From NCBI RefSeq assembly GCF_004216665.1, contig NZ_SGWY01000001.1, forward strand, positions 1,054,001 to 1,118,000: DNA of 64,000 nt, given 5' to 3'. Under the pieces are notes generated by a model. The model was not told the origin of the DNA. It searched no databases and saw only the letters and a program-made list of their open reading frames with translations. This DNA comes from Agromyces ramosus. Its GTDB lineage: Bacteria; Actinomycetota; Actinomycetes; Actinomycetales; Microbacteriaceae. Positions 1 through 64,000 of this stretch are shown in pieces; positions within the stretch are counted from its first letter, which is position 1, and the number at the start of each line of letters is the position of its first letter. The translations under genes were made by a program, and so were the position numbers.

Positions 1-20
1 CAGGGGGTCGCGAAGCGGCC

Positions 21-55
21 GACGGATGCCGCGGCGCACGCCCGCGGCATCCGTC
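21..55 (-). terminator. Intrinsic-terminator-like hairpin after the DUF937 gene
   Basis: A perfect 14-bp inverted repeat (21-34 with 42-55, 7-nt loop) lies 13 bases beyond the stop codon of the minus-strand DUF937 gene. The stem is built from the GGATGCC/GGCATCC heptamer seen in many intergenic hairpins of this window. There is no clear U-tract, so it may act as a weak terminator or an RNA-stabilising 3' end. Confidence 0.55.
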
Positions 56-67
56 ACGCCACGCGTC

Positions 68-694
68 TCAGCGCTTGCCGCCGCCGAGGAGCCCGCCCAG
101 CAGGTCACCGAGGCCGCCGCCGGAGCCGCCGGAGCCCCGGCCGCCGAGCAGGCCGCCGAGCACGTCGCCCAGGCCGCCGCCTCCGCCCGATCCGCCCGAG
201 CCCGAGCCGCCGCCGAGGAGCCCGCCGAGCACGTCGCCGATGCCGCCGCCGCCACCGCCGCCCGAGGCCTCCCCCGCGGGCTCCGAGCCCTCCTGCTTCT
301 TCGAGAACTGCTTCGCGAGGAACGCGAGCACGATCGGCGCGAGGATCGGCAGGAGCTTGCCGATGAGGTCGCCGGCCCCGCCCTCCTTCTTGTCGAGGGC
401 GGTGACGACCTGGTCGGTCTTGTCGCCGAAGACGTTCCTCACGATCTTGCGGCCGTCCTCCTCGTCGACGTCGGCGAGGTTCACTCCGCCCTCGACGAGC
501 GACGGGTCGTGCGACTTCACCGCGCGCTCGAGCGACGCGGCGCCCGCCGGGTCCGTGGCGTTGGCGCCCATGCCGGCGAGGAGGGCGGGCAGGGCGTCGT
601 CGACGGCCTTCCTCGCGGTCGCCTCGTCGACGCCGAGCTTCGCGGCGATGTCGCCGATCGGAAGGTCGGCGACGATCTCGTCGATACCAGCCAT
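68..694 (-). CDS. DUF937 family protein with glycine-rich tail
   Basis: A 208-aa protein. The first ~120 residues are a helical DUF937-type domain (starts MAGIDEIVADLPIGDIAAKL, with a hydrophobic LLPILAPIVLAFLAKQF segment near residues 113-130). It is followed by a Gly/Ser-rich tail with repeated G-D-V/L-L-G-G-L-L-G-G units. DUF937 proteins have no settled biochemical role, and related proteins (YidB type) are small cytosolic or membrane-associated proteins. The ATG at 694 is the only good start. It lies on the same strand as the upstream TetR gene but about 115 bp away, so it is probably an independent unit. The repetitive tail can expand or contract by slippage. Confidence 0.75.
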   Translation of the reverse strand: MAGIDEIVADLPIGDIAAKLGVDEATARKAVDDALPALLAGMGANATDPAGAASLERAVKSHDPSLVEGGVNLADVDEEDGRKIVRNVFGDKTDQVVTALDKKEGGAGDLIGKLLPILAPIVLAFLAKQFSKKQEGSEPAGEASGGGGGGGIGDVLGGLLGGGSGSGGSGGGGGLGDVLGGLLGGRGSGGSGGGLGDLLGGLLGGGKR

Positions 695-811
695 TGCGGA
701 TTCCCCATTCCCGCGTCCGCCGTCGGACGCCCGCGTTCACGCTAGCGGGGCCGGTGACCCATGCGGAAGGGCTGGACCATGGGACCGCGGCCGGCCCACG
801 TCCCGCCGCGC

Positions 812-1426
812 TCAGTCGTTCTCGTAGCGGGCGAGGCGGAGGCGCAGGCCGTCGAGCAGCATCTCGAGGCCCGCCTCGAACGCCCGGTCGCTGCGCGCGG
901 CGCCGCGCGGGGACCCCTCGACGAGTCGGCCGAGCGCCCGGGTCGGGGTCTCGGGTCGCCAGATCTCGTCGGGCGACGCGAGGTCGAGGCCGAACCCGAT
1001 CGAGAAGGCGTCGATGATCGCCACGACCTCGAGCACGTCGTCATCGGGGAATCCCGCATCGGCCAGCGCGCTGGCGAGACGGTCGTAGCTCGCGATGACG
1101 GTCGGGTCGGTGATCGTCTTGCCCACGATGAGCGGGATGAGGAACGGATGCTCCGCGTACATCCGCCGCTCGGCGCGCAGCATGGCGGCCACGACCTCGT
1201 CCCACGTGCCGGTGAACGACTCCGACATGTACTGCTCCCCGAGCCGGCCGCGCATGAGCTCGATGATCTCGTCGCGCCCCGCGACGTGGTTGTAGAGCGA
1301 CGAGGGGGTCACGCCGAGCCTGCGCGCGATCGCGTTGACGCCGAACGGGGCGCCCTCGTCGACCAGCGCCATCGCGGCATCCGCGATCCGGTCGGTCGAC
1401 AGCAACGGGGTCCTCGGCCTCGGCAT
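812..1426 (-). CDS. TetR/AcrR-family transcriptional repressor
   Basis: A 204-aa regulator with an N-terminal TetR helix-turn-helix (residues ~10-55, including GVNAIARRLGVTPSSLYNHV) and a variable C-terminal ligand-binding domain. It is transcribed divergently from an MFS transporter/amidohydrolase pair. A perfect palindrome sits between the two start codons (1502-1522). This is the standard arrangement for a repressor that controls itself and an efflux pump and is released when the pump's substrate binds. The ligand cannot be told from sequence. Confidence 0.88.
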   Translation of the reverse strand: MPRPRTPLLSTDRIADAAMALVDEGAPFGVNAIARRLGVTPSSLYNHVAGRDEIIELMRGRLGEQYMSESFTGTWDEVVAAMLRAERRMYAEHPFLIPLIVGKTITDPTVIASYDRLASALADAGFPDDDVLEVVAIIDAFSIGFGLDLASPDEIWRPETPTRALGRLVEGSPRGAARSDRAFEAGLEMLLDGLRLRLARYEND

Positions 1427-1501
1427 CGGCGCCTCCTTCGTCCACGTCAGCCTACGGGTCTCGAAATTGCCTCTTCCCGAATCCGCCTCACGTCTGCATA
1501 A

Positions 1502-1522
1502 TAAACGAATACTATTCGTTTA
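1502..1522. promoter_or_regulatory. TetR operator overlapping the divergent promoters
   Basis: Perfect 21-bp palindrome: arms TAAACGAAT and ATTCGTTTA around a central ACT. It lies between the divergent tetR (ATG 1426) and MFS (GTG 1563) genes. The centre contains TACTAT (1510-1515), a plausible -10 hexamer toward the MFS gene, so a bound repressor would block RNA polymerase directly. It is notably AT-rich for this region. Confidence 0.82.
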
Positions 1523-1562
1523 GCTCGTGCACACCGTCGTGTCGAACCCCCGGAGGTCCCCC

Positions 1563-2798
1563 GTGTCCCACTCCCTCCCGTCCGTCCGCATCCCGCTGCG
1601 GCTGCCCAGTGCCGTTGCCACGTTCGGGATCGGCATCGCCGGCTACCTCGGCGTCAACCTCTCGCCCTACATGATCGCCGCGGCGCAGTCCGCGCTGGGG
1701 GTCGACGTGCTCACGGCGAACTGGCTCATCACCGGCGCGCTGCTGCTCACCGCGCTGACCGGCCTCGCCACCGCGAAGCTGAGTGCCGGGCCGCACCGGC
1801 TGCTCGTGGCGCGCGTCGGACTCGTGGTCGCCGCCGCGGGCTTCGGCGCCGCGGCCCTCGTTCCCACGCCCGGGGTCGTCGTGGCCGGCCTGCTCGTCGG
1901 CGGCATCGGCGCGGGCGGTGCGGTCTCGTCGTCGGGCGCCGCGCTCGCGGCCTTCGTCAACCCCGACCGGGTGTCGGGGTTCAGCGGCCTGGCGAATCGC
2001 GCCGTCGTCACCGTCATCCTGGCGCTGGTCCCGCTGCTGCCGCTCGTGCCGATCAGCGTGTTCGGCACGCTGGCGCTGTTCTCGCTGGCGGTGCTGTTCA
2101 CGTCGGCGTGGCTGCCGTCGGCACCCGTCGTCGACCATGCCGCCGCACCGGCCGCGGATGCCGCGCCATCCGGCCTCGTCGCCCGTCGCCCCCACCGCGC
2201 CGAGACGATCGCGGGCTTCGCGCTGCTCGTGACCTTCGCCCTCTGGGCGGTGAGCGAGGACTCGCTCTGGGCCATGGCCGGCGTCATGGGCGCCGACCAG
2301 GCGGGCCTCACGCCCGAGGGCCTCGGCATCGCGCTGAGCGGTGCGACCGCGGGCGGCATCGTCGGCGCGATCCTGCTCATGATCGTCGGCGACCGGCTCG
2401 GCCGTGCCGTGCCGCTCGCGGTCCTGCTCGTCGCCGGCGGCGCGCTGAAGATCGTCGAGGGCTTCGTGACCGATCCGACCGTGTTCATCGTGGTCTTCAT
2501 CACGTGGAACACGCTGTACGCGATCGCGTTCTTCTACTTCGTCGCGACCGCCGCCGCCCTCGACGCCGACGGCCGCTGGTCGGGGCCGCTCCTCGCGGTG
2601 TACCTCGTCGGCTCGAGCCTCACGCCCGTGATCGGGGCGGCGCTCGTCGAGGCGCTCGGCTATCAGGGCTTCGTCGTCGTGCTCGGCGTCGCGAGCTTCG
2701 TCCTGGCGGTGCCCGCGTTCCTCGTCGCGCGCATCTCCAGCCGGCTCCAGCGCACCGAGGAACCGGCGCCCGTCGTCGCCGAGGAGGTGGCCGCATGA
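1563..2798 (+). CDS. Major facilitator superfamily transporter
   Basis: About 411 aa, roughly 12 hydrophobic segments, with a long hydrophilic loop in the middle (around residues 195-215), as in MFS proteins. I chose GTG 1563 because GGAGG at 1552-1556 precedes it with a 6-nt gap; a GTG start further upstream (1527) has no ribosome site and lies close to the operator. The stop codon overlaps the ATG of the next gene (ATGA), so transporter and amidohydrolase are translationally coupled. It is probably an exporter or importer for the amidohydrolase's substrate, under the divergent TetR repressor. Confidence 0.85.
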   Translation: MSHSLPSVRIPLRLPSAVATFGIGIAGYLGVNLSPYMIAAAQSALGVDVLTANWLITGALLLTALTGLATAKLSAGPHRLLVARVGLVVAAAGFGAAALVPTPGVVVAGLLVGGIGAGGAVSSSGAALAAFVNPDRVSGFSGLANRAVVTVILALVPLLPLVPISVFGTLALFSLAVLFTSAWLPSAPVVDHAAAPAADAAPSGLVARRPHRAETIAGFALLVTFALWAVSEDSLWAMAGVMGADQAGLTPEGLGIALSGATAGGIVGAILLMIVGDRLGRAVPLAVLLVAGGALKIVEGFVTDPTVFIVVFITWNTLYAIAFFYFVATAAALDADGRWSGPLLAVYLVGSSLTPVIGAALVEALGYQGFVVVLGVASFVLAVPAFLVARISSRLQRTEEPAPVVAEEVAA

Positions 2799-4477
2799 CC
2801 CGCACCCGCTATGCGAACGCCCGCGTCTTCACCGCCGACGAGCCCGCCTGGGCCGAGGCGATCGTCACCGACGGCGGACGCATCGCGTTCGTCGGCTCCG
2901 ACGCCGAGGCCGCCGTGCGGGCGGGATCGGATGCCGCGGTCGTCGACCTCGGCGGCCGAGTGGTCGTGCCCGGCTTCATCGACGCCCACACGCACCTCGT
3001 GATGATGGGCGAGGCGCTCGGCAAGGTCGGCCTCACCGATGCGCGCTCGCTGCCCGAGATCCAGGATCGACTGCGCGCGGCGCGCGACGCCGACCCGGGC
3101 GCGCCGCGTCTGCTCGGGCGGGGGTGGCTGTTCGACTCCGTGCCGGGCGGGGCGCCCACGGCCGCGATGATCGACGCCGTCGTCGCCGACGTGCCCGTGT
3201 ACCTCGACGCGAACGACTACCACTCGGTGTGGGTGAACACGGCCGCCCTGCGCGAGCTCGGGATCGACCGCGAGACCCCCGATCCCCTCGGCGGACGCAT
3301 CGGCCGCGGCGCCGACGCGGAGCCCGACGGCATGCTCTACGAGACGGCGGCGCAGCAGCACGTGTGGACGCTGCTCGCCGACGTCGCCACCGACGCCGAC
3401 CGCGATGCGGCCGTCGAGCGCACGATCGCGGCCTACCTCGCGACGGGCGTCACGGGCGTGGTGGACATGGCGTTCGACGAGCTCGGTCTCGCAGCGTTCG
3501 ATCGCGCCGCGCAGCGCCGCGGCGGCACGCTGCCGATCCGGCTGCTCGCGCACTGGTTCGTCGCGAACACCGGCGACGACGAGCAGAACCTCGCCCAGCT
3601 CGTTCGCGCCGTGGAGCTCGCCGGCGAGCACCGGCGGTGGCTCAGGGTCGCGGGCATCAAGCTCGTGCTCGACGGCGTGATCGACGCGTGCACCGCCGCA
3701 ATGCGGCATCCGTACGGCGACGGCTCGAACGCCGAGCCGATCTGGCCCCTCGAGCGGTTGCGGCCCGTGGTGGCGGCTGCCGACGCCGCCGGACTGCAGG
3801 TCGCGATGCACGCGATCGGCGATCTCGCGAGCGACGTCGCGCTCGACGCCCTCGAGCATGCGCACGCCGTGAACGGCGAGCGCCCGCGCCGCCACCGCAT
3901 CGAGCACCTCGAGTACGCCGCACCCGAAACGGCCGATCGCATGGCCGCGCTGGGCGTCACGGCGTCGATGCAGCCCGTGCACGCCGACCCGGCGATCTGG
4001 GCGAACTGGGCCGCGATGCTCGGCGACGAGCGCGCCGACCGCGGCTTCGCGTGGACCGAGTTCCGCGACGCGGGTGCGCTCCTGGCGTTCTCGACGGATG
4101 CCCCGACCGCCCCGCACGAGGCGCTGCCGAACTTGTACGTCGCGGCCACGCGCCGCTCGGCGCTCGACGGCTCGTTCGGGGCGAACCACCCCGAGTACGC
4201 CGTGCCGCTCGCCGACGCGTTCGCGCACGCCACGCGCGACGCGGCCGCCAGCTGCCTCGAGGAGGACGAGCGCGGCCGCATCGCGCCGGGCCTCGCCGCC
4301 GACTTCGCCGTGCTCGACCGGGACCCGTTCACCGAGGGCGCCGACGTGCTGCTCGAGGCGCGTGTCGTGCGCACGGTCGTCGCGGGGCGCACGGCGTACG
4401 AGGTCGACACGGACACGCACGCCGGCGACGCGGACGAGCACGCGGGCGACGCGGACGCCGAGTCATCCGCCGCCTGA
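2795..4477 (+). CDS. YtcJ-like metal-dependent amidohydrolase
   Basis: 560 aa, the usual length for the amidohydrolase_3/YtcJ family. Metal-site signatures are visible: DAHTHL after the beta-1 strand (PGFIDAHTHLVMMG), MHAIGD, HRIEHLEY, and the late Asp in FSTDAPTAPHEALPN. The family hydrolyses C-N bonds in amides, ureas or formamides in the cytoplasm. It starts at the ATG overlapping the transporter stop, with GAGGAGG at 2781-2787 as ribosome site. The C-terminus is a hydrophilic His/Asp/Ala tail (THAGDADEHAGDADAE), a short internal duplication. The substrate is unknown; co-transcription with the transporter and TetR control suggest uptake and cleavage, or detoxification, of one compound. Confidence 0.85.
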   Translation: MTRTRYANARVFTADEPAWAEAIVTDGGRIAFVGSDAEAAVRAGSDAAVVDLGGRVVVPGFIDAHTHLVMMGEALGKVGLTDARSLPEIQDRLRAARDADPGAPRLLGRGWLFDSVPGGAPTAAMIDAVVADVPVYLDANDYHSVWVNTAALRELGIDRETPDPLGGRIGRGADAEPDGMLYETAAQQHVWTLLADVATDADRDAAVERTIAAYLATGVTGVVDMAFDELGLAAFDRAAQRRGGTLPIRLLAHWFVANTGDDEQNLAQLVRAVELAGEHRRWLRVAGIKLVLDGVIDACTAAMRHPYGDGSNAEPIWPLERLRPVVAAADAAGLQVAMHAIGDLASDVALDALEHAHAVNGERPRRHRIEHLEYAAPETADRMAALGVTASMQPVHADPAIWANWAAMLGDERADRGFAWTEFRDAGALLAFSTDAPTAPHEALPNLYVAATRRSALDGSFGANHPEYAVPLADAFAHATRDAAASCLEEDERGRIAPGLAADFAVLDRDPFTEGADVLLEARVVRTVVAGRTAYEVDTDTHAGDADEHAGDADAESSAA

Positions 4478-4495
4478 CGCGAACCCGACGACGAT

Positions 4496-4666
4496 GCGCC
4501 CCAGCCACTCCTGAAACCAAGGACGACGAAGCGCCCCAGCCACTCCTGAAACCAAGGACAACGAAGCGCCCCAGCCACTCCTGAAACCAAGGACAACGAA
4601 GCGCCCCAGCCACTCCTGAAACCAAGGACGGGAGCGCCCCAGCCACTCCTGAAACCAAGGACGGGA
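4496..4666. repeat. Five tandem 33-35 bp direct repeats
   Basis: Five head-to-tail units start at 4496, 4531, 4566 (35 bp each), 4601 and 4634 (33 bp each). Each contains the identical 18-mer ACTCCTGAAACCAAGGAC; differences are confined to the 3-6 bases after it. The run begins 19 bases after the amidohydrolase stop. Uniform spacer-free tandem copies and a coding-free location rule out a CRISPR array. Copies 2 and 3 are identical, which suggests recent duplication. Function unknown. Confidence 0.9.
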
Positions 4667-4682
4667 GCGCAGCACGTCCTCT

Positions 4683-4930
4683 GTCCTTGCTTTCAGGAGT
4701 TCTGTCCTTAGCTTTCAGGAGTTCTGTCCTTACTTTCAGGAGTCGCGGAGGCCGGAGCACTTTCAGAAGTCGCGGAGGCCGGAGCACTGCGGCTTCCAGG
4801 AGTCGCGGAGCCGGGGGCGGCTTCCGGGAGTCGCCGAGGCCGGAGCGGCGTCCAGGAGTCGCGGAGCCGGGGGCGGCTTCCCGGAGTCTCGGAGGCCGGG
4901 CCGGCTTCGGGAGTCGCGGAGATCGGAGCG
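4683..4930. repeat. Inverted copies of the same core, grading into GC-rich ~26-33 bp repeats
   Basis: Immediately after the direct array the core appears in reverse orientation three times (4683-4700, 4704-4722, 4726-4743; GTCCTT-N2-TTTCAGGAG). The last copy runs into a second family of about seven units of the form TTCMRGAGTCGCGGAG plus CCGG-rich spacer, to about 4930. The last direct core (4645-4662) and first inverted core (4683-4700) form an 18-bp stem with one mismatch and a 20-nt loop. No convincing coding potential is visible between 4478 and the ArsR start, so repeats fill essentially the whole gap. Confidence 0.8.
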
Positions 4931-4993
4931 GGTTTCGCGAGGCCGCAGCGGCCGTCGGCCATTCCATCCTGAGATTCTCGCTCTTTTTCAGGG

Positions 4994-5007
4994 TTGACTT
5001 ATATAAG
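4994..5007 (+). promoter_or_regulatory. Promoter/operator of the arsR-SRPBCC operon, probably leaderless
   Basis: TTGACT (4994-4999) abuts TATATAA (5000-5006). The perfect 10-bp palindrome CTTATATAAG (4998-5007) is centred on it. TATATA as a -10 element would place the transcript start at about 5012-5014, exactly on the GTG at 5014. The palindrome is a likely ArsR self-repression site. Confidence 0.5.
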
Positions 5008-5013
5008 CAGTCG

Positions 5014-5388
5014 GTGAAGGATGGGGACGTGCACGCGCTCGACATCCTCGGCGATCCAGTGCGGCGACGCATCGTCGAGCTGCTGGCCGACGGCGAGCTC
5101 GCCGCCGGCGAGGTCGGGCGTGCCGTGCAGCGGGAGTTCGGCATCACGCAGCCCGCAGTCTCACAGCACCTGAAGGTGCTGCGCGAGGCGGGGTTCGCGT
5201 CGGTGCGGTCGCAGGGCACGCGCCGCCTCTACGCGCTGGAGCCCGAGCCCATCGCCGAGGCGGCCGAGTGGTTCACGCCGTTCGAGCGCTTCTGGCGCCC
5301 GCGGCTCGATGCCCTCGGCACCGAGCTCGCCCGCTCCGCACGTGCACGACGCATCGCCGCCCGATCCGAATCGAACGAGGAGACCTGA
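5014..5388 (+). CDS. ArsR-family helix-turn-helix regulator
   Basis: About 124 aa. The N-terminus HALDILGDPVRRRIVELLAD and the recognition helix region ITQPAVSQHLKVLREAGF define an ArsR/SmtB-type winged helix. No cysteine metal site is evident, so this is one of the non-metal members that accompany SRPBCC proteins. GTG 5014 fits a leaderless transcript; GTG 5029 preceded by AAGGA is an alternative. The open frame extends upstream to 4687 through the repeats, but that part is repeat translation, not protein. It is followed one base after its stop by the SRPBCC gene (GAGGAG ribosome site), clearly one operon. Confidence 0.83.
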   Translation: MKDGDVHALDILGDPVRRRIVELLADGELAAGEVGRAVQREFGITQPAVSQHLKVLREAGFASVRSQGTRRLYALEPEPIAEAAEWFTPFERFWRPRLDALGTELARSARARRIAARSESNEET

Positions 5389-5389
5389 G

Positions 5390-6040
5390 ATGGACATCGA
5401 CGCCCAGCTCGATGCCGTGGACCGCGGTATCGCGACCGGCACCCGCGAGGGAGCCGACACCTACGTGCAGACCGTCGCGCAGACGTTCCCCGCCGCGATC
5501 GACGACGTGTGGGATGCCCTCACCTCGGCCGAGCGCCTCCCCCGCTGGTTCCTGCCGGTGAGCGGCGACCTCCGCCTCGGCGGCCGCTACGCGATCGAGG
5601 GGAACGCCAGCGGCACGGTCGAGTCCTGCGACGCGCCGAGCTCATTCGGGGTCACGTGGGAGTTCGGCGGCGGCACCACCTGGCTCACCGTGCGCCTCAC
5701 CGATGCCGGCGCGGGGCGCACTCGCGTCGAGCTCGAGCACGTCGCTCCGAGCGCCGATGTCGGCGTCGAGATGTGGGAGCAGTTCGGCCCCGCGGCGACG
5801 GGCATCGGCTGGGACCAGACGCTGCTCGGGCTCGCGCAGCACCTCACGACCGGCGAGGTGAAGCCGGAGAACGCGCAGGAGTGGCTCGCCGGCGAGGAGG
5901 GCATCGGCTTCATGCGCGGCAGCGCCGACCGGTGGGCGGCCGCGCACGTCGCGATGGGGGCCGATCCCGACGTCGCCCGGGCGGCGGCCGACACCACGTT
6001 CGCGGCGTACACGGGCGCAGCGCCGGCCCCGATGGACTGA
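5390..6040 (+). CDS. SRPBCC (AHSA1/START-like) domain protein
   Basis: 216 aa. The first ~150 residues have the AHSA1-type hallmarks, with a typical start of the fold at TFPAAIDDVWDALTSAERLPRWF, then a strand-rich middle (GGRYAIEGNASGTV) and the final helix WDQTLLGLAQHL. Such proteins bind hydrophobic small ligands or act as Hsp90-activator-like folds, and ArsR/SRPBCC pairs are common in actinobacteria. The ArsR partner probably controls it. The ~60-residue C-terminal extension after the core is helical and of unknown role. Its 3' end converges with the response regulator gene, 7 bp away. Confidence 0.83.
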   Translation: MDIDAQLDAVDRGIATGTREGADTYVQTVAQTFPAAIDDVWDALTSAERLPRWFLPVSGDLRLGGRYAIEGNASGTVESCDAPSSFGVTWEFGGGTTWLTVRLTDAGAGRTRVELEHVAPSADVGVEMWEQFGPAATGIGWDQTLLGLAQHLTTGEVKPENAQEWLAGEEGIGFMRGSADRWAAAHVAMGADPDVARAAADTTFAAYTGAAPAPMD

Positions 6041-6047
6041 GCGCCGG

Positions 6048-6713
6048 TCAGAGCAGGCGGCGGGCCGTCGCCCACGCGGTGAGCTCGTGCCGCGACGAGA
6101 GCTGCAGCTTCCGGAGCACGCTCGACACGTGCGACTCGACCGTCTTCGCCGAGATGAACAACGTCGCCGCGACCTCCTTGTAGGCGTACCCGCGTGCGAT
6201 GAGCCGCATGACCTCCTGCTCGCGCGCCGAGAGCCGGTCGAGCTCGTCGTCCGCGGCGGCCGTCTCCCCCACGGCGGCGCCGAACGCGTCGAGCACGAAC
6301 CCGGCGAGGCGGGGCGAGAAGACCGCGTCACCGCCGGCCACGGCCTGCACCGCGCGACTCACCTCGGCGCCCGACGCGCCCTTCGTGATGTACCCGCGGG
6401 CGCCCGCACGGATGACCCCGACGACGTCCTCGGCCTTGTCCGACACGCTCAGCGCGAGGAACCGCGTCGACGGCACCTCGGATGCCACGCGCCGCAGCAC
6501 CTCGGCGCCGCCCGAGACCGAGGCATCCGAGCCGCCGGGCAGGTGCACGTCGAGCAGCACGACATGTGGGCGCGTCGCGGCGATCACGGCGACCGCCGAC
6601 GGGACATCCGCCGCCTCGCCGACGACCTCGATCGAGCGGTCGAGGTCGGCGCGCAGGCCCGACCGGAAGATCGAGTGGTCATCGACCACGACCACGGTGA
6701 GCGTGTCAGCCAT
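6048..6713 (-). CDS. NarL/LuxR-family response regulator
   Basis: 221 aa. Receiver domain at residues 4-125 with the acidic pair D11-D12, phospho-acceptor Asp55 in VVLLDVHLPG and Lys in GYITKGASG; LuxR-type DNA-binding domain at ~155-215 (LSAREQEVMRLIARGYAYKEVA, then TVESHVSSVLRKL). Its ATG overlaps the 3' end of the sensor kinase gene by 8 bp, so the two are translationally coupled. By analogy with PspC-containing sensor systems it probably responds to cell-envelope stress and may control the divergent PspC operon at 8011. Confidence 0.92.
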   Translation of the reverse strand: MADTLTVVVVDDHSIFRSGLRADLDRSIEVVGEAADVPSAVAVIAATRPHVVLLDVHLPGGSDASVSGGAEVLRRVASEVPSTRFLALSVSDKAEDVVGVIRAGARGYITKGASGAEVSRAVQAVAGGDAVFSPRLAGFVLDAFGAAVGETAAADDELDRLSAREQEVMRLIARGYAYKEVAATLFISAKTVESHVSSVLRKLQLSSRHELTAWATARRLL

Positions 6714-7896
6714 GCTCAACCCTCGTCTCGAATCGCAGGTGCACCTCGGTGCCCTCGCCGCCCGCGCCGGCACGGACGGTCGCGCTGCCGCCGGCGCGGC
6801 GCATCCGCCCGATGATCGACTCGCGCACGCCGAGCCGGCCCGGCGCCACCTTCGCCGGGTCGAATCCGGGGCCGCGGTCGCGGACGTACACGTCGACCGC
6901 GCGGGCCGAACCCTCGAGGTACACCGACACCTCGCCGCCTGCGTGTCGGGCCGCATTGAGCATCGCCTCGCGCGCGGCCGCGGCCAGCTCGCCGCTGGCC
7001 CGCTCGTCCGACATGCCGACCGCGACGACGTCGATGCGCACCGGGTAATCGAGCTCGAGCGCGGCCGCGAAGTCGCGCAGGTCGGTCGCGAGGTCGCTGT
7101 CGGCGAGGGCATCCCCGTCGTGCAGCCAGCTGCGCAACTCGCGCTCCTGGGCGCGCGCGAGCCGCCCGGCCTCGCTCGACGCGCCGGCGCGGTTCTGGAT
7201 CAGCGCGAGCGTCTGCAGCACGGAGTCGTGCAGGTGCGCGGCCATGGCGCTGCGCTGCTCGTCGCGGATGCGCCGCACGCGTTCGCCCTCGAGGTCGCGC
7301 CAGAGCTTGACGAGTGCGGGAAGGTACACCAGGCCGATGCCGAGCAGCGCGCCGAACGCGGCCAGCACCGCGATGACTGGCCACGCCCGCGCCGCGGGCC
7401 CCAGCACGAGCACGACCGCCAGCAGCGCGAGCACGGCGGTCAGGGCCGCGCGGACCCAGACCTCGAGGCGCCTCCCGCGTGCGGGGTCCGGCCGGTCGAT
7501 GAAGCTCACCCACGCTCCCGCGCCCGCGGCGAGCAGCACGGCGAGCGCGGCGGGCACGAGCCAGTCGGGCGCGTTGCCATCGGCCGGGCCGTCGTCGAGG
7601 ATCGCGAGCAGGATGGCGAGGATCGCGGCGCCGAGCGCGCCGGCCGTGGCCACGATCGCCACGGGCGCGCGCCGCACGACGCGGTCGTCGGGACCGAGCG
7701 GCTCCGCCCACGGCGTGAACGCCCACAGCCACGCGTAGAGCAGCGCGCCCGCGCCGGCGAGGAGCGCGGTCACCGCGAACGCCACCCGCACGGCCTGCAC
7801 GGGCCATCCGAGGTGGTCGGCGAGCCCGCCCGCGACGCCCGCGACGAGGCAGTCGCGACGACGCACGAGCGCTGGGGCCGCCGGTGCCGTGGTCAT
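6706..7896 (-). CDS. PspC-domain sensor histidine kinase
   Basis: 396 aa. An N-terminal PspC domain (residues ~10-65, CLVAGVAGGLADHLG) is followed by three or four further membrane segments (to ~195), then a HisKA_3 dimerisation helix with the phospho-acceptor His near 223 (AAHLHDSVLQTL), and a HATPase domain with N box EAMLNAARHAGG and G box DRGPGFDP. I use the ATG at 7896; an in-frame start further upstream adds only unconserved residues. PspC-containing kinases of this shape sense envelope perturbation. It is divergent from a PspC protein at 8011, about 115 bp away, an arrangement resembling LiaFSR-like modules. Confidence 0.9.
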   Translation of the reverse strand: MTTAPAAPALVRRRDCLVAGVAGGLADHLGWPVQAVRVAFAVTALLAGAGALLYAWLWAFTPWAEPLGPDDRVVRRAPVAIVATAGALGAAILAILLAILDDGPADGNAPDWLVPAALAVLLAAGAGAWVSFIDRPDPARGRRLEVWVRAALTAVLALLAVVLVLGPAARAWPVIAVLAAFGALLGIGLVYLPALVKLWRDLEGERVRRIRDEQRSAMAAHLHDSVLQTLALIQNRAGASSEAGRLARAQERELRSWLHDGDALADSDLATDLRDFAAALELDYPVRIDVVAVGMSDERASGELAAAAREAMLNAARHAGGEVSVYLEGSARAVDVYVRDRGPGFDPAKVAPGRLGVRESIIGRMRRAGGSATVRAGAGGEGTEVHLRFETRVEHG

Positions 7897-8010
7897 GCTC
7901 CGATCCAAGCAGACCAACGGATGCCCCGACACGGCCGAGCCCGGGAATCAGGGTCGCATCAGGGAGGTTCCGGATGGTCCGCCGCACGGTCCGAGCGGAA
8001 GGATCGAGCC

Positions 8011-9579
8011 ATGACCTCGACCTCGACCCCGCCCGCCACGGGCGAACCCGGCGGCGCACCCGGCGACGCCCCCGCCGGCGCCACCGCCCCACCCCCCTCC
8101 GACGACCGCTTCTTCGCGTGGCTGCGCTCGCTCGGCGTGCCGCGCCGACCGGGTTGGATCGGCGGCGTCGCCGCCGGGATCGCCGCGCGGATCGGCATCG
8201 ACCCGATCATCGTGCGGGGCGTCCTCGTCGTCGTCGCGCTGTTCCTCCCGCTGGCGTTCCTGGCCTACGGCGCCGCGTGGCTGCTGCTGCCCGACGCGAC
8301 CGGCCGGATCCACCTCGAATCGATGCTGCGCGGCGTGTTCGACAGCGCGCTCGTCGGCATCGCGGCCTTCGTGCTCGTCGGCCTCCTCGGCTTCGGCGGA
8401 CCGTGGTGGTTCGGCGGCTGGAGCTGGGACCCCGACGAATGGTTCGGGCCGTTCCGATGGATCGGCGTGCTCTGGCTCATGCTCGTGCTCGCCGGCGTCG
8501 TCACCCTCATCGTCTGGCTCGCGCGGCGCGCCTCGCCCACGGCGGCCGTCCCGTCGGATGCCACGGCCACGGTGCCGTCCGCATCGGCGGGGACCGCCCC
8601 GACGGGCGCCTCCGCGGCGACCAACTCCGCGGCCGCCGCCAGCGCAGCGACCATCCCCATGCCGAGCGCCGCCCCGGCCACCGAGCCCGTGGCACCTCCG
8701 CCGCCGGCGAGCGCACACCACGGCAGCGACGACTACGCCGCCTGGAAGGTGCAGCACGACGCCTGGCGTGCGGAGCACGACGCCTGGCGGCGCGGTCAGG
8801 ACGAGGCGAACCGCGCGGCCCGCGCGCAGCTCGCCGCGGAGAACCGGGCCCGCGCGCTCGAGTTCCAGGCGCAGGCCGAGGAGGCCCGACGCATCCGCCG
8901 GCTCACCCGTCCGCGAACGAGCTTCGCGTACGTCGTCGCCACGCTCGGCGCGGCCCTGGTCGCGGGAGCGATCGCGTCGATGGCCGCGCTCGGCTCGGCC
9001 CAGCCGGCGCCCCAGGCCGTGACCATCGGGCTCGCGGTGAGCGCGATCGTGACCGCGCTCGCGATGGTGCTCGCCGGGTCGCTCCGGCGCCGCAGCGGCT
9101 TCCTCGCATTCGTGACGATCGTGCTGCTGCTCTCGACGCTCGTCACGGCCGTCGTCCCTCCGGCTCCCCGGCTCGTGCTGGGCGGCGTCGCCGAGTCGGC
9201 TCGCACGACGAGCATCGTGCAGCCGATCGGCGCAGTCAGCCTCACGGTCGACGACCAGGTCGCCGGAGCGGCCGCACCGGTCGAGTGGACGCTCGCCCAG
9301 GGCGTCGGATCCGTCTCGATCGACCTGCACGACGGAGCGCGAGTGGCACTGGTCGTCAGGTGCGCCGAGTGCACGGTCACGCACGCCCGCTTCGACGCCG
9401 ACGGCGACTGGTCGGTCGTCGACGAGGTCGACCTCGGGGCCGGTCAGACCACCGCCCGATGGAGCGACGAGATCGGCCCCGGCCTGGAGGCCGGCGAGGT
9501 CGACGCAGTGATCCGCATCCAGGCCATCACCACCGAGGTCACCGTGACCGAATTCGAGCCGGAGGAGAACCGACCATGA
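8011..9579 (+). CDS. PspC-domain multi-pass membrane protein
   Basis: 522 aa. A Pro/Ala-rich N-terminus (1-30), then PspC domain (~35-95, GWIGGVAAGIAARIGIDP), further membrane segments to ~175, an Ala/Pro/Thr-rich low-complexity linker, and a charged coiled-coil stretch (~245-300) with the repeated AWRAEHDAWRR pattern. Three C-terminal membrane segments and a beta-rich tail (~395-520) resembling LiaF/DUF-type adhesin-like domains complete it. The ATG at 8011 has GGAAGGA 8 bases upstream. It is divergent from the PspC kinase and is probably its partner or target. The last four bases overlap the next gene (ATGA). Confidence 0.82.
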   Translation: MTSTSTPPATGEPGGAPGDAPAGATAPPPSDDRFFAWLRSLGVPRRPGWIGGVAAGIAARIGIDPIIVRGVLVVVALFLPLAFLAYGAAWLLLPDATGRIHLESMLRGVFDSALVGIAAFVLVGLLGFGGPWWFGGWSWDPDEWFGPFRWIGVLWLMLVLAGVVTLIVWLARRASPTAAVPSDATATVPSASAGTAPTGASAATNSAAAASAATIPMPSAAPATEPVAPPPPASAHHGSDDYAAWKVQHDAWRAEHDAWRRGQDEANRAARAQLAAENRARALEFQAQAEEARRIRRLTRPRTSFAYVVATLGAALVAGAIASMAALGSAQPAPQAVTIGLAVSAIVTALAMVLAGSLRRRSGFLAFVTIVLLLSTLVTAVVPPAPRLVLGGVAESARTTSIVQPIGAVSLTVDDQVAGAAAPVEWTLAQGVGSVSIDLHDGARVALVVRCAECTVTHARFDADGDWSVVDEVDLGAGQTTARWSDEIGPGLEAGEVDAVIRIQAITTEVTVTEFEPEENRP

Positions 9580-9899
9580 ACGACGACACGACCGAGCCTC
9601 GGGGCTTCGACGAGGCGCTGCGGCCGGAGCCATCCGTCGCTCCGGTCCGGCCCGACCCCGCCGAGCTCGGGCCGCGCATCCGCTGGGCCGGGATCATCTG
9701 GGGCCTGGTCTTCGCGGCGATCGCCGCGATCGTGCTGTGGATCGTGCTCGATCCCGCCCGCATCGAGCTCGTCGCGGACTGGTGGGCGACGCTCACGCCC
9801 GCCGGCCTGTGGCTCACCGTCCTGCTCGTGCTCGGCGGCCTGCTGCTCATCGCGGGGCTGTCGGGCCTGGCCCGACGGGGCGACCGCGGGGCGCCCTGA
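9576..9899 (+). CDS. Small two-span membrane protein
   Basis: 107 aa. A hydrophilic, proline-rich N-terminus (~40 aa) is followed by two transmembrane helices (around 48-66 and 80-100) and a short basic tail (ARRGDRG). ATG overlaps the stop codon of the PspC gene, so it is translationally coupled and probably part of the same envelope-stress unit. I do not recognise a named family. Confidence 0.75.
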   Translation: MNDDTTEPRGFDEALRPEPSVAPVRPDPAELGPRIRWAGIIWGLVFAAIAAIVLWIVLDPARIELVADWWATLTPAGLWLTVLLVLGGLLLIAGLSGLARRGDRGAP

Positions 9900-9924
9900 C
9901 CGTCCGCGGCATCCGCTCGTACGA

Positions 9925-9958
9925 CAGAACCGCCCCCGGTGTCGCGGGGGCGGTTCTG
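9925..9958. terminator. Bidirectional terminator hairpin
   Basis: A perfect 14-bp stem (9925-9938 with 9945-9958, 6-nt loop) with short T-containing flank (TTCTGCGTT on the right) lies between the plus-strand PspC operon (ends 9899) and the minus-strand permease gene (ends 9994). It is well placed to stop both converging transcripts. Confidence 0.8.
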
Positions 9959-9993
9959 CGTTCCCAGCCGGGCGGGGGCCGATCGGCTGGAGG

Positions 9994-11547
9994 TCAGTCC
10001 TCGGCGGCCGCCCGCGAGAGGGTCTCGCCGCGGAAGAACGCGGGGCGCTTCCACGCCTGCCAGAGCATGATCGCGACGCCCGACAGCAGCACCACCATGC
10101 CGAGCACGAAGACGAGGCCGACGCCGAAGATGTTCGAGCCGCTGCCGTAGTCGGGGTTCATGCTGTCGATGAGCGTGGTGAAGAACAGCACGCCGAGGAT
10201 CACGCCGCCGACGAGCGGGAACAGCAGGGTGAAGAAGAAGTTCCGCACCGAGCGCCACCAGATCCGGCGGAAGAACCACACGCACGCGAACGCGGTGATG
10301 CCGTAGTAGAAGCAGATCATCATGCCGAGCGCGGTGATCGTGTCCCACAGCACGTCCTCGCTCAGGAAGCGCATGACGGCGTAGAACACCGACGCCACGA
10401 CGGCCGACACGATGGTCGCGTAGCCCGGCGTGAAGAACCGCGGGCTCACCTTCGCGAACTTCTCGGGGAGCGCCCCGTAGTGGCCCATCGCGAGCAGCGT
10501 GCGCGCGGGCGACACGAACGTCGACTGCAGCGAGGACGCGGAGCTCGTGAGCACCGCGAGCGAGACGAGCACCGCGAGCGGGCCGAGGATCGGGCCCGCG
10601 AGGTGGAAGAACACGTTGTCCTGGATGTCGGGGTTGCCCAGCCCGAACTCGCCGGTGCCGACGCCCGCGTAGGCGATGAGCGCGACGGCGATGAGCAGGT
10701 ACAGCACCACGATGGTGACGACGGTGATGGTCGCCGCGCGGCCAGGGGTCTTCTCGGAGCCCTTCGTCTCCTCGTTCATGGTGAGCGTGACGTCCCAGCC
10801 CCAGAAGATGAAGATCGAGAGCGACAGGCCGGCGGCGAACGCCGAGAACGACTCCACGGCGAAGGGGTTGAACCACGACAACTCGATGGCGGTCGCGTCG
10901 AACGCGTTGCCGTTGGCGACCTCGACGAGGGCGGCCACCGCGAAGAGCACGAGCACGACGACCTGGAAGCCGACGAGCCAGTACTGCAGCTTCTGCGTCG
11001 TCTGCATGTCGCGGTACGACACCCACGTGGCGCCGAGCACGAACAGCAGGCAGACCGCCACGTTGATGAACGGGTTGGTCGCGAGGTCGGCGAGCTCCGG
11101 GTTGCCCGTGACCTGCGAGATCAGCAGGAACAGGAAGTCCACCGCGATCCCGGCGAGGTTCGACAGCACGAGGATCGTCGCCGCAACGAGGCCCCAGCCG
11201 GCGAGCCAGCCGATCCACGGACCGAACGCCCGGGTCGCCCAGGTGAAGGACGTGCCCGAGTCGGGCATGCGCCGGTTGAGCTCGCGATAGCCGAAGGCCA
11301 CGAGGAGCATGGGGATGAAGCCCACGAGGATGATCGCCGGCACCTGCACGCCGACCTCGGAGACGGTCGGCCCGAGCGCCGCGGTGAGCGTGTAGGCGGG
11401 GGCGATGCACGAGATGCCGATGACGATCGCGCCGATGAGCCCGACCGAGCCGGCCGAGAGCCCCTTCTTCGTGATGCCGTGCTCGGAGCCGTCGACGGCG
11501 ACGGTCGCCTCCGTCAGCGGGGCGTGTGGTTCTGGCTGGTGCGTCAT
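9994..11547 (-). CDS. APC-superfamily amino acid/polyamine permease
   Basis: 517 aa with about 12 membrane segments. The N-terminal ISCIAPAYTLTAALGP region corresponds to the unwound helix 1 of APC transporters; the conserved loop EETKGSEKTPGRA follows helix 6. It is the last gene of the operon that begins with gabT, 11 bp after the stress-protein gene. Context makes putrescine or GABA the likely substrate, but APC specificity cannot be read from sequence. The ATG at 11547 lacks a strong ribosome site (CTGAAAGAGGATGCG is nearby). Confidence 0.85.
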   Translation of the reverse strand: MTHQPEPHAPLTEATVAVDGSEHGITKKGLSAGSVGLIGAIVIGISCIAPAYTLTAALGPTVSEVGVQVPAIILVGFIPMLLVAFGYRELNRRMPDSGTSFTWATRAFGPWIGWLAGWGLVAATILVLSNLAGIAVDFLFLLISQVTGNPELADLATNPFINVAVCLLFVLGATWVSYRDMQTTQKLQYWLVGFQVVVLVLFAVAALVEVANGNAFDATAIELSWFNPFAVESFSAFAAGLSLSIFIFWGWDVTLTMNEETKGSEKTPGRAATITVVTIVVLYLLIAVALIAYAGVGTGEFGLGNPDIQDNVFFHLAGPILGPLAVLVSLAVLTSSASSLQSTFVSPARTLLAMGHYGALPEKFAKVSPRFFTPGYATIVSAVVASVFYAVMRFLSEDVLWDTITALGMMICFYYGITAFACVWFFRRIWWRSVRNFFFTLLFPLVGGVILGVLFFTTLIDSMNPDYGSGSNIFGVGLVFVLGMVVLLSGVAIMLWQAWKRPAFFRGETLSRAAAED

Positions 11548-11558
11548 CGCATCCTCTT

Positions 11559-12461
11559 TCAGGGGGTGGTGGTGCGCGGTACCACGATCATGGGCACCGG
11601 GAGTTCGCGCAGCATCTTCGCCGCGGTCGAACCGAGGAACAGGTGGCGGGGGGTCGCCAGGCGGCTCGAGCCGACGAGCACGACCTCGCCGTCGTGCCAG
11701 TCGAGGCCCTGTACGGCCTCCTCGACGGTGGCCCCGGTCGCGACCGTCGCGGTCGCGTCCAGGTAACCGGGAAGCTCGCGCCGTGCCGCGAGGAGCACCT
11801 CGTCGGCGTGCACGGTGCTGGTCAGCGCCGCCAGCCCCTCGTCGATGCCGGCGGGCAGGTCGATCGACACGAGCGAGACCAGCCGCAGCGGCGCGTGCGC
11901 GGCGACGGCGAAGCGAACGGATGCGTCGAGCAGCGCGTCCGCGCCGGGGCGCGTGCCGATCGCGGCGGTCACGCGCGTGACGCCCTGCGCGACGTGCACG
12001 TCGCGCGAGCCCACGGGCGCGAGGGCGACCGGCACGTCGGAGGAGTGCAGCAGCTCGTTCGCGACCGAGCCGATGCGCGAACGCCCGAGCAGTCCGCCGC
12101 GAGCGGCGCCGACGACGATGAGCGCCGCGCCGAACTCGTGGGCGGCCGCGATGAGTCCCTCGGCGAACGACTCCGCGTAGCGGATGTGCAGCAACTGGGC
12201 GACATCGAGGTCGTCGTCGTCGAGCGACTCGGATGCCTCGGCGAGCCACTCCCGCGACTGCTCCTTGAGGTACCGCTCGTACCCCGTGTCGGTGGGCACG
12301 ATGCTGTTGTGCGCCTCGCTCGGCAGCACCATCACGACGTCGAGCAGGGCCTCGCTCGCCCGCGCGAGCCGGGTCGCCAGGGCGAGGGCGTCGGCGCCGG
12401 AGTCGTTCGCGGTGTACCCGACGACGATGCGTCGCGTCGGGGCATCCGTCGCGTCGCTCAT
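11559..12461 (-). CDS. Tandem universal stress protein (two Usp domains)
   Basis: 300 aa made of two Usp folds. Domain 1 (~8-150) ends with the nucleotide-binding motif VVGAARGGLLGRSRIGSVAN followed by HSSDVPVALAPV; domain 2 (~160-298) ends VLVGSSRLATPRHLFLGSTA and VPMIVVP. The G-x2-G-x9-G-S/T pattern points to ATP-binding Usp proteins. Its ATG overlaps the stop of the amine oxidase gene (ATGA). Such proteins often travel with transporters, and here it sits between an amine oxidase and a permease. A role in protecting against oxidase-derived H2O2 or in gating the permease is inference. Confidence 0.87.
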   Translation of the reverse strand: MSDATDAPTRRIVVGYTANDSGADALALATRLARASEALLDVVMVLPSEAHNSIVPTDTGYERYLKEQSREWLAEASESLDDDDLDVAQLLHIRYAESFAEGLIAAAHEFGAALIVVGAARGGLLGRSRIGSVANELLHSSDVPVALAPVGSRDVHVAQGVTRVTAAIGTRPGADALLDASVRFAVAAHAPLRLVSLVSIDLPAGIDEGLAALTSTVHADEVLLAARRELPGYLDATATVATGATVEEAVQGLDWHDGEVVLVGSSRLATPRHLFLGSTAAKMLRELPVPMIVVPRTTTP

Positions 12462-13822
12462 GACGCGGCCAGGATCTCGTCGGCGACCTCGCGGCCGACC
12501 CGGATGGCGCCGTCGACGTGCTGGTAGCCCTTGCCCGCCATGTCGCTGCACGAGAAGTGGATGGGCCCGACCGGCGTGCGCAGGTCGGCGCCGTAGCGGG
12601 CGAGTCCGCCCATGTCGAAGCTCGCGGCGTAGGCGCCGCGCGTCCATTCCTCCGAGCCCCAGTCGCTCTCGTAGTAGACCACCGGATGCAGCGCCTGTTC
12701 GCCGTAGTAGTGCGACATCGACTCGAGGATCCGGGCCTTGCGCTCCTCGGCGCTCAGCGAGAAGACGCCGTCGGCCTCCTCGTCGGCGACGAAGCCCACG
12801 AGGGTGCCGCGCGGGTCCTCGTGGTTGGTGTTGTCGTAGGCCTCGTGCACGAGCTCGTAGGGGCTGAACGCGGTGCCCGACAGGCCCGCCTCGCGCCAGA
12901 ACGGCGTCTCGTAGACGGCGTGCACCTTGATCACGAAGCCCATCGAGAGGTGCTGGTGCAGCTGCTGCTGGCGGCGGGGCAGCGGCGGGTCGTAGGAGAT
13001 CCGGCTGATCAGGATCGGCGGGACCGCGAGGATCACGTGCCCGGCGTGCACCTCGAGGTCGTCGGTGACGGCCACGACGCCCCGCTCGGGGGCATCCGGG
13101 TGCCAGCGCAGCGTGCGCACGGCCTGGCCGAGCCGCACCGCGCCGCCGAGTCGCTCGGCGAGCAGCAGCGGCACCTGCTGGAGGCCGCCGACGACGCGAC
13201 GGTCGAGGATGAAGTCGGCGTCGACGAGGTTCGAGAACGAGCCCGCGGATGCCGCCATGAGCAGGGCCTGCAGCGCGGAGAAGGCGTGGGCGGGCTTGGT
13301 GAGCATGGCGCCCGCGATGAACATGCCGATGTTCTCGCGCGCCTCCTCGTCGTCGGTCTGGGTCTCGAGCCAGTGCGCGAACGAGATCTCGTCGAGGTCC
13401 TTCGCCCGGGGGTGGTCCCACGGACGGTCGGGGTCGATCTGGGCCACGAGGGCGTCGAGCTTGTCGATCAGGGAGACGATCTCCTGCTCGGTCGCGGGGG
13501 GAACGGGGAAGATCTCACCCTCGAACCGCTTCAGCTCGCCGTCGGGGCCGATGTAGATGTTCACGCCCTCGCGGTAGCGCGGGTAGGTCTCGAGGCCGAG
13601 CTCGTCGAGGGTCTCGATGAGCGCGTCCTGGTCGGGCGACACCCACTGGCCGCCGATCTCGAGCATGGCGCCGTCGACGTCGTCGGTCCAGAGGCGGCCT
13701 CCGGCGCGGTCGCGGGCCTCGAGCACGACGACCGAGCGGCCGGCGTCCCTCAGCCGAGTTGCGGCGGTGAGGCCGGATGCCCCGGCGCCCACGATCACGA
13801 CGTCGCAGTCGATGCGTTCCAT
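12458..13822 (-). CDS. Flavin amine oxidase, putrescine-oxidase-like
   Basis: 454 aa, the usual size for bacterial monoamine/putrescine oxidases. It has an N-terminal FAD-binding VVIVGAGASGLTAATRL and VVLEARDRAGGR, and a C-terminal FAD-contacting segment around GAIRVGREVADEIL. The region GFVIKVHAVYETPFWREAGL and the FSPYELVHEAYDNTN stretch resemble actinobacterial putrescine oxidases. Reaction expected: putrescine + O2 to 4-aminobutanal + NH3 + H2O2. It is followed in the operon by a Usp and a permease and preceded by aldehyde dehydrogenase, glutamate dehydrogenase and GABA aminotransferase, so the pathway context is strong. Another amine substrate remains possible. Confidence 0.83.
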   Translation of the reverse strand: MERIDCDVVIVGAGASGLTAATRLRDAGRSVVVLEARDRAGGRLWTDDVDGAMLEIGGQWVSPDQDALIETLDELGLETYPRYREGVNIYIGPDGELKRFEGEIFPVPPATEQEIVSLIDKLDALVAQIDPDRPWDHPRAKDLDEISFAHWLETQTDDEEARENIGMFIAGAMLTKPAHAFSALQALLMAASAGSFSNLVDADFILDRRVVGGLQQVPLLLAERLGGAVRLGQAVRTLRWHPDAPERGVVAVTDDLEVHAGHVILAVPPILISRISYDPPLPRRQQQLHQHLSMGFVIKVHAVYETPFWREAGLSGTAFSPYELVHEAYDNTNHEDPRGTLVGFVADEEADGVFSLSAEERKARILESMSHYYGEQALHPVVYYESDWGSEEWTRGAYAASFDMGGLARYGADLRTPVGPIHFSCSDMAGKGYQHVDGAIRVGREVADEILAAS

Positions 13823-13893
13823 GTCCCTTGCTTTCCTGTCGTCCCGATGTCATGCGAAAGGGGCGACGCGGATGCGCCGCCCCTCGCGCGCGC

Positions 13894-15372
13894 TCAGTTC
13901 ACGGGGATGAGCGTGTACTTCGTGTCGAGGTACTCGTGGATGCCCTCGAAGCCGCCCTCGCGGCCGATGCCCGACTGCTTCACGCCGCCGAACGGCGCCG
14001 CCGCGTTGGAGACGAGGCCGGTGTTCAGGCCCATCATCCCGGTGGCGAGGCGCTCGATCATGCGGTGCCCACGGGCGAGGTCCTGGGTGAAGACGTAGGA
14101 GATGAGGCCGTACTCGGTGTCGTTCGCGAGCCGCACGGCCTCGTCCTCGTCGGCGAAGGTGGTGATGCCGAGCACCGGTCCGAAGATCTCCTCGGAGAGC
14201 AGCCGGCTGCCCGCCGCCACGCCCGCGAGCACGGTCGGCGCGTAGAACGTGCCGTCACCGTCGATGCGCCTGCCTCCGGTGAGCACCGTGGCCCCGCGCC
14301 CGACCGCGTCCTGCACGAGGTCGTCGGTGGATGCCACGGCCTTGTCGTCGATGAGCGGCCCGATGTTCACGCCGTCCTCGGTGCCGCGACCGACCTTCAT
14401 GGCCTTCACGCGGTCGGCGACCCGCTTCGCGAACTCGTCGGCGACCGACTCGTGCACGAGGAATCGGTTCGCGGCGGTGCACGCCTGCCCGATGTTGCGG
14501 AACTTCGCGATCATCGCGCCGTCGACCGCCTTGTCGAGGTCGGCGTCGTCGAAGATGACGAACGGGGCGTTGCCGCCGAGCTCCATGCTGGTGCGCAGGA
14601 TGCCCTGTGCCGCCTGCTGCATGAGGGCGCGGCCCACCTCGGTGGAGCCGGTGAAGCTGAGCTTGCGCAGCCGCGGGTCGGCGATGATCGGGCCCGAGAC
14701 CTTCGACGACGTCGAGGTCGGGATGACGTTCACGACGCCCTTCGGCAGGCCGACCTCCTCGAGCAGCTGGGCGAACGCGATGGTCGTGAGCGGCGTGAGG
14801 GCCGGGGGCTTGATGACGACCGTGCACCCGGCGGCGAGCGCGGGCGCGATCTTGCGGGTGGCCATCGCCAGGGGGAAGTTCCACGGCGTGATGAAGAACG
14901 ACGGGCCCACCGGGCGCTGCGACACGATCATGCGGCCGGTGCCCTCGGGGTTGAGCCCGTAGCGGCCCGTGATGCGCACGGCCTCCTCGCTGAACCAGCG
15001 GAGGAACTCGCCGCCGTAGGCGACCTCGCCGCGCGCCTCGGCGAGCGGCTTGCCCATCTCGAGCGTCATCAGGAGGGCGAAGTCCTCCTTGCGCTCCTGG
15101 AGCAGGTCGAACGCGCGGCGGAGCAGTTCGCCCCGCTCGCGCGGCGCCGTCGCGGCCCACGCGTCCTGCGCGGCCACGGCCGCGTCGAGCGCGCGGATGC
15201 CGTCGGCGACGGAGGCATCCGCGATCTCCTTGATGGTGCGGCCCGTCGACGGGTCGGCGACCGCGAGGGTCTTCCCGCCCTCGGCGGCCACCCATTCGCC
15301 ACCGATGAAGAGCCCGTCGGCGACGCCGGCGAGGAGCGTGGATTCCGTGGTGTCCTGCAGGGTGTCGGTCAT
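13894..15372 (-). CDS. gabD: NAD(P)-dependent succinate-semialdehyde dehydrogenase
   Basis: 492 aa, aldehyde dehydrogenase superfamily. Visible motifs: PWNFPLAMATRKIAPALAAG, FTGSTEVGRALM, the Glu motif MELGGNAPFVIFDDADLD, and the catalytic Cys in NIGQACTAANRFLV; the C-terminus ends GGVKQSGIGREGG. SSADH oxidises succinate semialdehyde (made by GabT) to succinate. It could also oxidise 4-aminobutanal to GABA, the otherwise missing step of the route. The gene lies 47 bp after the dehydrogenase gene and 71 bp before the amine oxidase gene. Confidence 0.88.
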   Translation of the reverse strand: MTDTLQDTTESTLLAGVADGLFIGGEWVAAEGGKTLAVADPSTGRTIKEIADASVADGIRALDAAVAAQDAWAATAPRERGELLRRAFDLLQERKEDFALLMTLEMGKPLAEARGEVAYGGEFLRWFSEEAVRITGRYGLNPEGTGRMIVSQRPVGPSFFITPWNFPLAMATRKIAPALAAGCTVVIKPPALTPLTTIAFAQLLEEVGLPKGVVNVIPTSTSSKVSGPIIADPRLRKLSFTGSTEVGRALMQQAAQGILRTSMELGGNAPFVIFDDADLDKAVDGAMIAKFRNIGQACTAANRFLVHESVADEFAKRVADRVKAMKVGRGTEDGVNIGPLIDDKAVASTDDLVQDAVGRGATVLTGGRRIDGDGTFYAPTVLAGVAAGSRLLSEEIFGPVLGITTFADEDEAVRLANDTEYGLISYVFTQDLARGHRMIERLATGMMGLNTGLVSNAAAPFGGVKQSGIGREGGFEGIHEYLDTKYTLIPVN

Positions 15373-15419
15373 GCTGCGTGTTCCGTTTCGTGTGTGCCGG
15401 CGGGTGGGGAGATTCCCGG

Positions 15420-16726
<1,307 letters not shown>

Positions 16727-16730
<4 letters not shown>

Positions 16731-18085
16731 GCGTTCTTGAGTCCTTCCGCGACGACCGAGAGGCCGTCGATGAGCAGTTCGTCGGAGATGGTGAGCGGGG
16801 GGAGGAAGCGGATGACGTTGCCGTAGGTGCCGCACGTGAGCACGATCACGCCGTTCGCGTGGGCGTGCGCCGCGACCTTCGCGGTCAACGCGGAATCGGG
16901 AGCGCCGGAGGCGGGGTCGACGAGCTCGATGGCCACCATCGCGCCGCGGCCGCGCACGTCGCCGATGCGGGCGTCGGCGGTGCGGAGCGCGTTCAGGCGG
17001 CCGAGCAGCACGGAGCCGATCTGCTTCGCGCGCTCGATGAGGCCGTCCTGGTCGTACGCGTCGATCGCGGCGAGCGCGGCGGCGCAGGCGAGCGGGTTGC
17101 CTCCGTACGTGCCGCCGAGGCCGCCGGGCATGGCGGAGTCCATGATCTCGGCACGGCCGGTGACCGCGGAGAGCGGGAGTCCGCCCGCGATGCCCTTCGC
17201 GGTGACGACGAGGTCGGGCACGATGCCCTCGTGGTCGCTCGCGAACCAGGCCCCCGTGCGGCCGAATCCGGTCTGCACCTCGTCGGCGATGAACACCACG
17301 TCGTTGGCGCGGGCCCACTCGACGAGTGCCGGCAGGAAGCCCTGAGCGGGCACGATGAAGCCGCCCTCGCCCTGGATGGGCTCGATGATGATCGCGGCGA
17401 GGTTCTCGGCGCCGACCTGCTTCTCGATCTGCGTGATGGCGCGGGCCGCGGCCTCGACGCCCGAGAGGCCGCCGTCGCGGAAGGGGTAGCTGAGGGGTGC
17501 GCGGTACACCTCTGACGCGAACGGGCCGAAGCCGCTCTTGTAGGGGATGTTCTTCGCGGTCAGGCCCATGGTGAGGTTGGTGCGGCCGTGGTACGCGTGG
17601 TCGAACGCGACGACGGCCTGCTTCTTCGTGAAGTGGCGGGCGATCTTCACCGCGTTCTCGACGGCCTCGGCGCCCGAGTTGAAGAGGGCGGAGCGCTTGA
17701 CGTGGTCGCCTGGAGTGAGCTGGTTGAGCTTTTCGGCGACGTCGACGTAGCCGTCGTACGGCGCGACGGTGAAGCAGGTGTGGGTGAAGGCGTTGAGCTG
17801 CGCGGCGACCGCCTCGACGATGCGGGGGTTCGCGTTGCCGACGCCCGTGACGGCGATGCCCGAGCCCAGGTCGATGAGCGAGTTGCCGTCGGCGTCCACG
17901 ACGACGCCGCCGCCGGCGGCGACCACCGAGACGGGGATCGTCGTGCCGACGCCCGCGGCGACGGCCTCGGCCTTGCGCGCCATGAGCTCCTGCGAGCGCT
18001 GGCCGGGGATGGCGGTGACGAGGCGGCGCTCCTGGGCGAGGGCCGGTCCTCCGGCGACGGTGGCCGGGGTGTCGACGAGGGTCAT
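16727..18085 (-). CDS. gabT: 4-aminobutyrate aminotransferase
   Basis: 452 aa class-III PLP aminotransferase. FNSGAEAVENAVKIAR (PLP phosphate site), DHAYHGRTNLTMGLTAK, IIEPIQGEGGFIVP, IADEVQTGFGRTG (Asp contacting the pyridine N) and the PLP Lys in VVTAKGIAGGLPLSAV are all visible. It transfers the amino group of GABA to 2-oxoglutarate, giving succinate semialdehyde and glutamate. It is the first gene of the six-gene operon and is divergent from the PucR-type regulator, with 164 bp between the two start codons. Confidence 0.92.
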
Positions 18086-18249
18086 GGCTGCTCCGATGCA
18101 AGGTGACGACGGTGGCGGATGCCGCCCATGCTAGGTCGGGAACGACGGATGCCGCTGCGCCCGCGTGTACACTCAGGTGCATCCCGTTGGACATCGCGTA
18201 CAGGCGCCGCGTCGCGGCATCCGTCGCCCGACCACCCCGCGGAGCACCA

Positions 18250-19809
18250 GTGCAGCCGACCGTGCAGACCCTGCTCGACCGCCAGGAGCTGGCGCTCTCG
18301 CTGCTCACGCCCGCGCCCGACCTGCCGACCGGCGCGCTCGCCGCGCCGATCGCCTGGGCGCACAGCTCCGACCTCGCCGACCCGACGCCGTTCCTCGACA
18401 CCGGGCACGTGCTGCTCACGACGGGGACCCAGTTCGAGTCCGACGCCGAGGCGCGCGAGTCCGAGTCCGCGTTCGCCGAGGCCTACGTGCGGCGTCTCCG
18501 CGACGCGGGCATCGCCGCGCTCGGGTTCGGCACCGAGGTGATCCGGGCGGGCACCCCCGACGCGCTCGTCGAGGCGTGCGGGCGGCAGGGGCTCCCGCTC
18601 TTCGAGGTGCCCTATCGGGTGCCCTTCATCGCCATCGCCCGGCTCGTCGCCGACCTGCTCGCCGAGGACGCGTACTCCCGCCAGGCATGGGCGCTCGCCG
18701 CCCAGCGCGCCATCTCACTCGCGGCGCTGCGCCCCGACGGGCTCTCGGCGACGCTCGGCGAGCTCTCGAACCGCCTCGGCGCGTGGGTCGGCCTGGTCGA
18801 CGCGGCGGGGTCGCTCGACCGCGAGGCGCCGGACGGCGGTCTCGAGCAGCCCGCGCTCGGCGAGGTGGTGGGCGAGGCGCGGTCGATGCTGCGACGCGGG
18901 CAGCGCGCGAGCCGAACGCTCGTCGCGGGCGAGTCGGCCGGCAGCCCGCAGCGCATCACCCTGCAGACCCTCGGCGGCGGCGGGTCGCTGCGCGGGGTGC
19001 TCGCCATCGGCGACTCTGCGGAGCTCGACCAGGCCGGCCGCGAGGTGGTCACGTCGGTGATCGCGCTGGCCGGGCTCGCGCTCGAGCAGAACCGCGACCT
19101 CGACCGGGCCCGCGGCCACCTGCGCACCGGCCTGCTCCGCGGCATCCTCGCCGGCGACACCGAACTGGCGCAGCGGGTCGCCGGCGAGATGTGGGGTCCG
19201 CTGCCCGGGGCGCCGTTCCGCGTCGCGGTGGCGGATGTCCCGGCACAGCACGTCGACCGCCTCACCGAGCTGCTCGAGCTCCGCGTCGAGCAGCGCGGCG
19301 GCCGGCTCTTCTTCGGTCGCGACGACGACACGGTGGTGCTCCTGCTCGAGGACTCCGACACCGCCCTCGCCGACGAGGTCGCGGCGGAGTTCGAGGTGCC
19401 GGTCGGCATCTCCGACGCGGTCGCCGCCGACGGCGTGGCGCTCGCGCACGAGCAGGCGCTGCGCGCGCTCGAACGTGCCCGTGAATCGACGCCCGGCGTG
19501 GTCGCGTTCGACGAGATCAGCCGGCAGGGCGTGCTCGCGTTCCTGGCCCGCACCGACGCCCGGGCGGTCGCGCTGGCGACGCTCGCACCGCTCGCCGAGC
19601 ACGACGCGGCGAACGGCACGGCGCTGATCGCCACCACGCGCGCCTGGCTCGAGCACGGCGGCCAGTTCGACGCGACGGCGCAGGCGCTGGGCGTGCACCG
19701 GCACACCGTCCGCAGCCGCGTGGCGCTCGCCGAGCGGCTGCTGGGCCGGGACCTCTCGGGCTTCCACGCCCGCGCCGACCTCTGGGCGGCACTGCTCGCC
19801 GTCGACTGA
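18250..19809 (+). CDS. PucR/CdaR-family transcriptional regulator
   Basis: About 519 aa. An N-terminal PucR-type sensory domain (~25-140; AWAHSSDLADPTPFLDTGHV) is followed by a central GGDEF-like region and a C-terminal helix-turn-helix of the HTH_30 type (ATAQALGVHRHTVRSRVALAERLL). I chose GTG 18250, preceded by GGAG at 18241; the frame remains open further upstream to 18103 but that part is unconserved-looking and overlaps the promoter region. It is divergent from gabT, so it is most likely the activator of the polyamine/GABA operon; actinobacterial GABA-responsive GabR-like PucR proteins are a known precedent. TACACT near 18168 is a possible -10. Confidence 0.87.
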   Translation: MQPTVQTLLDRQELALSLLTPAPDLPTGALAAPIAWAHSSDLADPTPFLDTGHVLLTTGTQFESDAEARESESAFAEAYVRRLRDAGIAALGFGTEVIRAGTPDALVEACGRQGLPLFEVPYRVPFIAIARLVADLLAEDAYSRQAWALAAQRAISLAALRPDGLSATLGELSNRLGAWVGLVDAAGSLDREAPDGGLEQPALGEVVGEARSMLRRGQRASRTLVAGESAGSPQRITLQTLGGGGSLRGVLAIGDSAELDQAGREVVTSVIALAGLALEQNRDLDRARGHLRTGLLRGILAGDTELAQRVAGEMWGPLPGAPFRVAVADVPAQHVDRLTELLELRVEQRGGRLFFGRDDDTVVLLLEDSDTALADEVAAEFEVPVGISDAVAADGVALAHEQALRALERARESTPGVVAFDEISRQGVLAFLARTDARAVALATLAPLAEHDAANGTALIATTRAWLEHGGQFDATAQALGVHRHTVRSRVALAERLLGRDLSGFHARADLWAALLAVD

Positions 19810-19818
19810 TCGCGGGCG

Positions 19819-21177
19819 TCAGCCGTGCTGGGCCGCGATCAGCTCGCGGTACCAGTCGAACGAGTCCTTGCGCGTGCGCTCCTCGGTATCGAGGTCGAGG
19901 TGCACGAGCCCGAACCGCTGCGTGTACCCGTCGGCCCACTCGAAGTTGTCGATGAGCGACCAGACGAGGTAACCGCGCACGTCGACGCCGCGCTCGATCG
20001 CGGCGTGCACCGCCCGGACGTGGCCGTCGAGGTACGCGATCCGCTCGGCGTCGTGCACGCGGCCGTCGACGACGTCGTCCGGATACGACGCCCCGTTCTC
20101 GGTGATGACGACGGGCGGCAGCGCGTCGCCGTAGTCGGAGCGCAGCGTCACGAGGAGCTCGGTGAGCGCGTCGGGTACGACCGGCCAGCCGAAGCCCGTG
20201 ACCGGCACCCCCGGGTACTCGACGGGCTCGAACGGGAGGCCAGCCGCCGCGAACGCCGAGCCGGCGGATGCCGCGGCGACGCGGGTCGGGTTGTAGAAGT
20301 TGAGCCCGTAGAAGTCGATCGGGGCGGCGATCACGTCGAGGTCGCCGTCCTCGAGCCCGGGCATCCGCTCGAGGCCCAGGCCGGAGAGGTCGGGATAGCC
20401 GGACGCGAGCAGCGGGTCGGCGAAGATCCGGTTGTACACCGCGTCGAAGGCACCGGCGGCGACGAGGTCGCCATCGTCGTCGCTCGCGGGCACGACGAGC
20501 GTGTGGTTGTTGACGATGCCGACCTCGGCCTCGCCGGCCGCCCGGATCGCCCCCACGGCCAGCCCGTGCGCGAGGAGCTGGTGGTGCGCGGTCGGCAGCG
20601 CCCCCATCATCAGCGCGTGACCGGGCGCGAGCGTGCCGAGGGCGTATCCCTGCAACGTCGTCATGGCCGGCTCGTTCAGCGTGATCCAATGCCCGACCCG
20701 GTCGCCGAGCCGACCGAGCACGAGCTCGACGTAGTCGGCGAAGCGGGCGGCGGTGTCGCGCACGAGCCATCCGCCCGCATCCTCGAGCGGTTGCGGCAGG
20801 TCCCAGTGGTAGAGCGTGGGGACGGGCCGGATGCCCACCTCGAGCAGCGCGTCCACGAACCGCGCGTAGTGGTCGAGGCCCGCCTCGTTCGCCGGCCCGG
20901 AGCCGGTCGGCTGCACCCGCGGCCAGGCGATCGAGAAGCGGTAGTCGTCGACCCCGAGCTCGGCGAGGAGTGCCACGTCGTCGCGCCACCGACGGTATCC
21001 GTCGGCCGCGACGTCGGCGTTCGACCCGTCGACCACGCGTCCGGGCATGCGCGCGAACACATCCCAGATGGAGTCGCCGCGGCCGTCGGCACCGGTCGAG
21101 CCCTCGACCTGGAACGCGGCGGTGGCCGCACCCCAGCGGAACCCCCGCGGGAACTCGGGCATGCGCGCATCGACCAT
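19819..21177 (-). CDS. GH1 beta-glucosidase
   Basis: About 452 aa, the usual GH1 length. N-terminal signature FRWGAATAAFQVEGS, acid/base Glu in ITLNEPAMTT, nucleophile Glu in VVITENGASYPDD, and the aglycone-site region VWSLIDNFEWADGY are all intact, so an active retaining glycosidase is expected. There is no signal peptide, so it is cytosolic. ATG 21177 has GGCGAGG 5 bases upstream; ATG 21195 is the alternative. It converges with the PucR gene (9 bp apart). No sugar transporter is adjacent, so the natural substrate is unknown. Confidence 0.88.
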   Translation of the reverse strand: MVDARMPEFPRGFRWGAATAAFQVEGSTGADGRGDSIWDVFARMPGRVVDGSNADVAADGYRRWRDDVALLAELGVDDYRFSIAWPRVQPTGSGPANEAGLDHYARFVDALLEVGIRPVPTLYHWDLPQPLEDAGGWLVRDTAARFADYVELVLGRLGDRVGHWITLNEPAMTTLQGYALGTLAPGHALMMGALPTAHHQLLAHGLAVGAIRAAGEAEVGIVNNHTLVVPASDDDGDLVAAGAFDAVYNRIFADPLLASGYPDLSGLGLERMPGLEDGDLDVIAAPIDFYGLNFYNPTRVAAASAGSAFAAAGLPFEPVEYPGVPVTGFGWPVVPDALTELLVTLRSDYGDALPPVVITENGASYPDDVVDGRVHDAERIAYLDGHVRAVHAAIERGVDVRGYLVWSLIDNFEWADGYTQRFGLVHLDLDTEERTRKDSFDWYRELIAAQHG

Positions 21178-21338
21178 CGGAACCTCGCCGTTCATCGGTG
21201 GACCGTCAAGAAGTGGGACGGATGACCCACTCGGCCACCCTAGCGAGCGACCCCGCCCGACGCCATCCTCGGGCTCACCGCCATCCCTTCCGCGGCGCCG
21301 GGCCCGGGCGTACGCTGGAACGAGCGGGAGGAGCAACG

Positions 21339-21533
21339 ATGCACGCAGCGGTCGGCGAACGCCTCGTCATCCACGGCAAGCTGGTCGGCCAGGCCGACCG
21401 TCATGGCGAGATCCTCGAGGTCCGCGGACCCGACGGCGGACCCCCGTACCTCGTGCGGTTCGACGACGGCCACGAGACCCTCCTCTACCCCGGCGCCGAC
21501 TGCGAGCTCGAGCACGAGCGCCAGTCGCACTGA
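21339..21533 (+). CDS. DUF1918 family small protein
   Basis: 64 aa with the typical DUF1918 layout: GERLVIHGKLVGQADRHGEI, then PPYLVRFDDGHETLLYPGADC. It is an SH3-like beta-barrel family widespread in actinobacteria, of unknown function. GGGAGGAG lies 5-6 bases before the ATG, and TACGCT near 21310 could be the -10. It is monocistronic, ending before a palindromic hairpin. Confidence 0.85.
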   Translation: MHAAVGERLVIHGKLVGQADRHGEILEVRGPDGGPPYLVRFDDGHETLLYPGADCELEHERQSH

Positions 21534-21573
21534 GTCGCGACGGCGGTCGGCGCTGCTCGACTCCGCCACCGAG

Positions 21574-21591
21574 CGGATGCCGCGGCATCCG
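21574..21591. repeat. Perfect GGATGCC-type palindrome
   Basis: An 18-bp perfect palindrome without loop (CGGATGCCG then CGGCATCCG) lies 40 bases after the DUF1918 stop and just before the -10 of the next gene. It could fold as a short cruciform or terminator-like hairpin, and is one of several intergenic structures in the window built from the same heptamer. Confidence 0.6.
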
Positions 21592-21609
21592 TCGCGCTAG
21601 CGTTGAGCC

Positions 21610-22380
21610 ATGTTCCACAGCTACGCGGCGATCGGCGACAGCTTCACCGAGGGGGTCGGCGACGAGCTCCCCGACGGCACCGTTCGCGGATGGGCCGACT
21701 TCGTGGCGCTCGGCTTCGCCGCGGCCGCACACGAGCCGATCGGCTACGCGAACCTCGCCATCCGCGGCCGCAAGCTCGGTCCCATCGTCGACGAGCAGCT
21801 CGAGGTGGCCATCGGCCTGCGCCCCGAGGTGATCAGCTTCAACGGCGGCGGCAACGACATGCTGCGCCCGCGAATGCCCGAGGAGCGGGTGGCCGACCGG
21901 TTCCGGCAGGCCGTGCACCGCATCCGCGGCGCCGGCATCCACGTGCTCATGCTGAGCGGTGCGAACCCCACCGACCACCTGCCGCTCGGGCGCGTCTTCG
22001 ACGCCCGCGGGGTGCGCCTCACCGCCGCGCTCGGCGACCTCGCCGAACTCGACGGGGTGACGTTCGTCGACAACTTCAACGACCGCGGTCTGCGCGACAT
22101 CCGCTACTGGTCGCCCGACAAGCTGCACCTCAACTCGCTCGGGCACGCGCGCGTCGCGAGCAACGTGCTCACGGCCCTCGGGGTCGCGGTGCCCGACGAG
22201 TGGGGCGTCGCCGAGGTCGCCGCCGCGCCCCCCGGGGCCCGCAGCCGGAACACCGCCGCGTACTACCGCGAGTTCGTGCTGCCGTGGATCGGTCGCCGGC
22301 TCACGGGCCGCTCCTCGGGCGACGGGCGAACGGCGAAGCGGCCGACCCTCGAGCCGCTGGCTCCGGATGCCGCGCGCTGA
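21610..22380 (+). CDS. SGNH/GDSL-family hydrolase (esterase/lipase-like)
   Basis: 256 aa. Block I with the catalytic Ser is AAIGDSFTEGVGDE (G-D-S), block III Asn lies in SFNGGGNDMLRP, and block V Asp-x-x-His is visible as SPDKLHLNSLGHARVA. No signal peptide, so cytosolic. TAGCGT at 21599-21604 lies only 5 bases before the ATG, a classic actinobacterial leaderless promoter. The acyl-ester substrate is unknown. Confidence 0.88.
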   Translation: MFHSYAAIGDSFTEGVGDELPDGTVRGWADFVALGFAAAAHEPIGYANLAIRGRKLGPIVDEQLEVAIGLRPEVISFNGGGNDMLRPRMPEERVADRFRQAVHRIRGAGIHVLMLSGANPTDHLPLGRVFDARGVRLTAALGDLAELDGVTFVDNFNDRGLRDIRYWSPDKLHLNSLGHARVASNVLTALGVAVPDEWGVAEVAAAPPGARSRNTAAYYREFVLPWIGRRLTGRSSGDGRTAKRPTLEPLAPDAAR

Positions 22381-22449
22381 CGCGCCCTGATCCCCCGGCG
22401 CCTCCGGCGCCCGAGGCCCCTTCGGCGGCCGTCGCGTGCGGCGCCCGCG

Positions 22450-22947
22450 TCAGGACGCGCCGAGCACGTCGGCGACGAACGCCCGCGTTCGCCGCGCCAG
22501 CCCCTCGATGCGCTCGAGCTCGTGCACGCTCGGCAGCACCTCCGACGGGGCCGCCGGGCGGCCGAGCCTGACGGTCTCCTGGCACATGAGGTCGCTGCAC
22601 ATGTAGGTTCCGACGCTGTCGCCGCGCTCCCCGGCCGGGCCCGCCCGTCGCGCCGAGAACATGACTACCTGGTCGGCGGGCTGCTGGGTGTGGCACAGGT
22701 TGCAGATCGCGGCGCGGTGGTGCGAGCCGTTCGAGCTCGCGGCCCGCAGCACCACGCCGACCGGCGCGCCCTCGAGCTCGGTCACGAGGTAGCCTCGGGC
22801 GGCGATGCGCGGGTCGCGCCACGCGAACGCGTCGAGGTGCGCCCACTCGATGAGCAGGAAGTCGTGCGGCAGCGACAGCTGGGCGAGCTCCGAGTCGGTC
22901 GCGTTGCCGAACGACTCGCGGATGTCGCTCTCGACCAGCGGCTGCAT
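22450..22947 (-). CDS. FBP-domain (EF-G-binding-like) zinc-finger protein
   Basis: 165 aa. A C-terminal treble-clef zinc finger is visible from CNLCHTQQPADQV and YMCSDLMCQETVRLG (four cysteines), with a helical N-terminus (QPLVESDIRESFGNATDSEL). This matches the FBP family, related to the EF-G-binding FusB-type proteins, of which some confer fusidic-acid tolerance. Chromosomal actinobacterial members are mostly uncharacterised. Monocistronic on the minus strand. Confidence 0.82.
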   Translation of the reverse strand: MQPLVESDIRESFGNATDSELAQLSLPHDFLLIEWAHLDAFAWRDPRIAARGYLVTELEGAPVGVVLRAASSNGSHHRAAICNLCHTQQPADQVVMFSARRAGPAGERGDSVGTYMCSDLMCQETVRLGRPAAPSEVLPSVHELERIEGLARRTRAFVADVLGAS

Positions 22948-22999
22948 GCGTCCCCTCCCGTGCGCGTGGCTCCCAGTCTACGAACGACCGGGCGGTCCG

Positions 23000-23824
23000 T
23001 CAGGGCTCGACGGTCCACTCGACCTCGGTCGACTCGGGTCCCCACGTGACCACGACCACGTCGCCGGGCCCGATCCGCCGAGGACGGGCACCGTCGCGGA
23101 TGTCGTCGGCCGGGATCCGCCGGGTGAGGCCGTGCGCCGCGAACACCTCGATCGACGCGCACGTCTCCACCCACCCGAAGAAGAACTCCCGCCGCGAGAG
23201 CAGGCACACGCGCCGGTCGTCGCGGAACACCCAGAAGTCGTGGCCGAACGCCCGCCCGAGCGAGCGCAGCGAGGCGATGGCCGAGGTCTGCAGGCCCGCG
23301 CCGGTCGCCACCTCGTCGGAGCGATCGAGCTCCTCCGGCGTCTGCTCGCGCTCGAACACGCCGAGTCCGTGCGGCGGCGAGAGGGCGTCGCGCACGGGGC
23401 CGAGCAGGGCGATGCCGCCACCGACGAGCACGACGACCGCGACCGCCGCGGCCAGCAGCCGGGTGCGGGTCGGCCGACGCCGCCCGCCGGAATCCGGCCC
23501 GCCCGGCCCGTCCGGGCCGTTCGGCCAAGGCGGCTCGGGCGGCTCCGACTCGGCGACGGCCGCAGCCGGAACGGCCGGCTGGAGCGGCTCGACGGTCTCC
23601 GCCCGATCGCCGGCCCGCTCCGTGGGCGCGCGGCGATCGGGGTCGGCGTGATCGCGGGGGGCGGATGCGTCGGACTCGTCGCCGCGGTCACGCGACACCA
23701 GCTCCGCCTCGACGGCTGCGAGCTCGGCCGCCACCTCGGGTGCCGGCTCCCCAGGGATCCCGTAGACGATCCGCCGCAGCTCGTCGCGGCGGTGCTCGAG
23801 CGGGTCGTCGTTGTCCGTGTCCAT
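23000..23824 (-). CDS. Hypothetical single-span membrane protein
   Basis: 274 aa. A hydrophilic acidic N-terminal half (1-115, with a P/G-rich WPNGPDGPGGPDSGG stretch), one membrane helix (~122-142, LLAAAVAVVVLVGGGIALLG), and an outside C-terminal domain (~145-274) rich in aromatic residues (FWVFRDDRRVCLLSRREFFFGW). Two cysteines in that domain could form a disulfide. No named family is recognised; the gene stands alone between the FBP and BASS-transporter genes. Confidence 0.7.
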   Translation of the reverse strand: MDTDNDDPLEHRRDELRRIVYGIPGEPAPEVAAELAAVEAELVSRDRGDESDASAPRDHADPDRRAPTERAGDRAETVEPLQPAVPAAAVAESEPPEPPWPNGPDGPGGPDSGGRRRPTRTRLLAAAVAVVVLVGGGIALLGPVRDALSPPHGLGVFEREQTPEELDRSDEVATGAGLQTSAIASLRSLGRAFGHDFWVFRDDRRVCLLSRREFFFGWVETCASIEVFAAHGLTRRIPADDIRDGARPRRIGPGDVVVVTWGPESTEVEWTVEP

Positions 23825-23884
23825 CTCCTGCCCCCGGACCTCCGGCCCGGTCGGCGGCGGGCGTGGGACCCGCCGCCGCGCGGC

Positions 23885-24832
23885 TCATCGTTCGGGCGGC
23901 GCCGCCTCCGCGGCATCCGGCGCCGATGCCCGACGAGCTTCGTCCCGCTCCGATCCGTCGGGCGCGTGCACGTCGCCGGTGGCGGCGCGGCCGCGGATCA
24001 GGAACCCGAACGCCAGCGCGACGAAGAACATCAGCACGCCGTAGACGCCGGCCGGCAGGCTCATCTCCACGCTGCCGATGACGGTCTGCGCGATCACGAT
24101 CGCCAGGGTCGCGTTGTGGATGCCGATCTCGAACGAGCTCGCGATCGACTGGGGGCGATCGACGCGGAGCATCCGCGGCACCAGGTAGCCGATGGTCAGG
24201 CTCAGCACGCAGAAGACCACCGTGATGCCGGCGAGCCGGCCCGCGTTCTCGAGGAGGAGCTCGAGGTTCGAGACGATCGCCCCTGCGATCACCACGACGA
24301 GGATCACGACCGAGGCGATGCGCACCGGCCGGTCCATGCGGTCCGCGAAGGCGGGCCTCCACCAGCGCACGAGCATTCCGAGCGCGACCGGCCCCAGCAC
24401 GATGGCGAAGACCTCGACGACCTTCGCGGCCTGCAGCCCGAGCGACTCGTCGCCGGGGAGGAAGTACGCGATCGCGAGGTTCGTGATGAGCGGAAGGGTG
24501 AACACGGCGAGGACGGAGTTGATCGCGGTGAGCGAGATGTTGAGGGCGACGTCGCCGCGGAACAGGTGGCTGTAGAGGTTGGCGGTGGTGCCGCCGGGCG
24601 AGGCGGCGAGCAGCAGCATGCCGACGGCGAGCACGGGGGGCAGCTGGAAGAGCAGCACCAGGCCGAAGCAGAGGGCCGGCAGCACGAGGAGCTGGCAGAT
24701 GAGGGCGATGATCACCGCCTTCGGATGCTTCGCGACCCGCGCGAAGTCGCGCGGGGTGAGCGAGAGGCCCAGGCCGAACATGATGATGCCGAGGGCGACG
24801 GGCAATCCGATGGTGGTCAACGCTGATCCCAT
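23885..24832 (-). CDS. Bile acid:sodium symporter (BASS) family transporter
   Basis: 315 aa, about nine or ten membrane helices, with the BASS landmarks LLAASPGGTTANLYSHLFRGDVALN and SSFEIGIHNATLAIVIA. Actinobacterial members transport organic anions such as pyruvate, sulfated or vitamin-precursor compounds. The ATG at 24832 follows an unconserved open region. It is on the same strand and 110 bp downstream of the desulfurase-like gene, so it might be co-expressed with that cluster, but no phased GTCAC array lies directly before it. Confidence 0.85.
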   Translation of the reverse strand: MGSALTTIGLPVALGIIMFGLGLSLTPRDFARVAKHPKAVIIALICQLLVLPALCFGLVLLFQLPPVLAVGMLLLAASPGGTTANLYSHLFRGDVALNISLTAINSVLAVFTLPLITNLAIAYFLPGDESLGLQAAKVVEVFAIVLGPVALGMLVRWWRPAFADRMDRPVRIASVVILVVVIAGAIVSNLELLLENAGRLAGITVVFCVLSLTIGYLVPRMLRVDRPQSIASSFEIGIHNATLAIVIAQTVIGSVEMSLPAGVYGVLMFFVALAFGFLIRGRAATGDVHAPDGSERDEARRASAPDAAEAAPPER

Positions 24833-24942
24833 GCGCTCAGTGTGGCGCATGGACGGCGCGTGCGGAATGGCCCGGAACGGGGGGCGCGTGGTTGTGCCGC
24901 GGGTCGGTGCGGGTCGGTGCGGGTCGTGGTCGTCGGGGCCGG

Positions 24943-26286
24943 TCAGTCGATGACGGCTCGCGGCCGGTCGTCGACGCGCGGACACCAGCCGGCCGGGGTG
25001 CGCTCGTACGCGTGCGCGGGGCCGTCGGCCACGAGCCGTGCGAGCGACGCGAGGAACCGGTCGACGTCGTCGGCGGAGGAGCCCGCGCCCAGGCTCGCCC
25101 GGAGCCCGTTGGCGCGGGTCGCGACGCGGTCGAAGAAGGGGTGCGCGCAGAACCGCCCGGCACGCACGGAGATGCCGTGCTCGGCGGCGAGCGCCGCCGC
25201 GACCAGTCCGACCGACCCGCGCTCGAGCTCGACGGTGGCGATGCCGAGCCGGTCGTCGGCGTCGGAGAATCCGCGGATGACCCGCACGCCGGGGATGCTC
25301 GCGAGCCCGTGGTGCAGGCGCGCGGTGAGCGCTGCCTCGTGCTCGCGGCGCGGCCCGTCGCCCAGCCGCTCGAGCTCGACCAGCGCCCGCGCGAGCGCGG
25401 CGATGCCGAGCACGTTGGGCGTACCGGCCTCGTGCCGGTCGGCGCCCTGCTTCCAGTCGACGGCGTCGACCCGCACCGACTCGACGGCGCCCCCGCCCGC
25501 CAGGTGGGGCGGGGCCGCGTCGAGCCAGTCCGCCCGGCCGACGAGCGCCCCGGCGCCGAACGGCGCATACGCCTTGTGCCCCGAGAACGCGAGGTAGTCG
25601 ATGCCGGATGCCGCGAGGTCGACGCGCCGGTGCGGCAGGAGCTGCGCCGCATCCACGGCGAGCCGGGCACCGTGCGCGTGTGCGAGCCGGGCGAGCTCCC
25701 CGACCGGGAGCACCTCGCCCGTGACGTTGGATGCGCCGGTCACCGAGAGCAGCGCGGCGGGCCGGGACCCGAGTTCGTCGTCGAGGGCTGCGAGCGTCGC
25801 GCTGATCGTGCCTTCGCCGACCACGACGCGGCGGTCGTGCCAGGGCAGCAGGTTCGCGTGGTGCTCGAGGTCGAGCACCACGGTCTCGCCGGGCACGGCG
25901 GACGCGAGCAGGTTGAGCGCGTCGGTGGTGTTGCGCGTGAACACCACGAGGTCGTCGTCGCGGGCGCCCACGTGGCGCGCGACGGTCGCGCGCGCGTCCT
26001 CGACGAGCGCCGTGGTCGCCTGCGACGGGTAGCCGCTGCCGCGGTGCACGCTCGCGTAGTAGGGCAGCACGCGGGCGACGTGCGCCGCGACCGCGTCGAG
26101 CGCGGGGGCGGATGCCGCGACGTCGAGGTTCACGTGCCGCACCGTCCCGCCGCCGAGCACGGGCACCTCGAGGCCCGCGTCGGCGAGGGCGGCGAGCGGG
26201 CCCCGGCGTGCCGACGCGGCATCCGTCGACGCCTCGCGCGCCACCGGGACGCGCGTGGGTGCCGTGCGCAGGTCGGTGGCGGTCAC
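24943..26286 (-). CDS. Class V aminotransferase, cysteine-desulfurase-like
   Basis: 447 aa, fold type I PLP enzyme close to SufS/CsdA-type desulfurases. Visible: HANLLPWH (His stacking on PLP), VDAAQLLPHRRVDL (Asp), PLP Lys in FSGHKAYAPFGAGALVG, and a Cys at the expected active loop (RAGRFCAHPFF). So it could release sulfur from cysteine or a related compound, though no scaffold gene is adjacent. The GTG at 26286 has GAGGAG 5 bases upstream. Its promoter (TAGGTT at 26319-26314 on the minus strand) carries a 10-bp-phased GTCAC array shared with the neighbouring monooxygenase and importer promoters. Confidence 0.85.
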   Translation of the reverse strand: MTATDLRTAPTRVPVAREASTDAASARRGPLAALADAGLEVPVLGGGTVRHVNLDVAASAPALDAVAAHVARVLPYYASVHRGSGYPSQATTALVEDARATVARHVGARDDDLVVFTRNTTDALNLLASAVPGETVVLDLEHHANLLPWHDRRVVVGEGTISATLAALDDELGSRPAALLSVTGASNVTGEVLPVGELARLAHAHGARLAVDAAQLLPHRRVDLAASGIDYLAFSGHKAYAPFGAGALVGRADWLDAAPPHLAGGGAVESVRVDAVDWKQGADRHEAGTPNVLGIAALARALVELERLGDGPRREHEAALTARLHHGLASIPGVRVIRGFSDADDRLGIATVELERGSVGLVAAALAAEHGISVRAGRFCAHPFFDRVATRANGLRASLGAGSSADDVDRFLASLARLVADGPAHAYERTPAGWCPRVDDRPRAVID

Positions 26287-26350
26287 GGGGACTCCTCGGA
26301 TCGGTTGGCGACGAACCTACGGCGGCGCGGTGGCGGCCTCAACACCCGAT

Positions 26351-26385
26351 GTCGCACGGTGTCACGTCGCGACACATTCGGTCAC
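26351..26385 (-). promoter_or_regulatory. Phased GTCAC box array, desulfurase-like gene promoter
   Basis: GTCGC at 26351, GTCAC at 26361, GACAC at 26371 and GTCAC at 26381 occur at exact 10-bp steps. The first box lies 32 bp from the -10 candidate TAGGTT (minus strand, 26319-26314). Same design and distance as the array at 35821. Confidence 0.55.
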
Positions 26386-26411
26386 GAACCGCGCGCCGCC
26401 GCGCCGGCGAG

Positions 26412-26465
26412 TGGACGGGATTCGGCGGTCGGGGCGCGCCCGAACCGCCGAATGCCGTCCATTCG
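26412..26465. repeat. Intergenic palindromic element, copy 1
   Basis: Left arm 26412-26433 pairs almost completely with right arm 26439-26461 (about 20 of 22 positions, 5-nt loop). A 21-bp block at 26413-26433 and the GTCCATTCG tail recur at 27867. It lies between the desulfurase-like gene and the stop of the alkylhydroperoxidase gene (26494), where it could end the importer-operon transcript. Confidence 0.75.
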
Positions 26466-26493
26466 GGGAGGCCGCAGGTGCACGGGGCCCGGA

Positions 26494-27207
26494 TCAGGCG
26501 CCGGCCGGCTCCTCCGGCTCCCCGAGCGAGAGCATGAGCCGGTTCGCCCAGTTGAAGAACGCGGCCGAGTGGATCACGTCCGCCACGGACTGCTGGTCGA
26601 AGCCCGCGGCGCGCAGCGCATCCAGGTGCGACGGGGAGAGCCGCGACGGGGTGGCCGCCAGGGCGACGGCCGCGTCGATGACCGCGCGCCACGCGGCATC
26701 CTGCGCCGCATCGGTGCCGTCGTCGAGGAGCCGCTGCACGTCGTCGTGGCGCTTCGAGTGGTGCGACGCGAACCGGGCGTGCACCGACGCGCAGAAGATG
26801 CAGCCGTTGAAGCGGCTGGTCGCCGCCGCGGCCAGTTCGCGCTCGGCCCGGGGCAGCCCGTCGGCGGCGTTGTAGAAGATGTCCTTGTCGGTCAGCGTGC
26901 GCGCTCGCAGGATGTCGGGGTCGCGCACGAGCAGCCGGAAGTAGTCGCTCGACGCGCGCGACCGGTCGACGAGGCCCGCGTACTGGCGCTCGGTGAGCGT
27001 CGCCTCGTCGGCGGGCTCGAGCCACGGCAGCCAGCCGAGCTCGGCCTGCGTGAAGGCGTCGGGCACGGATGCCCCGGGGTGTGCCAGGATGCGCGCCGGC
27101 TCGGTGCGCGCGGCATCCGCGGCCGGAGCCGTCGTGGTCGTGGCGGCCGCGGCCGTCGTGGACGCCGCGGCGGCGGTGGCCGCCCGGTCGGTGGTCGAGC
27201 CGGTCAT
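26494..27207 (-). CDS. Alkylhydroperoxidase (CMD/AhpD-fold) domain protein
   Basis: 237 aa. A low-complexity Ala/Thr N-terminus (1-35) precedes the conserved part. The AhpD-like CxxC site is present as GCIFCASVHARF followed by His residues (ASHHSKRH), as in peroxidase-active CMD proteins. It resembles the TIGRFAM alkylhydroperoxidase family named after Avi_7169 (recalled, not searched). Its ATG overlaps the stop of the upstream CMD gene (ATGA). It is expected to reduce a peroxide or act as a thiol-dependent decarboxylase-like partner of the flavin monooxygenase. Confidence 0.82.
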   Translation of the reverse strand: MTGSTTDRAATAAAASTTAAAATTTTAPAADAARTEPARILAHPGASVPDAFTQAELGWLPWLEPADEATLTERQYAGLVDRSRASSDYFRLLVRDPDILRARTLTDKDIFYNAADGLPRAERELAAAATSRFNGCIFCASVHARFASHHSKRHDDVQRLLDDGTDAAQDAAWRAVIDAAVALAATPSRLSPSHLDALRAAGFDQQSVADVIHSAAFFNWANRLMLSLGEPEEPAGA

Positions 27208-27803
27208 GCGGCCGCCTCCTCGTTCGTGAGCAGTCGGAGCCCGGCGGCCACGCGCAGCTGGAACGCGAGGAACGACACGAGCTGGGAGAGGGTGACGATG
27301 CCGTCGGTCGACCATCCGGCGTCGGCGAGGGCGACGAGCGCCGCGGGCGAGGACTCGCGTGGACGGAACACGAGCAGGTGCGCGTGCTCGAGCGCGGCGG
27401 CGAGCCGGTCGCCGAGCTCGGCGTGCCCGTGGTCGTCCAGGAGGAACCGCGGCCCGTCGACGCTCTCGCCCGCGAGCGGCCCGTCGGCTGGGTAGCGGCC
27501 GTAGGGCCCCGTCGCGCGTGCGGCGCCGGCGACGTCGGAGATCGCGTCGGCGAGCCGGTCGCCGCCGGCGTCGCGAGCGAGTGCGGCGTAATGGGCGGCC
27601 GCCACCTCGTCGTCGTGCAGCACGGCGACGAACTGCGCCACGGCGGCGCGCTCGGCACGGGTCGCGTGCGTCTCGTCGATCTCCGTGAAGAGGGCGTCGT
27701 AGCTCGCCTGGGCGTTGTCGCGGGTCGCCGGGCGGTGACGGCGCAGCGCGTCGACACTCCCCCCGGGCCGCACGCCGGCGAGCCGGTCGATGAGGTCGGT
27801 CAT
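27204..27803 (-). CDS. CMD-domain protein (Avi_7170-like)
   Basis: 199 aa, mostly helical, without the CxxC of its downstream partner. The layout (SVDALRRHRPATRDNAQASY, then later VTLSQLVSFLAFQLRVAAGL) resembles the CMD family named after Avi_7170 that always occurs next to the Avi_7169-type peroxidase (family recalled, not searched). It may be a catalytically inactive subunit of a heteromer. AAAGGAA precedes the ATG at 27803. It is the first gene of a two-gene unit 128 bp downstream of the luciferase-like monooxygenase gene. Confidence 0.75.
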   Translation of the reverse strand: MTDLIDRLAGVRPGGSVDALRRHRPATRDNAQASYDALFTEIDETHATRAERAAVAQFVAVLHDDEVAAAHYAALARDAGGDRLADAISDVAGAARATGPYGRYPADGPLAGESVDGPRFLLDDHGHAELGDRLAAALEHAHLLVFRPRESSPAALVALADAGWSTDGIVTLSQLVSFLAFQLRVAAGLRLLTNEEAAA

Positions 27804-27824
27804 GGTGTTCGATTCCTTTCGTTC

Positions 27825-27839
27825 GTGACGTTCGTGACA
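27825..27839 (-). promoter_or_regulatory. Two GTCAC boxes 10 bp apart before the CMD gene
   Basis: On the minus strand GTCACGAAC occurs twice in direct succession with 10-bp spacing, 22-36 bases before the CMD start codon. The boxes match those of the other three arrays in this cluster but run in the opposite orientation and lie much closer to the start codon, so equivalence is uncertain. Confidence 0.35.
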
Positions 27840-27866
27840 CTGGTGAGGGCCGCCGCCCTCCTGAGG

Positions 27867-27919
27867 GGACGGGATTCGGCGGTCGGGCGATCGCGGGGGC
27901 GCCGGATGTCGTCCATTCG
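27867..27919. repeat. Intergenic palindromic element, copy 2
   Basis: The 21-bp block 27867-27887 is identical to 26413-26433, and GTCCATTCG (27911-27919) repeats the tail of copy 1. The arms pair over about 13 of 16 positions around a longer loop. It sits in the 127-bp gap between the luciferase-like monooxygenase stop and the CMD start. Confidence 0.7.
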
Positions 27920-27930
27920 ACGCACGGCGT

Positions 27931-28965
27931 TCAGCGGGCGGATGCCGCGAGCGCCACGCCGTCGGCCGCGTGCGCGCCGCCCCAGCCCAGCGCGGGCGCC
28001 ACCTCGGTCGCGATGAGCTCGATCGAGCGCAGCACGAGCTCGTGCGGCGGATCCACGGAGTGCACCTGGAACGCCACGTCGGTCGCCTCGGCCGCGACCG
28101 AGTCGCGGGCGAGCGAATCCACCACCTCGTCGACCGTGCCGACATGGGTGTCGTACGACGCGATGAGCTCGTCGAGGGTGTCGCCGAGCGGCGGCTGGCC
28201 GGCGCGGGCGAACCCGGCGGCCGCGCGGCGGAGTCCGCGCTCGGCCCAGCGGCGCGCCTCGTCGCGCGAATCCGCGACGAAGAGCGTGCGGGAGGCGAGG
28301 ATGCGCGGCGGCACCCGGTCGGGCAACGCCTCGCGGTACGCGTCGACCACGGGCAGCTGCAGCTCCGAGAGCGTGCGCCGCGGAGCATCCGCCGGCCTCG
28401 GCTGGGTGCGCGAGAGCATGAGGCCGTGCCCCGCCCGGCCAGCACGCGTGCCGCCGAAGCCCGAGAACGTGGCCTGCCAGACGCGGCCGAGCAGGTCGCG
28501 GCCCGGCGGCTGCAGGTGGTTCGCCGCATCGCCGAGCTCGCCGCCCGCGAGCGCGGCGACGAGCGCGTCGAGCTTCTCGCCGAAGACGCGTCCGCGATCG
28601 TCGGAGCGTTCGCCGAAGGCGAGGAACGACGTGGGCGTCGACCCCGAGCCGAGCCCGAGCTCGGCGCGTCCGCCCGAGAGGAGGTCGAGCACCACGGCGT
28701 CCTCGGCGACGCGCACCGGATCCTCGAGCGGCAGCGTGACGACGCCGGTGCCGAGCCGGATCCGGCTCGTCGACGCGGCGGCGTGCGCGAGGAACACGAA
28801 TGGCGAGGGCAGTCCGCCCTCGGCGGCGTGGAAGTGGTGCTGCGCCACCCAGGCCGAGTCGAACCCGTGGCGCTCGGCCGCGACGATCTGCTCGGTGGCG
28901 ATGCGGTAGCGCTCGGCGGCGGGCGCCTCGTCGAGGAGGCGGGTGAAGAATCCGATGCGGGTCAT
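27931..28965 (-). CDS. Luciferase-like FMN-dependent monooxygenase (KPN_01858-like)
   Basis: 344 aa TIM-barrel flavin monooxygenase. Start RIGFFTRLLDEAPAAERYR, AERHGFDSAWVAQHHF, and GSGSTPTSFLAFG near the flavin phosphate site are typical of the luciferase-like group; it resembles the TIGRFAM family named after KPN_01858, which co-occurs with the CMD proteins and importer found here (recalled, not searched). Reduced FMN would come from a separate reductase, none of which is in the cluster. The ATG overlaps the ABC ATPase stop codon. It is expected to oxidise the compound brought in by the ABC importer. Confidence 0.85.
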   Translation of the reverse strand: MTRIGFFTRLLDEAPAAERYRIATEQIVAAERHGFDSAWVAQHHFHAAEGGLPSPFVFLAHAAASTSRIRLGTGVVTLPLEDPVRVAEDAVVLDLLSGGRAELGLGSGSTPTSFLAFGERSDDRGRVFGEKLDALVAALAGGELGDAANHLQPPGRDLLGRVWQATFSGFGGTRAGRAGHGLMLSRTQPRPADAPRRTLSELQLPVVDAYREALPDRVPPRILASRTLFVADSRDEARRWAERGLRRAAAGFARAGQPPLGDTLDELIASYDTHVGTVDEVVDSLARDSVAAEATDVAFQVHSVDPPHELVLRSIELIATEVAPALGWGGAHAADGVALAASAR

Positions 28966-30596
28966 GCGATGGCCTTCCTCCCGGGCACCGCGTCGAGCAG
29001 TTCCCGGGTGTAGTCGTGCTGCGGGGCGCGGAAGACCTGCTCGGTCGGTCCGCTCTCGACGATGCGGCCGCGACGCATGACCGACACCGAGTGGCTGATG
29101 CGCCGCACGACGGCGAGGTCGTGCGAGATGAAGAGGTAGCTGAGGCCGAGCTCGCCCTGGAGGCGCTCGAGGAGCTCGAGGATGCGCGCCTGCACCGTGA
29201 CGTCGAGCGCGGACACGGCCTCGTCGAGCACCACCAGCTCGGGCTCCAGCGCGAGGGCGCGGGCGATGGCGACGCGTTGGCGCTGGCCGCCCGAGAGCTC
29301 GGTCGGTCGTCGTGCCGCCACGTCCGCGGGCAGCGCGACGCGGTCGATGAGGCGCTGCGCCGCCACGGCGCGCTCCCGTCGGTCGCCCACGGCGAAGTTG
29401 CGGAGCGGCTCGGCGATGATCTCGGCGACCGTCTGCCGGGGATCGAGCGACGCGAACGGGTTCTGGTAGACGAGCTGCACGCGGCGCCGGAACTCGCGCT
29501 TCGCCGCTCCCGAGAGCTGCGTCACGTCGGTGCCGCCGAGCTCGACGCGGCCGGAGTCGGGCGTGACGAATCGCGAGACGATGCGCGCCGTCGTGGTCTT
29601 GCCCGAGCCCGACTCCCCCACGATCGCGTGCGTGGTGCCGCGCAGCACGCGGAACGACACGTCGTCGACCGCGCGGAACGGCTCGCGCCCGCGGCCGAGC
29701 GAGTAGGACTTCGAGAGTCCGGATGCCACGAGCGCGAACGGGTTCTCGGCCGCGGCGACGCCCGCGTCGCGCAGGTAGATCGGCGGCCGCGGGTGCCGGA
29801 ACGGCTGCTCGGCCAGCCCCGGGGCATCCGCGACCAGATGCCGCGTGTACGCCTCGGTCGGGGCGTCGAGCAGCGCCGCGGTCGTGCCCTGCTCGACGAT
29901 GCGGCCGTGCTGCATGACGACGACGCGCTCGGCGCGCTCGGCCGCGACACCGAGGTCGTGCGTGACGAGCAGCACGGCCGTGCCGTGCTCGCGGCGCAGC
30001 TCGTCGATGAGGTCGAGGATGCGCCGCTGCACGGTGACGTCGAGTGCGCTCGTGGGTTCGTCGGCGATCACGAGCTCGGGCTCCAGGGCGACGGCGTTCG
30101 CGATGAGCACCCGTTGGCGCATGCCGCCCGAGAGCTCGTGCGGGTACTGGCGGGCGCGCAGCGCCGGGTCGTCGAGGCCGACGCGCTCGAGCAGCTCGAG
30201 CACGCAGTTCCGGATGTCGCGGGGGTCGCGCCGACCGTGGATGCGGAACGTGTCGGCGAGCTGCACGCCCACGGGCCGGACGGGGTTGAGCGACGACACC
30301 GGGTCCTGCGGGATGTACCCGATGCGCGCACCGCGCACGCCCTGCAGGCGACGGTCGCTCCAGCCGGCGATGTCGGTGCCCGAGAGCCGGACGGCGCCGG
30401 CGTCGAGGCGGCCGCCCGCCGGCAGCAGGCCGAGCACCGCGCTCGACGTGGTGGTCTTTCCCGACCCGGACTCCCCGACGAGCGCGACGACCTCACCGGT
30501 CTGCACGTCGAACGACACGGAATGCACGACCCGACGCGCGCCGGACGCCGTGGCGTAGGCGACGTCGAGGCCGTCGAGTTCGAGGAGCGCGGTCAT
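28962..30596 (-). CDS. Peptide-type ABC importer ATPase, two fused nucleotide-binding domains
   Basis: 544 aa containing two complete DppD/DppF-type ATPase halves. Half 1 (~5-265): Walker A GESGSGKTTTSSAVL, signature LSGGMRQRV, Walker B LVIADEPTSALD. Half 2 (~285-540): Walker A GESGSGKTTTARIV, signature LSGGQRQRV, Walker B LVVLDEAVSALD. The Walker-B neighbour in half 2 is EAVSALD rather than EPTSALD, a mild deviation. One gene supplying both ATPases is common in actinobacterial oligopeptide-type importers. It is overlapped at both ends by neighbours, so it belongs to one tight operon with its permeases. Confidence 0.92.
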   Translation of the reverse strand: MTALLELDGLDVAYATASGARRVVHSVSFDVQTGEVVALVGESGSGKTTTSSAVLGLLPAGGRLDAGAVRLSGTDIAGWSDRRLQGVRGARIGYIPQDPVSSLNPVRPVGVQLADTFRIHGRRDPRDIRNCVLELLERVGLDDPALRARQYPHELSGGMRQRVLIANAVALEPELVIADEPTSALDVTVQRRILDLIDELRREHGTAVLLVTHDLGVAAERAERVVVMQHGRIVEQGTTAALLDAPTEAYTRHLVADAPGLAEQPFRHPRPPIYLRDAGVAAAENPFALVASGLSKSYSLGRGREPFRAVDDVSFRVLRGTTHAIVGESGSGKTTTARIVSRFVTPDSGRVELGGTDVTQLSGAAKREFRRRVQLVYQNPFASLDPRQTVAEIIAEPLRNFAVGDRRERAVAAQRLIDRVALPADVAARRPTELSGGQRQRVAIARALALEPELVVLDEAVSALDVTVQARILELLERLQGELGLSYLFISHDLAVVRRISHSVSVMRRGRIVESGPTEQVFRAPQHDYTRELLDAVPGRKAIA

Positions 30597-31564
30597 CGGG
30601 TCCTCCCGAGCGAGTGGCTGATGCGGTTGGCCGAGAGCACCACCACGACGACGACGAGACCCGGCAGCACGGTGAGCCACCACGAGGTCGCCACGTAGTT
30701 GCGGCCCTCGGCGATGAGCAGTCCCCACTCGGGCGTGGGCGGCGGCGCCCCGTAGCCGAGGAATCCGAGGGTCGAGATCGCGAGGATCGCGGCACCGAAC
30801 TGCAGCGCGGCGAGGCCGATCACCGCGGTCAGCGAGTTCGGCAACACGTGTCTGGCAAGCACGGCGTGCAGCCGCGCGCCCGACCCGAACGCGGCCTCGA
30901 CGTAGTCGGCCTGGCGCACGCGCACCACCTCCGACCGCGCGACGCGGGCGAACGCCGCGATCGAGCCGACCCCCACGGCGATGGCGGCGTTCACGGTGCC
31001 GAAGCCGAGCAGGATGATGATGCTGAGCGCGAGCAGCAGCCCGGGGATGGCGAGCAGCACGTCGACGAGCCGCATGACGACCGCGTCGACGGCGCCGCCC
31101 AGCGAGCCGGCCAGGACGCCGAGCAGCGTGCCCGCGACGAGTCCCACCGTGACCGCGACGAACGCGCCCGACAGCGAGTGCACCGCGCCGTAGACGACAC
31201 GCGTGAAGAGGTCGCGGCCGATGGCGTCAGTGCCGAAGAGATGCGCGAGGCTCGGGCCCTGCAGCTTCTCGGCTGGCACGCCGGCGATCGGGTCCTGTCC
31301 GGTGAAGAGCCACGGCACCACGGCCCAGGCGACGACGATCGCGATGACGAGCCACGCGACCAGGAGCGACAGGTGCTGCGCGCGCAGCGCGCGGACGCCG
31401 CGCAGGCCGCGAATGCCGCGGATGCCGCGACCGAGGGGCGACGCGAGGGCGGCCGCGGCGGCCGGCGTCGGCACGCTGCCGTCGACACCGGGCAGCGCGA
31501 TGGCCGGCGAGGCGGCGGATGCCGCGGCATCCGCACGCGGGGTGATCTCGACCGGTGCGCTCAT
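30593..31564 (-). CDS. ABC importer permease, DppC-like
   Basis: 323 aa. A disordered Ala/Pro N-terminus and a quirky GRGIRGIRGLRGVRALRAQH basic stretch (~45-64) precede the first membrane helix; five more helices follow. The coupling EAA-type loop VEAAFGSGARLHAVLARHVLPN (start ~residue 205) contacts the ATPase. Overlaps both neighbours by 4 bp. The N-terminal repeat of G-I/L-R-G units is a slippage-prone oddity. Confidence 0.9.
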   Translation of the reverse strand: MSAPVEITPRADAAASAASPAIALPGVDGSVPTPAAAAALASPLGRGIRGIRGLRGVRALRAQHLSLLVAWLVIAIVVAWAVVPWLFTGQDPIAGVPAEKLQGPSLAHLFGTDAIGRDLFTRVVYGAVHSLSGAFVAVTVGLVAGTLLGVLAGSLGGAVDAVVMRLVDVLLAIPGLLLALSIIILLGFGTVNAAIAVGVGSIAAFARVARSEVVRVRQADYVEAAFGSGARLHAVLARHVLPNSLTAVIGLAALQFGAAILAISTLGFLGYGAPPPTPEWGLLIAEGRNYVATSWWLTVLPGLVVVVVVLSANRISHSLGRTR

Positions 31565-32499
31565 GCCGCCACCGCCTTCCGCTTCAGCCTCGGATCGAGC
31601 ACCGGGTACACGAGGTCGACCGCGAGGTTCACGAGCACGAACACGAGCGCGGCGAGGATGACGATCGCCTGGAGCACCGGCACGTCCTGGTTCGCGACCG
31701 CCTGCTCCGTGAGGCGGCCGATGCCCGCGCGGCCGAACACCGTCTCGGTCACGACCGCGCCGCCGATGAGCTCGCCGATCAGCACGCCCGCGATGGTGAT
31801 CGCGGGCAGCAACGCGTTGCGGGCGACATCGCGCCACAGCACCCGCGCGGGACCGGCTCCCTTGGCGCGCACGACGGCGACGAACGGCGAGAGCTGCACC
31901 TCGTCGATCGAGCGGGCGAGGATCTGGGCGAGCGGCGCCGAGATCGGGATCGCGAGGGTGAGCACCGGCAGGATGAGCGCCTGCGCGGGATCCGCGCCGA
32001 TCACGGGCACCAGCCGGAGCTGGAACGAGAAGACCTGGATGAGCACGATGCCGAGCCAGAACACCGGCACCGACACGAACACGCCGGGCAGCGCCCGGAG
32101 CGCCTGGCGGAGCCAGGCGAACGGCGCGAGCGTCGAGAGGAACGCGAGGGCGACGGCGATCAGCACGGCGGTGAGGAAGCCGAGGCCGGCGAGCACGAGC
32201 GTGTCGGGCAGGGCGGACCCGACGAGCTCGTGCACGGGGGTGCCGTACTGCACCGAGTAGCCGAAGTCGCCCTGCACGAACCCGGCGACCGTGTGCAGGA
32301 ACTGCTGCACGACCGGCACGTCGGCGCCGTAGCTCGCGCGGATGTCGGCGATCTGCTCGGGCGACAGGCCCAGCTCGGGGCTCTCGAACTTGATGAGGAT
32401 CGCGTCGCCCGGCAGCGCCTGCAGCAGCACGAACGTCGCGGTGAACGCGATGGCGAGCACGAGGAGCGCCTGCCCGGTGCGGCGTGCGAGGTAGGCCAT
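31561..32499 (-). CDS. ABC importer permease, DppB-like
   Basis: 312 aa with six membrane helices. It has the typical DppB N-terminus (AYLARRTGQALLVLAIAFTA; LPGDAI loop) and the coupling loop FVAVVRAKGAGPARVLWRDVARN. ATG 32499 has AAGGAG 6-7 bases upstream and is preferred over an in-frame ATG at 32532. The gene follows the binding-protein gene after a 103-bp gap holding a strong hairpin. Confidence 0.9.
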   Translation of the reverse strand: MAYLARRTGQALLVLAIAFTATFVLLQALPGDAILIKFESPELGLSPEQIADIRASYGADVPVVQQFLHTVAGFVQGDFGYSVQYGTPVHELVGSALPDTLVLAGLGFLTAVLIAVALAFLSTLAPFAWLRQALRALPGVFVSVPVFWLGIVLIQVFSFQLRLVPVIGADPAQALILPVLTLAIPISAPLAQILARSIDEVQLSPFVAVVRAKGAGPARVLWRDVARNALLPAITIAGVLIGELIGGAVVTETVFGRAGIGRLTEQAVANQDVPVLQAIVILAALVFVLVNLAVDLVYPVLDPRLKRKAVAA

Positions 32500-32548
32500 G
32501 CCGAGCTCCTTCCGGATGCGTGGGTGGTGCATGGATCGAGCGGGAGGT

Positions 32549-32592
32549 GGTGCAGCGGATGCGCGGGGTCGTGTCCCGGCATCCGCCGCACC
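32549..32592 (-). terminator. Hairpin between importer binding-protein and permease genes
   Basis: Arms 32549-32562 and 32579-32592 pair at 13 of 14 positions around a 16-nt loop. It lies directly after the stop codon of the solute-binding protein gene and before the permease gene. Such hairpins usually protect the binding-protein mRNA and lower downstream expression, giving more binding protein than membrane complex. A similar structure stands between malE and malF at 62568. Confidence 0.65.
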
Positions 32593-32602
32593 GTGGTGCC
32601 GG

Positions 32603-34240
32603 CTACTGCTTGTCGAGCCAGGTGTCGTAGAACAGCGGACGTGCCACCGCCTCGGTCGTGAAGCCGTGCACGTGGGGCGCGGCGCCGTAGACCTGCGGCT
32701 CCTCGAAGAGCGGGATCACGTAGGCCTGCTCGGTGAGGTAGTCCTGCACGGCGGCGGACGCCTCGTCGCGCTTGGCGGGGTCGGGCTCGGAGGCCACGGC
32801 CTCGAGCAGGCGGTCGAGCTCGGCGTCGTCCGAGAGCAGCGTGTTGCGGTTCTTGGTGTGGTACTGGCTCTTGATCACGTCGTTGTCGGCGCGTCCGACC
32901 ATCGAGTGGTAGAGCGGCGTCGCGAGCGGGTCGAGGATGTCGACGGCGTAGCTGCCGGCGTCGGCGGCCTTCACGTTCAGCTCCACGCCGATCTTCGCGA
33001 GCTGCTGGCTCACGAGCTCGAGGGTCTGCTTCGAGAGCGGCTGCGGCTTCGCCTCGTAGACGGTGAGCGAGAGGCGCTGGCCGTCCTTCTCCCGGATGCC
33101 GTCGGCACCGATCGTCCAGCCGGCCTCGTCGAGGAGCTCCTCGGACTGCTCGGGGTCGAACGCGAGCGCGTCGGACTCGTCGGTGTAGCCCTTCGCCGTG
33201 GCGGCGAGTTCCGACGTGGCGACCGGGTAGTTCTCGGTGAAGATCGTGTCCACGACCTCCTGCGCGTCCACGCCGTGCACGAGGGCCTGGCGCACCCGGA
33301 TGTCGCTGAGCAGCGGGTTCGTGAACCGCAGCCCGAGCGAGTTGTTCACGCCGCGCGTCGGGGCCGCGACGACGTCGAACCCGGCGCCCGCGACCTGCGC
33401 CTCGTCGAACGCCTGCACGTAGCGGATCACGTCGGCCTGGCCCGCGAGCAGCGACCCGATGCGCACGCTGTCCTCGGGGGTCACGACGAGGTCGATCGCG
33501 TCGAGGTGGGCGCGGCCCTGGTGCTCGAACGTCGGCGGCGCCCAGTCGTAGTCCTCACGCGCCTCGAGGTGGAGGGAGGTGCCGATCTCCTCCTCGGTGA
33601 TGACGAACGGGCCCGAGCCGACGATCTCGGTCGACGAGCCGGCGCCGAAGTCCTCGAGCTTGCGGTCGAGCGTGGCCGGCGAGAGCAGCCCCGAGTTGAT
33701 CGTCGAGGTCGCCTGCAGGAAGCCCGGCGCCGGGGCCGAGAAGCGGAAAGTCACGGTGTCGGCGTCCACCACCTCGCTCGAGGCGTAGTTGTTGATCGCC
33801 TCGGAGATCGTGAGGCCGAGCTCCGCGTTGCCGAGGCCGTACGTGTCGAAGTTCTTCGCGACGGCGGCTGCGTCGAGCGGCGTCCCGTCGGAGAAGGTCA
33901 CGTCGTCGCGCAGGTCGAACGTGTACTCCGTGGCATCCGCGTTCACCGTCCACTCGGTGGCGACCCAGGGCTCGATCTCGAGCGACTCGGGGTCCTGCCA
34001 GGTGAGGCGGGCCGTGAGGTTGTTCACGATGCCGCCGTTCGGGTAGAAGCCGGCCTGCGGCGGGTAGAGCGTCGTGTGCGCCTGGTGCTCGAGGTACGTG
34101 AGCGTGCCGCCCTCGACGGGGTCGCCGGCGGCGGCGTCATCCGTGCCGGCGGACTGCCCGGCGCACGAGGCGAGTAGCGCGATCGCGGCGAGTGCGGCGG
34201 TGCCGGCGAGGGCGAGGCGGCGGGTGCGTGGTGTGGACAT
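32603..34240 (-). CDS. Peptide-type ABC solute-binding lipoprotein (KPN_01854-like)
   Basis: 545 aa, family 5 solute-binding protein. The signal peptide ends in a lipobox (ALLASC, Cys at ~26), so it is tethered outside the membrane. Family-5 features: WTVNADATEYTFDLRDDVTFSDGTP and, later, DIRVRQALVHGVDAQEVVDTIF. It resembles the TIGRFAM binding-protein family named after KPN_01854 (recalled, not searched). First gene of the operon that runs through both permeases, the ATPase and the monooxygenase. Its promoter region carries the phased GTCAC array, which lies inside the coding end of the upstream monooxygenase gene. Confidence 0.9.
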   Translation of the reverse strand: MSTPRTRRLALAGTAALAAIALLASCAGQSAGTDDAAAGDPVEGGTLTYLEHQAHTTLYPPQAGFYPNGGIVNNLTARLTWQDPESLEIEPWVATEWTVNADATEYTFDLRDDVTFSDGTPLDAAAVAKNFDTYGLGNAELGLTISEAINNYASSEVVDADTVTFRFSAPAPGFLQATSTINSGLLSPATLDRKLEDFGAGSSTEIVGSGPFVITEEEIGTSLHLEAREDYDWAPPTFEHQGRAHLDAIDLVVTPEDSVRIGSLLAGQADVIRYVQAFDEAQVAGAGFDVVAAPTRGVNNSLGLRFTNPLLSDIRVRQALVHGVDAQEVVDTIFTENYPVATSELAATAKGYTDESDALAFDPEQSEELLDEAGWTIGADGIREKDGQRLSLTVYEAKPQPLSKQTLELVSQQLAKIGVELNVKAADAGSYAVDILDPLATPLYHSMVGRADNDVIKSQYHTKNRNTLLSDDAELDRLLEAVASEPDPAKRDEASAAVQDYLTEQAYVIPLFEEPQVYGAAPHVHGFTTEAVARPLFYDTWLDKQ

Positions 34241-34303
34241 CTGCGGTGGTCTTCCTTCGATGGGGAATGGTGCGGTCGGTCCCTGGTGGGGGTGTGATCG
34301 ACG

Positions 34304-34396
34304 AAGCTACGGATGCCGCGGCGACCGCTCAACCGTGCGCAGACCCACGCCGTCACGGCCGGTCACGGTGCGAAACGACACGTCATCGCGCGTCAC
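34304..34396 (-). promoter_or_regulatory. Promoter and phased GTCAC array of the ABC importer operon
   Basis: TAGCTT (minus strand, 34309-34304) is the -10 candidate. Boxes follow upstream at exact 10-bp steps: GACCC 34342, GTCAC 34352, GTCAC 34362, GAAAC 34372, GTCAT 34382, GTCAC 34392. The first is 33 bp from the -10. The array overlaps the last ~90 bases of the neighbouring monooxygenase gene. Confidence 0.55.
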
Positions 34397-35761
34397 GTGG
34401 ACGTTGTCGGGACGGCCCAGCCCCAGGTGCTCCCGCAGCGTCTCGCCCTCGTACTCGGTCGGGAGGACGCCGCGCCGCTGCAGCTCGGGGACCACGCCGA
34501 GGGCGAACGCCTCGAACTGCGCGGGCTGCACGGCGGACAGCACGTTGAAGCCGTCGACGGCGCCGGCATCGCCCCACGCCTCGAACTCCTCGGCGATCTC
34601 GACGGCCGTGCCGACGACCATCGACGCGTTCACGGATGCCGCGACGACGAGGTGCCGAAGCGTGGGGGGCCGCTCCCCCGACGGGCTCCGGCCCGTGCGC
34701 TCGGCGACGATGTCGACGAGCTCCTGCCCCGCGGCCGAGAAGCCGGCGACGAGCGACGGCGTGACCGCCCGGTCGGGAGAGAGCTCCGACACGTCGACGC
34801 CCACGAGCGCCGTGAGCTGGGCGAGCGAGCGCTTCGCGGGGAACGCGGCTGGCGGGCCGTCCGGCCAGTCCTCGGCGATCTGCACCAGTTCGCTGAGCTC
34901 GTCGGCGATGGACTGCGCGTGCCCGCGGGTCTCCCCCACGATCGGCAGCACGGGCGCGATCACCTTGAGGGTGCGGTCGTCGCGGCCCGACTCGAACGCG
35001 AGCGAGCGCAGCTCCTCGCGGATCGCCACGGCGTGCTCGAGGCCGTTCACGGCCACGAGGGCGAGGTCGGCGCTCTGCGCGGCGAACAGGCGTGACCGCG
35101 GCGAGGTGCCCGCGTGCACGATGGGGAGGTGTCCCTGCACCGGGCGGGCCACGTTCAGCGGACCCGTGACGCTGAGGTGCGCGCCGTGGAAGTCGGTGGC
35201 GTGGAGCTTGCCAGGATCGAGGAACACGCCCGTCGCGGCATCCGCCACGATCGCGTCGTCCTCGAAAGAGTCCCAGAGCCGGCGCAGCACGTGCTCGAAC
35301 TCGACGACCCGGTCGTAGCGATGCTCGTTGGCGGCGTGGAAGTCCTGCCCGTGGTTGCCGGCGGCGCGCGGCTCCGCTCCCGTCACGAGGTTGAGTCCGG
35401 CGCGACCGCCCGAGAGCAGGTCGATCGACGCGGTGGCCCGCGCGAGCGAGTAGGGGTCGGCGTAGCTGGTGTTCGCCGTCGCGATCAGGCCGATGCGGCT
35501 GGTGATGCCCGCGAGGTACGTGATCGCCGAGATCGGGTCGATACGCGCCACGAGGTACGGGTCGCGGAACTCGAGGTCGTGCCCCGTGGCGAGCCAGTCG
35601 CCGAAGAACAGGTAGTCGAGGCGCGCGGCCTCGGCCACCTCGGCGGCCCGGCGCAGCACGGCGGCGTCGCCGCGCGGATCGCGGTGCGCCCCCGACACCC
35701 GCCAGCCGGAGGGGTACGCGCCGATCGCCCGGACCATCGCCCCGATGATGAGTCGTGTCAT
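34307..35761 (-). CDS. FMN-dependent monooxygenase, NtaA/SnaA/DmoA-like
   Basis: 484 aa, longer than the luciferase-like enzyme at 27931 and of the NtaA/SnaA/SoxA/DmoA type. Landmarks: LDYLFFGDWLATGHD, GGRAGLNLVTGAEPRAAGNHG (flavin phosphate loop), YDRVVEFEHVLRRLWDSF, and GTSPRSRLFAAQSADL. Family members oxidise sulfides, sulfonates, aminopolycarboxylates or dibenzothiophene sulfone with FMNH2 from a partner reductase. It is a single-gene unit just upstream of the importer operon, with its own promoter (TAGCGT, 35789-35784) and GTCAC array. Confidence 0.85.
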   Translation of the reverse strand: MTRLIIGAMVRAIGAYPSGWRVSGAHRDPRGDAAVLRRAAEVAEAARLDYLFFGDWLATGHDLEFRDPYLVARIDPISAITYLAGITSRIGLIATANTSYADPYSLARATASIDLLSGGRAGLNLVTGAEPRAAGNHGQDFHAANEHRYDRVVEFEHVLRRLWDSFEDDAIVADAATGVFLDPGKLHATDFHGAHLSVTGPLNVARPVQGHLPIVHAGTSPRSRLFAAQSADLALVAVNGLEHAVAIREELRSLAFESGRDDRTLKVIAPVLPIVGETRGHAQSIADELSELVQIAEDWPDGPPAAFPAKRSLAQLTALVGVDVSELSPDRAVTPSLVAGFSAAGQELVDIVAERTGRSPSGERPPTLRHLVVAASVNASMVVGTAVEIAEEFEAWGDAGAVDGFNVLSAVQPAQFEAFALGVVPELQRRGVLPTEYEGETLREHLGLGRPDNVHVTRDDVSFRTVTGRDGVGLRTVERSPRHP

Positions 35762-35820
35762 GTGTTCGACCTCCCGGCTCTCGACGCTAGGGAGGCGGGG
35801 CGGATGCCGCGAGGGCGCTC

Positions 35821-35875
35821 GTCACACGACGGCACCCGCCGTCACACGCGTCAACGGGGCGTCACGTGACGTCAC
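35821..35875 (-). promoter_or_regulatory. Phased GTCAC box array before the NtaA-like monooxygenase
   Basis: GTCAC at 35821, GGCAC 35831, GTCAC 35841, TCAAC 35851, GTCAC 35861 and GTCAC 35871, all at exact 10-bp steps. The first box is 32 bp from the -10 candidate TAGCGT (35789-35784). The palindrome GTCACGTGAC (35861-35870) lies inside. One helical face would display all boxes, which suits a cooperative dimer-binding activator. Confidence 0.6.
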
Positions 35876-35898
35876 GCCGCGGGGGCCGCGGAGGAGGA

Positions 35899-35937
35899 CG
35901 TCGCCGGAGCGCCACCCGAAAACGCGCTCCGGCGACG
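35899..35937 (-). terminator. Terminator hairpin after the desaturase gene
   Basis: A perfect 13-bp stem (35899-35911 with 35925-35937) around a 13-nt loop begins three bases after the desaturase stop codon on the minus strand. It also separates this gene from the regulatory array at 35821-35875. There is no strong U-tract after it. Confidence 0.65.
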
Positions 35938-35939
35938 AG

Positions 35940-37046
35940 TCAGATGCTCGCCCGCTGGGCGACCAGTGGGCACTCGAACGGGTCGCGCTCGCCGAGTCCC
36001 ACCCGGTTGATGTATCGCAGGACGATCCCGTACGACTGCCACAGGGTGGTCTCCGTGTAGGTCACGCCGTGTTCCCGGCAGTACGCGGCGATGATCGGCG
36101 CCGCCCGGCGAAGGTGCGGGCGCGGCATGGACGGGAAGAGGTGATGCTCGATCTGGTAGTTGAGCCCGCCCATCATGAAGTCGAGGAACGGGGTGCCGCT
36201 GATGTTCCGGCTCATGAGCACCTGGCGACGCAGGAAGTCGAGCCGCATCTCCTTCGGCACGAGGGGCATGCCCTTGTGGTTCGGCGCGAACGAGGCGCCC
36301 ATGTAGAAGCCGAACAGCCCGAGCTGGATCGCGAGGAACACGGCCGCCTTGTCGGGTGAGAGCACGAGGAAGACGAGCGCGAGGAAGCCGATGATGCGCA
36401 CCGCGAGGAACGCGATCTCGGCCGGCCGGTGGGCGAGGTGCTCCTTCATGAACACGCGGTGCACGCTGGAGGCGTGCAGCGAGAGCCCTTCGAGCAGCAG
36501 GATCGGGAAGAAGAACGCGCCCTGGTGCGCCATGACCCAGCGCATGAACGGCGACCGGTGCCGGCCGGCCTGCTCGGGGGTGAAGGCGACGACGGGGAGG
36601 TCGATGTCGGGGTCGATGCCGAGCTGGTTCGGGTTCGCGTGATGGCGGGTGTGCTTGTGCTGCCACCATCCGTAGCTCATGCCCACGAATCCGCCGAGGA
36701 TGAGGCTCACCCAGTCGTTCCACTTGCCCGAGCGGAAGATCTGGCGGTGCGCGGCGTCGTGTCCGAGGAAGGCGGTCTGGGTGAAGAGGAACGCGAACCA
36801 GACGGCGGTGAACATCTGCCACCAGGAGTCGCCGATCCAGATGAACACGCCGATCGAGACGATGAAGGCGACGGGGATCAGCGCGAGCTTCGTCCAGTAG
36901 TACCCGTAGCGGCGACGCATGAGCCCCGTGGACTTGATGACGCGCGCGAGGTCGGTGAAGTCGCTGTTCGCGGCCTGCGCTCGCGGCGACGACCCCGGTG
37001 CGGCGCCACTCCGCGTTCGACGGATGGGGGCGATCTCGGCGGTCAT
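35940..37046 (-). CDS. Membrane fatty acid desaturase
   Basis: 368 aa with four to six membrane helices and three iron-binding histidine boxes: HDAAHR, HKHTRHH and the front-end-type QIEHH (LNYQIEHHLFPSMPRP). It introduces a double bond in acyl-lipid or acyl-CoA chains and needs an electron donor encoded elsewhere. It resembles actinobacterial DesA3-type desaturases. The ATG at 37046 is well placed; in-frame sequence upstream is unconserved. Probably involved in membrane fluidity, e.g. at low temperature. Confidence 0.9.
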   Translation of the reverse strand: MTAEIAPIRRTRSGAAPGSSPRAQAANSDFTDLARVIKSTGLMRRRYGYYWTKLALIPVAFIVSIGVFIWIGDSWWQMFTAVWFAFLFTQTAFLGHDAAHRQIFRSGKWNDWVSLILGGFVGMSYGWWQHKHTRHHANPNQLGIDPDIDLPVVAFTPEQAGRHRSPFMRWVMAHQGAFFFPILLLEGLSLHASSVHRVFMKEHLAHRPAEIAFLAVRIIGFLALVFLVLSPDKAAVFLAIQLGLFGFYMGASFAPNHKGMPLVPKEMRLDFLRRQVLMSRNISGTPFLDFMMGGLNYQIEHHLFPSMPRPHLRRAAPIIAAYCREHGVTYTETTLWQSYGIVLRYINRVGLGERDPFECPLVAQRASI

Positions 37047-37301
37047 GACGACCCACTCTCCAGGTCGCCGCACGCGAGGTCTTGGCACACGGGCTTTGCT
37101 CCTTCCGAGCGTACTCCGGTTGCCGTCCCCAGCCGAGCGATCCTCGTGAAACTCCCAGCCGCGCGGGCGGTCACCCCGGAATCGAGGGGGTCGGGTGCCC
37201 GTCCTGTCAATCCGGTCGGCGCGTCGAGCGGCGCTGCGTATGATCAGAGCAGTCGCGACATCCGCGCACGCCCTCACCCGACCCCTGGAGGCCATTCTTC
37301 C

Positions 37302-39026
37302 GTGACGAGTTCCGACCGCGATCGACCTGCCGACCACCACGACCACACCGGGCACGCGTTCGCGAGGCGGGAGCCCGCCAAGGCACCGCCGATGCGGCTC
37401 GCGGATGCCTCGGAACTCGTGCTGGTGGCGTCGGCGCCGCGCATGGCGCGGTTCGATCGCGACGACCTCGTGCTGCGCAAGGGGCAGTACGCGCTGCGGA
37501 ACGGGCACATGACGCCGCGTGAGTCGATGGTGGAGGACCTGCTGGCGATCGGCGAGGCACTCGACGCGGCCGGCATCCGGTTCCTGCTCGTGCGCGGCAA
37601 CGACGAGCGGCTCGTCGTCGCCGTCGACCGCGCCGATCGCAAGGCCGTGGCCCGCGCCTTCGCCGACGCGTTCGCGAACGAGCCGTTCTACGCCGCGCCG
37701 GTCCCGCCCGACGCCGGCGCCGGATCGCTGCCGGTACTGCTCGCCGACGGCCGACTCTCCGCGCACCGCAAGCCCACCGTGCTGCGGCTCTACCGTCCGC
37801 GCGTCGAGCCCGTCGGGCGACTTCGCTACGGCCGCGAGACCGCGGTGCAACTGGAGTTCTGGCGCTTCGGCGACGACACCATCGAGGCCCCGGTCGAGAA
37901 CGCGCTCATGCGGCGCACGCTCCCCCGGTCCGAGGCGATCGACGACACGGTGCACCTGCACGGGCGCGACTGGCCCACCCTCGAGCACATGTTCGACCCG
38001 CTCGCGAGCGACGTCGACTTCGAGATCGACATGGTGTTCTCATGGGTCGACGGGTCGAGCGACGAGTTCGTGCGCGAGCGCGCCAAGCGCATGCAGAGCT
38101 ACGTGGTCGGCGAGGGCGACGATTCCGAGGCCCGCTACCGGCAGATCGACGAGCTCAAGTACGCGCTCCGGTCGGTGTACCTGTTCGCGCCGTGGGTGCG
38201 ACGCATCTTCATCGCGACGGACTCGCCGGCGCCGTCGTGGCTCGCGCGGCATCCGAAGGTCACCATCGTGCGCAGCGAGGAGATGTTCGCCGACACGTCG
38301 GTGCTCCCGACGCACAACTCGCACGCGGTCGAGAGCCAGCTGCACCGCATCCCCGGGATCGCGGAGCACTTCCTCTACTCGAACGACGACATGTTCTTCG
38401 GACGGCCGGTGAGCCCGTCGCTGTTCTTCTCGCCGGGCGGCATCACGAAGTTCGTCGAGGCCTCGACGCGGATCGGCCTCGGCGACACGCATCCGAGCCG
38501 CTCGGGCTTCGAGAACGCCGCCCGCGTGAACCGGGCCCTGCTGCGTGAGCGGTTCGGCAAGGTCACCACGCGGCACCTCGAGCACTGCGCCGCCCCGTTG
38601 CGACGCAGCGTGATGGCCGACCTCGAGGAGGCGTTCCCCGAGGAGTTCCGGCGCACCGCGGCCAGCCGCTTCCGCGCGGCCACCGACATCTCGGTGACGA
38701 ACTCGCTCTACCACTACTACGCGCTGCTCACGGGTCGCGCGGTCGTGCAGACCGACGCCCGCGTCAAGTACGTCGAGACGACGCTGCGCAAGGCGCTGCC
38801 CGCAATGAAGCAGCTGCTGAAGCGGCGCGACCAGGACATGTTCTGCCTGAACGACGGCAGCTTCCCCGAGATCTCGGTCGAGCAGCGCACCGCGGCGGTG
38901 ATCGACTTCCTCGAGCGGTACTTCCCGTTCGCCGCGCCGTGGGAGAAGCCGTCGGAGGTCGCAGCTCCCGCGAGCGCGACGTCGCCGGTGACCGCGTTGG
39001 CGGTCGGGTCCGACCTGACGGCCTGA
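37302..39026 (+). CDS. Stealth-family phosphotransferase (capsule-type)
   Basis: 574 aa. Stealth conserved regions are recognisable: CR1 IDMVFSWVDGSSDEF, CR2 region DELKYALRSVYLFAPWVRRI and SHAVESQLHRIPGIAEHFLY followed by SNDDMFFG, CR3 near TDISVTNSLYHYYALLTGRA, and CR4 with QDMFCLNDG. These enzymes transfer hexose-1-phosphate units to build phosphate-linked surface polysaccharides. GTG 37302 follows TGGAGG at ~37285 with a rather long gap. The 230-residue N-terminal extension before CR1 is typical of the actinobacterial type. No capsule genes surround it, so it is an orphan in this window. Confidence 0.9.
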   Translation: MTSSDRDRPADHHDHTGHAFARREPAKAPPMRLADASELVLVASAPRMARFDRDDLVLRKGQYALRNGHMTPRESMVEDLLAIGEALDAAGIRFLLVRGNDERLVVAVDRADRKAVARAFADAFANEPFYAAPVPPDAGAGSLPVLLADGRLSAHRKPTVLRLYRPRVEPVGRLRYGRETAVQLEFWRFGDDTIEAPVENALMRRTLPRSEAIDDTVHLHGRDWPTLEHMFDPLASDVDFEIDMVFSWVDGSSDEFVRERAKRMQSYVVGEGDDSEARYRQIDELKYALRSVYLFAPWVRRIFIATDSPAPSWLARHPKVTIVRSEEMFADTSVLPTHNSHAVESQLHRIPGIAEHFLYSNDDMFFGRPVSPSLFFSPGGITKFVEASTRIGLGDTHPSRSGFENAARVNRALLRERFGKVTTRHLEHCAAPLRRSVMADLEEAFPEEFRRTAASRFRAATDISVTNSLYHYYALLTGRAVVQTDARVKYVETTLRKALPAMKQLLKRRDQDMFCLNDGSFPEISVEQRTAAVIDFLERYFPFAAPWEKPSEVAAPASATSPVTALAVGSDLTA

Positions 39027-39074
39027 CCGCCGCCCGATCGCACCCCGCGGGATCCCCGCGCGCTCCCGGTGCCG

Positions 39075-40028
39075 TCAGGCCAGCACGGGGATCGGCATGG
39101 TGAACGGCGGCTCCTTCGGCGCCGGCGGCGTCGTGGCATCCGCGATGCCGATGCCCGACAGCGCGATACGGCGGGCGCTCTCGTCGGCGTCGATCCAGTC
39201 CAGCGCCGGGAACGCCCCGAGCGGCACGACCGAGTGCAGCACCGTCGTCGGGTACACGTGCACGAGGTTGAACGCGCGGGCGCCGTCACGGCCGCGGGTG
39301 CCGCCGACCGGCACGTTGAGGTCCTGCGTGTAGCAGCTGGCCGATGCGACCGACACCGGCACGCCCGCGAACGTCGCGGTCGACGAGTAGTGCAGGTGGC
39401 CGGCGATGATCGAGCGGATGTCGCTGCCCTCGATCACCTCGGCGAGCCCGGCCTGGTCGCGCAGCTCGACCGAGACCGCGAGGTCGAGCACGCTCGGCAC
39501 GGGCGGGTGGTGCATCGCCAGGATCGTGCCGTGCGGCGCGGGGATCGCGAGCTCCTCGGCGAGCCAGTCGAGTTGGACGGGCGCGACCTCGCCGTGGTGG
39601 TGCCCGGGCACCGTCGAATCGAGGGTGATGACCCGCAGGCCGTTGACGTCGTCGACGCGATCGACCGGGCGGAAGCCGCCCACCGGGTCGCCGAGCAGGC
39701 CACGACGGAACGCCGGGCGGTCGTCGTGGTTGCCCATTACCCAGATGACCTGTGCGCCGAGGCGGTCGGCGACGGGGTCGACGATGCGACGGATCCGGTC
39801 GTACGCGTCGGGCTCGCCACGGTCGGCGAGATCGCCGGTGAACACGATGGCCTCGGGCCTGGCACCGGATGCCTCGAACTCCTCGAACAGCGTGCGCAGG
39901 TGTTCCTCGCTCGCGACGCGATCGTAGAGCCGGCCACCGCCTGCGAGCAGGTGCGTGTCACTGATGTGGAGGAGGAAATGATCCGGCCTGGGGTACTCGG
40001 CCGTACGGGTGTCCACGTTTCGTCCCAT
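39075..40028 (-). CDS. Class III cyclic-nucleotide-phosphodiesterase-like metallophosphoesterase
   Basis: 317 aa calcineurin-fold enzyme. All five metal-binding motifs are present: ISDTHL, GDLADRGEPDAYD, GNHDDR, MHHPP and GHLHYS. The overall plan matches CpdA-type 3',5'-cAMP phosphodiesterases and the M. tuberculosis enzyme of that class. The ATG at 40028 is preferred; the frame stays open upstream but with poor sequence. The gene converges with the Stealth gene. Substrate (cAMP or a phosphoester) is inferred from fold only. Confidence 0.87.
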   Translation of the reverse strand: MGRNVDTRTAEYPRPDHFLLHISDTHLLAGGGRLYDRVASEEHLRTLFEEFEASGARPEAIVFTGDLADRGEPDAYDRIRRIVDPVADRLGAQVIWVMGNHDDRPAFRRGLLGDPVGGFRPVDRVDDVNGLRVITLDSTVPGHHHGEVAPVQLDWLAEELAIPAPHGTILAMHHPPVPSVLDLAVSVELRDQAGLAEVIEGSDIRSIIAGHLHYSSTATFAGVPVSVASASCYTQDLNVPVGGTRGRDGARAFNLVHVYPTTVLHSVVPLGAFPALDWIDADESARRIALSGIGIADATTPPAPKEPPFTMPIPVLA

Positions 40029-40176
40029 CGATCGGCGGAGACGCACGTCGGTGGGCGTCGGGTTCACGCTAGCCGACCACGTGAATCTGAACGGCGAATG
40101 AATGCGGAATGTGATGAAGCCGAATACGGGTGGGACGGCGCACCAGGCAGCTGAAGCGAGCGGCCTGGCGCCCGTG

Positions 40177-40974
40177 TCATCCGGCGGCCGCTCGAGGCGT
40201 GGGCGCGACGTCCGGGAGCCGGCCGTCCACGCGCTCGGCCAGACGCACCAGTTCGCGCGCGACCACGGTCGGCGCCGTGCGCGGCACGACGTGGTGCTCG
40301 CCGGGAATGGTGACGAGCTCGGCGAGGCCGCCGCTCGCCGCCACGAGCCGTCGGCACCACCGCTCACGGGCGATCGGATCCCGCTCGCCGCGGATCACCG
40401 CCACCTCTGCCGAGCTCTCCCGGATCCGCTGGAGCATCGGGTAGTCCATCATCGCGCCGAGCTCCTTCAGGTACCAGCGTACGCCGGCGCGGACGTAGTC
40501 GCCGAGCACGAGCGCGTTCACCGACGGCGGCTCGCCGACGGTATCGCGCGCGAGGTCGGCCGCCTGCTGCGGGAGCGTGCGGCGGGCGGGATCCACCACT
40601 GGCCCGATGAGGGCGACCCCGAGAGCCTCGGCGGGACGGATTCGGGCAAGCTCGACGGCGAACTGGGTGCCCATCGAGTGGCCGGCCACGACCGCGGGCC
40701 ACGCGTCGACCCGGGCGAGCACCTCTGCGAGATCGGCGGCGTACTGCTCGACGCTGAGGCCCCTCCGCGGCGCCGGTGAGCGGCCGAAGCCCGCGAGGTC
40801 GAGGTTCAGCACGCGGTGCCCGGCCGGCATCGCCTCCTGCACGCGGGCGAAGGAGCGGTGGGTCATGCCGATGCCGTGGAGGAGCACCGTCGAAGCGCCG
40901 TCCGCGTCGGCGCGCCCCGATTCGTGCACGCGATACTCGCGCCCTCGTACGACGACCTTCCTCGGCGAATCCAT
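40177..40974 (-). CDS. Alpha/beta-fold hydrolase
   Basis: 265 aa. Oxyanion-hole segment VLLHGIGMTHRSF, nucleophile elbow GHSMGTQ (Ser), Asp in RGERDPIARERW and catalytic His in IPGEHHVVPR are all intact. The segment LNLDLAGFGRSPAP is typical of the soluble esterase/haloperoxidase-like group. No signal peptide. Neighbours give no hint of substrate. Confidence 0.87.
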   Translation of the reverse strand: MDSPRKVVVRGREYRVHESGRADADGASTVLLHGIGMTHRSFARVQEAMPAGHRVLNLDLAGFGRSPAPRRGLSVEQYAADLAEVLARVDAWPAVVAGHSMGTQFAVELARIRPAEALGVALIGPVVDPARRTLPQQAADLARDTVGEPPSVNALVLGDYVRAGVRWYLKELGAMMDYPMLQRIRESSAEVAVIRGERDPIARERWCRRLVAASGGLAELVTIPGEHHVVPRTAPTVVARELVRLAERVDGRLPDVAPTPRAAAG

Positions 40975-41066
40975 CGGGCGAACGTATCCCACGCGCCGAT
41001 CGGACGTAACCCCTTGCGCTGGGTGGGGAATCCGCTCGTGCGGCGCCGCACGCGGTGCTCGAGTCG

Positions 41067-41621
41067 TCAGGGCTTGGGCTTGTCGGGCTTGTTCGTGTGG
41101 CCGGGCGGATCGGGACGACCGGCGGGCTCCTCGGTGACGGGCTCGGTCGTCGGCTCGGCCGGCGGCTCGGTCGCCGGGGCGTCGGGGTCGCCATCGGGGG
41201 ACGGCGCGGGCGTCGCCGGTGCGGTCGGCTTGACGCTCGGCGTCGGTCCGGGGCTCGGGAGGATCGGCGCGTACGTGTTCGGCGAAGCCGGATCGGTCGA
41301 CGTCGGCCGGGGCGTCTCGACGACGGTCGCGGCCTCGTCTTCGGGCTGCGGGGCGCCGGCGAACGAGATGAGCGCCACGGCGCCGCCGATCATCGCGATG
41401 GTGGCCACCGACGCCGCCACGATCAGCACATGCAGGCGGCGCTCGAACAGCCACTCGGCCGCGACCGCGATGCGAGGCTCGACGGATGCCACGACCGGCG
41501 CCGCGGCGGCGGCGAGGCGTGCACGCCACCCGTCGCCCGCCGGGGCGACCACGGCCGGGCGACCGCGGTGGCGTCCGCGGGGTCGACGCATCGGCTCCTC
41601 AGCCTGCTGCTCGTCCGACAC
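41067..41621 (-). CDS. Hypothetical single-span membrane protein with Pro/Thr-rich outer tail
   Basis: 184 aa. A basic N-terminus (RRPRGRHRGRP) is followed by an Ala-rich helix, one membrane span (~66-88, VLIVAASVATIAMIGGAVALI) and an ~95-residue Pro/Thr/Glu/Asp-rich tail that would lie outside and ends in a basic PPGHTNKPDKPKP. Positive-inside charge supports N-in topology. No known family; probably a cell-wall-spanning stalk. Confidence 0.65.
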   Translation of the reverse strand: MSDEQQAEEPMRRPRGRHRGRPAVVAPAGDGWRARLAAAAAPVVASVEPRIAVAAEWLFERRLHVLIVAASVATIAMIGGAVALISFAGAPQPEDEAATVVETPRPTSTDPASPNTYAPILPSPGPTPSVKPTAPATPAPSPDGDPDAPATEPPAEPTTEPVTEEPAGRPDPPGHTNKPDKPKP

Positions 41622-41863
41622 GTCCCACCTCGTTCCACGCGCACCGACCCGTTCCAGCGCGCGGCCGTCACCCCGGTTCGGGGGTCACGGCACTCCTACG
41701 AGGATAGGCGGAAGACGAGGATGACGCATGTTCGGCCGTCCCGCTTGACATCGCGGGTGGTCGGTTGCGCGCCGCCGCACGATCGAGCTGCGGACGCCAC
41801 GAGGAGCGTGCCGGGTCCTGCTAGGCTCCGGTCCCACGCCGTGCGGCGCGACGGGAGGAGACC

Positions 41864-42370
41864 GTGGACGAGGACGAACGGAAGTGGGCGGAGGCGAGTC
41901 GGCAGCCCGGGCTCGAACTGGAGTGGATCCGCCAGAACAACCTGATGTACGGCGGACTCGTCGGCATCGGCATCGTCATGGTGCAGCCGTTCCTCACCGT
42001 GACCTCGCTCGACCTCTCCGCCGTGATCTGCGTCGTCGCGTTCTCCGTCGCCATTCCGCTCCTCGCGGGGCTGGTGCTCGTCACGCACCAGGAGGCCTTC
42101 ATGCGACGCGCGTCGGGATCGAAGCTCGTCACCGTCGCGCAGAGCGTCGCGGTGTTCTTCGCGTTCACCGGCATCGTCTCGGGCTTCTGGCACGTGACGT
42201 GGATGGCCGGCGCCGGAGTGCTGGTGGCGAGTGCGCTCGCGCTCGCCGTGCATTCCGCCGGGTACACGAAGCTCATGTTCCCGCGGTTGGGGCGCGATGC
42301 TGCCTCGAATGGATCGGACCGTTCAGAGGGTTCGGACGAATCGGACGCCTCCGACGACGCCGAGCGGTGA
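41864..42370 (+). CDS. Hypothetical four-span membrane protein
   Basis: 168 aa, starting at GTG 41864 with GAGGAG 3 bases upstream. There are four likely membrane helices (around 28-48, 52-75, 88-108, 112-133), a short hydrophilic N-terminus (DEDERKWAEASRQPGLE) and a Ser/Asp-rich tail with repeated S-D-x-S-D steps. TAGGCT at 41822 may be the -10. Function unknown; it converges with the helicase gene. Confidence 0.7.
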   Translation: MDEDERKWAEASRQPGLELEWIRQNNLMYGGLVGIGIVMVQPFLTVTSLDLSAVICVVAFSVAIPLLAGLVLVTHQEAFMRRASGSKLVTVAQSVAVFFAFTGIVSGFWHVTWMAGAGVLVASALALAVHSAGYTKLMFPRLGRDAASNGSDRSEGSDESDASDDAER

Positions 42371-42376
42371 CCGGCG

Positions 42377-44209
42377 TCAGTTCTTGTGGCGGGGCTTCCG
42401 GAAGGACGCACGGTCGCCGTCGCCTTCGGTGTCGCGACCGCGGTCACCCCGGTCGGTGCGCCGCTGCGGTCCACCGCGATCGGGGCGCAGTTCGATGAGC
42501 CGGCCCGAGATCCGCGTGCCGTCGAGCCGCGAGAGGGTCTCGCTCGAGAGGTCGGCCGGCAGTTCGACGAGCGAGAACTCGGGCCGGATCTGGATGGCCC
42601 CGAAGTCGTCGCGGCTGAGGCCGCCCTCGTTCGCGAGCGCGCCCACGATCTGCCGCGGCTCGACCTTGTGCCGCCGCCCGACGGCGATGCGATACGTCGC
42701 CATCGGCTTGGCGCCGGGCCGGGGACGCCGCTCGGGGCGCTCGCCTCGGGCGCGTTCCGCACCCCGCCCGTCGCCCCGGTCGCCTCGGCCGCCCCGGTCG
42801 CGGTCGTCGCGGTCGAATCGCTCGCGCTCCGCCCGGCGGGGACGCTCGGGCTCGGGCTCGAGGAGCAGCGGCGACTCGCCCTGCGCGACGATCGCGAGCG
42901 CCGCCGCGACGTCCACCTCGGGCACGTCGTGGTGCCGCATGTAGTGCGCGATGATGTCGCGGAACCCCTCGACCCGGTCGGCCTGCTCGAGCGCCGCCGT
43001 GATGCGGTCGTCGAATCGCGCGAGCCGGGTGACGTTCACGTCGTCGACGCTCGGCAGCCGCATCTCGACGAGCGGCTGGCGCGTGGCCTTCTCGATGCGC
43101 GCGAGGAGCCCGCGCTCGCGGGGCGTGACGAAGCTGATGGCGTCGCCCGTGCGTCCCGCGCGACCGGTGCGTCCGATGCGGTGCACGTAGGGTTCGCTGT
43201 CGGTGGGGATGTCGAAGTTCACCACGTGGCTGATGCGCTCCACGTCGAGGCCGCGGGCCGCGACATCCGTGGCCACCAGGATGTCGAGCTTGCCCGACTT
43301 CAGCTGGTTCACCGTGCGTTCGCGTTGCACCTGGTTGATGTCGCCGTTGATCGCCGCGGCCGAGTAGCCGCGTGCGCGCAACTTCTCGGCGAGCTCCTCG
43401 GTGACGTTCTTCGTGCGGACGAAGACGATCATGCCCTCGAAGTTCTCGACCTCGAGGATGCGGGTGAGGGCGTCGACCTTCTGCGCGTACGAGACCACGA
43501 GGTACCGCTGGGCGATGTTCGCCGACGTCTGCGTCTTGGTCTTGACGGTGATCTCTTCGGGGTCGTGCAGGTACTGCTTCGACATGCGGCGGATCGCGGC
43601 GGGCATGGTCGCCGAGAACAGGGCGACCTGCTTGCTGTCGGGGGTGTCGGCGAGGATGGTCTCCACGTCCTCGGCGAAGCCCATCTTCAGCATCTCGTCG
43701 GCCTCGTCGAGCACGAGGTACTTGAGCTCCGAGAGGTCGAGGGTGCCCTTGTCGAGGTGGTCCATGATGCGGCCGGGCGTGCCGACGACGATGTGCACGC
43801 CTCGGCGCAGCGCCGAGAGCTGCACGCCGTAGCCCTGCCCGCCGTAGACCGGCAGGATGTGCACGCCGCGCAGGTGAGCGGCGTAGCGTTCGAACGCCTC
43901 GCAGACCTGCAGGGCGAGCTCGCGGGTCGGCGCGAGCACGAGCGCCTGCGGGCTCTTCTGCGACACGTCGAGGCGCGCGAGGATCGGCAGTGCGAAGGCC
44001 GCGGTCTTGCCGGTGCCCGTCTGTGCGAGGCCCACGACGTCGCGGCCGGCGAGGAGCGTGGGGATGGTCGCCGCCTGGATCGCCGACGGCGTCTCGTAGC
44101 CGACGTCGTCGAGCGCCTTGAGCACCGCACCCTCGAGGCCGAGGTCGGAGAAGGTCGTGGCGGGCTCCTCGGGAGCCTCGACCTCGACCGGAGCATCGCC
44201 GGAAGTCAC
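42377..44209 (-). CDS. deaD: DEAD-box ATP-dependent RNA helicase
   Basis: 610 aa. Motifs in order: Q motif PSAIQAATIP, I AQTGTGKT, Ia PTRELALQ, Ib TPGRIMD, II DEAD (VLDEADEMLKMGF), III SAT, IV IVFVRTKN, V TDVAARGLDVE, VI HRIGRTGRAGR. The C-terminal part holds an RGG/Arg-Asp-rich basic linker and a DbpA-type RNA-binding domain (TYRIAVGRRHKVEPRQIV). This matches CsdA/DeaD-type cold-shock helicases acting in ribosome assembly and mRNA turnover. The 258-bp gap to the divergent HesB-like gene may carry long 5' leaders. Confidence 0.92.
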   Translation of the reverse strand: MTSGDAPVEVEAPEEPATTFSDLGLEGAVLKALDDVGYETPSAIQAATIPTLLAGRDVVGLAQTGTGKTAAFALPILARLDVSQKSPQALVLAPTRELALQVCEAFERYAAHLRGVHILPVYGGQGYGVQLSALRRGVHIVVGTPGRIMDHLDKGTLDLSELKYLVLDEADEMLKMGFAEDVETILADTPDSKQVALFSATMPAAIRRMSKQYLHDPEEITVKTKTQTSANIAQRYLVVSYAQKVDALTRILEVENFEGMIVFVRTKNVTEELAEKLRARGYSAAAINGDINQVQRERTVNQLKSGKLDILVATDVAARGLDVERISHVVNFDIPTDSEPYVHRIGRTGRAGRTGDAISFVTPRERGLLARIEKATRQPLVEMRLPSVDDVNVTRLARFDDRITAALEQADRVEGFRDIIAHYMRHHDVPEVDVAAALAIVAQGESPLLLEPEPERPRRAERERFDRDDRDRGGRGDRGDGRGAERARGERPERRPRPGAKPMATYRIAVGRRHKVEPRQIVGALANEGGLSRDDFGAIQIRPEFSLVELPADLSSETLSRLDGTRISGRLIELRPDRGGPQRRTDRGDRGRDTEGDGDRASFRKPRHKN

Positions 44210-44468
44210 GCTTCAGGGTAGTCCGTCGGGCTGGGAGCCGTCAGGGCGCCGGGCGTCGGCCGACTGCGCGGGTGCTGCGGCACAAGGGGAAGTCGAAACG
44301 GTTGAACGCTCGGTTCGCGACGGCGCCCGGGCACCCGCACCCCTCGCCGACACGCCCACCGCGCGAGGGTGGCCCAGTGTGCGGCATCCGCTCGTCGATT
44401 TCAAGGGGTGGCGAACCGGCCGGGATCTCGGAAGGGTGGGGCACTTCGTGATCGCAGAGGAGGAGCAC

Positions 44469-44756
44469 ATGCTCACACTGACCGACACCGCCAGCACCGT
44501 CGTGAAGGAGATCGTCTCCCGCAGGGGCGGCCCCGACGGCACCGGCCTCCGCATCGACATCGAGAGCCCCGAGGCAACGGAGTTCTCCGTGGCGATCGTG
44601 CCGACGCCCGAGGAACGCGACGCCGTGGTCGAGCAGGCCGGCGCGCACGTCTTCCTCGGGGAGGACGCCGCCGTGGCGCTCGATGACAAGACCCTCGACG
44701 CACGGGTCTCGGAGGACGGCCGCGTCGCCTTCGACATCCTGCCGCAGCACTCCTGA
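44469..44756 (+). CDS. HesB/IscA-fold protein lacking cysteines
   Basis: 95 aa with an A-type Fe-S carrier outline: MLTLTDTASTVVKEIV at the start and GLRIDIESPEATEFSVAI strand region. The full sequence contains no cysteine, so the three Fe-S-ligating Cys of IscA/SufA/ErpA are absent and it cannot carry a cluster in the usual way. AGGAG lies just before the ATG. Cysteine-less HesB-like proteins occur in actinobacteria; their role is unknown. It is monocistronic, ending at a strong hairpin. Confidence 0.8.
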   Translation: MLTLTDTASTVVKEIVSRRGGPDGTGLRIDIESPEATEFSVAIVPTPEERDAVVEQAGAHVFLGEDAAVALDDKTLDARVSEDGRVAFDILPQHS

Positions 44757-44771
44757 CCGGATGCCGCGCCA

Positions 44772-44807
44772 CGGCGCCCCCGCCCGCTCCGGCGTGCGGG
44801 GGCGCCG
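44772..44807 (+). terminator. Terminator hairpin after the HesB-like gene
   Basis: A perfect 12-bp GC stem (44772-44783 with 44796-44807, 12-nt loop) lies 15 bases after the stop codon. The stem is very stable; no T-run follows. Confidence 0.7.
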
Positions 44808-44887
44808 CCCGTCTCGCAGCGGGCCGTGATTGCGGCGAGCAGCCGGGCGCAGCACACTGACTGCAACCGATCCGGAGGGACGACACC

Positions 44888-45655
44888 ATGACCGACCCAG
44901 ACGTCACGCCCGCGCCCGCGCCGTCACGAGCCGAGGAGTCGGCCGCGGCCAGCGCCGGCGCCGCGCCGGCCACCGCCCAGCACGTCGTGCTCGTGCACGG
45001 CGCCTACGCGGACGGCTCCTCGTGGGCCGAGGTCATCCCCATCCTGCAGGCGGCGGGACTCGACGTGACCTCGGTGCAGAATCCGCTCACCTCGCTCGAT
45101 GACGACGTCGCAGCGACGCGCCGGGCGCTCGACCTGCACGACGGCCCGACGGTGCTGGTGGGGCATTCGTGGGCGGGAACCGTCATCAGCCAGGCGGGTG
45201 ACGACCCGAAGGTCATCGGCCTGGTCTACGCCGCAGCGCGAGCCCCCGAGGTCGACGAGGACTACGCCGCCCTGGCCGCGAGGTTCCCGACGCCGCCGGC
45301 CAGCGCCGGCATCGTCCACGCCGGTGGCTTCGCCCAGCTCGGTGAGCGTGCCTTCCTCGACCACTTCGCCGGCGGAGTGGATCCGGTGCGCGCTCGCGTG
45401 CTGTACGCCGTGCAGGGACGGATCGCCGACACGCTCTTCGCGTCGCGGACCACCGTGGCCGCGTGGCATGAGAAGCCGTGCTGGTATGCGGTGTCGAAGC
45501 AGGACCAGACGACCTCGCCCGACCTCGAGCGATTCGTCGCACAGCGCATGGGCGCGACGACCATCGAGGTCGACGCCGGCCACCTGGCGATCCTGACCCA
45601 CCCCGGGGAGATCGCGGACCTGATCCTCGCGGCCTGTGGCATCGGTTCCGCCTGA
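44888..45655 (+). CDS. Alpha/beta-fold hydrolase (salicylate-esterase-like)
   Basis: 255 aa. A disordered Ala/Pro N-terminus (~30 aa) precedes the fold. HVVLVHGAYADGSSWAEVIP, nucleophile GHSWAGTVIS (Ser), and His in VDAGHLAILTHPGEIADLI are clear. This sub-group contains plant-type methyl-salicylate esterases and bacterial relatives often labelled pyrethroid/RsbQ-like hydrolases. The IclR box and gene lie just downstream, so an aromatic-ester link to the 3-hydroxybenzoate enzyme is possible but unproven. Confidence 0.83.
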   Translation: MTDPDVTPAPAPSRAEESAAASAGAAPATAQHVVLVHGAYADGSSWAEVIPILQAAGLDVTSVQNPLTSLDDDVAATRRALDLHDGPTVLVGHSWAGTVISQAGDDPKVIGLVYAAARAPEVDEDYAALAARFPTPPASAGIVHAGGFAQLGERAFLDHFAGGVDPVRARVLYAVQGRIADTLFASRTTVAAWHEKPCWYAVSKQDQTTSPDLERFVAQRMGATTIEVDAGHLAILTHPGEIADLILAACGIGSA

Positions 45656-45672
45656 CCCACTGCGGACGCGCT

Positions 45673-45687
45673 GTTCTATAATCGAAC
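45673..45687 (+). promoter_or_regulatory. IclR box overlapping the iclR -10
   Basis: GTTCTATAATCGAAC, one base from the perfect palindrome GTTCGATAATCGAAC found (reverse strand) before the monooxygenase gene at 48481. TATAAT (45677-45682) inside it is a consensus -10, so binding would repress iclR's own transcription. It starts 85 bases before the iclR ATG. Confidence 0.75.
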
Positions 45688-45757
45688 GCACCGCAAATCG
45701 GCATCGCTTCCGGCGGTGCGCGACCGCCATGCGCCCGCATCCGACCCCAGGGGGACC

Positions 45758-46480
45758 ATGCCCGCCGAGACCGAGGGCACGACCCCCGCGCCGCACTCGC
45801 AGACGCTCTCCCGCGGCATCCGCGTGCTCGAGATCCTGGCGGATGCGCGCGAGCCGCTGTCGATCGACGAGCTCGCGCAGCGACTGGGCGTGCATCGGTC
45901 GGTCGCGTATCGACTGCTGCGCACGCTCGAGCACCACCGGCTCACCGTGCGCGACCCTCGCGGGCGGATCATTCTCGGGGCCCGGCTCGCGGCACTCGCG
46001 GCGGGCGTCGCCCACGACCTGCAGGCCGAGGCCCTGCCCGAACTCACGAGCGCGGCGAACGAGCTCGGCATGACCTGCTTCCTCGCCGTGCTCGACGGCG
46101 ACGAGATCGTCACGCTGACGAGCATCGAGCCGCGACACGCGATGGCGTCGGTCGCGCAGCGCCCGGGCACGCGGCACGCGATCGGCGTCGGCGCCCCCGG
46201 CAAGGCGATCCTCGCCGCGCTCCCGCCGAGCGAATGGCCGAGCGATGTGGATGCCGCGCACCGGGTCGAGCTCGAGGAGGCGCGAACCCGCGGCTACGCC
46301 ACGAGTCACGACGAGGTCATCCCGGGCCTGCGATCGACCGCCGTGCCGCTGCAGCTGCCGAGCGGGCAACCCGCGGCGCTCGCGGTCGTCTACGTCTCGA
46401 GCGCCCGGTCGGACGGCCAGATCGCCGAGCGGCTCGCGAGCGCCTCACGTTCGATCCGCAGCGCGCTCGGGGCGGCCTGA
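45758..46480 (+). CDS. IclR-family transcriptional regulator
   Basis: 240 aa. N-terminal winged helix (residues ~15-75, SIDELAQRLGVHRSVAYRLL) and C-terminal effector domain (~85-240; GVGAPGKAILAALPP, RGYATSHDEVIPGLRSTAVPL). I chose ATG 45758, preceded by GGGGG, over an in-frame start 42 bases upstream. It converges on the 3-hydroxybenzoate 4-monooxygenase gene. Both have the same 15-bp box, which resembles the PcaR/PobR-type GTTCGATAATCGCAC, so it probably controls itself and the monooxygenase in response to an aromatic acid. Confidence 0.9.
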   Translation: MPAETEGTTPAPHSQTLSRGIRVLEILADAREPLSIDELAQRLGVHRSVAYRLLRTLEHHRLTVRDPRGRIILGARLAALAAGVAHDLQAEALPELTSAANELGMTCFLAVLDGDEIVTLTSIEPRHAMASVAQRPGTRHAIGVGAPGKAILAALPPSEWPSDVDAAHRVELEEARTRGYATSHDEVIPGLRSTAVPLQLPSGQPAALAVVYVSSARSDGQIAERLASASRSIRSALGAA

Positions 46481-46534
46481 CCCCGACGGCGCACTGCGGC
46501 GGGCGCCGAGGTCGCACGCGGGCGGGCTCCGGAG

Positions 46535-48439
46535 TCACACCGCGGCTGGTGCCTTCGACGACAGGATCGGCCGGAAGAACGCGGCGAGCTCGTCGGTCGC
46601 CGTCAGCGGCAGCACGTGCGCGACGTACTGGTCGGGGCGCACCACCACCACGGCGCCGCCACGGTCGATCTCGCGCTCGTCGAAGATGTCCTGCGCGGGG
46701 TCGGTGGCGTAGACCCGCTCGTAGTCGATGAGCTCGAACGGGCCGGTACGGGGCTTGAACGCGTCGGGCACCGCATTGATGTCGACGCCCGTGTAGTCCT
46801 GTTGGTAGATCACCTTCACGTCGAACCACGCGTCGCGACCGGCGTCCGCCGGCGTCGCGGCGATCGGCGAATCCGGCGCCGTCGCGATCCACTCGGCGAA
46901 GTTCGCGACGTCGGATGCCTCGCCGGCGGATGCCGCGTCGGCGAACACGTAGATGCGCCACCGGCCGTCGGCCGTCGCGTGATGCCCGAGGTGCACCGGA
47001 TTGGCGTCGCACACCCGCACGACCGGCGCGGACTTGAAGCGCTTGCCGATCGGGAACCCGCTCGCGAGATCCTGGTGCGCGGCCTCGCCGACGATCAGCG
47101 ACGGGGCGTACTGGGTCATGAAGCCGGCGGGGAACTCGAACGTCTGCGCGTAGAACTCCTCGAGCTCCGACGGCGAGGCGAACTCCTCGGGCTTCTTCGC
47201 CATCATCGTCGACCACTGCTTGTCGAAGTCGATGAGGTTCTGGGCGACCACCTGCCGTTCGGCGGAGTAGGTGGCGAGCAGGCTCTCGGGGGCTCGACCC
47301 TCCAGCACGTGGCCGAGCTTCCAGCCGATGTTCCACCCGTCCTGGATCGACACGTTCATGCCCTGGCCGGCCTTGGCGCTGTGGGTGTGGCAGGCGTCGC
47401 CGGCGATGAACACGCGCGGGGTGCGCGAGCCCGCGGCATCCGTCGGCACGTCGTCGAATCGGTCGGTGAGGCGGTGGCCCACCTCGTACACGCTGTGCCA
47501 TGCCACGTTCTTCACGTCGAGCGTGTAGGGATGCAGGATCTCGTTCGCCGTGGCGATGACCTGGTCGATCGTGGTCTTGCGCACACCGTGGTGGTCGTCG
47601 GGCGCGACCTCGCCGAGGTCGACGTACATGCGGAACAGGTAGCCGCCCTCGCGCGGGATGAGCAGGATGGAGCCGGCCTCCGACTGGATCGAGCACTTGG
47701 TGCGGATGTCGGGGAAGTCGGTGACCGCCAGCACGTCCATCACGCCCCACGCGTGGTTGGCCTGAGCGCCCGCCATGTGGCATCCGATCGCCGCGCGCAC
47801 CCGGCTGCGAGCGCCATCCGCCCCCATCACGTACTTCGCGCGCACGGTGCGCCGCTGCCCCTCGCGCTCCCCCGCGGTGTGCACGAGCGACACCGTCACC
47901 GGGTACTCGTCGTCGCCCTCGTCGGCGACCTCGAGGCCCTCGAACTCGTAGCCATAGTCGGGCTGCAGGCGCGTCGGCGCGTTCGCGGCGAACTCGGCGA
48001 AGTAGTCGAGCACGCGCGCCTGATTGACGAGGAGGTGCGGGAACTCGCTGACGCCGCTCGGATCATCGGGGGTTCGCTTCGCCCGCACGATGCGCGACGG
48101 GTCGGCGGGATCCGGCTTCCAGAACACCATCTCGGTCTGCCAGTACGCCTCGGCGACGATGCGCTCGGCGAACCCGAAGGCCTGGAACGTCTCAACGCTG
48201 CGGGCCTGGATGCCGTCGGCCTGGCCGATCTCGAGTCGCCCGGGACGGCGGTCGACGATCCGGGTCATGACGTTCGGGAACATGGCCAGCTGGGCCGCGG
48301 CGATCATGCCCGCGGGACCGGCCCCCACGATGAGCACGTCGACCTCGTCGGGAAGCTCCTCGGGGCGATCGAGGCCCACACCGGCGGCCGGGAGCACTCG
48401 GGGGTCGCCGGAGACGTAGCCGTGGTGGTGGAACTGCAC
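46535..48439 (-). CDS. 3-hydroxybenzoate 4-monooxygenase (MobA-like)
   Basis: 634 aa, matching the ~640 aa of Comamonas-type MobA in the phenol hydroxylase group of FAD monooxygenases. FAD motif DVLIVGAGPAGMIAAAQL; DG motif YVMGADGARSRVRAAI; GD motif PRVFIAGDACHTHSAKAGQG; AWGVMDVLAVTDFPD resembles MobA closely; a thioredoxin-like C-terminal domain ends near VVVVRPDQYVAHVLPL. Start GTG 48439 with GAGGAG 7 bases upstream. Reaction: 3-hydroxybenzoate + NAD(P)H + O2 to protocatechuate. No ring-cleavage genes are in the window, so the next step must be elsewhere. Confidence 0.88.
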   Translation of the reverse strand: MQFHHHGYVSGDPRVLPAAGVGLDRPEELPDEVDVLIVGAGPAGMIAAAQLAMFPNVMTRIVDRRPGRLEIGQADGIQARSVETFQAFGFAERIVAEAYWQTEMVFWKPDPADPSRIVRAKRTPDDPSGVSEFPHLLVNQARVLDYFAEFAANAPTRLQPDYGYEFEGLEVADEGDDEYPVTVSLVHTAGEREGQRRTVRAKYVMGADGARSRVRAAIGCHMAGAQANHAWGVMDVLAVTDFPDIRTKCSIQSEAGSILLIPREGGYLFRMYVDLGEVAPDDHHGVRKTTIDQVIATANEILHPYTLDVKNVAWHSVYEVGHRLTDRFDDVPTDAAGSRTPRVFIAGDACHTHSAKAGQGMNVSIQDGWNIGWKLGHVLEGRAPESLLATYSAERQVVAQNLIDFDKQWSTMMAKKPEEFASPSELEEFYAQTFEFPAGFMTQYAPSLIVGEAAHQDLASGFPIGKRFKSAPVVRVCDANPVHLGHHATADGRWRIYVFADAASAGEASDVANFAEWIATAPDSPIAATPADAGRDAWFDVKVIYQQDYTGVDINAVPDAFKPRTGPFELIDYERVYATDPAQDIFDEREIDRGGAVVVVRPDQYVAHVLPLTATDELAAFFRPILSSKAPAAV

Positions 48440-48480
48440 GGGGCTCTCCTCACATCGTCGTGTGGTGCGCGAGGGCACAT

Positions 48481-48495
48481 GTTCGATTATCGAAC
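48481..48495 (-). promoter_or_regulatory. IclR box before the 3-hydroxybenzoate monooxygenase
   Basis: A perfect 15-bp palindrome; on the minus strand it reads GTTCGATAATCGAAC, beginning 42 bases before the GTG start. GATAAT in its centre could be the -10 on the minus strand, so the regulator would occlude the promoter. It is the partner of the box at 45673. Confidence 0.8.
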
Positions 48496-48578
48496 GTGTC
48501 ATTCCCATATCGCGCATGGCGATACTATGCCTCCGAACCGCGATGGGCAAACCACGGCTTCGTCGTCGTTCAAGCTCC

Positions 48579-49220
48579 TCAGAACGCGAATCCGGCGACC
48601 AGGTTCACGAGGGTGGCGAGGATCACGGCGCCGAACAGGTACGCCAGCAGGGCATGCCGGATCGCCGCCTGCCGGATGACCGAGGCCGAGATGTTGGTGT
48701 CCGACACCTGGAACGTCATGCCGATGGTGAACGCCAGGTAGGCGAAGTCGCCGTAGGCCGGCGGTTCGACCTGGTTGAAGTCGACGCCGCCCGGGCGCCC
48801 CGAGTAGTACAGCACCGCGTAGCGCAGGGTGTAGAGCGTGTGGATCAGGAACCACGACAGCACCACGCTCAGGATGGCCACCGCCCCCAGGACGTCGCTC
48901 TCGGCGCCCGCCTCCCCCGACGTCAGCACCAGCACGAACACCGTCACCACGAGGCTCGCGAGGCTCGCGAGCACGAGCAGCACGTCGCTCATCGTGCGAG
49001 TGGGATCCTCCCGGTAGGCGTGGGCCTTCGTCGTCGGGGCATCCATCCGGCCGATGGTCGCCCAGATCCAGACGAGGTAGACGATGCAGGCGGCCGACCA
49101 CCCGGCGGCAGCGGCGATGCCGTACTGGCCCACCGCGACGACGATCCCGGCGACCACCGCGCCGACGACGCCCATGACCACGTAGCGCGTGCGTGCCTGA
49201 CGGCGTTCACGTTGCTTCAT
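48579..49220 (-). CDS. DUF1345 membrane protein
   Basis: 213 aa with about five membrane helices; the DUF1345 outline is seen in IVYLVWIWATIGRMDAPTTK, then SDVLLVLASLASLVVTVFVL, and the C-terminal FAYLAFTIGMTFQVSDTNIS. Function of the family is unknown. Monocistronic, divergent from the MFS gene at 49316. Confidence 0.85.
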   Translation of the reverse strand: MKQRERRQARTRYVVMGVVGAVVAGIVVAVGQYGIAAAAGWSAACIVYLVWIWATIGRMDAPTTKAHAYREDPTRTMSDVLLVLASLASLVVTVFVLVLTSGEAGAESDVLGAVAILSVVLSWFLIHTLYTLRYAVLYYSGRPGGVDFNQVEPPAYGDFAYLAFTIGMTFQVSDTNISASVIRQAAIRHALLAYLFGAVILATLVNLVAGFAF

Positions 49221-49315
49221 AGCCCGATCGTCGCATGCCGGATGGCGCGCTCGAATCGCATCGGTCGTCGGATTTGCGTTGCCACGGACCTTTCCGTCGC
49301 TTGTAACTTGGTGCT

Positions 49316-50605
49316 GTGATGCGCGCGGCAGCTGGTCGGCGGAACTTCGTCGCCGCGGCGACCGAGAGCGTGAGCTTCGCGGTCGCGAATCACCTGACCG
49401 CTGCGGCAGTCGTGCTCCCGTTCATCTGCGTCGCGTTCGGCGGGAGCACCTTCGCGGCGGCGCTGATCTTTCCCATCTACATCGCCGCAAACCTGCTCGG
49501 GGTGATCCTGGCGCCGCGCGTGCTGGGCCTGCGTTCCGTATCGAGGTCGCTCGCGCTGATCCTGGCCTTGATCGCGACCGTGTTCGCGGTCACCGGCATC
49601 GGAATCCTGTTCGTGAGCCCCGAGTGGCTGAACGCACTCCTCCTCGTCGCCGCGGTCGTGGGCCTGTTGTCGGGTGTCGCATCGATCGCCGTGGTGGAGG
49701 TGATGTCCTCCTCGCTCGCATCGTCGGAGAAGTCGGCGCTCGGCGTCGTGCAGAGCTCAGGTGGTGCGGTGCTGACCCTGGCGATCACGGTCGTGCTGGC
49801 GACGTTCTTCCTCGATCCGAACGGGAGGGACGCCCACCTCGCCCTCCTCTGGATCGGTATCACCGCGATGGTCGTCGCAGCGCTCTCCCTGCTCCGCATT
49901 CGCTCGACCGGGTCCGGCGTGGCGACCAGGAATGTGCCGGTCGGCATCCTCACCGCCTTGCGGGCTCGACCCGATCGGAAGAACCCCTGGGTTCGCGAAT
50001 TCCTCGTCACCCAGGTGCTCTTCCTCTCCATCGCCCTGGGAACGAGCTTCTACAGCGTCCACGGCGCGACCCTGCACGGGCAGAAATCCGAGGCCCTCCA
50101 CTACATCGTCGCGGTCACGGCGATCGGGACCCTGCTGTTCACCGCGTTGTGGACCTTGAGTCGACACCGGGCGACGATTCGCGGGCTCCTGCTGACGGCG
50201 GCGGCGCTCGGTGTCTGCGCTGCCATCGCGGCGCTCATCGCGGACTACAGCGGTGCTGAAGCGCTGCCGATCCTGAGCGGCGTCGTCATCGTCTTCGCCG
50301 CAGCCGGTGGGGCGGCGACGACCAGCACGCGGTCGACGTGGATGTATCACAACCTCGGAGAGGAGGCCGATACCGAGGTGATCATCTTCTGCCAGGTCGT
50401 GCTGGGCGTCACCGCGACCGCCGTCGGACTCGTCTTCGGCGTGCTCGCCCGCCTCGAGGCCGTCGCGCCGGCATGGGCCATGCTCATCCTGTCGGGCTAC
50501 GCCCTCTTCCATGCTCGGAGAGGACCCCGCGTCCGCATCGCGGAGCTCGGCCCCGGCCACACGCACAGCAACCACGGACGTCACTTCGGTGGCTTCCACT
50601 GGTGA
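49316..50605 (+). CDS. MFS-type transporter
   Basis: 429 aa (from GTG 49316; ATG 49319 is next) with about 12 membrane helices and a central hydrophilic loop (~205-225, ARPDRKNPWVREF). TAACTT at 49304-49309 would start transcription at about the GTG, so it is probably leaderless. Substrate unknown. Codon use is a little less GC-biased than the genes to its left, marking the change to the accessory region. Confidence 0.8.
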   Translation: MMRAAAGRRNFVAAATESVSFAVANHLTAAAVVLPFICVAFGGSTFAAALIFPIYIAANLLGVILAPRVLGLRSVSRSLALILALIATVFAVTGIGILFVSPEWLNALLLVAAVVGLLSGVASIAVVEVMSSSLASSEKSALGVVQSSGGAVLTLAITVVLATFFLDPNGRDAHLALLWIGITAMVVAALSLLRIRSTGSGVATRNVPVGILTALRARPDRKNPWVREFLVTQVLFLSIALGTSFYSVHGATLHGQKSEALHYIVAVTAIGTLLFTALWTLSRHRATIRGLLLTAAALGVCAAIAALIADYSGAEALPILSGVVIVFAAAGGAATTSTRSTWMYHNLGEEADTEVIIFCQVVLGVTATAVGLVFGVLARLEAVAPAWAMLILSGYALFHARRGPRVRIAELGPGHTHSNHGRHFGGFHW

Positions 50606-50785
50606 CCGCGGCGACGACGCTGCGCTTGACCGGGTCGTACACGGCACAGACGGGCGCCTGCCCGGTGGGGTGAAAGTCGTGCCGCACGCGCTGCCGTGAA
50701 GGCCCCTGACCCGGCAGGTTGACCGGCAATTCGTGGCGCGGCCGACGAGCAGACATGCGGACCATCAATCGCGTAGGGTCTGGAC

Positions 50786-51250
50786 GTGGCTCGACGACGT
50801 GAACTCTCAGATGTTGCAGATGGCATTTCCGGGCACTTCGTTTTCGATTCGCCAGCGAACCCGGACTGGCCACTCGCCCATGTTGCCCAAGCGGTCCGCG
50901 CAGGCGCGGGCACGGCGTACTCGTTCGACATGATCGCGGGTACGGCCAAACCGGCATCTGGCCATGTTCGCTCGGTATCGGAGATGCTGCAGCGCGATCT
51001 CGCGCGTCATCTCGGCGTTCGACACTTGCCGCGCGAGTGGGTGCGCGAAGCGTCGCTCACGGTCGACATCGAGGCGTCGACGCCGGGCACGGTCGCCCCG
51101 GTACGGTGCCAAGTCCGCATTCTTGACGATCGAGGAATCGCGCACACCACCACAAGACGGGGCAGAACGACAATCCCGGCACGCGTGGCCCCCGCGAGAC
51201 TACGCCGATGGTTCCACCGCTTGTTCAGCGCACGAGACGACCGTCGTTGA
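50786..51250 (+). CDS. Hypothetical protein
   Basis: 154 aa, starting at GTG 50786. TAGGGT (50775-50780) lies six bases upstream, consistent with a leaderless transcript. Mixed alpha/beta composition with a basic Arg-rich C-terminus (RLRRWFHRLFSARDDRR); no membrane segment and no recognised family. First gene of the accessory region. Confidence 0.5.
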   Translation: MARRRELSDVADGISGHFVFDSPANPDWPLAHVAQAVRAGAGTAYSFDMIAGTAKPASGHVRSVSEMLQRDLARHLGVRHLPREWVREASLTVDIEASTPGTVAPVRCQVRILDDRGIAHTTTRRGRTTIPARVAPARLRRWFHRLFSARDDRR

Positions 51251-51347
51251 GGGTGCCGGATCGCAGAGCGCCGCTATTCTCCCAGTTCGGGTGTGGAAGC
51301 ACGTGTGTGGGAGCCGCAGCGAACACGACTTCAAGGAGGGTCATCCG

Positions 51348-51830
51348 TTGACCACGAATGTGGCCCCGCGGGCCGTCGGACGTGTCGCGCGCATCGTTGG
51401 TCTCAGCATCGGCATCCTCTGGGTGCTCGCTGGATCGATCGGTTTCCTCAGCGCCGCCGCAGATCCCGTTGACCTGCTCTCACGGCCGGCGCCTGCTCTT
51501 TTCCTGCTGCCGGGTGTTCTGCTCGCGGTTCGCGCGGTGATGATCCGAGTGAGGATCGACGGAGAGACGCTCACAATCGTGAGTTGGTGGCGCACGTACC
51601 GGTTCACCAAACACGAGGTGGAGGAACTGCTGGTCGAGCACTACTCCGGGTACATCAACCGCTGGGCCGACACCGACATCATGGCGCGCAACGTCAAGAT
51701 CATCGGGGTGGCCATCGCGGGGCGCGATCGCTTCTTCCCAGCGACGGCCATGACGAGCGCCAGCGCAAGAAGGATCCTGCCTGACCTCGCCCGCGCACTT
51801 GAAGTGGCAATGGAAGTCATGCCGCAATGA
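51348..51830 (+). CDS. Two-span membrane protein with PH-like domain
   Basis: About 160 aa. TTG 51348 with GGAGG about 10 bases upstream is the likeliest start (an ATG in this frame is not available nearby). Two hydrophobic helices (~12-36 and ~45-62) are followed by a strand-rich segment (VRIDGETLTIVSWWRTYRF) that looks like a bacterial PH-type domain. Unknown role. The frame continuing upstream of the TTG belongs to no evident gene. Confidence 0.55.
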   Translation: MTTNVAPRAVGRVARIVGLSIGILWVLAGSIGFLSAAADPVDLLSRPAPALFLLPGVLLAVRAVMIRVRIDGETLTIVSWWRTYRFTKHEVEELLVEHYSGYINRWADTDIMARNVKIIGVAIAGRDRFFPATAMTSASARRILPDLARALEVAMEVMPQ

Positions 51831-52099
51831 GGGATCGCTATACGAACAAGGTGTGGGCGACTCTCACCACCTGTCGACTCACTCCGGGTGAATACGTCGG
51901 GAGCGTCCGTCGGGCTCAGACCGGATGTCGACTGCACGTCCGTCTCAGCTGGTCCCAAGGGGTCACCGGAAGGACCTGGCGCGCCCTGCGTCCGTGTAGT
52001 TATCTGCGGGAAGGACCGCGCGCCTGCTCGCGACACGAACGGCACTCCTATGAGTTCCCCAGCCGGTACGATCCCACTTGGCCGGACGAGAGGAACCCG

Positions 52100-52810
52100 A
52101 TGACCGACGCCACCGCCAGGACGCCGCTCACGAAGCGCCGTGCGTTCTGGATCACGATCACATCGTCGGTGATCGGTGCGGCCATCGTGTCCGCGTTGGT
52201 CATATCCGTGGTTCTCGGTGCTGCAGGAGGAGGGATGCAGACTGTGGCGGGCGCGTCGGCCGGCCCGACGGCGACCGCCCCCGAGACGACGCCGACGAGC
52301 GCTCCTGTGGTCACGCAGCCGCCCGCCGCGATCGAGACACCCGAACCGACTGCGAATGCGGACCGGATCCCGCATGCCTGTGAGGAGATCTACACCCGCG
52401 ACCTCACCCCCGACTTCCACGGCCTCACCCTGAACCCGGAATGGACAAACGATCCGGCATGGTGGGGCGGGAGATACTTTGACGAGGATGTCCACCACAC
52501 CGTCACCTCGCAGTCCGCGATCACCTGCAAGTGGGCGGCAGGCGGGCCGACCGACCGTGGCCTGTTCACCGACATCGCATACATCAGCCCACTGCAGATG
52601 ACGGAACTGCCCACCCGCCTGCAGCAGCTCGGGCAGACCTGTTATGAGGAGCTGCAAGGCACACGGTGTGTGTATGAGACCCCGAAAACTGATGACGGGA
52701 ACGCCGGCGAATCCCACTTCTTTCGGGACGGGATCTGGATTGCGACCCACTGGATCAACGCCGGCCCAGACGGGTACACGCACGACATCGTCGCAGCGCT
52801 CTTCGGCTAA
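52100..52810 (+). CDS. Hypothetical membrane-anchored secreted protein
   Basis: 236 aa. ATG 52100 has AGAGGA upstream and a -10 candidate TACGAT at 52067. A short cytosolic N-terminus (with Lys-Arg-Arg) precedes one membrane helix (~16-42), a Thr/Pro/Ala-rich linker (~43-85) and an outside domain (~90-236) with four Cys (HACEEIY, ITCKWAAG, QTCYEEL, TRCVYE) that could form two disulfides. The frame stays open upstream to an ATG overlapping the previous stop, but those 91 residues look non-coding. No family recognised. Confidence 0.6.
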   Translation: MTDATARTPLTKRRAFWITITSSVIGAAIVSALVISVVLGAAGGGMQTVAGASAGPTATAPETTPTSAPVVTQPPAAIETPEPTANADRIPHACEEIYTRDLTPDFHGLTLNPEWTNDPAWWGGRYFDEDVHHTVTSQSAITCKWAAGGPTDRGLFTDIAYISPLQMTELPTRLQQLGQTCYEELQGTRCVYETPKTDDGNAGESHFFRDGIWIATHWINAGPDGYTHDIVAALFG

Positions 52811-52981
52811 CGCGAACGCACGGTGTCGCTGTCACAGACACGACCCCCGACGACCTCGACGCCGTCGAGCTTCCTGCCGGCACGTGGGTGGCCTTGCCGC
52901 GAGCTCTTCGGCGGTGTCGAACGGCAGGCTGACTTCCTGCAGGGCGCAACCGTAGACAAAGCGGTCGGCGATGATGTCAGG

Positions 52982-53821
52982 GTGGAGTACGTGTCCAAGG
53001 TGCCCGGTCCGCCGCTCGACGGCCTGATCGACGACCTCTACTACTTGGAGGGTGCCCCGCCATACTCTCGGTTGATGCTGCCGGCGGCGCCCGCGCCGTT
53101 GCTCATCGTCAACCTCGGGGCGCCGTTTCTCATCCGCGCAGGCACCGATATACAAACCGTCGAATACGCCGACGGCTGCGCGGTCACCACGCCCACCCGT
53201 GCCTGGGAGTTCGGCTACCCAACCCCGACCCGGTCGGTGGGCGTCCACTTCAGGCCGTGGGGGCTGGCCCCGTTTCTTCCGATGCCCGCTGCGGAGTTGT
53301 GCGACCGACCGGCGACGGTGGAGCAGATCTGGGGCCAGCCCGCCATCGCTGAGTTGCGACACCGACTGACGTTGGCGGATGCACCGCAGGAAATGCTGAA
53401 GTTGCTCGAGGAGGAACTGGTGCGTCGGCTGCGCGCGATCGACGGCCTGGACATCGTCCGCCATATGAGCAGCGCCATCGCGGAGACCGGCGGAGCGGCG
53501 CCGATCAGCGACCTCGGCGTGGCAACACGCGCCAGCAGCACGTACTTGGCGAAGCGGTTCAAGGAGGTCATCGGCGTCACGCCGAAGCGGCTGGCGCGCA
53601 GCTACCGATTCACCGCCACCGTGTTGGCGCTCGACGTGGCCGCACCGATCGACTGGGGCGATGTTGCCGCTGGCGCAGGCTACTTCGACCAGGCCCATTT
53701 CGTCCACGAGTTCCGGGAGTTCACCGGGCTCACGCCGACCCGGTATGTCGAAGTCCGGCAACGCTTCCTCCGCGAACATCCCGGCCACGCGCTGGATGGC
53801 TGGCCGCTGCCAGCCGATTGA
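52982..53821 (+). CDS. AraC-family transcriptional regulator
   Basis: About 279 aa from GTG 52982 (other GTG starts, at 52823 and 52991, are possible). N-terminal cupin-like sensory part (~25-130; LMLPAAPAPLLIVNLGAPFLIR), C-terminal double helix-turn-helix of AraC type (~180-270; VATRASSTYLAKRFKEVIGV and GDVAAGAGYFDQAHFVHEFR followed by FTGLTPTRY). It lies 63 bp before a DHFR-like gene on the same strand, a common AraC/RibD-like pairing, and probably regulates it. Confidence 0.83.
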   Translation: MEYVSKVPGPPLDGLIDDLYYLEGAPPYSRLMLPAAPAPLLIVNLGAPFLIRAGTDIQTVEYADGCAVTTPTRAWEFGYPTPTRSVGVHFRPWGLAPFLPMPAAELCDRPATVEQIWGQPAIAELRHRLTLADAPQEMLKLLEEELVRRLRAIDGLDIVRHMSSAIAETGGAAPISDLGVATRASSTYLAKRFKEVIGVTPKRLARSYRFTATVLALDVAAPIDWGDVAAGAGYFDQAHFVHEFREFTGLTPTRYVEVRQRFLREHPGHALDGWPLPAD

Positions 53822-53884
53822 TTTCTTACAAGAGCGACCACCCACGACACACAAGACTTGGGACTCTGAACAGAGGAGGAACCC

Positions 53885-54466
53885 ATGGGGAAAGTGGTCA
53901 TGAATGCGTCGGTGTCGGTGGATGGCTTCATTGCGGCTGAGAACGACGATCCCGGTCCACTGTTCGAATGGTTGGTCAGCGGTGACGTGCCGTTGGACGA
54001 CAGCGGCGTACTGAACGTGTCGCAAGCGTCCTACGACCACATCCGGCCGTACTGGGACCAGATCGGGGTGACGATCGCCGGTCGCCACGTCTTCGACATC
54101 ACGGACGGCTGGGACGGGACGCCTCCGAGCGGGATCGACCACGTCGTCGTCGTGACACACCGGCCGGCACCCGAGGGCTGGGACTCCAACGCGGCGTTTC
54201 ACTTCGTCGACGGTATCGAGGCGGCCGTGGCCAAGGCGAGGGAGCTCGCGGGTGACCGCACTGTCGAGGTCGCTGCTGGCGACGTGGGCGGCCAGGCGCT
54301 CGCCGCAGGTTTGGTCGACGAGGTACGCATGGACGTCGCGCCCGTCGTGCTCGGGTCCGGCAAGCGGTACTTCGGCTCCGTCGACTCGCAGCACCTGCTG
54401 GAGGACCCGAACGTAGTCATTCAGGGCAACCGAGTGCTTCACCTGTGCTATCGAGTGCGCCGTTGA
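53885..54466 (+). CDS. Dihydrofolate-reductase-like (RibD C-terminal) family protein
   Basis: 193 aa; GAGGAGG upstream of ATG 53885. The N-terminus KVVMNASVSVDGFIAAENDD, the middle VTIAGRHVFDITDGW and the GGDVGG-like nucleotide site (VAAGDVGGQALAAGLVDEVR) match the RibD_C/YyaP group of NADPH-dependent reductases. Substrate unknown in most members; actual folate reduction is doubtful. Downstream of and probably controlled by the AraC gene. Confidence 0.85.
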   Translation: MGKVVMNASVSVDGFIAAENDDPGPLFEWLVSGDVPLDDSGVLNVSQASYDHIRPYWDQIGVTIAGRHVFDITDGWDGTPPSGIDHVVVVTHRPAPEGWDSNAAFHFVDGIEAAVAKARELAGDRTVEVAAGDVGGQALAAGLVDEVRMDVAPVVLGSGKRYFGSVDSQHLLEDPNVVIQGNRVLHLCYRVRR

Positions 54467-54908
54467 CCGATCCCTCATTGGATGGGCGAAGCCTCGTCCG
54501 GGTAGGCCTCGTCAGCCAGCGACAACACGATGGGATGTCCCGGTAACGGTTCCCGGGTAGCTGATGTCGCACGAATGCGAGACGGCGAGGGACGAGGGAC
54601 TCGTGCAGAACGAGTGAGGGGATCGCCTCATCAGCTTGCAGGTCGACAGTTCGTGAATATGCCCATCGCGTGCTCGCGCTGGGGTCTGAGGACCAGGCGC
54701 CTTCGACGCTGCCGTCAGCTCGCTCGACGTGAACCATCGCGAACGGGACCCGATGGGCATCGTCGGAGCCACCTCTGGGGGCGATGGTCACGCACCAGCG
54801 TCGAGGCGGAGCATCCTCGATGATTGAGGTGGTGACGTCCCAACGGCGTGATGACAACCGCCTCGTGAATCGGAGGACAGGGAGCCCATGGATGCGCGCG
54901 CGACTCAT
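54417..54908 (-). CDS. Possible hypothetical protein (leaderless)
   Basis: 163 aa frame on the minus strand. The only argument for reality is a leaderless promoter signature: TAGGCT (54920-54915) six bases before the ATG at 54908. The middle (HRVPFAMVHVERADGSVEGA) looks protein-like, but the C-terminal part is Arg/Ser-rich and overlaps the end of the DHFR-like gene antisense by 50 bases, so a decayed gene with an early frameshift is equally possible. Confidence 0.3.
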   Translation of the reverse strand: MSRARIHGLPVLRFTRRLSSRRWDVTTSIIEDAPPRRWCVTIAPRGGSDDAHRVPFAMVHVERADGSVEGAWSSDPSASTRWAYSRTVDLQADEAIPSLVLHESLVPRRLAFVRHQLPGNRYRDIPSCCRWLTRPTRTRLRPSNEGSVNGALDSTGEALGCPE

Positions 54909-55073
54909 GCAATGAGCCTAGGGGCCGGCGTTGTTCGCCCACCGACACCCGCCGACGGCGCCTGCTGACGCTGCACTCTCATCGAGGGACCGGCTTTCGG
55001 GCGCAATGAAATCCTCGATGATTTCGACCGCTGTCGACGCGGCCGAAGACGGGGTCTGTGGTGAGCGACGCGG
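54909..55073. other. Short gene-free stretch
   Basis: Sequence between the doubtful minus-strand frame and the RidA gene. It contains the phrase GGACCGGCTTTCGGG-like (54979-54994), which recurs near 55568 (CGACCGGCTTTCGGGG), a small repeat in the decayed zone. No frame looks coding. Confidence 0.4.
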
Positions 55074-55457
55074 TCAGCTGGCCGTATGCGCGGTCATCAT
55101 TATCGACACCAGGATGCCTCCCAAGTCAGGTCCGAGCCGGGCGACGGCGCGGGTCGGAAGAGGCTGATCGAAGACCTCCGAGTAGGCCTCGTTCATGCCG
55201 GCGAAGTCAGCAGGTTGTGCAAGCAACACGGTGACCAGGGTCACGTCGGCAAGAGTGCTGCCGCTCGCATGAAGGATGGCCTCGCAGTTGTGCAACGCCT
55301 GCCGTGTCTGATCCTGAATCGATGACCCGGCCAGCTCGCCGGTCGCCGGATCGATCCCGACCATTCCCGACACGTAGATCGTCGAACCCGCTCGCACACC
55401 CTGGCTGTACAGCGGAGAGCTCGGCGCGTTGTCCGTACGGATGATCTGCCTGTTCAT
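55074..55457 (-). CDS. ridA: RidA (YjgF/UK114) family protein
   Basis: 127 aa, the full length of the family. Characteristic stretches: YSQGVRAGSTIYVSGMVGID, QTRQALHNCEAILHASGSTL, and TRAVARLGPDLGGILVSI with the Arg that anchors the substrate carboxylate. RidA deaminates reactive enamines/imines from PLP enzymes. TAGGCT seven bases before the ATG (minus strand) suggests leaderless transcription. It stands alone in the accessory region; the frame extending upstream is not part of the protein. Confidence 0.88.
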   Translation of the reverse strand: MNRQIIRTDNAPSSPLYSQGVRAGSTIYVSGMVGIDPATGELAGSSIQDQTRQALHNCEAILHASGSTLADVTLVTVLLAQPADFAGMNEAYSEVFDQPLPTRAVARLGPDLGGILVSIMMTAHTAS

Positions 55458-55859
55458 GGACCGGAGCCTATGCCTGCCCGGGGCAGAACAACCGAAATGC
55501 CGCGCACGCCCTGACATGCACGAACTCGAGACCGCAGCCCGAATGTGACCGGATTGCGGGCGCTGAGCGACCGGCTTTCGGGGCGCGTGAGACGGATGGA
55601 TAACCGACCGCGAAGGGGCGAACTGTGCCGAGACCTCGAGTTCCGGAGGAGCTGGATACCGCCCTGAGCGGATCAGTTCCACCAGGCACGCACAGAGTCC
55701 GATCTGCTCGACGACGGTCTCGACTTCGTCGACGTTCGACTCGACGATGCGGCGGTGCACTGGCGTGAGCCATTCTGAACTGACACCCACTGGGGACTCG
55801 CTTACGCCCTCGTGGATCACGTTCTCGTCGCCGACTCAGAGCTGACTTGTTCGAGCTGC
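55458..55859. other. Gene-free decayed stretch before the att repeat
   Basis: About 400 bp without convincing coding potential on either strand; open frames here are Arg/Ser-rich and lack ribosome sites. It ends in the first att-like repeat and probably represents remains of an older element. Confidence 0.5.
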
Positions 55860-55990
55860 GGTCAGAATGTGGACACGCGAATTGACGCGAGCTGAAATCT
55901 GTCGACCTGAACGGCCTGAGATCCCCGAGATTCTGCTGTAGCGAGGGAGGGACTCCAACCCGCGACACCACGATTATGAGCCGTGTGCTC
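55860..55990. repeat. Distal att-like direct repeat with tRNA 3' fragment
   Basis: Aligned with 59051-59184 it differs at about six positions plus a 3-bp deletion (CTG-TAG versus CTGTTGTAG). Bases 55939-55990 are the 3' 52 bases of the tRNA (minus strand), stopping inside the D stem. The T-loop TTCGAGT is changed to TTGGAGT, so this copy is non-functional. Confidence 0.8.
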
Positions 55991-56148
55991 GTATCGGCGG
56001 CCCGAATTGCCGCAGTCAACCGTCGCGAAGCTCGGGACTTCGCTACTCTTCGCTCACGAGACCGCTACACGGTCATGCGACGAGAACGCCAAGTGTGGCC
56101 AGAATGTGGTCACGCGTCTCGCGCAATCGGCGGCTCTTGATGTGATGC

Positions 56149-56209
56149 ATCAGGTCATGCCTGACGGTTCTGGATCAGGACATCTCTCACAGTTGAGGTA
56201 TCAGGACAT
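56149..56209. repeat. Three ATCAGG[T/A]CAT repeats, possible IS end remnant
   Basis: ATCAGGTCAT at 56149, ATCAGGACAT at 56174 and 56200, spaced 25-26 bp. Multiple short direct repeats of this kind occur at the ends of IS481-type insertion sequences in actinobacteria (recalled, unverified). No transposase frame is adjacent, so it would be a solo end. Confidence 0.35.
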
Positions 56210-56607
56210 CGTGACGGATAGAGGGTTTGGCGGGTTCGTCCGCGGAGTCGGCCGTTGCTGAAGTATTTGGTGCCGCGCTTGGGCCGGATCAGAAACGCAA
56301 CGGCCGGCCTCCTTGGAGTCGAGCCGGTCGGCTGACGCGCCCGTAGCTGTCATCCTGCTCGAATACGCCAATGGACGTGTGGTCGACCTGATCAGCGGCT
56401 TCCACGGGTCGCACACCGGCGTACTCATCCCACATGGTTGGCCTCAACTCCTCAGAGGTGGCCGACGTCGTGCGCGAGGGCCAGCATTGGCTGCAGGAAC
56501 TGCATCGTTCGTTGGCGGCGGACTCACACCTTCTTCAGCGCAGCTTCCGCGGCAGGTCCATCTTCCCAGGCCATGTGCAATCCGAGCGGAGCTCAGGGCC
56601 TCCACGG

Positions 56608-56636
56608 TTGCGACAGAGTTACCGCTGCGACAGGCT
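56608..56636 (+). promoter_or_regulatory. Leaderless promoter of the CHAT gene
   Basis: TTGCGA (56608-56613), 17-bp spacer, CAGGCT (56631-56636); the ATG at 56643 lies six bases further, where transcription should start. No ribosome binding site precedes the ATG, consistent with a leaderless mRNA. Confidence 0.6.
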
Positions 56637-56642
56637 CAGCTC

Positions 56643-58769
56643 ATGGACACCGTGATGGAGCTCGAGATCGGGCCAAGCCCCGAGCCGGGGTCCTTCACGG
56701 TGCGCGTGCTCCGGTCGGCCAGTGGCGACGAGCCGACTGGAATCATCACGCTCGACGTCGACGAACTCCTCGCTCACCGGCCGCTCTTGGAAGCCACAGT
56801 TCTCTCATCCGCGGTCTCTGCACGGCGCATCCTTCCAGCGACGGAGGTGGTCTTACGTGCCATGGGAGAGCGGTTATTCGTCGCCACGTTCGACGGCGCG
56901 GTCGGCGCGGCGTATCGCACCAGCCGGGCGATCGCCTCGGAGCGAGGAACGGCGCTCCAGATCGCGCTGCGCCTGACGGCGCCGGAACTCGCGACGTTAC
57001 CGTGGGAGTCTTTGTTCGATCCTCAGGCCGGGGTATACCTCTGCCGGAAGGAGCCGCTTGTACGCCACGTCCCCGCGCCACATGCGTCGCCGGCGCTTGC
57101 GATTTCACCGCCGTTGCGCATCCTCGCCATGGTGGCCTCGCCACGCGGGCTGCCCAAGCTTGACGTCGAAGCTGAACGCGAGCGCCTGGAGGAGGCGCTG
57201 CGGCCTCAGCTCCTCGACGGCCTCATCCACCTCGAGTGGCTCGAGGAGGCATCATGGCAGGGCATCCACAGCAGACTTCTCGCGAAGAAATGGCACGTAC
57301 TGCACTTCATCGGGCACGGTACGTTCGACACCGAGTCCGATGAAGGAATGCTCGCGTTCGTCGGCCCGGACGGCAGGGCCGATCTCGTCCCGGCGAATGC
57401 TCTCGCAGACCTGCTCGACGAGGCCGAGCCAACACCAAGACTCGTCGTCTTGAACTCCTGCCAGTCGGGTGCAACTGGCGCCACCGATCTCTTTTCGGGC
57501 ACAGCCGCGGCACTCGCGCACAGCGGGATCCGCGCGGTCGCGGCAATGCAGTTCTCGATCAGCGACTCGGCCGCTATCGCGTTCGCACGGGCCTTCTACA
57601 CTGCGCTTGCCTACGGCCGAGGCGTGGATGAAGCAGTTCGGAGCGGCCGCATCGGAATCCTGGGGCTCGGCCGCGGCACACTCGAATGGGTGACGCCGAT
57701 GCTCTATCTCCGCGGCGATGATGCGCACCTCTACTCGATCACTCAGGCGCCAGCGTCGACCGAAGTTCCGACGAAGCCAGAACCCAACCCTGACCCGGAA
57801 AAGGTAGTGCAGCCGACGTCGCTGCCGGAGGCAGAACCCGAACCTGACCCGGAACCCGTCGTGGAGCCGCGGTCCCTGCCGGAGGCTGAACCCGCACCAA
57901 CGCCCGACCCGAAGCCGGAGCCCGCACGGGAGCCGAAGTCGCCACTGGACACCGAACCCGAGGCCGCGCCGATTGCAGAACTTGAACCCGAACTAAAACC
58001 TGTTCTGGAGCCGAAGTCGCTGCCGGAGGCCGAACCCGAACCCGAACCAACGCCCGACCCGAAGCCGGAGCCCGCACGGGAGCCGAAGGCGCCACTGGAC
58101 TCCGAACCCGAGGCCGCGTCGATGGAGGAACCCGAATCGGAATCCGAGGCCGGACCATTGCCGAGGTCGGAGGCGGACCCCGAAGCCAGCCCCAACGCAG
58201 TTGCTATACAGGCACTGGCAACTGAGGCGAGAGCGGGTGCCTTGACGGAATCCGCCGAGCCGGAGTCCGCGCCGTCCGGAGCCCGACGCCGCTGGGTGCT
58301 TTGGATCGGTCTCGGAGGCGTGCTGGTGGTGGCAGTGATCGCGGCCATCAGCCTCTTGCCTCGATGGTACGGCGGGGGCAATCCATCGATCGGTTCCCTG
58401 GTTGGAGTTACGGTGCCGATGAATGGGATCACCTCATCCAACCTCTCGTGCCAAGCGGGAGACCGCATGATCATTGCAGCGTCGGGCGAGGGATGGTACG
58501 ACGCCTCGGACGCGTCGCGAGTCGGTCCGGAAGGGCTCACAAACGGCGAGCTCCCCGAGCTGCGGGTCCTTGGCTCAGCGAACACCGCCTCGCTCATTGG
58601 ATGGCTCGACACTGACGATGACGACAAGGATCGATTCGCCGTCGGCTCGTCCACGAGCTACGCCTGTCCCGTCGACGGCACGCTATATCTCGGGATCAAC
58701 GACAAGGAAATCATGGACAATCGCGGCCAATTCGAGGTCGTCGTCCAACATGTCCCCGCTCAGGAGTGA
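56643..58769 (+). CDS. CHAT protease with Pro/Glu linker, membrane span and PA-IL-like lectin domain
   Basis: 708 aa. CHAT domain ~10-365: the lead-in ALQIALRLTAPELATLPWES, catalytic His225 in HFIGHGTFD and Cys273 in VVLNSCQSGAT form the caspase-like dyad. Residues ~371-548 are a Pro/Glu/Asp/Lys-rich linker containing a 34-residue duplication (starts ~411 and ~459). A basic ARRR precedes one membrane helix (~551-572), predicting N-inside. The C-terminal ~585-706 resembles PA-IL (LecA) lectins: MIIAASGEGWYDASD, ASLIGWL, and DGTLYLGIND followed by DNRGQFEV, with the Asn-Asp and Asp-Asn pairs where LecA binds calcium. So a cytosolic protease is tied to an outside sugar-binding-like domain. No partner gene is adjacent. 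The frame upstream of 56643 is non-coding. GC and codon use are less extreme than in core genes, suggesting transfer. Confidence 0.85.
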   Translation: MDTVMELEIGPSPEPGSFTVRVLRSASGDEPTGIITLDVDELLAHRPLLEATVLSSAVSARRILPATEVVLRAMGERLFVATFDGAVGAAYRTSRAIASERGTALQIALRLTAPELATLPWESLFDPQAGVYLCRKEPLVRHVPAPHASPALAISPPLRILAMVASPRGLPKLDVEAERERLEEALRPQLLDGLIHLEWLEEASWQGIHSRLLAKKWHVLHFIGHGTFDTESDEGMLAFVGPDGRADLVPANALADLLDEAEPTPRLVVLNSCQSGATGATDLFSGTAAALAHSGIRAVAAMQFSISDSAAIAFARAFYTALAYGRGVDEAVRSGRIGILGLGRGTLEWVTPMLYLRGDDAHLYSITQAPASTEVPTKPEPNPDPEKVVQPTSLPEAEPEPDPEPVVEPRSLPEAEPAPTPDPKPEPAREPKSPLDTEPEAAPIAELEPELKPVLEPKSLPEAEPEPEPTPDPKPEPAREPKAPLDSEPEAASMEEPESESEAGPLPRSEADPEASPNAVAIQALATEARAGALTESAEPESAPSGARRRWVLWIGLGGVLVVAVIAAISLLPRWYGGGNPSIGSLVGVTVPMNGITSSNLSCQAGDRMIIAASGEGWYDASDASRVGPEGLTNGELPELRVLGSANTASLIGWLDTDDDDKDRFAVGSSTSYACPVDGTLYLGINDKEIMDNRGQFEVVVQHVPAQE
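57874..58117 (+). repeat. Duplicated ~100-bp coding repeat in the CHAT linker
   Basis: The segment at about 57874-57974 recurs at about 58017-58117 with few changes, encoding two copies of a PEAEP...PTPDPKPEPAREPK...PLD-type unit. A shorter LPEAEPEP unit precedes them. Near identity at DNA level implies recent duplication and easy length variation of the linker. Confidence 0.8.
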
Positions 58770-58795
58770 GTGGATGGCCATACCCCAGCGAGTCT

Positions 58796-59086
58796 AGAGC
58801 GAGTCTGGCGGTCGCTTCCGGGGCGAACGTGAAAGCAGTCCAGCGCATGCTTGGGCATGCCTCTGCGGCGAAGACCCTCGACACCTACTCGGACCTCTTC
58901 GACGATGATCTCGATATCGTTGCTGTCGACTCTCGACGAGGCCGCGTCGAGAGTTCTGAGCGCGCTCGACTGACACCGAACCGCGGCACGGCTACACGTT
59001 GGCGGATCACGATCCCATTGTCGGAATCACACCCAGTCGGTTTGAGATGTGGTCAGAATGTGGACACGCGAATCGACGCGAGCTGA
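58796..59086 (+). pseudogene. Tyrosine recombinase (integrase) C-terminal remnant
   Basis: The frame from 58796 reads RASLAVASGANVKAVQRMLG followed by HASAAKTLDTYSDLFDDDLD, the conserved end of phage-type integrases: the second-His region (GHAS) and the nucleophile Tyr in LDTYSDLF are intact. Everything upstream (core-binding domain, first Arg, Lys) is missing and a stop codon precedes the fragment; after ~58915 the sequence drifts. It lies 46 bp from the tRNA, in the direction expected for an int gene at an attachment site. Not functional. Confidence 0.82.
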
Positions 59087-59184
59087 AATCCGTCGACCTG
59101 AACGGCCTGAGATCCGCGAGATTCTGCTGTTGTAGCGAGGGCGGGACTCGAACCCGCGACACCACGATTATGAGCCGTGTGCTC
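59051..59184. repeat. tRNA-proximal att-like direct repeat
   Basis: Second copy of the 55860-55990 repeat; its last 52 bases are the 3' part of the intact tRNA(CAU). Recombination between the two copies would excise about 3.2 kb and leave one tRNA gene. Confidence 0.8.
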
Positions 59185-59206
59185 TAACCACCTGAGCTAC
59201 CCCGCC
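59133..59206 (-). tRNA. tRNA-Met/Ile2 (anticodon CAU)
   Basis: 74 nt. Acceptor stem GGCGGGG pairs with CCTCGCT (two G-U pairs), D arm GCTC...GAGC, anticodon loop CTCATAA, T arm GCGGG-TTCGAGT-CCCGC. CAU with this body is most like the elongator tRNA-Met; a lysidine-modified tRNA-Ile2 cannot be excluded. CCA is not encoded. The two acceptor wobbles may reflect replacement of its 3' end by the integrated element. Confidence 0.9.
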
Positions 59207-59241
59207 GGGTAGGCCTCGTCGGTCGGACCGAAGAGAACCAG

Positions 59242-59313
<72 letters not shown>

Positions 59314-59378
59314 GTGTGCCGAACTCGGCAACCGTACGAGGATATCACCTCGCAAGGTGTGCTCCGAATCGGCTGGCG

Positions 59379-59765
59379 TCAGCCGATTGCGGACTCCGAC
59401 ACCACCACGAACGCCACGAACGCCACGTAGGCGGCGATCCCGAGCACCGCGATTCCGGTGAAGACGTACCCGAGAATGAGGCCGGTGAGCGCGGCCGCGC
59501 CACCCTGATCGCCGGTGCGGCGGATCTGGCCGCGCGCCAGATGGCCGCACACGATCGCCGGGATCGAGCCGATCGGCCCGAGAACGACGAACGACAGCGC
59601 GAGCCCGAGACTCACCCACGCGAGCACGTTGTGCGGCCGGGTGGGCGACGCGGGTGCGTGCACAGCGACCTCCGCCGGCACAGACTCAGCCGCCGGCACA
59701 GGCCCAGCCGACGGCGGCAGGGTCGGTATGGGTGTCGGCGCAGGGGCGGTCGGCAGGACGTCCAT
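59379..59765 (-). CDS. DUF4190 two-span membrane protein
   Basis: 128 aa. A Pro/Ala-rich N-terminal half, then the DUF4190 core: AWVSLGLALSFVVLGPIGSI, GHLARGQIRRTG, ALTGLILGYVFTGIAVLGIA. These are small actinobacterial membrane proteins of unknown role. Located just upstream of the tRNA pair on the same strand. Confidence 0.83.
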   Translation of the reverse strand: MDVLPTAPAPTPIPTLPPSAGPVPAAESVPAEVAVHAPASPTRPHNVLAWVSLGLALSFVVLGPIGSIPAIVCGHLARGQIRRTGDQGGAAALTGLILGYVFTGIAVLGIAAYVAFVAFVVVSESAIG

Positions 59766-59861
59766 TCGGGCTCCATCGTCAGGGTCGCGCGCGTCGAGAG
59801 GTCGCCGCGCGAGCCGGGGGTCGGGGGTCGGCTCAGACTATCGGCGTGCGCGGGTCCGAGA

Positions 59862-59894
59862 CGGATGCCGCAGGCAGGTCGCCCGCGGCATCCG
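59862..59894 (-). terminator. Terminator-like hairpin after malG
   Basis: A 10-bp perfect stem (59862-59871 with 59885-59894) around a 13-nt loop starts 5 bases after the malG stop codon, built from the GGATGCC heptamer. It probably ends the sugar-importer transcript. Confidence 0.6.
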
Positions 59895-59899
59895 CTCGA

Positions 59900-60916
59900 C
59901 TACTTGACCGCCCCGGCCGTGAGGCCGCCGACGATGTACTTCTGCAGCCAGAGGAACAGCGCCACGACCGGCAGCATCGCCATCACGGCACCGGCCGAGA
60001 ACGCACTCCAGTCGGCGTACCGAGGGTTGGACACGAGCTTCGTCAGGCCCACCGCGAGCGTCTGCTTCTCGGTGTCGATGAGGATCACGGATGCCACGGC
60101 GAACTCGTTCACCGAGAAGATGAACGACAGCAGCGCCACGACCGCGAGGATCGGGGCCGCGAGGCGCAGGATGATCGTGAAGAAGATGCGAGCATGGCCC
60201 GCGCCGTCGATCTTCGCGGCCTCGTCGATCGACGCCGGGATCGTGTTGAAGAAGCCGTACATGAGGAAGGTGTTCACGCCGAGCGCCCCGCCCAGGTACA
60301 CCATGATCAGGCCGATGTGGGTGTTCAGGCCGATCGCCGGGAACCAGTCCGAGATCGCGCTCATCAGCAGGAAGATCGCGACGACGGCGAGCATCTGCGG
60401 GAACATCTGCACGATGACGATGGAGACGAGTCCGACTCGGCGCCCCGTGAAGCGCATGCGCGAGAAGGAATACGCGGCGAGCGCGCCCAGGAACACCGTG
60501 CCGACGGCCGTGATGCCGGCGATGACGATCGTGTTCGCGAACCACTGCGTGAACGGAACCTGCGGGTCGGTGAGGATCCGCACGTAGCTCTCAAGTCCGA
60601 TCTTCGAGAAGAGCGCGTTCGATCCGGTGAGCGTGCCCTGCGGGTTCAGCGACGACGACACGACGAACACGATCGGGAAGAGCGCGAACACCACCATCAC
60701 GATGCCCACGATGTGGCGCCAGCCGGTCGCGCGGAACCATCGTCCGAAGCTGAAGGGCTTGCGCGGGGGAACGTACTCCGTGCCGCCGGGTCCGCCGGCG
60801 TCCGCATCCGCGATCGCACGACGCCTCGCCTCGGTGTCGAGCCCCGCCGCGAGGATCTCGGCCTCGACGACCGGCCCCTCGACCCACGACCGGTGCTGCT
60901 TCGTCTCCTTGGCCAT
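59900..60916 (-). CDS. malG: Sugar ABC transporter permease, MalG-like
   Basis: 338 aa with six membrane helices after a long (~70-residue) cytosolic N-terminus. Coupling helix EAA motif: DEAAKIDGAGHARIFFTIIL. The ATG overlaps the malF stop codon by one base. Partner of the permease and binding protein immediately upstream. No ATPase gene follows; actinobacterial sugar importers often borrow a shared MsiK-type ATPase. Confidence 0.9.
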   Translation of the reverse strand: MAKETKQHRSWVEGPVVEAEILAAGLDTEARRRAIADADAGGPGGTEYVPPRKPFSFGRWFRATGWRHIVGIVMVVFALFPIVFVVSSSLNPQGTLTGSNALFSKIGLESYVRILTDPQVPFTQWFANTIVIAGITAVGTVFLGALAAYSFSRMRFTGRRVGLVSIVIVQMFPQMLAVVAIFLLMSAISDWFPAIGLNTHIGLIMVYLGGALGVNTFLMYGFFNTIPASIDEAAKIDGAGHARIFFTIILRLAAPILAVVALLSFIFSVNEFAVASVILIDTEKQTLAVGLTKLVSNPRYADWSAFSAGAVMAMLPVVALFLWLQKYIVGGLTAGAVK

Positions 60917-62535
60917 CAGTTCAGCTCCTCGAGGGTCTTGGTGCGGCGGAAGGCGATGACCGCGATCACGGCGACGATGATGAAGATGATGATCGAGTAC
61001 GCGCTCGCCAGGCCGTAGTCACGCGACTGGCCGGTGAACGCGACCTTGTAGACCATCGTGATGAGGATGTCGGTGAAGCCGACCGGGATGGGGGCGTTCG
61101 AGTCGCGCGGCCCGCCATCGGTGAGCATGTAGATGGTGTTGAAGTTGTTGAAGTTGAACGCGAACGATGCGATGAGCAGCGGGGCGACGGTCACGAGCAG
61201 GAGCGGCAGCTTGATCAGGCGGAACACGGCCCAGGGCTTCGCGCCGTCGACGGTCGCGGCCTCCTGCAGCTCGTCGGGGATCGACTGCAGCGCACCCATG
61301 CACACGAGGAACATGTAGGGGAAGCCGAGCCACAGGTTCACGAGCAGCACTGAGAACTTGGCCACCCATGGATCGGTGAGCCATGGGATCTCGGCGCCGC
61401 CGAGCAGCACCTGGTTGATGAACCCGAAGCTCTCGTTCATCATGCCCGCCCAGATCAACGCCGAGAGGAATGACGGGATGGCGTACGGCAGGATCATCAG
61501 CACCCGGTAGTACCTGCGGCCACGCATGCGCACGTCGTTGAAGACGATCGCGAGGAACAGCCCGAGGAAGAACGTCGAGGCGACCGAGATGAGCGCGAAC
61601 GCGAACGTCCAGAGCGTGACGTAGACGAGCGGCTGCGCGAGGCGCGGGTCGGTGACGGCCCGCACGAAGTTGTCGAAGCCGACGGTGATCTGCCAGCCGG
61701 GCAGCAGCTCCTCGCCGTCGTCGGAGGTGAAGGCGCCGGTGCCGATATCGGAGTACACCGTGCCCGTCGTGACATCCGTCATCGTGCCGGATGCCTCGTC
61801 GTACTCGAGCGTCGAGACGTACTGGTAGGCGCTCGAGCCGTCGGGCGTGCGGAGGGCGCCGTCGTTCGGGTCGTCGGACACCGGCACGGCGAGCTCGGTG
61901 ATCTCGTCGGTGCGGGCGATCACGTCGGCGAACTGGAGCGTCGTCCAGCCGTCGACCGCCACGGCCTTCTCGCCGTCGAACTCGGCGTCGACCTCGTCGA
62001 GGGGCGTGTCGTTCGTGCCGATGAGGGCGTCGCCGTCGGGGTCGGTCACGAGCAGCCCGAGGGTGCCGGCCCGGTCGACGACCGTCACCGGGTAGGCCGG
62101 CGAGTCCTCGACGCGCTGCAGCGACGAGGCCATGAGCGACGAGACGGCCTGCTCCTTCGAGCCGTTGTGCCCGGTGCCGTAGTTCGTGAAGGCGATGTAG
62201 CCGGTGTAGACGAGCACGAACACCTGGAACAGCACCAGGAAGATGAGGCCCGGCGTGAGGTACTTCGCCGGGAGCTTGCGACGCGAGAAGTAGATCCAGT
62301 TGACGGCCGCGGCGACGACGGCGACGACCGCGGCGACCAGCCACTGGTTGTTCATCACGAGCACGAACACGGCGTACACCGCGATCGCGTCGAGGATGGC
62401 GAGCATCACGATCTTGAGCAGGATCATCTTCAGGCCGCCGGATGCCGCATCGGCGATGTTCGCGGCCCGTCGCTGCCGGTTCGTCGGCTTCTGCGGCGTC
62501 TCCGCCGTGACGTCTTCGTCGATCGTGGTGGTCAT
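60916..62535 (-). CDS. malF: Sugar ABC transporter permease, MalF-like, with large outer domain
   Basis: 539 aa, much longer than ordinary 300-aa MalF-type permeases. Three N-terminal helices, then a ~170-residue hydrophilic region (~125-290, e.g. VSDDPNDGALRTPDGS) comparable in position to the P2 loop of E. coli MalF that contacts the binding protein, then the usual permease core with EAA motif QEAATVDGAKPWAVFRLIKL. ATG 62535 is chosen; in-frame starts upstream lie in the intergenic hairpin. Confidence 0.9.
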   Translation of the reverse strand: MTTTIDEDVTAETPQKPTNRQRRAANIADAASGGLKMILLKIVMLAILDAIAVYAVFVLVMNNQWLVAAVVAVVAAAVNWIYFSRRKLPAKYLTPGLIFLVLFQVFVLVYTGYIAFTNYGTGHNGSKEQAVSSLMASSLQRVEDSPAYPVTVVDRAGTLGLLVTDPDGDALIGTNDTPLDEVDAEFDGEKAVAVDGWTTLQFADVIARTDEITELAVPVSDDPNDGALRTPDGSSAYQYVSTLEYDEASGTMTDVTTGTVYSDIGTGAFTSDDGEELLPGWQITVGFDNFVRAVTDPRLAQPLVYVTLWTFAFALISVASTFFLGLFLAIVFNDVRMRGRRYYRVLMILPYAIPSFLSALIWAGMMNESFGFINQVLLGGAEIPWLTDPWVAKFSVLLVNLWLGFPYMFLVCMGALQSIPDELQEAATVDGAKPWAVFRLIKLPLLLVTVAPLLIASFAFNFNNFNTIYMLTDGGPRDSNAPIPVGFTDILITMVYKVAFTGQSRDYGLASAYSIIIFIIVAVIAVIAFRRTKTLEELN

Positions 62536-62567
62536 CCTGCTCGCTCTTCTCGTCGAACGTGAGTGCT

Positions 62568-62600
62568 CCGGGTCGGATGCCGCAGCGGCATCCGACCCGG
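62568..62600 (-). terminator. malE-malF intergenic hairpin
   Basis: A perfect 15-bp stem (62568-62582 with 62586-62600, 3-nt loop) lies between the malE stop and malF start, i.e. right after malE in the transcript. It should stabilise the malE message and reduce read-through, giving excess binding protein. Confidence 0.75.
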
Positions 62601-62613
62601 AGTCGTTCACTCG

Positions 62614-63846
62614 TTACTTGGTGATCGCGGCCTGCACGTCGGTCGTGAGCTTCTGCCACGTCGCGACGGGGTCGGCGCCGTTGATGACGTCGGCCTCGGC
62701 GATGCCCCAGTACTGCCACACCGATCCCATGGCCGGGATGGCCGGCATCGGCACGGCCTCGGCGCCGACGGCGGCGAAGCCCGCGATGATCGGGTCGCTC
62801 GACGCGGTCTCAGCCGCGGACGAGAGCGCCGGGAGGATGTTGCCGGCCTCGAAGAGCTCGAGCTGCACGTCCTCCGTGCCGATGTAGTTGACGAGGAAGT
62901 CGTTCGCGGCGACCTTGTTCTCCGACTCGGCCGAGACGAAGAAGCCCTTCACGCCGGCGAACGGCGAGGCGGGGGCGCCAGTCGGGCTGGGCACGGTGTC
63001 GATCGCGACGTTGACGCCGGCGTCGAGCGCCGCGCCCACGTTCCACGGACCGGTGAGCCAGAAGGCGGCCGTGCCGTCGATGAACGCCTGCTTGGCGATG
63101 TCGCCGTCGATGTCGGTGTTGAACACGCCCGTGCCGTTCTTGCCCTGGCTGCCGAGCCACGTGGCGAACAGCTCGCCGCCGGGGCCGCCGAGGCGGAGGT
63201 CGGCGGGGTCGTAACCCTGGTCGTTCGTGCCGAACACCGGGGCCTCGAACGCGGTCTGGAACGGGTACAGGTGGTAGGGATTGCCCTCGGCGCCCTGCTC
63301 CACAACGAAGGGCTGCGTGAGGCCGGCGGCCTGGCCCTTGGCGATCATGTCGTCGAAGCTCGTGGCGGCCTCGGGAACGAGGTCGGCGTTGCGGAGCACC
63401 GCGATGTTCTCCACCGCGTAGGGGAGCATGTAGGTCTGGCCCTCGTAGGTCGCCGCGTCGATCGCGACGGGGAGGTAGTCGCCGGATGAGTCGCCGAGCT
63501 CGATCGGCGCCACGACGCCGTTCGTCGAGAGCTCGCCCAGCCAGTCGTGCGCACCCATGGTGATGTCGGGGCCCTTGCCCGTCGGCACCTGCTGGATGAA
63601 GTCATCCTTGATGTCGGCGTTGTCCTTGCCGACGAGCTCGACCTCGACACCGGTCTTCTCGGTGTAGGCCTCGGCCGCGCCCTTCAGCGCGTCGACGCGC
63701 TCGGCGTCGACCCAGACCGTCAGCGTGCTGGCGGCAGAAGCGTCGCCGCCCGATCCGCTGTCGCCGGCCGAGCAGCTCGCGAGACCGAGGGTCGCGACGA
63801 CCGCGACGGCCCCGGCAGCGAGGAGGCTCTTCGTGTTCACCCTCAT
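62614..63846 (-). CDS. malE: Maltose/maltooligosaccharide-type ABC solute-binding lipoprotein
   Basis: 410 aa, family 1 sugar-binding protein. Signal peptide with lipobox (LGLASC, Cys ~25). Typical MalE features: TLTVWVDAERVDALKGAAEA, GKGPDITMGAHDWLGELSTN, TYMLPYAVENIAVLRNADL, and AAFWLTGPWNV. First gene of the operon. ATG 63846 is used; the frame extends further upstream but the signal peptide fits this start. Maltodextrin is the likely ligand class, based on similarity and the MalF/MalG partners. Confidence 0.88.
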   Translation of the reverse strand: MRVNTKSLLAAGAVAVVATLGLASCSAGDSGSGGDASAASTLTVWVDAERVDALKGAAEAYTEKTGVEVELVGKDNADIKDDFIQQVPTGKGPDITMGAHDWLGELSTNGVVAPIELGDSSGDYLPVAIDAATYEGQTYMLPYAVENIAVLRNADLVPEAATSFDDMIAKGQAAGLTQPFVVEQGAEGNPYHLYPFQTAFEAPVFGTNDQGYDPADLRLGGPGGELFATWLGSQGKNGTGVFNTDIDGDIAKQAFIDGTAAFWLTGPWNVGAALDAGVNVAIDTVPSPTGAPASPFAGVKGFFVSAESENKVAANDFLVNYIGTEDVQLELFEAGNILPALSSAAETASSDPIIAGFAAVGAEAVPMPAIPAMGSVWQYWGIAEADVINGADPVATWQKLTTDVQAAITK

Positions 63847-63975
63847 TGGTGTGCCCTTCTCAGTGTGCGTGGAGTCGGCGCCTTCGCCTGGTGAGGGAGC
63901 TGTGTTCCCCGTTCCGAAGCCGGAACCGCGCACCGTGCCCGAAAGGCCGTTCTTCCGTGTGGAGTGCTCGCGATA

Positions 63976-63989
63976 TGCAAGCGATTACA
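63976..63989 (-). promoter_or_regulatory. LacI-family operator upstream of malE
   Basis: On the minus strand the 14-mer TGTAATCGCTTGCA fits the LacI-family pattern TGNAANCGNTTNCA with the central CG. It lies 130 bp upstream of malE; GGTATACC (63990-63997) directly beside it may be part of the promoter. The regulator gene is not in the window; the 154 bp beyond malE otherwise shows no gene. Confidence 0.6.
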
Positions 63990-64000
63990 GGTATACCCTG

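Follow-up and report, generated by a model that had tools for sequence, protein, structure and literature searches.

CHAT proteases serve as the effector in SAVED-CHAT, TPR-CHAT/Craspase and gasdermin-linked systems, and in the well-known systems of this type the switching signal acts within the cell, as RNA or a second messenger. PA-IL/LecA and PllA are small soluble lectins. HetF carries a CHAT domain and a single predicted membrane segment; it interacts with FtsI (PMC8406250), reportedly cleaves PatU3 (PMC12288457) and provides a precedent for a membrane CHAT protein acting at the envelope. The EACC1-caspase two-gene systems, prevalent in actinobacteria, combine a small constant partner with an N-terminal caspase-superfamily protease of variable C-terminus, and some of them carry a transmembrane helix and an outside periplasmic-binding-protein domain (Kaur et al. 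2020, PMC7159879). In the same article Trypco1 is named and described beside trypsin-like peptidases, as a component of the VMAP/trypsin conflict systems. Finally, a CHAT/TIR protein, predicted to be cytoplasmic, has been described as the target of a diversity-generating retroelement (PMC10907252); the targets of such elements usually vary in a C-type lectin domain.

The gene considered here lies in a stretch of 64,000 nucleotides of the Agromyces ramosus genome (the window), at positions 56643..58769 of the + strand, and encodes a candidate receptor protease of 708 amino acids, with no internal stop, in which a CHAT domain, a linker, a single membrane helix and a PA-IL-like domain follow one another. 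The frame is open already from a TTG at 56313, and the start at 56643 is preferred because the homologues share a start motif of the M-D-x-V-M-E-L-E-I-G type; the coordinates and reading frame of the preliminary description are correct. The cytoplasmic N-terminal region (residues 1-372, 56643..57758, +) contains the complete caspase-like CHAT domain that had been claimed, with a Pfam match to PF12770 over residues 101-340 (E 4.1e-32, 112 bits, cut-off 24) and with His225 and Cys273 in the motifs HFIGHG and LNSCQS. When residues 1-372 were compared with PDB sequences using phmmer, the one match at E<=0.01 was the CHAT protein 8tl0 (1.9e-10). A model of residues 1-376 reached a mean pLDDT of 48.7, which is too low for use, and the catalytic geometry derived from it was set aside.

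With respect to the known CHAT proteins, HetF ranks first among the NCBIfam matches of the window protein, with E 4e-18 over the CHAT part and 65 bits against a cut-off of 1200. HetF of Anabaena resembles it in having an N-terminal CHAT domain and one membrane segment (PMC8406250), but has a TPR region in place of the lectin-fold domain. The best PADLOC match is SAVED_CHAT (E 7e-19, residues 112-374), a weak BovA match also falling over the CHAT domain, and no SAVED or TPR domain was found in the window protein by Pfam at E<=1. The window protein has the CHAT protease in common with the SAVED-CHAT, TPR-CHAT/Craspase and gasdermin-linked systems, from which it differs in being membrane-anchored. 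The plan of the EACC1-caspase system is also recognizable, with a small constant partner and an N-terminal protease of variable C-terminus, but the model of the EACC1-associated caspase (NF047832) gives 24 bits with a cut-off of 140, the partner is Trypco1 and the outer domain is PA-IL-like. The CHAT/TIR retroelement target similarly combines CHAT with a diversifying ligand-binding region, and differs in the lectin fold, in diversification by reverse transcriptase and in the predicted cytoplasmic location. The earlier statement that no described system joins CHAT to a sugar-binding fold across the membrane is to be read with this in mind: a fusion of CHAT with a lectin-type fold has this precedent (PMC10907252), which is predicted to be cytoplasmic. 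No description of the CHAT-membrane helix-PA-IL architecture, or of a Trypco1-CHAT pair, was recognized among the papers listed by searches of the open-licence literature.

Between the protease and the membrane, a Pro/Glu-rich linker with imperfect repeats spans about residues 373-551 (57759..58295, +). The long Pro/Glu repeat linker noted previously is real in the window protein, but it is not a feature of the family: the window protein is the richest, with a P+E fraction of 0.45 against 0.12-0.38 in the other members, and the linker varies between about 13 and 190 residues, lengths that are approximate, since residue 372 of every gene call was taken as the starting point. The single membrane span expected from the preliminary description was recovered at residues 552-570 (58296..58352, +), the sole hydrophobic segment of the protein (Kyte-Doolittle 2.55). 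It is preceded by SGARRRW, with three Lys/Arg in the 15 residues before it and one in the 15 after, so that the charge distribution predicts a cytoplasmic N-terminus.

The C-terminal domain (126 residues, 58389..58766, +) is a case of a fold whose identification required its relatives, given that Pfam returned no PA-IL match in the window C-terminus with any of three queries and that a single-sequence search of the PDB was marginal (PA-IL, E 0.04; PllA, 0.05), with designed repeat proteins ranking above PA-IL by virtue of many weak repeats. This single-sequence evidence was regarded as too weak by itself. An alignment of 22 outer domains from the window genome and related genomes (A1) revealed six invariant positions, C21, C93, N104, D105, N111 and G113 (22/22), and the profile built on it retrieved five PDB sequences at E<=1, all of the PA-IL family (PllA, 5.1e-7; PA-IL, 2.1e-4; the EclA domain, 2.5e-4; LecA-type, 1.6e-3 twice). 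The AlphaFold2 model of the window domain, calculated with 14 relatives, has a mean pLDDT of 93.7, and in Foldseek it matched 11 PDB chains at E<=0.001, all 11 of the PA-IL family, superposing on LecA (1l7l) with a TM score of 0.82 and 1.7 Å. The PA-IL/LecA fold proposed from the single sequence is therefore secure.

Compared with PA-IL/LecA and PllA, the outer domain has the fold and the ND....N.G loop in common, and it differs in its placement after a membrane helix, in the two invariant cysteines and in a shorter calcium loop. Asp100, Asn107 and Asn108 of LecA, which are calcium ligands, correspond to positions of unequal conservation: Asp100 and Asn108 align with the invariant D105 and N111 in 22/22 outer domains, and the position of Asn107 is occupied by Asp or Asn in 9/22 and by Gly in 11/22. 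The equivalents of the ligand residues His50 and Gln53 could not be aligned with confidence. Since two ligand positions are invariant and the third is variable, binding of calcium and of a sugar is considered plausible. The invariance of both cysteines (22/22) fits an extracellular location, with a disulfide probably formed in the outer domain. The resemblance, judged by eye, of other PA-IL-like relatives to lipoproteins and secreted enzymes is likewise in keeping with the C-terminal domain lying outside. No match of the outer domain was detected at E 1e-3 in a phage collection examined as its possible source.

A search of 150 related genomes gave matches in 16. The window genome (G000) itself contains seven genes of the type, including the window copy: four form a tight array (G000:C1:1320695-1328561) and two further copies are on contig 3, the second of which (L032:9112-11448) has an in-frame TAG at codon 77 and is probably a decayed gene. 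At least one three-part gene is present in 9/60 genomes of the genus (G000, G009, G011, G027, G043, G044, G047, G049 and G053), with one to four genes at a main site that is the same core place in the nine genomes, surrounded by rhamnose-, dehydrogenase- and serine-hydrolase-looking genes and by an NYN-LOTUS gene; in G027, a fragmented assembly, the surroundings are visible in part. The NYN-LOTUS gene was considered as a dedicated partner of the arrays and ruled out, being a core gene found in 58/60 genus genomes. Intergenic gaps in the three arrays measured are 15-86 nt.

Across the 24 members tabulated, the His and Cys motifs (GHG/NSC) are kept in 24/24, Lys/Arg residues are more numerous before than after the helix in 24/24, and the lectin-fold domain is found in 23/24. 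The table leaves out two genes at contig ends (L039_2-, L030_1-) and two of other architecture (L013, L014), and the genes of L010, L012, L015 and L016 were not picked by the motif filter; the PA-IL-like domain is absent from the L010 gene (by eye) and from the L012 gene (by profile). Split pieces in G049 (C1:538.3-538.7 kb) were excluded from the counts. The three features whose failure the preliminary description had named as fatal to its reading are accordingly all present, with a PA-IL match found, the span kept and the catalytic motifs conserved throughout. The one exception to the three-part architecture, L038 (4868-6985), retains CHAT, has a weaker membrane segment and shows no match of its C-terminus to the PA-IL-like profile, yet its CHAT is the nearest to that of the window protein (82% identity over the CHAT region), which suggests that the outer part was exchanged. 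IstA/IstB-like transposase genes were seen by eye at the near end of the L038 contig.

The three-part family is narrow. The same three parts are found in Microbacterium psychrotolerans (L046) and in G102, which belongs to another family, and the outer domain occurs in 9/394 class genomes and 6/396 order genomes. Among the cases examined in these samples it was seen on CHAT in G000, G011 and G102, three of the six order genomes, and on kinases in two others. In three plasmid records a match covers 42-54% of the window protein, starting at the CHAT end; in the nearest, from Arthrobacter (52% identity), the match is followed by TPR-like sequence and then by five predicted membrane segments, as judged by eye.

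In 7/9 genomes with the three-part gene, the main site also contains a gene of 111-148 amino acids that matches Trypco1. The two partners scanned with profiles matched PF19493 (E 4.8e-23 and 7.1e-23; 82 bits, cut-off 24.6) and NF041216 (E 4.7e-17 and 5.2e-17), and there was no EACC1 hit in the small partner. With PF19493 matched at about 5e-23, the partner is a true Trypco1 like that of the VMAP/trypsin systems, which stands beside trypsin-like peptidases (PMC7159879) and not, as here, beside CHAT. In the genus sample Trypco1 is present in 10/60 genomes (11 genes) and CHAT in 20/60, and 10/11 Trypco1 genes lie less than 1 kb from a CHAT match, the exception being G055; three of these ten (G004, G010 and the second G000 locus) adjoin CHAT genes of other architecture. 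Trypco1 also adjoins the gene in L046 and in L097, from another family (E 1e-25 and 3e-25; 91 and 89 bits). Elsewhere in the class it is within 10 kb of CHAT in 1/73 cases, a further case (G239) lying some 12 kb away; the count excludes three G000/G004 hits, and draft contigs can hide pairs. The role of a general actinobacterial CHAT partner is ruled out by the latter figure, and, with the 10/11 of the genus and the description of Trypco1 beside trypsin-like peptidases taken into account, its pairing with CHAT looks like recruitment within one lineage. Trypco1 in cis is not a strict requirement, since the genus search found none in G011 and G044, both carriers of the three-part gene, and none is near the window copy, the two Trypco1 genes of that genome lying elsewhere. 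At the second Trypco1 locus of the window genome (L092:6642-11957; G000:C1:1204.6-1210.0 kb) two CHAT proteins are encoded, one of 1034 aa for which seven membrane segments are predicted and one of 587 aa with none.

The two ends of the protein have evolved at different rates. Trees were built from 23 CHAT and 22 outer domains, L032_9343 being left out of both and L038 of the latter, and they show that the array slots are orthologous between species, several forks being weakly supported; the median end branch is 0.083 for CHAT and 0.51 for the outer domain. Fifteen pairs of genes from the same slot were compared: dN/dS ranges over 0.07-0.20 in CHAT and over 0.20-0.76 in the part that follows the helix, and in 15/15 the higher value is on the outer side. 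The pairs share genomes and so lack independence, and dN/dS values taken at 31-55% identity are rough. In slot D of G000 and G027, for example, CHAT is 94% identical (dN 0.028, dS 0.40) and the outer part 55% (dN 0.394, dS 0.54). The outer-part dN reaches 0.80 and exceeds that of CHAT by up to about 14-fold, to be compared with a dN of 0.03-0.25 at a dS of 0.24-0.75 for neighbouring genes, among them Trypco1 (28 comparisons). Identity drops where CHAT ends, around residue 360, in the pairs scanned, and in the closest pair (slot B of G009 and G027) it dips in the linker only. Between species, the outer domains of slot B differ little from their CHAT in conservation (77-81% versus 81-82%), and no mean dN/dS is above 1, so that a relaxation of constraint could account for some of the speed of the outer domains.

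The window copy differs from the arrays in its surroundings. It sits between a left direct repeat (55849..55990), in which the 3' part of tRNA-Met is duplicated, and a right direct repeat (59040..59184), 93-95% identical to it, which runs into the intact tRNA-Met (CAT) gene (59132..59206, -), the probable integration site. Directly 3' of the gene is the probable C-terminal remnant of a phage-type integrase (58766..59086, +; Pfam E 0.0072, below the cut-off). A match over tRNA-Met is present in 58/60 genus genomes, and the tRNA-Met/tRNA-Thr pair (59132-59313) is an integration hotspot in the genus, as indicated by several genomes in which the 3' part of tRNA-Met recurs kilobases away (e.g. G047, G035, G026, G050). 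Among the 20 CHAT-bearing genomes, whose places were compared by eye, a CHAT match beside tRNA-Met was found in the window genome only; in the others the nearest CHAT is more than 150 kb away or on another contig, with some doubt left by fragmented assemblies. Thus, of the stand-alone cargo of a tRNA islet that had been envisaged, the islet is borne out by the repeats and tRNA-Met, and the gene does not simply stand alone: it is the islet representative of a chromosomal family whose members frequently occur in arrays or beside a Trypco1 gene. Next to the islet, the segment 51348-55457 is part of a stretch with a lower GC content than the first 47 kb of the window, and its small genes comprise two that match no Pfam model and those for an AraC-type regulator, a RibD_C protein and a RidA-like protein.

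The most economical reading of this architecture is that the outer domain senses, the helix transmits and CHAT cuts, and we favour, with a confidence only slightly better than even, single-pass receptor proteases in which the outer domain recognizes a ligand, perhaps a changing one, and switches CHAT, with Trypco1 as a partner and defence or recognition as the purpose. The LecA-fold domain would bind a ligand at the cell surface or wall, with a glycan or other surface molecule as the likeliest candidate, and ligand binding or clustering would alter how the CHAT domains associate in the cytosol, leading to cleavage of a substrate, the small Trypco1 protein encoded beside most chromosomal genes acting as an adaptor, an inhibitor or itself the substrate. 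With a constant protease and diversifying outer domains, each slot of an array may watch a different thing or a changing target, and the purpose would likely be defence, or the recognition of foreign or kin cells. Agromyces is filamentous, which makes it worth considering that the cell's own wall polymers are the ligand of the outer domain, which would bring CHAT to sites of division or branching for the cleavage of a cell-cycle regulator, in the manner of a HetF-like developmental protease. The best NCBIfam match and the reported HetF-FtsI interaction and PatU3 cleavage (PMC8406250, PMC12288457) argue for such a role, which is nevertheless unlikely in view of a score so far under the HetF cut-off and of a distribution limited to 9/60 genomes, with tandem paralogues and fast outer-domain change, that is a misfit for a core function. 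It is from the patchy presence, the tandem copies and the rapid change of most outer domains that we infer defence or recognition in preference to development.

The same tandem paralogues, with different and often fast-changing outer domains in slots that are kept between species, would also be expected if the outer domains matched variable surface glycans of the strain itself or of its neighbours, a mismatch triggering CHAT. Allorecognition of this kind is given a somewhat lower probability than development, because no linked polymorphic ligand gene was identified among the neighbours, read as gene calls and only some of them by profile, and the NYN gene beside the arrays is core. Still less probable is that the lectin-fold domain is a mere surface anchor or adhesin under relaxed constraint, with CHAT regulated from inside, for example by Trypco1. 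An average dN/dS below 1, a calcium site that is partly kept and the occurrence, by eye, of PA-IL-like domains in lipoprotein-like and secreted-enzyme-like proteins are consistent with an anchor, to which the strict conservation of both cysteines and of the ND/N/G residues (22/22) and the recurrence of the domain on two kinases are opposed. If sensing by single-pass receptor proteases is correct, caspase-like signalling would be placed at the bacterial surface, in a compact and swappable system for asking what such receptors recognize. The pairing also extends Trypco1, described beside trypsin-like peptidases, to a partner of CHAT. A more far-reaching version, offered tentatively, would make these proteins bacterial counterparts of the death or pattern-recognition receptors of cell surfaces. 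They would be single-pass proteins, often in tandem arrays, whose diversifying outer domain of lectin fold is tied across the membrane to a conserved protease of caspase type and which, with Trypco1 as a shared adaptor, sense surface molecules of phage, rivals or kin and bring about proteolytic shutdown of the cell, single copies being able to spread as tRNA-islet cargo.

The outer domain is used after a signalling enzyme elsewhere too, as two Ser/Thr kinases of large-genome actinobacteria end in it (L098:7050-8690 and L099:5902-7428; outer-domain profile E 9e-10 and 1e-7, Pkinase E 4e-42 and 3e-44). A membrane scan was passed by the L098 kinase only, and the two represent a possible sugar-sensing type of receptor kinase. 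A similar plan with another carbohydrate-binding domain is found in a CHAT-membrane helix-CBM9 protein (L095:6802-9111; CBM9 E 3e-9). In a small actinobacterial genome, three tandem PA-IL-like matches were observed at G607:C13:60661-61872, each in a 464-aa open frame.
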